Origin: a virus
Length of the DNA stretch: 20,077 nt
Direction: 5' to 3' (one strand)
IMG/VR virus record: IMGVR_UViG_3300039188_000001
Span: 1 to 20,077 of that record
The first letter of the stretch is position 1. The number at the start of each line of letters is the position of its first letter. The notes under the pieces are model-generated. The model was not told the DNA's origin. It did not search any database and saw only the letters and a list, made by a program, of their open reading frames with translations. This document shows, one piece after another, positions 1-20,077 of the stretch. Position numbers and translations under genes: made by a program.

Positions 1-332
1 ACGAACCAACCGAAGCCACACGCCAAACCGTGCAGCTGCATACGATGGTAGGCACAATTCAGCCAGACATTGCCCGCGTGTTAGACATTGACGAAAAGAC
101 CCTGCGCAAATATTACCGGGATGAGCTGGACTTGGCTAAGTCTAAAGCCAACGCCACTATAGGCGGGGCGCTTTTCAACAAGGCAAAGACCGGCGACACT
201 GCGGCCATGATATTCTGGATGAAGACACAGGCGGGATGGAGGGAGCGCACTGATCTTAACCATATGTCAGAAGACGGCAGTATGACGCCAACCTTTTCCG
301 GCATGTACGGCAAACCAGACCCCGACGCATAG
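1..332 (+). CDS. terS: Terminase small subunit-like protein, 5' truncated
   Basis: The frame is already open at base 3, so the true start lies upstream; a GTG at 30 is internal and has no SD sequence. About 109 residues are visible. The pattern PDIARVLDIDEKTLRKYYRDEL near the N-terminus is the helix-turn-helix typical of phage small terminases and related DNA-binding phage proteins, which recognise the packaging site on phage DNA. A following segment (GGALFNKAKTGDTAAMIFWM, then a GWRER motif) is also common in such proteins, where it lies in the oligomerisation region. The stop lies one base before the large terminase start, as expected for a terS-terL pair. The family call is from sequence pattern and position. 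It could instead be a small HTH protein next to terL rather than the packaging subunit itself. Confidence 0.72.
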   Translation, partial: EPTEATRQTVQLHTMVGTIQPDIARVLDIDEKTLRKYYRDELDLAKSKANATIGGALFNKAKTGDTAAMIFWMKTQAGWRERTDLNHMSEDGSMTPTFSGMYGKPDPDA

Positions 333-333
333 C

Positions 334-1704
334 GTGGCCAGCCTCAATCCCAATTTGCAAGGTTTCTGGTTTGACGGCGATCCCTGCCCTGAAAACTTTA
401 TCAAGGTGCGCAACCGCGTTCTATACGGTGGGCGATCTAGCTCAAAGTCATGGGAATTTGCGGGCATGGCTCAGTCAATCGGGGCGCAATACAAAACCCG
501 GTTTTTGTGCGTCCGAAGATTCCAGAGCAAGATAAAGGATTCTGTCTATACGCTCATCAATGCGCAGATAAACAACTTTGGCACGCCTGGCTATACCTCA
601 CTGATAAATGAGATCCGCCACAGCAACGGAACTGACTTTGCATTCTTTGGCATTGAGCGCAACACCGATGAGATAAAGTCCTTTGAGGGCGCTGATGTGC
701 TTTGGATCGAGGAAGCGCACAACCTCACAAAAGATCAGTGGACTATTCTTGAGCCAACCATACGAAAGCAGGGCTCAGAGATCTGGGTTAGCTTTAACCC
801 GAAGCTGGTAACGGATTTTATCTATCAGCGTTTTATCGTTAACCCGCCGCCGAACACCCGCGTTCGATTAATAAATTACCCTCAAAATCCTTTTATTTCT
901 GACACAATAGCGTCAGTGATTGAGGCGATGAAAGAAGAGGATTACGAAGAGTACGAGCACACATACCTGGGCGTCCCGTTAACCGATGATGACGCCAGCG
1001 TAATCAAACGCTCATGGCTTGAGGCCGCAGTGGACGCCGATATAAAGCTAGAGCTAGACCTGTACGGCGCTCGTTCGGTTGGTTATGACGTGGCAGACAG
1101 CGGCTCAGATAAGAACGCTACGGCGGGCTTTAACGGCTCAGTGTGCATAGACATAGACGAATGGAAAGCGCCAGAAGATGAGCTTAACCAATCCACCAAG
1201 CGGGCATGGGCGAAGGTAGCGGGCGGGCGATTGATTTACGATTCAATAGGCGTAGGCGCTCACGTAGGTTCTACTTTGAAGGCGATGGATGTAAAAACCG
1301 GCTACTGTAAATTCAATGCAGGCGGCGCTGTTATCAATCAAAATTACGTATACGCTCCAGGCATAAAGAACGGCGAGAAGTTCGAGAACCTCAAGGCGCA
1401 AGCATGGCAGGATGTGGCGGACCGGCTGTGCAATACGTACAATGCCGTTATGAAAGGCATGACGTACAAGCCAAGCGACCTAATATCATTAAGGGGCGAT
1501 CTGGCACACTTGCATCGGCTTATGGCAGAGCTTGCCACGCCACGTAAAAGTTACAGTAAGCGCGGGCTTGATATGCTGGAAACAAAAGACCAGCTAGCAA
1601 AGCGCGGCATAAAGTCGCCCAACCTTGCCGATGCGTTTATTATGGGCGCTTGCCCACACTTAATCAGCGGTGCGGCGCCGGGCTTCCTAGACCTAGACTG
1701 GTAG
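334..1704 (+). CDS. terL: Terminase large subunit (PBSX/Terminase_6-like ATPase and nuclease)
   Basis: This 456-residue motor protein translocates and cuts DNA into the prohead. The ATPase half shows a Walker A-type loop GGRSSSKS at residues 32-39, preceded by the usual VLY, a Walker B strand with catalytic glutamate (VLWIEEAH, 122-129) and a coupling motif SFNP (153-156). The nuclease half shows GYDVADSGSDKNA (about 250-262, Asp252 as candidate metal ligand), IYDSIGVG (about 301-308, Asp303) and SPNLADAF near the C-terminus (Asp433), matching the acidic cluster of RNase H-fold terminases. The length is normal for the family. The GTG start at 334 lies one base after the terS stop and has no clear SD sequence, suggesting translational coupling. 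The Walker A has Ser where many homologues have Gly (GGRGSGKS), a tolerated variation. Confidence 0.96.
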   Translation: MASLNPNLQGFWFDGDPCPENFIKVRNRVLYGGRSSSKSWEFAGMAQSIGAQYKTRFLCVRRFQSKIKDSVYTLINAQINNFGTPGYTSLINEIRHSNGTDFAFFGIERNTDEIKSFEGADVLWIEEAHNLTKDQWTILEPTIRKQGSEIWVSFNPKLVTDFIYQRFIVNPPPNTRVRLINYPQNPFISDTIASVIEAMKEEDYEEYEHTYLGVPLTDDDASVIKRSWLEAAVDADIKLELDLYGARSVGYDVADSGSDKNATAGFNGSVCIDIDEWKAPEDELNQSTKRAWAKVAGGRLIYDSIGVGAHVGSTLKAMDVKTGYCKFNAGGAVINQNYVYAPGIKNGEKFENLKAQAWQDVADRLCNTYNAVMKGMTYKPSDLISLRGDLAHLHRLMAELATPRKSYSKRGLDMLETKDQLAKRGIKSPNLADAFIMGACPHLISGAAPGFLDLDW

Positions 1705-1722
1705 CCACCCCCACCAAGGCGC

Positions 1723-1728
1723 TATAAT
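1723..1728 (+). promoter_or_regulatory. Candidate -10 box (TATAAT) upstream of the portal gene
   Basis: A perfect TATAAT lies in the 52-base gap between terL and the portal gene. No good -35 hexamer is seen 16-18 bases upstream, so this is only half a sigma70 promoter. It is one of several TATAAT-like boxes in the few uncoupled gaps of this window. An activator-dependent phage promoter is possible. Confidence 0.3.
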
Positions 1729-1756
1729 CCCGCAAGCAATCAACACAGAGGCAGCC

Positions 1757-3235
1757 ATGTTCTGGAACCGAAAGAAGACCGAGCCGGCACCGAAGACCAA
1801 AGCGCCCGCCGATATCTACAGCATGATGAATGGGATGGGCGCGGACTCTGCGGACATGCTGCGGATGTACATTGACGAGAATGCCGTACCGATGGAAGCC
1901 CCGCACGTTGAAGGGCACGCCATGGACAGCGCGGACTCCGTGCATTCATCATCGATTAATTACGGCACTGTAAACCCCGTCATCTTCGCGCACTACGTTT
2001 CCACTGGGCAGTTCATCGGCTACCCTGCCATGGCCGTCATGGCTCAACACTGGTTGATCCGCAAGGGCTGTGAGTCCAAGCCCCGAGATGCTGTGCGCAA
2101 GTGGTATGACATAGCGGCTGACGGCGGTGAGCTTACGCCCGGCCAGATTAAGGCGATTGAAAAGCTGGATCGAAAGTTCAGCCTGAAAAACAACATTATT
2201 GAAGGCGTCACGCTTAACAACATTTTCGGCATCCGGCACATCCTGTTTAAGCACACCAACCCGGACTTTGATTATTCCAGACCATTCAACCCCGACGAGT
2301 TCCGAAATGGCGGCTATGCCGGAATTTCGCAGATAGACCCGCTTCGGTTAACGCCCGAGCTGAAAAACGACGACATCATGGACCCGATCTCCATCACGTA
2401 CATGGAGCCTACCTGGTGGCTGGTTAATGGTAAGAGGATTCACAAGAGCCATATGGTAGTGCTGACCGGCGACATGGTGCCGGACCTGCTAAAGCCTACC
2501 TATCGCTACGGCGGCGTGAGCATGGTGCAGAAAGCATTCGAGCGCGTGTACGCAGCCGAGCGCACTGCGAATGAGGCGCCACAGCTTGCGATGACCAAGA
2601 GACTGGTCTGGAGAAAGGCGGATCTCGACCAAATGGCCGCCAAGCCCGAGAAGTTCGGCCGCGCTATGCAGAAGTTGGTGGAGTTTCGGAATAACTACGG
2701 CGTTCAGTTGCTGGGCAAGGAAGAGGAAATGGGTCAGCTAGACACGTCCCTAACAGACCTTGACGCCGTGATCATGGGACAGTATCAGCTTGTATGCTCA
2801 ATCTTTGCAGAGCCTGCCAGCAAGCTTATGGGCACGGGCAGCCAGGGGTTTAGCACCGGTGACGCGGATATCGATTACCGGATAGAGTCTCTTGAAGAGC
2901 TTCAGGCTAACGAGATGACTGATATTGTAGATGCCCATTATCGCCGGCTGATACCTTCTTATGCGGCTGACCTGCAGATGAAGCCGGACGCCAGCATTTA
3001 TCCTGAGTGGTTGCCACTCCGTGTAATGAGTGACGGGGACGTGGCTGACATCAATCTTAAGAACCGCCAAGCTGATCAGCTGTTGTTCCAGATGCAAGCC
3101 ATAGACAACTTTGAAGTCCGCCAGCGTTTGATTGATGACCCGAACAGCGGATTTAATGCGCTTGAGATGCCCGCCGAAGAAGAGGATGACGATGGCGAAG
3201 AAACGGGAAGTGAAGCTAACGCGCCAGAAGTATGA
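1757..3235 (+). CDS. Portal protein (HI1409/DUF1073 family)
   Basis: This 492-residue protein would form the dodecameric ring through which DNA enters and leaves the head and to which the neck attaches. The central region (NNIFGIRHILFKHTNPDFDY) and the later motif PASKLMGTGSQGFSTG (about residues 353-368) are characteristic of the DUF1073/HI1409 phage portal family. The C-terminus is an acidic tail (EEEDDDGEE), often seen in portals. The ATG at 1757 follows an AGAGG-type SD sequence. The start of the Mu gpF-like gene is embedded in its last 44 bases, as in many phages where portal and MuF proteins are made together. Some DUF1073-related proteins carry or adjoin the anti-CBASS Acb1 phosphodiesterase; no such 2H-phosphoesterase domain is visible here. 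Confidence 0.93.
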   Translation: MFWNRKKTEPAPKTKAPADIYSMMNGMGADSADMLRMYIDENAVPMEAPHVEGHAMDSADSVHSSSINYGTVNPVIFAHYVSTGQFIGYPAMAVMAQHWLIRKGCESKPRDAVRKWYDIAADGGELTPGQIKAIEKLDRKFSLKNNIIEGVTLNNIFGIRHILFKHTNPDFDYSRPFNPDEFRNGGYAGISQIDPLRLTPELKNDDIMDPISITYMEPTWWLVNGKRIHKSHMVVLTGDMVPDLLKPTYRYGGVSMVQKAFERVYAAERTANEAPQLAMTKRLVWRKADLDQMAAKPEKFGRAMQKLVEFRNNYGVQLLGKEEEMGQLDTSLTDLDAVIMGQYQLVCSIFAEPASKLMGTGSQGFSTGDADIDYRIESLEELQANEMTDIVDAHYRRLIPSYAADLQMKPDASIYPEWLPLRVMSDGDVADINLKNRQADQLLFQMQAIDNFEVRQRLIDDPNSGFNALEMPAEEEDDDGEETGSEANAPEV

Positions 3236-4088
3236 CTGGGCCAAAAACCGGGACACGAACTTGGTAGGCGAGCCCTTACGCGTTAACGAGATTTATGCAA
3301 ACCGCAAGGCCGAGGTCGCTATGCGCGAGGTGCGCCGTATGCACCTGGACGTTAGCAAACAGGTGAAGGCTCTGTTTCACACACCTTTAGCTAAAGAGAC
3401 TATTCAAGATGTGGCCATGGACGCATCTATCACCAGCCAAGCTCGCATCCTTACAAACCGCCTAATGCGCGAGTGGGGCCAGAAATTTAACCTGTTTGCG
3501 AAAGAGTTTAGCGACAGTTTGTTCGATGAAATATCAGGCCAGACCGGCGAGGACATGCGGCGCTCAATGGAGAAGATGACCGGCAGCGCAACCATCAACT
3601 CTACGTCAATCACCAGCGCGACAAAGGACGTTATTGCCGCCGGCACTCAGCAGTCCACCAGCTTGATCAAGTCAATAAGCGGCGAGTACATGGGAGAAGT
3701 ACAAGAGGCATTGATGCGGTCCATAGCGTCGCCAAAGGGCAACTTCACGGACACCATGAAAGCCATTGATGAGATGCTGCAAGGCCGGTTTAAGCGCTAC
3801 AAGAACAAGGCCAAGAATGTCACTCTTGATCAGACGCGGAAAGCTTACAGCACAATCACTGACAGCCGCATGAGATCGGTTGGCATAGCACAATACACTT
3901 GGCGGCACGCTGGCGGGTCACAGGAGCCGAGGCAGTATCACAAGAATGTGCTTAATGGGCAGGTATTCGACCTTGATGACCCCCCTATAATTGACCAGTC
4001 AACCGGTGAGCGGGGGCAGCCAGGTACGGCCATAAATTGTAAATGCTTCAAAGTTCCATTGGTCACTTTTGGAAACCCGAATAAATAA
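3192..4088 (+). CDS. Phage Mu gpF-like head morphogenesis protein
   Basis: The protein has 298 residues from ATG 3192. Earlier in-frame starts exist, but AGAGG at 3181-3185 is correctly spaced only for 3192. The C-terminal third carries the Mu F-like domain: TLDQTRKAYSTITDSRMRS (about 211-229), a histidine-containing segment (WRHAGG, 238-242; QYHKNVLNG, about 249-256), and the closing PGTAINCKCF motif (about 278-286), whose CxC is typical of the family. The N-terminal two thirds are mostly charged and helical. These minor head proteins associate with the portal during procapsid assembly, and some are ejected with DNA. It overlaps the portal gene by 44 bases. The family is clear; the exact role in this phage is inferred. 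Confidence 0.92.
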   Translation: MAKKREVKLTRQKYDWAKNRDTNLVGEPLRVNEIYANRKAEVAMREVRRMHLDVSKQVKALFHTPLAKETIQDVAMDASITSQARILTNRLMREWGQKFNLFAKEFSDSLFDEISGQTGEDMRRSMEKMTGSATINSTSITSATKDVIAAGTQQSTSLIKSISGEYMGEVQEALMRSIASPKGNFTDTMKAIDEMLQGRFKRYKNKAKNVTLDQTRKAYSTITDSRMRSVGIAQYTWRHAGGSQEPRQYHKNVLNGQVFDLDDPPIIDQSTGERGQPGTAINCKCFKVPLVTFGNPNK

Positions 4089-4097
4089 GCGTATTAT
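4069..4097 (+). promoter_or_regulatory. Predicted sigma70-like promoter for the Acb2-like gene
   Basis: TTGGAA at 4069-4074 (4 of 6 to TTGACA) and TATTAT at 4092-4097 (5 of 6 to TATAAT) are separated by exactly 17 bases, and the 3' half lies in the short gap after the MuF stop. This is the best-formed promoter seen in the window and would place transcription start near 4104, ahead of the GGAGG at 4116-4120. Confidence 0.5.
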
Positions 4098-4124
4098 TAT
4101 CACATCATTACTGTTGGAGGCATC

Positions 4125-4349
4125 ATGGATAACCAGCATAGAAAAATTAAAGGCTACCGAGATCTCAGTCAGACCGAGATTGATGACATGAATCAGATTA
4201 AAGAAAAGGCGGCCGAAGTTGGCGATCTGATCGCGGCGCTGGAAGAGAGCCCTGAAATTGATAAACGCTGGCTGGCGATTGCCAAAACCGATTTACAAAA
4301 AGGGTTTATGGCCCTGATTAGATCAATTGCTAAGCCAGGCTTCTTTTGA
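4125..4349 (+). CDS. acb2: Acb2-like cyclic-oligonucleotide sponge (anti-CBASS)
   Basis: This 74-residue soluble, charged, helical protein has no signal peptide or membrane segment. Its N-terminal block ([19 protein letters not shown], residues 8-26) and C-terminal block ([20 protein letters not shown], about 48-67, then a PxFF ending) match the pattern of the Acb2/Vs.4 family, small phage proteins that form hexamers and sequester cyclic di- and trinucleotides made by CBASS cyclases. From memory, Tyr11 and Lys26 are key nucleotide-binding residues in the Pseudomonas phage PaMx33 protein; Tyr and Lys occupy exactly positions 11 and 26 here. It has a strong GGAGG SD sequence, its own predicted promoter, and its stop overlaps the next ATG (TGATG). 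Neighbours are all virion genes, so it looks like an accessory gene inserted in the head module. The family call is from remembered sequence pattern, not a search; activity is inferred. Confidence 0.8.
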
Positions 4350-5512
4350 TGCCGAAATACATTGAAGATCAAAACGGGTACGTTACGTTCCCCGACACGC
4401 CACTAAGCAAACCGGGCGTGTTCCCGTACCTTGGCCGAGAGATAGGGCCAGAGCTTGAGCCTGACCGCATCTATAACGTGTATCGGCCTGAGTCTGAGCT
4501 GAACAGTGCCGAGACTATTGAATCGTTTAAGCTATCCCCCTGGTTCCCGCGCCACGAGATGGCAGGCGACGAGTTCACATCTGCCGAAGAGATCGGCGTA
4601 CAGGGAACCACAGGACAGGACGTTCGGTATATTGACGGCCTGGGCTTGGTCGCCACAGTAAAGACATTCGGCACTCGATTAAAAGCGGCGATCCGCTCAG
4701 GTATGCGCGAGCTATCATGCGGGTTTCGGTGCAGCTGGGACGTTGTTAGCGGTACAACCCCGGATGGTGTAAAATACGATGTGATTCAGCGAAACATTCG
4801 CGGCAACCACCTTGCGAGCGTTGAAGAAGGCAGAATGGGGGCCGGCGTTTCGGTCGCGATGGACAGGGCGTGTATTGCGCTCGACAAACTTAACGATGGT
4901 GAAACTATGGAACTCGACGAAATGCTGGCGAAAGTACGCGACGCTGAACCTGCCAAGGAAGAGCTGCGCAAACTTTTTGACGAAATCAAGGCCATGCTTG
5001 GCGATCATGTTGATGACATGGTAGAAAATGAGCCGGGCGAAGACAGCTACGATGAAGACATGGACGCAAACGCCATGGACATGGATGACGACAAGGCCAT
5101 GGATATGGACAAAGACGATGCAGCCATGGACGAAGACGACGACAAGCCCAAGGCCGCTATGGATGCAATGGCCAAGACCATCAAGCGGCTAGAGGTGCAG
5201 ATCAAAACTCTGTCCGGAAAGGCGCTTGACGCGGCTACCATTGAGCGCCACATCAACGACAAGAACAGCCTGCTTAAAGACCTTGAGCCGGTTGTTGGCA
5301 AGATCGACGGCACCGGCTTAGACGCTGCCGGCGTTGCTAAGAAAGCGGCCGCAGTGCTGGGCATTGCTTGCGACTCCGGTTCAGCACTGGCGTCCGTGCG
5401 CGGTTACCTGCACGCACACAGCAAGCCGGCCAGCACGATCGACCGAGGCACGGCACAAGACTCCGCAGCATCAATTGCTGTACTAAAAACACTTGACGAG
5501 GCGGGGCTTTAA
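4349..5512 (+). CDS. DUF2213 prohead protease fused to acidic scaffold-like region
   Basis: The protein has 387 residues from ATG 4349, whose A is the last base of the upstream stop (an in-frame TTG at 4346 is less likely). The N-terminal ~175 residues have the DUF2213 signature: YRPESEL, SPWFPRHE, MRELSCGFRCSWD, IQRNIRGNHLASVEEGRMG. His69, Ser123 and His154 sit where a His-Ser-His triad would be expected for herpesvirus/S78-like prohead proteases; assigning them as catalytic is inference. From about 187 the chain becomes helical and charged, with a D/M-rich tract (about 232-268) and a probable coiled segment (KTIKRLEVQIKTLSGKALDAA), typical of capsid scaffolds. The likely role is to guide procapsid assembly and then process itself and head proteins. 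The cement and capsid genes follow directly. Confidence 0.88.
   Translation: MPKYIEDQNGYVTFPDTPLSKPGVFPYLGREIGPELEPDRIYNVYRPESELNSAETIESFKLSPWFPRHEMAGDEFTSAEEIGVQGTTGQDVRYIDGLGLVATVKTFGTRLKAAIRSGMRELSCGFRCSWDVVSGTTPDGVKYDVIQRNIRGNHLASVEEGRMGAGVSVAMDRACIALDKLNDGETMELDEMLAKVRDAEPAKEELRKLFDEIKAMLGDHVDDMVENEPGEDSYDEDMDANAMDMDDDKAMDMDKDDAAMDEDDDKPKAAMDAMAKTIKRLEVQIKTLSGKALDAATIERHINDKNSLLKDLEPVVGKIDGTGLDAAGVAKKAAAVLGIACDSGSALASVRGYLHAHSKPASTIDRGTAQDSAASIAVLKTLDEAGL
4907..4909 (+). promoter_or_regulatory. Possible internal translation start for a separate scaffold product
   Basis: An in-frame ATG at codon 187 of the DUF2213 gene is preceded by GGTGA at 4898-4902. It lies exactly at the boundary between the protease-like domain and the helical acidic C-terminal region. 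Nested protease/scaffold genes sharing a C-terminus are well known in phages (lambda C/Nu3). The site is seen; its use is inferred. Confidence 0.3.
5060..5152 (+). repeat. Degenerate Met-Asp-rich coding repeat
   Basis: Within the DUF2213 C-terminal region the motif A-M-D-x-D-D-D-K recurs (AMDMDDDKAMDMDKDD, then AMDEDDDK), with GCCATGGA repeated at the DNA level. This gives a very acidic, probably disordered linker and is a site prone to length change by slippage. Confidence 0.7.
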
Positions 5513-5513
5513 C

Positions 5514-6026
5514 ATGGGCCAGAAATCAGTAGTCAATATGAAACTCTCTAACGGCTTGCCGGGTGAGTTTTATTCCACCGAGCCACAGGGTTCCCGCTCT
5601 CTCATCCTGGTGTCTGCTAACGCTGATCTTAACAAGATCGGCGTAGTGGCGACCTACGTTGCCGGGGAAGACGATCAGGCCGGCATTGCAGCCTCCACTC
5701 GGTTTGCCGGCATTATCGGATTTCCGAAGACTTTGGTGCGCCCCACTCTGGAAAACGTAAGCACTATTGACAACGGCGTTGTTGCTGAGCTGATCAACCG
5801 GGGCTACGTGTTTGTGACTCTGGCAGCGGTTGCAGCCAAGGGTGATTTTGTTTACTACTCAAACACCACGGGCGTCATCTCAACTGTTGCGCCTACCGCT
5901 GTACCACCTGCAGGCGCCACACGCTTACCCGGTGGTACTGTCGAAATCTTCAACGTGACCGTTGCCGGCAGCGCTGTGATCTATCTTGATCACGCGGGCG
6001 ACAAGTCCGACTCAACCGGCGTATAA
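5514..6026 (+). CDS. Structural cement (head decoration) protein, Gp24-like
   Basis: The protein has 170 residues from ATG 5514, directly after the protease stop; a GGGG at 5503-5506 can serve as SD sequence. An upstream in-frame TTG at 5493 would overlap the protease gene without benefit. The Gly/Ala/Val-rich beta composition, the N-terminal KLSNGLPGEFYSTEP and the pattern AGEDDQAGIAASTRFAGIIG fit the phage structural cement protein family found just before DUF2184 capsid genes. Such proteins bind the outside of the capsid and stabilise it after expansion. No cysteine, signal or membrane segment is seen. The assignment rests on family pattern plus the conserved position between protease and capsid genes. 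Confidence 0.8.
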   Translation: MGQKSVVNMKLSNGLPGEFYSTEPQGSRSLILVSANADLNKIGVVATYVAGEDDQAGIAASTRFAGIIGFPKTLVRPTLENVSTIDNGVVAELINRGYVFVTLAAVAAKGDFVYYSNTTGVISTVAPTAVPPAGATRLPGGTVEIFNVTVAGSAVIYLDHAGDKSDSTGV

Positions 6027-6041
6027 AGGAGCGCATAGATT

Positions 6042-7169
6042 ATGAGCAAGATTCACCACGTAACTAAAATTCGCGCTTCCGGCAAAATGGGCGGCGTCGC
6101 GTTTGACGGCGATCAGATCAAGGCGTTGGCAGGCAGTCAAGTGGCCATGCGCCGCTTGGGCATCGGCATGGACGCGGGATTTGCCCGTAACGCCCTGTCT
6201 GTTGCGATGGATGCCGGGCTGACTCAGCCGGTGACCACTGCGAGCGGCGGCGTCCCGGTCCAGTTCCTGCAAAACTTCCTTCAGGGCGTTGTCCACATCC
6301 TGACCACAGCTCGACGCGGTGACGTGTTGGCTCAGGTCATGACCGTTGGCGATTGGTCTGACGAAGAGATTGTCCTGACCATCCTTGAGCACTTGGGCCA
6401 GCCTGAGCTGTACAAGGACCACGGCGACATCCCAATCGCGGCGTGGAATGCCACGTACGAGCGCCGGACCATCGTGCGCTTTGAGCTTGGCGCAGAGATG
6501 ACCAAGTTGGACGAAGACCGCAGCGCAAAAGCGGGCCTTAGTTCCATGGACGAAAAGCGGGCAGCGGTTGCGCTGGCGTTTGAGATCCTGCGAAATGAAA
6601 TTTTCTTCTACGGCTTCAATAACGGCGTGAACCGTACCTTTGGCTTCCTGAACGATCCCAACCTGCCGGCCTTCGTGACCCTGGCGAACGGCGCCAGTGG
6701 TGACACAACATGGGCAAGCAAGACCGCTGCCGAGCGTATTGCTGACATCGTGACCGCGGTGTCAACCCTGCGCACCCAGTCGGGCAGCCAGGTAGACCCC
6801 GAGGCCATGCAGCTGAAGTTCGCTATTGCCGCGAGTGTGAAAGACCTGATGAACGAGTCAGACTCTTCATTCACTAACGGCATGACCGTCAACGAGTGGC
6901 TGAGCAAGAACTACCCAAATATCACTGTTGAAGCCATACCGGAATTCGACGGTGCTGACGGTGGTGAAAACGTTTACTACCTCTATCCTGAAACCGTAGA
7001 CGGCAGCGGGACGGACGGCGGTGAGACTGTGATCCAAGCTGTGCCAAGCAAGATGACTGCACTGAATACCGTGCAGACTATGCGCGGCGTCAGTGAGGGC
7101 TACACCAGCGCAACAGCAGGCTGTTTTGTGAAGCGCGGATATGCTGTGTACCGTGCAAGCGGGGCGTAA
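6042..7169 (+). CDS. Major capsid protein (DUF2184 family)
   Basis: This 375-residue protein has the DUF2184 pattern: a central GDWSDEEIVLTILEHLGQPELY, then WNATYERRTIVRFELGAEMT and LRNEIFFYGFNNGVNRTFGFLNDPNLP. The family adopts the HK97 fold and forms the icosahedral shell. A strong AAAGGAG SD sequence at 6025-6031 fits high expression. The C-terminus (CFVKRGYAVYRASGA) is typical for the family. An N-terminal ~45-residue charged segment (HHVTKIRASGKMGGVAF) may be a delta-like region removed or ordered during maturation, but no processing site is evident. It is followed by a stable hairpin at 7178-7197. Confidence 0.93.
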   Translation: MSKIHHVTKIRASGKMGGVAFDGDQIKALAGSQVAMRRLGIGMDAGFARNALSVAMDAGLTQPVTTASGGVPVQFLQNFLQGVVHILTTARRGDVLAQVMTVGDWSDEEIVLTILEHLGQPELYKDHGDIPIAAWNATYERRTIVRFELGAEMTKLDEDRSAKAGLSSMDEKRAAVALAFEILRNEIFFYGFNNGVNRTFGFLNDPNLPAFVTLANGASGDTTWASKTAAERIADIVTAVSTLRTQSGSQVDPEAMQLKFAIAASVKDLMNESDSSFTNGMTVNEWLSKNYPNITVEAIPEFDGADGGENVYYLYPETVDGSGTDGGETVIQAVPSKMTALNTVQTMRGVSEGYTSATAGCFVKRGYAVYRASGA

Positions 7170-7177
7170 GACAACCA

Positions 7178-7197
7178 AGGCGGGGTAACACCCGCCT
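7178..7197 (+). terminator. Hairpin after the capsid gene (weak terminator or mRNA stabiliser)
   Basis: AGGCGGG and CCCGCCT form a perfect 7-bp stem with loop GTAACA, just after the capsid stop. The following bases (ACTCTTTC) are not a true T-tract, so termination would be partial at best. Protection of the abundant capsid mRNA 3' end is an alternative. The loop is identical to that of the terminator at 12678. Confidence 0.55.
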
Positions 7198-7218
7198 ACT
7201 CTTTCAAAGGTGCAAGCA

Positions 7219-7587
7219 ATGCCAGCTATTTATTCAACACTGTCAAATGATCGTTCATTCCCGCGCTACAACGCGCCGAAGCCTGGCGCACGATTGACGC
7301 GCCACACGTACAACTCTGCCATTCTGATCAAGGGCGGTGCAAACGTAGCTGACAAACATTTCCAAACTCAGAAGTTTATCGCCACCGAGGTGACGGTAGA
7401 AGAGCTGAAAGCGCTGGAAGAAAACGCATCGTTTAAACGCCTCATGCAGCGCGGTTTTTTGGGCAAGAACAAGCCGCACGGCGAAAAGCGTGACCTGGCA
7501 TCCCCGAAGACTGACGCAGAACTGAAAGCAAAAGCGGGCAAGAAAGGCGTAGAAGTTCGACTGAACACCGACACCGACGAGAGCTAA
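7219..7587 (+). CDS. Head-region protein of unknown function
   Basis: The protein has 122 residues from ATG 7219, preceded at good distance by AAAGG (7206-7210); a GTG at 7210 would overlap that SD sequence. The N-terminal half contains AILIKGGANVADKHFQTQKF and a short charged helical segment (EVTVEELKALEENASFKRLMQ); the C-terminus is Lys/Asp-rich and probably disordered. Proteins with the IKGGANVA pattern occur right after DUF2184 capsid genes in related phages, usually without a known function. Position suggests a minor head or head-completion role. No catalytic motif, signal peptide or membrane segment is seen. Confidence 0.8.
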   Translation: MPAIYSTLSNDRSFPRYNAPKPGARLTRHTYNSAILIKGGANVADKHFQTQKFIATEVTVEELKALEENASFKRLMQRGFLGKNKPHGEKRDLASPKTDAELKAKAGKKGVEVRLNTDTDES

Positions 7588-7590
7588 ATT

Positions 7591-7998
7591 ATGGATCTGG
7601 ATATTGCTTCGTTTCGTGCATCATTTCCCGCGCTTGGGCGTGACGATCTCTATCCAGACGCCATGCTGAACGGGAAGATGTTTATCGCCAAATGCTACAT
7701 TGAAGATAATCAGCTCACGTTTACCGATGAATGCCGGCAGTACGCCTACCAGCTGATGGTGGCGCACTTGCTGTCGATTGCAGCGCTAGTTGCATCAGGT
7801 CAACCCGGGCGGCTGGTAACGTCCGCAGCAGAAGGCCCGGTTAACGTGTCCTTTGCTGAGCCACCCAATCGAAGCAACTTTTCGTTCTGGCTTGCGACCA
7901 CACCCTACGGCAACGAGATTTCAGCCCTGCTATCCATCAACTCAATTGGCGACTACTACGGCAGCACAAACGCCCTTCAAGCATACCGGAGGTTCTGA
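7591..7998 (+). CDS. DUF4054 head-tail connector (adaptor) protein
   Basis: This 135-residue protein has the DUF4054 layout: an N-terminal FRASFPAL segment, a helical core (ECRQYAYQLMVAHLLSI), then GRLVTSAAEGPVNVSFAEPP and the C-terminal WLATTPYGNEISALL with a Tyr/Gly-rich end. DUF4054 proteins occupy the adaptor position beneath the portal, comparable to gp6/gp15-type connectors. Three bases separate it from the previous stop, and the next gene starts on the base after its stop, indicating translational coupling in a head-completion cluster. Confidence 0.87.
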   Translation: MDLDIASFRASFPALGRDDLYPDAMLNGKMFIAKCYIEDNQLTFTDECRQYAYQLMVAHLLSIAALVASGQPGRLVTSAAEGPVNVSFAEPPNRSNFSFWLATTPYGNEISALLSINSIGDYYGSTNALQAYRRF

Positions 7999-8547
7999 GT
8001 GGCCAAGGTACGGATTGACGCAAGCAACGTGCGCGGCCTTGCAGATAAGCTAAAGGCCGCAACAGAGAAGCTCCAGGTGGGCTGGTTCGAGGGCGCCAAG
8101 TACAATGACAATACGCCGGTTGCAGGTGTTGCGGCTCTGAACGAATTTGGCTCAAAGACCGCGCCGGCCAGGCCTTTCTTCCGTCCAGCGATTGCCGATA
8201 ATCAAGGCAAGTGGGCAGAAATTTACGCGGACAGAGCTAAGCAGTGGATCGGTGGCAGCGGTGATTACCCGGGCGTATTGACAACCGTTGGACTGGTTGC
8301 CGAAGCGGATGTAAAAGACGCGATCGTGAGCGGAGACCACCTGGCGCTGTCGCCTGTCACTCTGGCCCTGAGAAGGCTCAGGAACGACGGCGTTCCCATA
8401 GGCGGCAAAGTGGTGGGCATGGTTGCATCGGCTGTTGCACAGGGCAAGACGGGCGCGGGCGAGCTGGGCCAACCGTTTTCCAATAAAGACCCATTGCGGG
8501 AAACCGGCTACATGATTGCAACCCTAACGCACGAGGTTACATCGTGA
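7999..8547 (+). CDS. Neck / head-tail joining protein (HK97 gp10/Mu gpG-like)
   Basis: The protein has 182 residues and a GTG start immediately after the DUF4054 TGA. The stretch VAGVAALNEFGSKTAPARPFFRPAIADNQGKW (about residues 34-65), with its NEFG and PARPFFRPA motifs, is the hallmark of gp10-like and Mu gpG-like virion morphogenesis proteins that join tail to head. The C-terminal half carries SPVTLALRRLRNDG and ends in LRETGYMIATLTHEV, also seen in that group (LxxTGxM near the end). The order DUF4054, gp10-like, collar, terminator is standard for neck clusters. It may act as tail completion rather than a stopper; that distinction cannot be made here. Confidence 0.82.
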   Translation: MAKVRIDASNVRGLADKLKAATEKLQVGWFEGAKYNDNTPVAGVAALNEFGSKTAPARPFFRPAIADNQGKWAEIYADRAKQWIGGSGDYPGVLTTVGLVAEADVKDAIVSGDHLALSPVTLALRRLRNDGVPIGGKVVGMVASAVAQGKTGAGELGQPFSNKDPLRETGYMIATLTHEVTS

Positions 8548-8924
8548 GCAACTTTGGATTCAACTTGCTATCGGTTACTCAGTCAGTGATTGGCCAGCAG
8601 GTGTACCAATACATCGAATGGCTTGGCGCGGTGACCAACGACCAGGGTTATAACGTTGACTCATTTTCGGACCCTGTTGAACGGAAGGCTGGCATTTACC
8701 CGATGAATCGAGAGTCAATCCAGCGCAACGGACTGGACTTCGATAAACAGTACATCCAGATTTACGACACCGAGCTGGTGCGATTGCTGTCAAGTGGTAG
8801 CAACGCTGACCGGCTAGTGTTCAATGGCTACTTGTGGCGGGCGCTACCAACGGCAAACGACTGGCAGCCCTCAGGTGGCTGGAACCAAGTAATGGCCGTG
8901 AAGCTGGAGCCTTACAATGCTTGA
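8544..8924 (+). CDS. Collar/neck protein
   Basis: This 126-residue protein starts with a GTG overlapping the previous stop (GTGA). The pattern YIEWLGAVTNDQGYNVDSFSDPV, then YPMNRESIQRNGLDFDKQYIQIY and a C-terminal segment with FNGYLWRALPTANDWQPSGGWNQV, resembles small proteins annotated as collar or head-tail connector in phages with DUF3383 sheaths. It is compact, probably all-beta, with no signal or membrane segment. Its position between the gp10-like and terminator-like genes supports a neck role. The family resemblance is from memory and the precise ring it forms is unknown. Confidence 0.7.
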   Translation: MSNFGFNLLSVTQSVIGQQVYQYIEWLGAVTNDQGYNVDSFSDPVERKAGIYPMNRESIQRNGLDFDKQYIQIYDTELVRLLSSGSNADRLVFNGYLWRALPTANDWQPSGGWNQVMAVKLEPYNA

Positions 8925-9444
8925 TGGTCAGATCGTTGCAGCGCTGATCTCGGAGATCAAAACACAGATTGGCATCTACGGTATTGCATCGGCTGACCTG
9001 ATCGTATCAAGAAGCAATCAGCCCACAGCTCAAAACGCCAGGCGGGCCCGGTACCAGGTGTTCATCACGCCGGTATCGAATACTCAGATAGGATATGTGC
9101 TGCGCTACGTTGATGCAGCCCTGAAGATAAACCACGTTAAACAGAAGAGCTATCAGATAAGCGCATTGGCGGACTTCGACCCGACAGACGCGGCGAGCCT
9201 ACCCGCGCACGATCTTGTGCAGGTTGTTAACGACATGATCCAGCAACCGGACAGCGTGCGAACTCTCAAGGGCAAGGGCGTTGACGTGCAAGAATGCGGC
9301 AACGTTCGACCCTCGTTTGAAGTCAATGAAGGCGATAATTGGGAGTCTCAGCCGAGCTTTGATATTGTTGTCAGCTACAATACCGAGTACACAAAACCGA
9401 TCCCGTTTGTCACCGATGTTGCGGGGCAGTCATATCGGGTATAA
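8917..9444 (+). CDS. Tail/neck terminator-like protein (LIC_12616-like)
   Basis: This 175-residue protein starts with an ATG that overlaps the collar gene by 8 bases. Features include an N-terminal helix (QIVAALISEIKTQIGI), a strand-rich middle (RYQVFITPVS) and a C-terminal FEVNEGDNWESQPSFDIVVSYN, the pattern of proteins placed just before DUF3383 sheath genes and labelled LIC_12616-like or neck terminator. A gp12/gpU-type terminator caps the completed tube and provides the tail interface to the neck. The role is inferred from pattern and gene order. Its stop codon lies within the candidate -10 box that precedes the sheath gene. Confidence 0.72.
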   Translation: MLDGQIVAALISEIKTQIGIYGIASADLIVSRSNQPTAQNARRARYQVFITPVSNTQIGYVLRYVDAALKINHVKQKSYQISALADFDPTDAASLPAHDLVQVVNDMIQQPDSVRTLKGKGVDVQECGNVRPSFEVNEGDNWESQPSFDIVVSYNTEYTKPIPFVTDVAGQSYRV

Positions 9445-9445
9445 T
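9440..9445 (+). promoter_or_regulatory. Candidate -10 box (TATAAT) upstream of the tail sheath gene
   Basis: A perfect TATAAT overlaps the stop of the terminator-like gene, 34 bases before the sheath ATG. A weak TTGCGG lies 15 bases upstream. CGGG and CCCG flank the box as a short inverted repeat, which could act as an operator or simply be chance. Confidence 0.3.
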
Positions 9446-9478
9446 TGCCCGGTACAACCCCAAATTTGAGGAATAATT

Positions 9479-10975
9479 ATGCCAATTTCATCCAATCGCT
9501 ACGTCGACATTACGTCTGGCGTCGGCGGTGCAGCAGCGGTAGACACTCGTGAGTTAAAGCTCCGGCTTTATACCACCAACGAACTGGTGCCCACCGGCGG
9601 TATCGTAAACTTTCGCAACGCAAACGCTGTGCTGGATTACTTTGGCGATAGCGCGGGCGAAGAGTACAAACAGGCCCTGTACTACTTTGGCTTTGTGTCC
9701 AAGGTGATCACCCAACCCCAAAACATCCAGTTTGCACGATGGGCAGATAGCGACACCAGCGCTCAGATTTTCGGGTCTAAAGTTGCTGCACTTGATACCC
9801 TAAAGACATACACCACCGCAGCGCTTGCCGTTATTATCGGCGGCGTTAGCACAGCTGTGCCGGCACTGGACTTTAGTGCCGCAGCTTCTTACGCGGCTGT
9901 TGCAACGATTATTCAGACCGCGATGACAACCGCAGCCGGGCCACTGGCATCAGCGACTGTTTCTTACAACGCCAGCCGCACAGCGTTTGAGTTCGACAGC
10001 AACATTGCGGCAGACGGTACGCTGGACATTACCTCCGGCACCGCTGGCCTGTTGGCTGATCTCGGATGGGGTAGCCAGGCTATCATCAGCGACGGCGCGA
10101 CAGAACAGAGCGTCACAGATGTTGTGTCCGGCTCCACTCAGGTCAACAACAACTACGGCTCGTTCTCGTTTATCGACGAGCTGACCCAGGTGCAAGTCGA
10201 AGAAGCCGCGAACTGGAACAACTCTCGGAACGTCGAGTTTCAATTCCATCAGCGCGTTGGCAGTGAGAATGCTCAGGCCTACTTTGACGCGCTTAAGGGT
10301 TTCGCCGGCACCGGCGTCACTCTGTACGATTCCGCGAACGGTGATCACCCGTGGCTGCTACCCTGCGCAATCCTTGCCAGCCAGCAATGGGCCAAGCCTG
10401 CCGCCAGCGCGAACTACAACTATCAGCGCGATGGCCGGCTAGTCCCGACCGTCAGCACTGACGCCTTGGCAGACACGTACGACGCTATCCGCGTGAACTA
10501 CTACGGCGTTACGCAAGAAGCCGGCACGCTGCTTGACTTCTACCAGCGCGGCCAGTTGATGGGCGGCCAGAATGCACCGACTGCGATGGGTGTGTATGCC
10601 AACGAGCAGTGGTTCAAGGCTGACATTAAAGCCTCGTTCCTGAACATGTTTCTGGCGTTCAACCAGGTTCCGGCAGACGAAACCGGCCAAGCTATCGGCT
10701 ACAGCTACATTGATGCCGCCATTGCCCGGGGCAAATTTAACGGCGTGATTGCAACCGGCAAACAGCTGACCACCACGCAGATCGGCTTTATCACGCAGAT
10801 CACGGCAGACGATAACGCATGGCGCGATGTGTCCAGCAAAGGCTGGTGGCGCGTCGTTACTATTGCTCAAGAAACCGACACAGGCGGCGTAACCACGTAT
10901 TACTTGGATTACACTCTTGTCTACGCCAAGCGCGATTCTGTTGATCGTGTTCAGGGCCGTCACGTACTCATCTAA
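9479..10975 (+). CDS. Contractile tail sheath protein (DUF3383)
   Basis: This 498-residue protein has DUF3383 features: an N-terminal ISSNRYVDITSGVGGAAAV, an early NANAVLDYFG segment with EYKQALYYFGF, and a C-terminal domain with LLDFYQRGQLMGG, NEQWFKADIKASFLNMFLAF and GWWRVVTIAQETDTGG. Sheath proteins polymerise around the tail tube and contract to drive injection, so this gene is the main evidence for myovirus morphology. The middle (about residues 105-230) is an Ala/Thr/Ser-rich insertion-like domain probably exposed on the sheath surface. A GAGGA SD sequence sits at 9468-9472. The tail tube gene follows after 12 bases. Confidence 0.9.
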   Translation: MPISSNRYVDITSGVGGAAAVDTRELKLRLYTTNELVPTGGIVNFRNANAVLDYFGDSAGEEYKQALYYFGFVSKVITQPQNIQFARWADSDTSAQIFGSKVAALDTLKTYTTAALAVIIGGVSTAVPALDFSAAASYAAVATIIQTAMTTAAGPLASATVSYNASRTAFEFDSNIAADGTLDITSGTAGLLADLGWGSQAIISDGATEQSVTDVVSGSTQVNNNYGSFSFIDELTQVQVEEAANWNNSRNVEFQFHQRVGSENAQAYFDALKGFAGTGVTLYDSANGDHPWLLPCAILASQQWAKPAASANYNYQRDGRLVPTVSTDALADTYDAIRVNYYGVTQEAGTLLDFYQRGQLMGGQNAPTAMGVYANEQWFKADIKASFLNMFLAFNQVPADETGQAIGYSYIDAAIARGKFNGVIATGKQLTTTQIGFITQITADDNAWRDVSSKGWWRVVTIAQETDTGGVTTYYLDYTLVYAKRDSVDRVQGRHVLI

Positions 10976-10987
10976 AGGGGCATAGCT

Positions 10988-11458
10988 ATGACTGATATTT
11001 CGCACCTGGGGACGGTCGTCACTATCTCCGCTAGCAATACCACCGCCAACGCGCCGATCCCTTTGACCGCGTTCCCGAAAGACACGGACCCGGTGAGCAT
11101 CCCGAACGTGACCTTGGGTGCCATGGAGATTGGCACGAACGGCGATCCCATTACCTGGTCAATGGCCACGCCGAAAGAGCTGACGCTGGCCATCATCCCG
11201 AACACGCCTGACCATGTGTTCATGCAGCAGCTGGTTCAGCTCAACACTCCGGAGAAGGGCAAGCGCTCGAACAACGACCGCATCACCCTGACACGCGTTA
11301 TGCCCAACGGCGGAATTCTGCTGTGTGAAGATGGCAAATTGGTAGAGGGTTCACCCGCTGTCAGCCAGTCTTCTAGCGGTAGAATCAATACCGTTACCTA
11401 TCGGTTTATGTTCGGCAAGATGAGCGAGACGCCGCCGGTGATTGAGCTGGCTCAGTAG
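10988..11458 (+). CDS. Tail tube protein
   Basis: This 156-residue beta-rich protein lies immediately after the sheath gene, the usual place for the tube subunit, and has a strong AAAGGGG SD sequence at 10973-10979. Segments such as VTLGAMEIGTNGDPITW, ELTLAIIPNTPDHVFMQQLV and the closing YRFMFGKMSETPP match small tail proteins found after DUF3383 sheaths. The tube is the inner channel through which DNA passes. It ends one step before a strong terminator, consistent with a sheath-tube unit expressed at high level. The role is supported mainly by position and size. Confidence 0.8.
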   Translation: MTDISHLGTVVTISASNTTANAPIPLTAFPKDTDPVSIPNVTLGAMEIGTNGDPITWSMATPKELTLAIIPNTPDHVFMQQLVQLNTPEKGKRSNNDRITLTRVMPNGGILLCEDGKLVEGSPAVSQSSSGRINTVTYRFMFGKMSETPPVIELAQ

Positions 11459-11475
11459 CGTTTAGTGTGGTGAGC

Positions 11476-11503
11476 AGCCCTTCTTTCGAGAGGGGCTTTT
11501 TTT
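11476..11503 (+). terminator. Rho-independent terminator after the tail tube gene
   Basis: AGCCCTTCT and AGAGGGGCT form a 9-bp stem (one T-G wobble) closed by the very stable TTCG tetraloop and followed by a run of seven T. It lies 18 bases after the tube stop, so it should end or attenuate the head/sheath/tube transcript and set the chaperone and baseplate genes in a separate or reduced unit. Confidence 0.92.
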
Positions 11504-11684
11504 GCTTAAAGGTGTTGCAATGATGCCAGTATGCAGCTTATTGGCTACAAAACGCGATGTGAAGAAATGGCCAGTCGTGGCCGGCAGTCGAGCTTGATTT
11601 TCACTTTGAAGACGGCGACCGGCCAACTTGTTGCGGTGAGTATCTGGACTAGGCTCCGGCAGCACTGGAACAGGAGCAACAATT
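11504..11684 (+). other. Gap with no convincing gene; possible decayed small ORF
   Basis: No frame here gives a convincing gene. A paired ATG at 11520-11525 opens a 25-codon frame ending in TGA near 11597. A second frame starts at 11531 and runs on into the secreted-protein gene as an apparent shadow. A third frame, without a start, gives VELDFHFEDGDRPTCCGEYL before a TAG near 11650, which reads like real protein. This could be a remnant of a small gene broken by a frameshift. No clear promoter for the next gene is seen. Confidence 0.35.
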
Positions 11685-11999
11685 ATGAAAATACTAACAG
11701 CAGCAATCCTGACCCTTACCCTGGCAACCACTGCCCAAGCAGAGATCACACGCGAGGAAATGCTCGAACGATGCAGGCAAGTCAGCAACCTAGCATCGGC
11801 AATCATGGAAGAGCGCCAGAGCGGCGTGACCATGCAAGTAATGATGGAGCGACTGAAAGGCAGCGAGTTTTCTATGTCGCTGGTAATGGCCGCATATAAA
11901 CAGCGTCAGAATATGACTGAAGAACATCAGCAAAAGTCTGTCAATGAATTTGCGAGCCAAGTTTATTTAAAGTGCGCCAAGGAATGGGAATCCCTATAG
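11685..11999 (+). CDS. Small secreted (periplasmic) protein of unknown function
   Basis: The protein has 104 residues from an ATG preceded by AGGAG (11672-11676). The N-terminus is a textbook signal peptide: Lys2, a hydrophobic core (ILTAAILTLTLATT) and a TAQA cleavage site, giving a mature protein of about 85 residues starting at Glu20. The mature part is helical, with CRQVSNLASAIMEERQSGV (30-48) followed by a Met-rich segment, and has two cysteines (30 and 97) that could form a periplasmic disulfide. Similar small Cys/Met-rich exported proteins with an IMxxRQxG pattern occur in proteobacterial phages, without a known function as far as I recall. It sits alone between the tube terminator and the chaperone gene and is not an obvious virion part. 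Roles in lysis control or superinfection exclusion are possible but not shown. Confidence 0.85.
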   Translation: MKILTAAILTLTLATTAQAEITREEMLERCRQVSNLASAIMEERQSGVTMQVMMERLKGSEFSMSLVMAAYKQRQNMTEEHQQKSVNEFASQVYLKCAKEWESL

Positions 12000-12005
12000 C
12001 CGTGC

Positions 12006-12011
12006 TACAAT
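12006..12011 (+). promoter_or_regulatory. Candidate -10 box (TACAAT) upstream of the chaperone gene
   Basis: TACAAT (5 of 6) lies just after the secreted-protein stop and 88 bases before the chaperone start, giving a leader of roughly 80 bases. No recognisable -35 is present. It resembles the other TATAAT-like boxes in this window's gaps. Confidence 0.25.
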
Positions 12012-12098
12012 AATCCGTCAAGGTTGCCACGTGCATTAAACGGGTACGCACCACCCGGCCTTGGCTCTAACGGTGCAAAACGGTGCAGGAGTTTATTG

Positions 12099-12635
12099 AT
12101 GGCATTGATCAAACCCAAGGAAGTCACGCTGAGATCAGACGTTGGCGATCCTGTTGAGAAGACATTCCAGATTGGCCGCTACCCGGCGACCCAGGCTATC
12201 GAGATGATCACCCGTGGCGCGGCTCTGTTGCGCGATGCAGTGAAGGGCAACCCCGCAAGCTCTGAGCAGTACTCGAAGTCGTTCCAGAAGCTAGGCAACG
12301 ACATGTGCAAGTTCGTTGAGGCTCAGATGCCAAACGGTGAGTTTACGCCACTCGGCAGCGATCACATGATCAACGCGCACATCCCAGACGGCGATATGTT
12401 CCTGATGTTGATGCGTGAGGTACATGATCATAACTCAAATTTTATGAACACCGGGCGTCTCTTCAAAACGTCCCGGTCATTGCTGGATCAGGCAAAAGCA
12501 CAGATTACGCAAACATTGAGCCAGTTCTCGGGTTCATCATCTCCGAGCGCCAAGCCACGCTCTCAGACCTCCGCAAAGTCTACGACTACGAAGACGCGCT
12601 CGACCTCTACGAAGCGGCAATCGTCCCCAAAATGA
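12099..12635 (+). CDS. Tail assembly chaperone, short (zero-frame) form
   Basis: The protein has 178 residues from ATG 12099, chosen because AGGAG at 12087-12091 is correctly spaced; an upstream TTG at 12024 has no SD sequence. The N-terminal ~115 residues look like an ordinary globular protein (VEKTFQIGRYPATQAIEMIT, MPNGEFTPLGSDHMINAHIP). The position between the tail tube and tape measure is that of the G-type tail chaperone, which coats the tape measure during tail assembly. The last ~35 residues are an extreme Ser/Thr/Lys-rich tail (STTTKTRSTSTKRQSSPK) and overlap a well-formed coding sequence in the -1 frame. That tail is therefore probably an overprinted by-product rather than a conserved domain. 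Confidence 0.8.
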   Translation: MALIKPKEVTLRSDVGDPVEKTFQIGRYPATQAIEMITRGAALLRDAVKGNPASSEQYSKSFQKLGNDMCKFVEAQMPNGEFTPLGSDHMINAHIPDGDMFLMLMREVHDHNSNFMNTGRLFKTSRSLLDQAKAQITQTLSQFSGSSSPSAKPRSQTSAKSTTTKTRSTSTKRQSSPK

Positions 12636-12688
12636 ACGAGTATCACGCGCATAAGGAGGCGCAGGACAAATCAAGACAGGGACGGTAA
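12099..12688 (+). CDS. Tail assembly chaperone, long form by -1 ribosomal frameshift
   Basis: The -1 frame is open from 12434 to the TAA at 12686-12688 and encodes PVLGFIISERQATLSDLRKV, a DYEDALDLYEA segment and a charged end (NEYHAHKEAQDKS). This resembles the T-type C-terminal domain of phage tail chaperones (ATLSxL followed by a YEDALDLYE-type helix). It has strong third-position G+C preference. Before codon 12632 the frame contains no ATG, GTG, TTG or CTG codon, so it cannot start by itself and must be reached from the upstream gene. Slipping at AAATTTT (12437-12443) gives 115 zero-frame plus 81 shifted residues, 196 in total, the same total length wherever in the overlap the slip happens. 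The lambda gpG/gpGT pair is the model. A sequencing indel is the alternative, but then the zero-frame tail would need another explanation. Confidence 0.75.
12437..12443 (+). promoter_or_regulatory. Candidate -1 slippery site A AAT TTT
   Basis: In the zero frame the codons read TCA AAT TTT, so the heptamer obeys the X XXY YYZ rule exactly. It lies four bases after the last -1 frame stop (TAA, 12431-12433), that is at the first position where a -1 slip can be productive. No clear downstream pseudoknot was identified by eye. Confidence 0.55.
12626..12632 (+). promoter_or_regulatory. Second -1 slippery heptamer C CCA AAA directly before the stop
   Basis: Zero-frame codons TCC CCA AAA are followed immediately by TGA (12633-12635), forming a canonical X XXY YYZ heptamer abutting the stop. 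Slipping here would add only 18 residues (MNEYHAHKEAQDKSRQGR) and skip the conserved -1 frame core, so it is a weaker candidate for the main event. Confidence 0.35.
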
Positions 12689-12701
12689 CACGTCCCTTTT
12701 T
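12678..12701 (+). terminator. Rho-independent terminator after the tail chaperone
   Basis: AGGGACG and CGTCCCT form a perfect 7-bp stem with loop GTAACA, followed by TTTT (five T counting the stem base). The stop codon of the frameshifted chaperone lies inside the loop, so ribosomes finishing the long form would cover the hairpin, while those ending at 12635 would not. Confidence 0.85.
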
Positions 12702-12727
12702 CATTTCAGCCCGCAACCACGTATAAT
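12698..12727 (+). promoter_or_regulatory. Candidate promoter for the tape measure / baseplate genes
   Basis: A perfect TATAAT at 12722-12727 is preceded at 18 bases by TTTTCA (4 of 6 to TTGACA), directly downstream of the chaperone terminator. A terminator followed at once by a promoter suggests a new transcription unit for tape measure and baseplate. Confidence 0.4.
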
Positions 12728-12759
12728 TCAGCAACACCCACCAGCGCGGACGGGACACC

Positions 12760-14673
12760 TTGAGCCTTCTCGATACATTCAGCCTACTTTTTGAAACCGA
12801 CGCCGGTGAAGCTGCCGATGATGTTGGCCGCCTGTCTGATGAGCTGGACGGTGCCGGCGATGCGGGTGGGGCCGCGGCTGCGGGCGTAGACGAATCTTCA
12901 CAAGCCGCACAGCGTGGCGCTGAATCGTTCAACAGCATGGCAAAGACCGTGGGAGGGCTTGTTGCTGCGTACCTGTCGTTTGGTGCTGTGAGCGCTGCGG
13001 TGTTTGGCCAGGCTCTGGCTACAGATCAAGTAGGCAAGTTCTCCGAAACCGTGGGCCTGTCCATCGAGACCGTGGACGCATGGGGCGCGGCTGTCGCCCT
13101 AAACGGCGGAAGCGCTGACTCTTTCCGGGGCTCTATTCAATCCCTTAATTCGGCAATGAGTGATATTGCCCTGGGCGGCGGCGGCGACATTGCCGAAGTG
13201 CTGGGCCGCCTTGGCGTGTCTGCGCTGGACTCAAGCGGGCGCATCAAGTCTGTTACTGACCTGCTGCCGCAGCTGGCGGACTCGTTCCAGAATTTGAGCA
13301 ACCGTGAATCCGTAGCGTTTGGCGAAAAACTAGGCCTAGACCAAGGCACGATCCTGCTGTTGCAGCAAGGGCGAGGGGCTGTGGAGGCCATTGTTGAGCA
13401 ACAGCGCCAGCTTGGCGGCCGCACTAAAGAAGGCTACGAGGCATCTGCAAAATTTAACGACACACTGAACGACACGAAGCGCGTGTTTGTTGGCATGTCT
13501 GATACGGCCAACCAAGCGCTCTTGCCTGTTCTAACAAAGATCTTAGAGGGGTTTCAGACAATAACAATCTGGGCCCGTGAGCATGAAGATGTTGTCAAAG
13601 GGTTCTTTATTGGGGTCGCCGGGGCCATCGCCGCGTTTTACTTGCCAACGATTTTTGCCGCCGCCGCCGCTACACTCGTTGCGGCCGCTCCATTCCTTTT
13701 AATCGCCGCCACGGTTGCCGCAGTGGGCATTGCTTTCGGCCTTCTGTACGAAGACGTTAAAGCATACATAGGCGGGCAAGAGTCGTTTGTAGGATCCCTG
13801 GGGGATAAATACGAGTGGTTCGGAAAGCTCCTTGACGCCGTAATAGCTGGCGCAAAGTTCTTATTTCGTGAGTTGTCAGAATTTGCTCAAGAAATGTTTG
13901 GCAACCTGGGCAACGGCTTAGAAATAGTAGGCGGGATATTTGAGGCAATATTTTCAGGAATTGGAAATCTATTCGGCGTCTTCGGACTTGATGCAGGCAC
14001 AGCCACCGAAAACGTAATATCTGCTTTTAGGGTACTGGGCAAGATCATCGGCGAGGTTCTGGGCTTTATTGCCTCGCCGATTGAAACCACAAAAGAACTC
14101 TTTGACTCTCTGTTCACTTGGATTGGCGGCCTGCTAGAAGATTTTGGGATAGATTCAGCGGCTGTAACAAAGGAGGTCGCCGCTGCATTTCAGGTTCTTG
14201 GGGATATTATTGACAAGATTTTTGGATTTATTGCGTCCCCGATTGAGTCAACGAAAGAGCTTATTGATGACCTGGTTGAGTCAATCCCCGACATGAGCGA
14301 ATTGTTTGATGATGCGGTAGGCGGGGTTAAGGATTTCTTTTCGTTTGGCAGCAATGATGATGAAATAAATGGATCTGAATCCAACACAAAGAGAATGAAT
14401 GATCAGGGCCCTGGAACATCTAGCTTTGCTCAGCTCATAAACCAAAGCCAGCAGGCCATGGCCGCATCAGAAACCGCAAACGCCAACCCCATGCTGAGCG
14501 GTGCCGGCGGCGCAGGGTCTCGGACATCATTCGTCAGTCAGAGCAACAGCTTCAGCACGACTGTAGACGCGCGCGGCCAAACCCCTGAGCAGGCCCGCGC
14601 AATATACGGGGACGAAATGAGCAGAAGCGTAGCAACGGCCAAGGGCCAGCTTGATGATGGAGTAGCTTACTGA
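12760..14673 (+). CDS. Tape measure protein
   Basis: This 637-residue protein is the longest in the window and lies right after the tail chaperone, the invariant place of the tape measure. It starts with TTG (12760; MSLLDTFSLLFETDAGEAAD), preceded by a weak ACGGGA. The N-terminal third is Ala/Gly-rich and helical. Residues 281-330 form a strongly hydrophobic Ala-rich region (FFIGVAGAIAAFYLP, LVAAAPFLLIAATVAAVGIA) able to insert in membrane during injection. Residues 408-515 hold a twofold 54-residue repeat. The C-terminus (QTPEQARAIYGDEMSRSVA) is typical of the family. It sets tail length: at about 1.5 angstrom per residue the tail would be roughly 95 nm, on the rule of thumb for tape measures. 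Its stop overlaps the next ATG. Confidence 0.92.
   Translation: MSLLDTFSLLFETDAGEAADDVGRLSDELDGAGDAGGAAAAGVDESSQAAQRGAESFNSMAKTVGGLVAAYLSFGAVSAAVFGQALATDQVGKFSETVGLSIETVDAWGAAVALNGGSADSFRGSIQSLNSAMSDIALGGGGDIAEVLGRLGVSALDSSGRIKSVTDLLPQLADSFQNLSNRESVAFGEKLGLDQGTILLLQQGRGAVEAIVEQQRQLGGRTKEGYEASAKFNDTLNDTKRVFVGMSDTANQALLPVLTKILEGFQTITIWAREHEDVVKGFFIGVAGAIAAFYLPTIFAAAAATLVAAAPFLLIAATVAAVGIAFGLLYEDVKAYIGGQESFVGSLGDKYEWFGKLLDAVIAGAKFLFRELSEFAQEMFGNLGNGLEIVGGIFEAIFSGIGNLFGVFGLDAGTATENVISAFRVLGKIIGEVLGFIASPIETTKELFDSLFTWIGGLLEDFGIDSAAVTKEVAAAFQVLGDIIDKIFGFIASPIESTKELIDDLVESIPDMSELFDDAVGGVKDFFSFGSNDDEINGSESNTKRMNDQGPGTSSFAQLINQSQQAMAASETANANPMLSGAGGAGSRTSFVSQSNSFSTTVDARGQTPEQARAIYGDEMSRSVATAKGQLDDGVAY
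13981..14304 (+). repeat. Two tandem 54-codon repeats in the tape measure gene
   Basis: Units begin at Phe408 (13981) and Phe462 (14143), 162 bases apart. Both follow the plan F-G-[LI]-D, then AF-x-VLG-x-II, then GFIASPIE-[TS]-TKEL-x-D. About 27 of 48 aligned residues are identical by eye. The DNA has diverged, so the duplication is old. Confidence 0.8.
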
Positions 14674-15209
14674 TGGCCAATTTCCTAGACGACAACAGTT
14701 TTGCGCCGGTGACCGCCATACTCGACAGCGGCGGCAATCAGATATTTGAGACAGTGGGCGTGCTCTCATTGTCTGCGGCGTCCAGCAAAGTGTATCCACA
14801 ACACACACTAGAAAACGGCGTGGCCATTACTGACCATGAGTTCGACCTGCAAGACCGGGTGACGCTGAGGTGTGTCCTGAGCCCTGACGATTACGTGGAC
14901 GTGTACCAGCGCATCAAAAAAGCGTTCCGCCAGTCTGTGGCTTTTATTATCCAGACCAAAGTAGAGACCTACAGCAATCTCTACATTGAGACATTGCCTC
15001 ACGAGGAAGACGCAAAGAACACGGTATTGCTGAGCTTGGACTTTGTTCAGCAGCGGTTTCAGTCAGTGCGAATTGATACTTTACCCTCCAGCAGCGTAGC
15101 CAACCAGGCAGACTCGGACAGCCAAAACGCGGGCAATAAGCGCCCGAGTGATACCAGGGAAGTGAAAAAAACAACCGTTCTTAACGACCTACTGGGGGGC
15201 CTGCTGTGA
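14673..15209 (+). CDS. Dit-like baseplate protein
   Basis: This 178-residue protein starts with an ATG sharing a base with the tape measure stop. The central region (HTLENGVAITDHEFDLQDRV, then LSPDDYVDVYQRIKKAF and IIQTKVETYSNLYIETLPHE) is the pattern of the Dit-like N-terminal domain found in baseplate proteins after the tape measure. Such proteins form the ring that initiates the tube and links it to the hub. The last ~35 residues are polar and probably flexible (DSDSQNAGNKRPSDTREVKK), ending with a hydrophobic LLGGLL. The family is recognised from pattern and position. Confidence 0.82.
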   Translation: MANFLDDNSFAPVTAILDSGGNQIFETVGVLSLSAASSKVYPQHTLENGVAITDHEFDLQDRVTLRCVLSPDDYVDVYQRIKKAFRQSVAFIIQTKVETYSNLYIETLPHEEDAKNTVLLSLDFVQQRFQSVRIDTLPSSSVANQADSDSQNAGNKRPSDTREVKKTTVLNDLLGGLL

Positions 15210-15526
15210 AAAACATAACCATCCAACCCGTGCCTAATCAAAAATTCACGGTAAACATCGGTGATTATCGGTACGACATAGCGCTGCGGTATATCCAGCC
15301 TGGCGTTATGTCTTACGACCTGAGCATTGATGAGGTTCCGGTCATCCAGGGTCAGCGAATAATAGTTGGGCAATTTTTCATGCCGTACCAGTATCAAGAA
15401 AAAGACGGGAACTTTTATCTGTATGCGCCCCCCGGTCAGAATCCTGATTATGATCAGCTTGGAAAAAGCCAGTTGCTTTATTATTTAAACGTCGATGAAG
15501 TGGCCGAGGTTAGAAATGGCAATTGA
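15206..15526 (+). CDS. Baseplate plug-like protein (cyanophage Pam3 gp18-like/DUF6983)
   Basis: This 106-residue protein starts with a GTG overlapping the Dit-like stop (GTGA). The small all-beta pattern NITIQPVPNQKFTVNIGD, Y-x-I-ALRYI and FFMPYQYQEKDGNFYLY matches a family of small proteins placed between Dit-like and hub genes, which from memory includes the baseplate plug of cyanophage Pam3. It would fill the central channel between tube initiator and hub. The next gene's ATG lies within its last codons. The call is by pattern, size and order. Confidence 0.72.
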   Translation: MKNITIQPVPNQKFTVNIGDYRYDIALRYIQPGVMSYDLSIDEVPVIQGQRIIVGQFFMPYQYQEKDGNFYLYAPPGQNPDYDQLGKSQLLYYLNVDEVAEVRNGN

Positions 15527-16349
15527 TCGGCGAATCATCAATCTTGGCATCAGCATAAACGATCAAATCCGATGGTATGGCGGGTTAAATTCGCCGCTGT
15601 ACATCGAAGCAAAAGGGCGCGGCTTTGCCAACCCAAGCATGGGTGACTGCGATATAACCGTGCTTGGCCTGCAAAAAGACGTGCGCGATTTTATCCTGCA
15701 AAACACCAAGCCACTAGAGCCAAACAAAACCCGAATATCGGTAGTGCTGGAAGTGGGCCGGGAAAGCTACGGGACGCACACGCGGTACCGTGGGGACGTG
15801 TTCCGTAGCCAGATTATCGGCAAGCCAGACACCGGCCTTCAGTTGACCTGCAAAACGGGGTTCTATAATAAGCGGGCCATCGTCACCCGGTCCGGTAGCG
15901 ACCTCACCAAGCTGTCCAGCATAGCCCAGTGGGTCGCCAGCGATTGCGGGTACGGGCTTTCTTTTGAGATAGACGATCGGAACATCAAAAGCTATTCGTT
16001 CACAGGCTCTGCGCAGTCACAGCTTAATCAGCTGGAAGACCTGGCAGACGCAGAGGTATTTGTTGACGACGATGTGTTGTACGTAACTGATCCCGGAAAA
16101 CCGGCCAGCGGAAAAGCTGTACGCGTTGTCGACGTATCCAGTGGATTGCTTGAGGCGGGCAGCACAGAATCTGGCGTTCGCGTAACTATGCTTTATGATC
16201 CCGTAACCACTATGAAAAGCCAGTTCGATCTTGAGTCCAGCCTAAACCCGTCAATTAATGGCTCGTATGTGGTGTTCAGATCAGACTATCATGTAGCCAA
16301 CCGAGCAGATCCGTTTTATCTGATCGTTGAAGGGAACCCGATTAAATGA
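15516..16349 (+). CDS. Baseplate hub protein (gp27/gpD-like)
   Basis: The protein has 277 residues from ATG 15516, preceded by GAGG (15506-15509); an earlier in-frame ATG at 15495 has no SD sequence. Features include INDQIRWYGGLN near the start, a GDVFRSQIIGKPDTGLQLTC segment and LEDLADAEVFVDDDVLYVTD, typical of hub proteins related to T4 gp27 and P2 gpD, which form the central trimer carrying the spike. No lysozyme domain is fused. It sits directly upstream of the spike gene, overlapping it by 4 bases (ATGA), as expected for a hub-spike pair. Confidence 0.82.
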   Translation: MAIDRRIINLGISINDQIRWYGGLNSPLYIEAKGRGFANPSMGDCDITVLGLQKDVRDFILQNTKPLEPNKTRISVVLEVGRESYGTHTRYRGDVFRSQIIGKPDTGLQLTCKTGFYNKRAIVTRSGSDLTKLSSIAQWVASDCGYGLSFEIDDRNIKSYSFTGSAQSQLNQLEDLADAEVFVDDDVLYVTDPGKPASGKAVRVVDVSSGLLEAGSTESGVRVTMLYDPVTTMKSQFDLESSLNPSINGSYVVFRSDYHVANRADPFYLIVEGNPIK

Positions 16350-17041
16350 TCAACGAAAGCACGCGAAACGATAGCCTTGAGGGGCTTTTAGCAGAGCTTA
16401 GCGACAGCATCCTAAAGCGCTGTGAGAAGTCCTTGCCGTGCGTTGTTGTGTCGGTGTCGGCCAATCGTCAGCGCGTCACTGTGAAGCCCCTGATCCGCAT
16501 CGTTAGCGTGGACGGTACCGACACGAGCCGCAGCGTTATTGAGGGATTGCCGGTGTACCAGGCGGGCGCGGGCAACATCGTTATGTCGTTCCCGGTAAAG
16601 GCCGGTGATATCGGATGGATCGACACGGCAGACAGGGACATCAGCCTTTTCTTGCAAACCTACGCAGACTCGCGCCCACCTACGCGCCGCAAACATTCGT
16701 TTGGAGATGCCCGGTTTATTCCAGACATGATGACCAATTTCCAGATTGCCGGGGAAGATGCTACGGCGGTGGTGATTCAGGACCGGGCGGGCACGGTTAA
16801 GATTGCTCTGGATGCCGATCAGATCAGGATCACCAACCAAGCCGTAAGCATTGTGATTGACGGAAGCACAGTAACCGGCACAGCGCCGGGCGGGTTCTTT
16901 TTCAACGGTGCACAGATAACGCCAGACGGCGATTTCGTAACGCCTGCGGGTGCAAGCCTTGAAAGTCATTTCCATGCTCAGGGCATTGACAGCGACAGCA
17001 ACACGCAGCAAAACACATCCGTTACCGTGCCAACGGAATAG
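16346..17041 (+). CDS. Membrane-puncturing spike, Gp138-like
   Basis: This 231-residue protein has an N-terminal OB-fold-like region (SLPCVVVSVSANRQRVTVKP, then IEGLPVYQAG and FPVKAGDIGWI) that matches the Gp138 spike family of contractile phages. After a proline-rich linker (SRPPTRRKHSFGDA) comes a repetitive beta segment (IKALDADQIRI-type strands, then VSIVIDGSTVTG) consistent with a triple-stranded beta helix. The C-terminal tip has SLESHFH with His208 and His210: an HxH pair that, by analogy with P2 gpV and phi92 gp138, would coordinate iron in the trimer apex. The protein is the needle that pierces the outer membrane. The iron site is inferred. Confidence 0.87.
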   Translation: MINESTRNDSLEGLLAELSDSILKRCEKSLPCVVVSVSANRQRVTVKPLIRIVSVDGTDTSRSVIEGLPVYQAGAGNIVMSFPVKAGDIGWIDTADRDISLFLQTYADSRPPTRRKHSFGDARFIPDMMTNFQIAGEDATAVVIQDRAGTVKIALDADQIRITNQAVSIVIDGSTVTGTAPGGFFFNGAQITPDGDFVTPAGASLESHFHAQGIDSDSNTQQNTSVTVPTE

Positions 17042-17050
17042 GGGTTAGAA

Positions 17051-17407
17051 ATGCAACGAAGATCAATTAAAGTAGATCCGGTTACCCGGGACATTGTTAT
17101 TTTGGGTGGCGCCATTCAGATCGTCACGAACATAAATTCAGTTTTGCAAAACTGCGATAATGCAATGCGTCAGCAGCTGGGCGAATTGCAATACGACCAA
17201 ACAAAAGGAATTGAGTATTTTGGTAACGTTTTTAACGGGACGCCAAATTATCAGCTTTTTCGATTTCAGGCTATCCAGCAGATGGAAGCAGTCGATGGCG
17301 TGGTCCGCGTGTTGTCATTCAGCTATACTGCGCAGAACGGATTGCTATCTTACAGCGCAGAAATACAAACCGATTACGGTGTGGGGAACGTAAATGGCAA
17401 CGTATAG
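17051..17407 (+). CDS. Baseplate wedge protein (gp25/gpW-like)
   Basis: This 118-residue protein has the pattern of gp25-like wedge subunits: VDPVTRDIVILGGAIQIV, then QQLGELQYDQTKGIEYFGNV, and a C-terminal VDGVVRVLSFSYTAQNGLLSYSAEI. The gp25 family anchors the sheath's first ring and the wedge core. The order spike, gp25-like, J-like, DUF2612 is the canonical contractile baseplate order. Its ribosome binding region GGGGTTAGAAATG closely matches that of the hub gene (GAGGTTAGAAATG). Its last 14 bases overlap the J-like gene. Confidence 0.86.
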   Translation: MQRRSIKVDPVTRDIVILGGAIQIVTNINSVLQNCDNAMRQQLGELQYDQTKGIEYFGNVFNGTPNYQLFRFQAIQQMEAVDGVVRVLSFSYTAQNGLLSYSAEIQTDYGVGNVNGNV

Positions 17408-18590
17408 TTACATCACACAAAACGGCACCATCGTTCCCGATACGGCGCAGATTAAAGCCGATGTTGAGCAAGAGTTGATTGATTCCGCCGGCCTGTCAGT
17501 TGCGCCAGATCCGTCCAGTGCAGAGGGAAGGCTGATTGATTCTGAGATCACCTCTCGAATATCTGTTGCCAGAAACAACGCTTTGCTGGCCAATCAGCAG
17601 AATCCGAACCTTTCAATCGGCACGTTTCTTGATGCGCACTTGGCGCTTATTGGATCAGCCCGTGACGGTGCAGAGCGCTCCACGGTTGATTGTGATTTAA
17701 CCGGTGTCCCGGGCACGTTGATACCCGCAGGTCAATACGCCGAAGACGACAACAGGGTTTTGTGGGAGCTTGCGTCTACCGTAATCTTGAGCGCGTCAGG
17801 ATTGGCCACGGCTACATTTCGAGCGCTGGTACCGGGCCCGGTTGACGCCGCTATCGGATCAATCACAAAAATCTCCACAGGCGTCGTGGGCTGGGAGACT
17901 ATCAACAACCCCGCTGGAGCGGTGCCTGGCAAGTTTCAGCAGGGCGACGCTAGCGCAAGACGACAGCGCCGGTTAGAGCTTGGCGGTAACTCTCGCTCCA
18001 ACGCCTTCTCAATCCTTGCCGCCGTGAGCGCCGTGGAGAACGTGGCGGGCGTTCGTTTTCTTGAGAATTTCGAGAGCACAGAGCAGGTCATTCAGGGCGT
18101 AACGCTCAAGCCACATTCAACATGGGTCGCAGTAGATGGCGGCGTAGATGCGCAGATAGCGGCGGGCTACTTCACATCAAAAACAGGTGGCAGCGGGTTT
18201 AACGGCTCGGTAACCGTGAGCTATGTTGAGCCCTCCAGCGGGCAGACAATACCGGTACAGTTTGAGCGGCCAACGGACAAGCCGTTAATTTGCAGAGTGA
18301 CCGCAAGAGTCGGAACCTCAGTGAGCGGCATTGCCGATATAAAAAGGGCCGCAGTACAGTACGCTAACGGAGAAATAAACGGCGAATTGGGGTTTTACCT
18401 CGGCGAAGATTCAAGCCCGTTTGAAGTGGCGGCCGGCGTTAACGCACAGCTTGCGGACGTGTTTATTCTCAAGTGCGAGCTGGCGACAAAGGCAGCGGGC
18501 GATACCGCGTACAGTACCGATACGATTGATAACGAGATATACGAGAAAGCGTCATTGTTAGAAGTGGACGTTGAAGTGGTGGCAGTATGA
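17394..18590 (+). CDS. Baseplate J-like wedge protein
   Basis: This 398-residue protein is of baseplate_J type. The N-terminal IVPDTAQIKADVEQELIDSA, PSSAEGRLIDSEITSRISVA and GTFLDAHLALIGSARDGAERS (LDxHxxxxGxxRxxA-type motif) are hallmarks of the family. The middle has VPGPVDAAIGSITKI, followed by WETINNPAGAVPGKFQQGDA and ASARRQRRLELGG, the usual E/D-S-D-x-x-x-RxR-like region. The protein pairs with the next gene's product to form the wedge that surrounds the hub and triggers sheath contraction. It overlaps the DUF2612 gene by 4 bases. Confidence 0.92.
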   Translation: MATYSYITQNGTIVPDTAQIKADVEQELIDSAGLSVAPDPSSAEGRLIDSEITSRISVARNNALLANQQNPNLSIGTFLDAHLALIGSARDGAERSTVDCDLTGVPGTLIPAGQYAEDDNRVLWELASTVILSASGLATATFRALVPGPVDAAIGSITKISTGVVGWETINNPAGAVPGKFQQGDASARRQRRLELGGNSRSNAFSILAAVSAVENVAGVRFLENFESTEQVIQGVTLKPHSTWVAVDGGVDAQIAAGYFTSKTGGSGFNGSVTVSYVEPSSGQTIPVQFERPTDKPLICRVTARVGTSVSGIADIKRAAVQYANGEINGELGFYLGEDSSPFEVAAGVNAQLADVFILKCELATKAAGDTAYSTDTIDNEIYEKASLLEVDVEVVAV

Positions 18591-19240
18591 CGTATGAATG
18601 CACCATTGATTTAGAGAAGGCCCTCGACTGGCAGCGCAGCAAAGCGCCGATTCTAAAGGCCCTGATCAAGAAAAAGCAGGAGTGGTACGAAGCTAACTTT
18701 TGCGAGTTCTGGAACAACTGGACAGTGGACGTTTTCAATCTGAACACGGCCAACGAGTTCGGGTTATCGGTCTGGTCAATTATTCTTAACGAGCCTCTGT
18801 TCGGCATAACGCAAGCCTCGCCGGCGGATTACCCGTCATGGGGCTTTACAAGCGATGATGAAGTTTTTGGATTCGGGTCATTCGGCACCAACTCGGATGT
18901 GGGGTATAATTTCACGATCGAGCAGAAGCGGATATTGCTGAAACTGAAAGCGTATATTTTGCACATGAACGGCACAGTGCCCGGAATCAATGATTCGCTT
19001 GCGAGGATATTTGGAGAGGGTGAGGTTCGGTGTCTTGATGGTCTGGATATGAATTTCGTCTATTTCATAAGCTCAACTGAACTTGTCGGGTTTATGCGAG
19101 AGATAAAAATACGGGACTTGTTGCCGCGCCCTGCTGCCGTTGCCATTAAATCGGTGTTTGATGAAAACGCGACAGGATGGGGGTTTGGTGAAAACTTTGA
19201 AAACTTTAGCAATGGCAACTTTAACGCCGGAGAAATATAA
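18587..19240 (+). CDS. DUF2612 baseplate wedge/tail-fibre-connecting protein
   Basis: This 217-residue protein shows the DUF2612 pattern: WNNWTVDVFNLNTANEFGLSVWSIIL (the core NLxTAxxxGLxxW motif), then FGFGSFGTNS, EQKRILLKLKAYILHMNGTVPGINDSLARIFG and a C-terminal region ending in GWGFGENFENFSNGNF. DUF2612 proteins take the place of P2 gpI, forming the outer wedge to which fibres attach. It overlaps the J-like gene (ATGA) and its stop abuts the fibre start, consistent with stoichiometric coupling. Confidence 0.87.
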   Translation: MTYECTIDLEKALDWQRSKAPILKALIKKKQEWYEANFCEFWNNWTVDVFNLNTANEFGLSVWSIILNEPLFGITQASPADYPSWGFTSDDEVFGFGSFGTNSDVGYNFTIEQKRILLKLKAYILHMNGTVPGINDSLARIFGEGEVRCLDGLDMNFVYFISSTELVGFMREIKIRDLLPRPAAVAIKSVFDENATGWGFGENFENFSNGNFNAGEI

Positions 19241-20077
19241 ATGACACGATATTTTAAATACCCATTTGCCGAAGGCGGCGACAAAGAAACAGTACCGGAT
19301 GAAACAGCCGGGACGCTGGTTAGCTATGAGACGGGCTACACGCCCGATTATGAGCTTCCAAAAGACAATCCTTCACGGCGCAACATTGACCGCCAGCCGT
19401 ACAACGGCGTTTTGAATGATGTCACTGGCAACCTGAAACAGTTGCAAGATTATGGCTATCCTGAGTTTGTGCCTGACAACGGCACCGGATCGCCCTTGAG
19501 CTATCAAGTGGGCCGCGTGGTCTGGTATGTTGACGCTTATTACCGGGCGCTCGTGTTGACCAATACCGCGCCGCCTTCTGCGCAGTGGGCCGTGGTCACT
19601 GATCTTAGGGCTGCGAGTTCTATTTCTAACGCACCAGCAGGGGGCGTTTCAGCTACTACTGTGCAGGCTGCTGTTAATGAACTGGATTTATCCAAGGCCG
19701 CTATCTCTGGGCAGGCGTTTACCGGCAACATATCAGCCCCGAACCTAAGCGGAACGAATACGGGTGATCAAGATTTAAGTGGCAAAGCAGACAAAGCCAC
19801 AACCTACACCGAGACGGAAGTTGACGGGCTGCTGGACGCCAAAGCCGACCTGTTTACAATTGCTAAAGTCTTCAAAAAATCAAACTCCTCAAATGTTTTA
19901 TTCACAAAGACAGGCAATTTTACAGCAACCACAAGCCAAGAGTTTTATGCAGAAGTAGGAGGCTCAGTATTAACTATTGCGTCAGGTACAGCTATCACAA
20001 TGCCAACAGCGACCACGGGCACAGACTATGCGGTATGGCTAAAAACAGATGGTACACTAGAGGCGACTAGTAGCTTT
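19241..20077 (+). CDS. Tail fibre / receptor-binding protein, 3' truncated
   Basis: The frame is open for 279 codons from ATG 19241 (GGAG at 19229-19232 as SD sequence) to the window edge without a stop. The N-terminus (FKYPFAEGGDKETVPDETAG, RQPYNGVLNDVTGNLKQLQD) should be the baseplate-binding part. The middle contains widespread fibre motifs NTGDQDLSGKADK and TYTETEVDGLLDAKAD, which form trimeric repeats in many fibres. From about 19850 the sequence turns A+T-rich with Ser/Thr-rich strands (KSNSSNVLFTKTGNFTATTS), suggesting the start of an exchangeable receptor-binding module. The C-terminus and any chaperone gene lie outside the window. Confidence 0.86.
   Translation, partial: MTRYFKYPFAEGGDKETVPDETAGTLVSYETGYTPDYELPKDNPSRRNIDRQPYNGVLNDVTGNLKQLQDYGYPEFVPDNGTGSPLSYQVGRVVWYVDAYYRALVLTNTAPPSAQWAVVTDLRAASSISNAPAGGVSATTVQAAVNELDLSKAAISGQAFTGNISAPNLSGTNTGDQDLSGKADKATTYTETEVDGLLDAKADLFTIAKVFKKSNSSNVLFTKTGNFTATTSQEFYAEVGGSVLTIASGTAITMPTATTGTDYAVWLKTDGTLEATSSF

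Follow-up and report, generated by a model that had tools for sequence, protein, structure and literature searches.

The best-described relatives of the protein considered here are the Acb2 sponges of the Pseudomonas phages PaMx33/PaMx43 and PaP2 (PDB 8h2j, 8ixz), in which a short N-terminal helix accompanies two long antiparallel helices and two protomers contribute their N- and C-terminal parts to the dinucleotide pocket (PMC10419184), and Vs.4 of phage T4 (7uq2), where mutation of Tyr8 disrupts cyclic dinucleotide binding and Phe82 stacks on the ligand (PMC12657218). The 74-residue product of acb2 in the window, i.e., the whole viral fragment that was analysed (20,077 bases), belongs to the same family as the former, with about 56% identity over the structurally aligned residues. 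It has the same N-terminal stretch, Tyr11, Lys26, RWLAI and C-terminal Phe as the PaMx33-type proteins, whereas the segment joining its two long helices is 19 residues shorter; moreover, its gene lies among head genes, while acb2 of PaMx43 is located beside replication/nucleotide genes. With Vs.4 it shares the predicted fold and the pocket tyrosine, Tyr11 aligning with T4 Tyr8 in the profile alignment, but the identity is about 28% and the position of T4 Phe82 is occupied by Ala69, an alanine being found also in PaMx33-type Acb2. In the Beetrevirus phages JBD67 and PM105, acb2 likewise belongs to the head operon, where its slot is a different one and follows the gene for the major head protein; the product is 40% identical and longer (about 108 codons). 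Lastly, the helical hairpin (PF24729) is in common with the hairpin domain of Tad1; however, Tad1 has an N-terminal beta-sheet domain that is missing from the window protein, which is 74 residues long and all-helical, and identity as a Tad1 can be ruled out.

The features of the locus are the following:

1757-3235, forward strand: portal protein (Phage_portal_3).
3192-4088, forward strand: MuF-like minor head protein, 5' neighbour of acb2 (PF04233, E 8.7e-8).
4089-4124, forward strand: leader of acb2, 36 bp with the Shine-Dalgarno sequence GGAGG (..GTTGGAGGCATC-ATG).
4125-4349, forward strand: acb2, encoding a 74-residue protein of the Acb2 family of cyclic-oligonucleotide sponges (stop codon included).
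4347-4351, forward strand: TGATG overlap, where the acb2 stop codon (TGA) and the start codon of the DUF2213 gene (ATG) have one base in common.
4349-5512, forward strand: DUF2213 gene (PF09979, E 4.5e-37), with a predicted assemblin-like protease domain and an acidic, scaffold-like C-terminal part.
6042-7169, forward strand: major capsid protein (PF09950).

The relative order of the neighbours is thus portal, MuF, acb2, DUF2213, a cement-like protein and the capsid protein. The preliminary description had placed acb2 between the MuF and prohead-protease genes of an otherwise structural operon; both flanks are confirmed by Pfam, the protease being a predicted one.

The assignment to Acb2, also advanced in that description, is borne out by both sequence and predicted structure. 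Membership being assigned on a match to the whole hairpin, the acb2 product matches the Pfam profile Acb2_Tad1_hairpin (PF24729) over positions 1-58 of 58 with 74.4 bits (E 8.3e-21), well above the curated cut-off of 27 bits. In the PDB, Acb2 (p26; 8h2j, 8ixz) was retrieved at about E 1e-18 in a single-sequence search and at about E 3e-30 in a profile search, and T4 Vs.4 was matched at E 5e-9 by the family profile (62 relatives in the profile). The AlphaFold2 model of the single chain (pLDDT 89.5; helices 4-7, 16-40 and 47-69) is a helical hairpin, with two long antiparallel helices and a short N-terminal one, the same arrangement described for Acb2. The best nine Foldseek matches of this model are all Acb2/Vs.4 (TMq 0.65-0.76); after the ninth, E jumps from 0.025 to 2.1, with no other strong fold match. 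VIA gave Z 8.8 to 8h2j, with a second value of Z 8.4. A helical hairpin is by itself weak evidence, yet sequence and modelled fold agree in identifying the ORF as one that encodes a true Acb2-family protein.

The ORF extends from an ATG to a TGA codon and contains the motifs originally reported for it, with tyrosine in position 11 and lysine in position 26; GGAGG lies a few bases 5' of the ATG. Because of this Shine-Dalgarno sequence, of the Pfam match, of the 237 phage records with a tblastn match at E<=1e-3 and of the strong purifying selection discussed below, acb2 is not a chance ORF. The existence of a promoter of its own is unsupported, a promoter-like site at 4069-4097 being near chance (2 found vs 0.9 expected). 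A near-identity search of phage records disclosed no close genome to the window.

Gly10, Tyr11, Asn23, Arg66 and Pro71 are invariant over 61 Acb2 relatives, and 60 of them share Lys26, Arg48, Gly60, Met62 and Phe74; all these family-conserved residues are present in the window protein. Lys26, like Tyr11, is counted among the residues of the cyclic dinucleotide pocket. The proposal that Tyr11 is a binding residue fits both its alignment to T4 Tyr8 (PMC12657218) and its invariance (61/61). In the comparison with the nearest Acb2, that of contig L002 (positions 5001-5222, 89% identical), pS is 0.68 and pN 0.077, and the resulting dN/dS of about 0.05 points to strong purifying selection on the window protein. 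This bears on the idea that the protein no longer binds nucleotides, or has a different ligand, and is kept by drift after transfer. Some phages do lose Acb2, as in PaMx41, whose acb2 has a premature stop, and in T2, with a probable pocket mutation (PMC12657218), but such a low dN/dS and the presence of every family-conserved residue make the same fate very unlikely here.

A second proposal concerned length, the protein having been regarded as unusually short in the loop between the helices and, for this reason, possibly different in ligand range. The first part holds against PaMx33 Acb2 (93 aa) and Vs.4 (about 88 aa), the longer forms having additional residues between the two helices, but not against the family, since 74 aa is the modal length, found in 47 of the 85 ORFs measured (window included) in a survey whose patterns were taken from the query and which is therefore biased to similar forms; longer forms are also present among phage records. 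Being 74 aa the commonest form, and every family-conserved residue being kept, no altered ligand range follows, and this part of the proposal was rejected. Moreover, with a dinucleotide pocket built from the terminal parts of the protomers, a short tip loop would be no reason for a changed dinucleotide range.

Viral contigs, phage records and one genome scan supplied the MuF, DUF2213, portal and capsid relatives with which the locus was compared. The exact slot of acb2 is new: in 0 of the 98 non-redundant loci having MuF then DUF2213 is acb2 located between them. The gap between the two genes is not longer than 120 bp in 44 of these loci and exceeds 250 bp in 38; among the 18 closest relatives it is 8 to 130 bp in ten and 0.7-2.4 kb in eight, the ORFs in all eight large gaps being on the reverse strand. 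The closest relative, contig L088 (MuF 94%, capsid 94% identical), has a 42-bp gap without acb2, in which the first part of the window leader (AATAAGCGTAT.ATTA) is also found, and the junction of a contig from a Methylophaga MAG (L113; capsid 86%) is likewise without acb2. Since both sites are empty and the G+C content over acb2 is lower (0.44 vs 0.51-0.58 around), the sequence comparison indicates that acb2 was gained recently in the lineage of the window, at an insertion-prone MuF-protease junction where relatives have other accessory genes or none. No other gene of L002, which carries the nearest Acb2, matches the window; genes for replication initiation and for an alpha/beta-hydrolase lie a few kb or less from its acb2.

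The comparison of empty with filled sites shows that the MuF-protease junction, although part of an essential operon, receives accessory genes as cargo. Among the cargo found there in relatives are methyltransferases (D12-class and MT-A70), a protein with a PAPS-reductase domain and unknowns, and the junction is a possible place to find unknown counter-defence genes. Reverse-strand cargo inside the forward head operon can be seen at this junction in L084, L091, L106, L108, L111, L114, L118 and L201. Two distant relatives (L238, 2976-4481; L239, 787-2283) have instead a forward ORF of about 500 aa between MuF and DUF2213, and a family tally over the inserts gave TPR repeats and DNA methylases, two members each, tallied jointly.

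The same comparison leaves hardly any credibility to the idea that the Acb2 fold has been co-opted as a head-assembly part, e.g., one that helps MuF or the protease as a chaperone or scaffold factor: acb2 does sit between these genes and overlaps the protease start, but all 98 relatives surveyed keep the MuF-DUF2213 order without it, one of them at 94% identity, the nearest Acb2 sequences are in unrelated genomes and gene contexts, and the ligand-pocket residues are retained.

As for the downstream gene, DUF2213 is uncharacterised in Pfam. The first 200 residues of its product were modelled by AlphaFold2 with a pLDDT of 81, and VIA aligned the model to T4 gp21, a capsid assembly protease (Z 9.2), to the VZV protease (8.1) and then to other herpesvirus proteases. 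In 42 relatives there is no change at His69, Ser123 or His154, three residues compatible with a His-Ser-His pattern. Foldseek alone gave no significant match for this model, so that the reading rests on the second aligner and on the residue pattern; on this basis, the N-terminal domain looks like an assemblin-type prohead protease.

Taken jointly, the explanation that is considered very probable is that of a true Acb2, acting as a hexameric nucleotide sponge, recently gained, expressed late and with the protease probably coupled to it. Family membership, modelled fold, conservation, location and the empty sites of relatives are shown by the data, whereas oligomer, ligands, CBASS suppression, late timing and coupling are inferred. 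On the basis of homology, the protein would most likely assemble as a homohexamer able to bind the cyclic di- and tri-nucleotides produced by CBASS (and similar) cyclases, the trinucleotides in separate pockets at the trimer interface as in other Acb2 proteins; these ligands would be held uncleaved, and the effectors would stay off. The gene would be expressed as part of the late structural operon, with a strong ribosome-binding site of its own, and the TGATG overlap suggests that the predicted protease is probably translated by coupling to acb2. A search for a CD-NTase (SMODS) in two MAGs with phage relatives gave no match, though these MAGs might lack part of their genomes and some CD-NTases fall outside SMODS.

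It is also conceivable that the two genes are functionally paired. According to PMC12409349, which cites Richmond-Buccola 2024, the prohead protease of another phage, Bas13, triggers a CBASS sensor; a sponge made immediately before the phage's own protease, and coupled to it, would let trigger and antidote rise in a fixed ratio. Such a pairing appears rather unlikely, and chance placement is the simpler reading because other cargo occupies the same junction in relatives; still, the timing of sponge production with capsid maturation is a testable idea.

The sponge of the window is an ordinary but well-supported family member in a new slot, added to a phage group with relatives in Vibrio, Shewanella and a Methylophaga MAG. 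Head operons with an acb2 gene have precedents in JBD67 and PM105, as stated above, and in RcapMu, where it follows the capsid gene; in the Leptolyngbya phage Lsp-JY19 it lies near the capsid gene, and in contigs L006 and L012 it is 5' of an S49-peptidase gene, the L006 copy coming immediately after a portal gene. Other copies are beside replication genes or tRNA clusters, and the closest Acb2 sequences belong to unrelated genomes, with contexts including ParB, RdgC, tRNA clusters and portal/terminase. The gene moves freely between contexts.

Only two other members found in this phage group have acb2, both in a different slot. In Shewanella phage 1/41 and contig L111, the gene is in the same module, flanked by the counterparts of the window ORFs at 7210 and 7591, a slot that harbors a different gene in another relative. 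The idea that acb2 is a shared ancestral gene of the group is unsupported, these copies being 51-55% identical and in the other slot; in a tree they fall across the deepest split from the window copy, with weak support. This second variable slot (L084, 12729-12980; L111, 7965-8189; L108, 7808-8041; L083, 11563-11838) has contents that vary by relative, namely acb2, a 77-aa unknown or a gp49/gp66-family gene.

Follow-up and report, generated by a model that had tools for sequence, protein, structure and literature searches.

The virus locus described here very probably encodes a tail assembly chaperone of the lambda G/GT type, in which a programmed -1 frameshift at positions 12437-12443 would append a second domain to the product of the upstream gene. 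The window, that is, the whole stretch of DNA analysed, is the 20,077-base virus record IMGVR_UViG_3300039188_000001. The initial annotation had proposed a lambda gpG/gpGT-type chaperone for this locus, and that proposal is supported by profile matches, conserved reading frames, a well-placed heptamer and dual-frame constraint; the observations established here comprise the gene order, the frames themselves, the heptamer, homology and selection in both frames.

The gene order is that expected for the G/GT type, with the chaperone pair located between the tail tube and sheath genes and the tape measure gene. The sheath gene (9479-10975) is assigned by profile matches to PF11863 (DUF3383) and phrog_205, and is followed by a gene in the tube position (10988-11458; PF22764) and a small phrog_2315 gene (11685-11999), which lies between the latter and the chaperone. 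Directly 3' of the chaperone locus is the tape measure gene (12760-14673, plus strand; phrog_34923, E 4e-125), which has a TTG start and whose N-terminus, MSLLDTF..., resembles the MALLDTF of relatives (relatives' start ATGGCTTTGCTAGATAC). The initial annotation had noted that standard gene callers would miss the second domain and so leave an apparently uncoupled gap before the tape measure gene; this gap is not featureless. It includes a terminator-like hairpin (12678-12697, plus strand; a consensus match only), AGGGACGGTAACACGTCCCT with TTTTC after it, which overlaps the stop codon of the -1 frame. Just 5' of the tape measure gene there is also a promoter-like, sigma-70-like consensus match, TTTTCA-18-TATAAT, at 12698-12727.

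The frame-0 gene (12099-12635, plus strand) begins with ATG and encodes the gpG-like short form of 178 amino acids, an assignment based on relatives and on phrog_20369, a family annotated as 'tail assembly chaperone'. When the two frames are joined, residues 1-189 of the product match this profile with an E-value of 2.3e-30, which is better than that of the frame-0 part (1.7e-22) or of the -1 part (5.9e-7) taken separately. No meaningful match to the chaperone was found among Pfam and NCBIfam models.

The -1 frame opens at 12434, after the TAA at 12431-12433, and runs for 84 codons on the plus strand to the TAA at 12686-12688. It contains the sequence FIISERQATLSDLRKVYDYE quoted in the initial annotation, where the domain was described as lacking a start codon, and this description is borne out: the first and only ATG, GTG, TTG or CTG codon within 12434-12688 is the ATG at 12632, from which one would conclude that the domain can be produced only via a -1 shift. 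The profile search of the -1 translation that had been proposed as a check identifies it as a C-terminal, gpT-like domain, with matches to phrog_3976 (E 7e-8) and phrog_20369 (about E 6e-7) and a supporting alignment, and tblastn with this domain gives phage matches up to E 8e-20. The length of the open frame was dropped as evidence by itself, since codon-shuffling of the upstream gene gives, in 31% of cases, a -1 stretch of 66 codons or more, which is as long as the overlap.

Relatives were collected by tblastn, pattern searches and a scan by frame-0 alignment, and they include Vibrio, Shewanella, Bordetella, Stenotrophomonas, Yersinia, Pseudomonas, Erwinia and Acetobacter phages together with about 80 IMG/VR records; a search of plasmids gave no match. 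When 87 related loci, many of them from complete phage genomes, were scanned with profiles of both domains, the C-domain was located in the -1 frame in 86, the exception being L069, where a 2-nt deletion inside the domain alters the frame relation. This frame arrangement, together with homology and a change at the shift site in where substitutions fall (described below), places the -1 domain beyond chance. It also bears on the suggestion that an assembly or sequencing indel has split a single reading frame, which might be entertained given that the window comes from a metagenomic record, that L069 carries its deletion and that the frame is broken within the domain in Vibrio phage BT-1011. However, the same -1 relation in independent genomes excludes a one-off sequencing indel, both frames of the window match relatives without a break, and the relatives already refute an indel as a general explanation, making this account exceedingly improbable. 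As for the break in Vibrio phage BT-1011 (L004), it lies near 2985-3009, where the -1 frame ends early through an apparent small deletion relative to L003, and it looks like a sequencing error or a mutation.

The initial annotation had invoked a -1 shift from the upstream gene without naming a site; the shift is supported, and the site can now be placed at the slippery heptamer A AAT TTT (12437-12443, plus strand), which starts three bases past the opening of the -1 frame. It conforms in frame to X XXY YYZ, reading TCA AAT TTT ATG in frame 0 and AAA TTT TAT in frame -1. Both tRNAs would be able to re-pair after a slip of one base; the chance of an in-frame heptamer in the frame-0 gene is about 0.005 per codon. 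A canonical heptamer occupies the same aligned codons in 56 of 64 distinct overlap sequences, counting the window. Most of these have T TTT TTC; A AAT TTT is shared by the window and L010, L005 has A AAA AAG, and L004 and L020 have T TTT TTT. A TTC codon follows A AAT TTT in L003 and L013, and because these two relatives carry both elements, the TTC codon of the common site was apparently lost in the window, where the overlapping A AAT TTT was kept. The remaining eight sequences (L002, L015, L017, L018, L008, L022, L025 and L027) keep the -1 frame with GCA CTT TTY or a double TTC at the site in place of a canonical heptamer, and thus a canonical heptamer is not an absolute requirement across the family. 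One possible, although rather doubtful, reading of this variation is that the slippery element was remade repeatedly at this one set of codons (as T TTT TTC, A AAT TTT, A AAA AAG and T TTT TTT) and that at least two lineages, with GCA CTT TTY and TCN TTC TTC, shift there without a canonical heptamer, in which case a -1 signal outside the standard heptamer would operate in them.

Selection in the two frames was examined by comparing substitutions between the window and its closest relative, L010. Upstream of the site, the changes at frame-0 codon positions 1, 2 and 3 number 7, 3 and 49 over 115 codons, and 46 of the 55 changed codons are synonymous, while in the 63 codons of the overlap the corresponding numbers are 5, 9 and 5, a drop in third-position changes at the site with a Fisher p of 5e-7. 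Before the site, third-position changes are last seen at 12425; dual-frame constraint sets in between 12425 and 12465, and from 12510 to 12632 third positions of the -1 frame account for eight of 13 changes. Over the family as a whole, the proportion of conserved residues encoded by identical codons is 36-50% upstream, against 49-87% within the overlap and 66-80% at the site. This collapse in third-position changes and the jump in codon identity at the site argue for constraint on both frames beginning at about the heptamer, with the -1 frame dominating the second part of the overlap. Because of this dominance, the S/T/K-rich tail formed by the last ~20 residues of the frame-0 product, which is present in the window and L010 and absent from other relatives, looks like a by-product of the -1 frame.

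A shift later in the overlap was also considered, with A AAA G near 12494-12498 and C CCA AAA at 12626 as candidate sites, both of which are present in frame. The A AAA element, however, is lost in L010 (GCC AAA GCA), where A AAT TTT is retained, and C CCA AAA falls past most of the domain; moreover, the constraint begins too early for either, and the conserved heptamer position in the family is 12437-12443. Both were therefore rejected as shift sites, and a later shift is regarded as highly unlikely.

The -1 domain might instead be thought of as a small protein in its own right, initiated internally at a non-standard start codon, given that its frame contains ATT/ATC codons at 12479, 12515 and 12536, and given that gene callers sometimes call the domain alone, as illustrated by phrog_3976 (67 aa) and, in the viral structure library, by short orphan entries. 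Against this stand the lack of ATG, GTG, TTG or CTG before 12632 and a family-wide pattern in which only three of the 87 -1 frames have a TTG or GTG before the C-domain and the other 84 have no ATG, GTG or TTG there, so that relatives do not generally supply the second domain with its own start codon. Constraint on both frames from about the slippery site onward also argues against a separate protein, as does an in-frame homologue in a Serratia phage, MyoSmar_059, in which the domain continues an upstream chain unbroken: its profile alignment starts at NFEFL, matching the residues around the shift site, and the NxF motif at the join aligns with that site. Taken together, these points make a separately initiated protein very improbable.

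MyoSmar_059 itself (L092:2231-2749; 172 aa) contains the same C-domain in frame (E 1e-13). Given its location in the baseplate region, away from the tape measure gene, it probably represents a C-domain homologue serving another role and not a frame-fused version of the chaperone gene.

Downstream of the heptamer, after a spacing of 6 nt, a hairpin of nine pairs, ACCGGGCGU...ACG/CCCGGU, is predicted at 12450-12477 (plus strand), with folding z-scores of -3.1 for the 50 bases at 12449-12498 and -1.9 for the 60 nt past the heptamer. The stem is common to the window and L010; in L003 most of it is retained, with U-A in place of one C-G pair; the strong hairpin of L013 lies in a shifted register; and L004 and L005 have none. 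Among 15 dissimilar sequences the mean z at the site is -0.95, the lowest value from 225 bases upstream to 120 downstream, and four of the 15 are below -2. Strong downstream structure is thus common in the family and not universal. Family support for the hairpin is modest, and it is treated as an optional stimulator.

In the proposed frameshift mechanism, most ribosomes would translate 12099-12635 to give the short chaperone, and a minority would slip back by one base on A AAT TTT, with re-pairing in the P site from AAU to AAA and in the A site from UUU to UUU, probably assisted by the hairpin at 12450-12477. Reading in the -1 frame to 12688 would then yield a long form of 196 residues, composed of frame-0 residues 1-115, which end in HNSNF, and then YEHRASLQNVP...QGR. 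On the lambda model, many short and few long forms would coat the tape measure protein produced from the next gene, the C-terminal domain of the long form would recruit tail tube subunits, and both forms would leave before the tail matures.

Among solved structures, sequence-profile searches identified no homologue of either domain. Structural models were also considered, based on alignments without rows from the phages collection. The model of the frame-0 N-domain (window 12099-12458) has a pLDDT of 73, and its top three PDB matches are 5ir0 (Z 8.9), 3klu (Z 6.4) and 2ob9 (Z 6.0), the next being 3.9. Of these, 2ob9 is the HK97 tail assembly chaperone, aligned over 91 residues with an rmsd of 4.0 and 13% identity, a match that alone is below the tool's secure level. 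The three matches stand apart from the remainder and lend tentative support to a tail-chaperone fold; Foldseek alone gave no significant match to this model. The C-domain is modeled as three helices with a pLDDT of 77; searches of the viral structure library with this model gave nothing significant, and those of the PDB nothing useful. The best match of the N-domain model, 5ir0, is ORF19 of a Vibrio cholerae phage-inducible-island-like element, and this modeled similarity suggests that the satellite protein may be a tail-chaperone homologue.

A chaperone produced by -1 frameshifting is a known mechanism, of which this locus is a well-supported new example and not a new phenomenon. The mechanism of lambda G/GT and its wide conservation have been reviewed (PMC5009743), and the A AAT TTT heptamer, the lack of a Pfam tail-chaperone match and the contractile-tail context (DUF3383 sheath) distinguish the present locus from lambda gpG/gpGT and the general G/GT cassette described there. 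In HK97-like chaperone genes, reporter frameshift efficiencies of 6-7% were obtained (PMC3711429). Compared by arrangement, the locus resembles those of Vandenendeviridae and Andersonviridae, including Pseudomonas phage Adele, in having myovirus TAC-N/TAC-NC products, a conserved -1 frame and a poly-T slippery motif (PMC12846349). In Vandenendeviridae the -1 shift is conserved with a GTTTTT motif, and Adele is similar to the present case in that its second domain is missed by the usual annotation and different in its GTTTTT motif (PMC12846349). Homologous N- and C-domains are found in S141_46/S141_47 of Shewanella sp. phage 1/41 (KJ018212), annotated as a short CDS and a joined CDS, but the site there is GCA CTT TTT TCA, which lacks a canonical heptamer. 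Yersinia phage P744 likewise has a non-canonical site.

The correct gene product is thereby supplied for a widespread and mostly unannotated myovirus chaperone; in most of the public records checked (Vibrio, Bordetella, Stenotrophomonas, Yersinia and Pseudomonas phages), no joined CDS covers the second domain. Across the family, different slippery sequences replace one another at a single fixed position, a natural series suitable for testing which sequences support a -1 shift. PHROG 3976 and 4774, both listed as of unknown function, contain the second (C-) domain. Two phrog_4774 proteins, MyoSmar_059 and one from Burkholderia phage Bm1 (L095:1773-2153), are encoded in the baseplate region with the C-domain homologue in frame, and such proteins may act in baseplate assembly as relatives of the tail chaperones.
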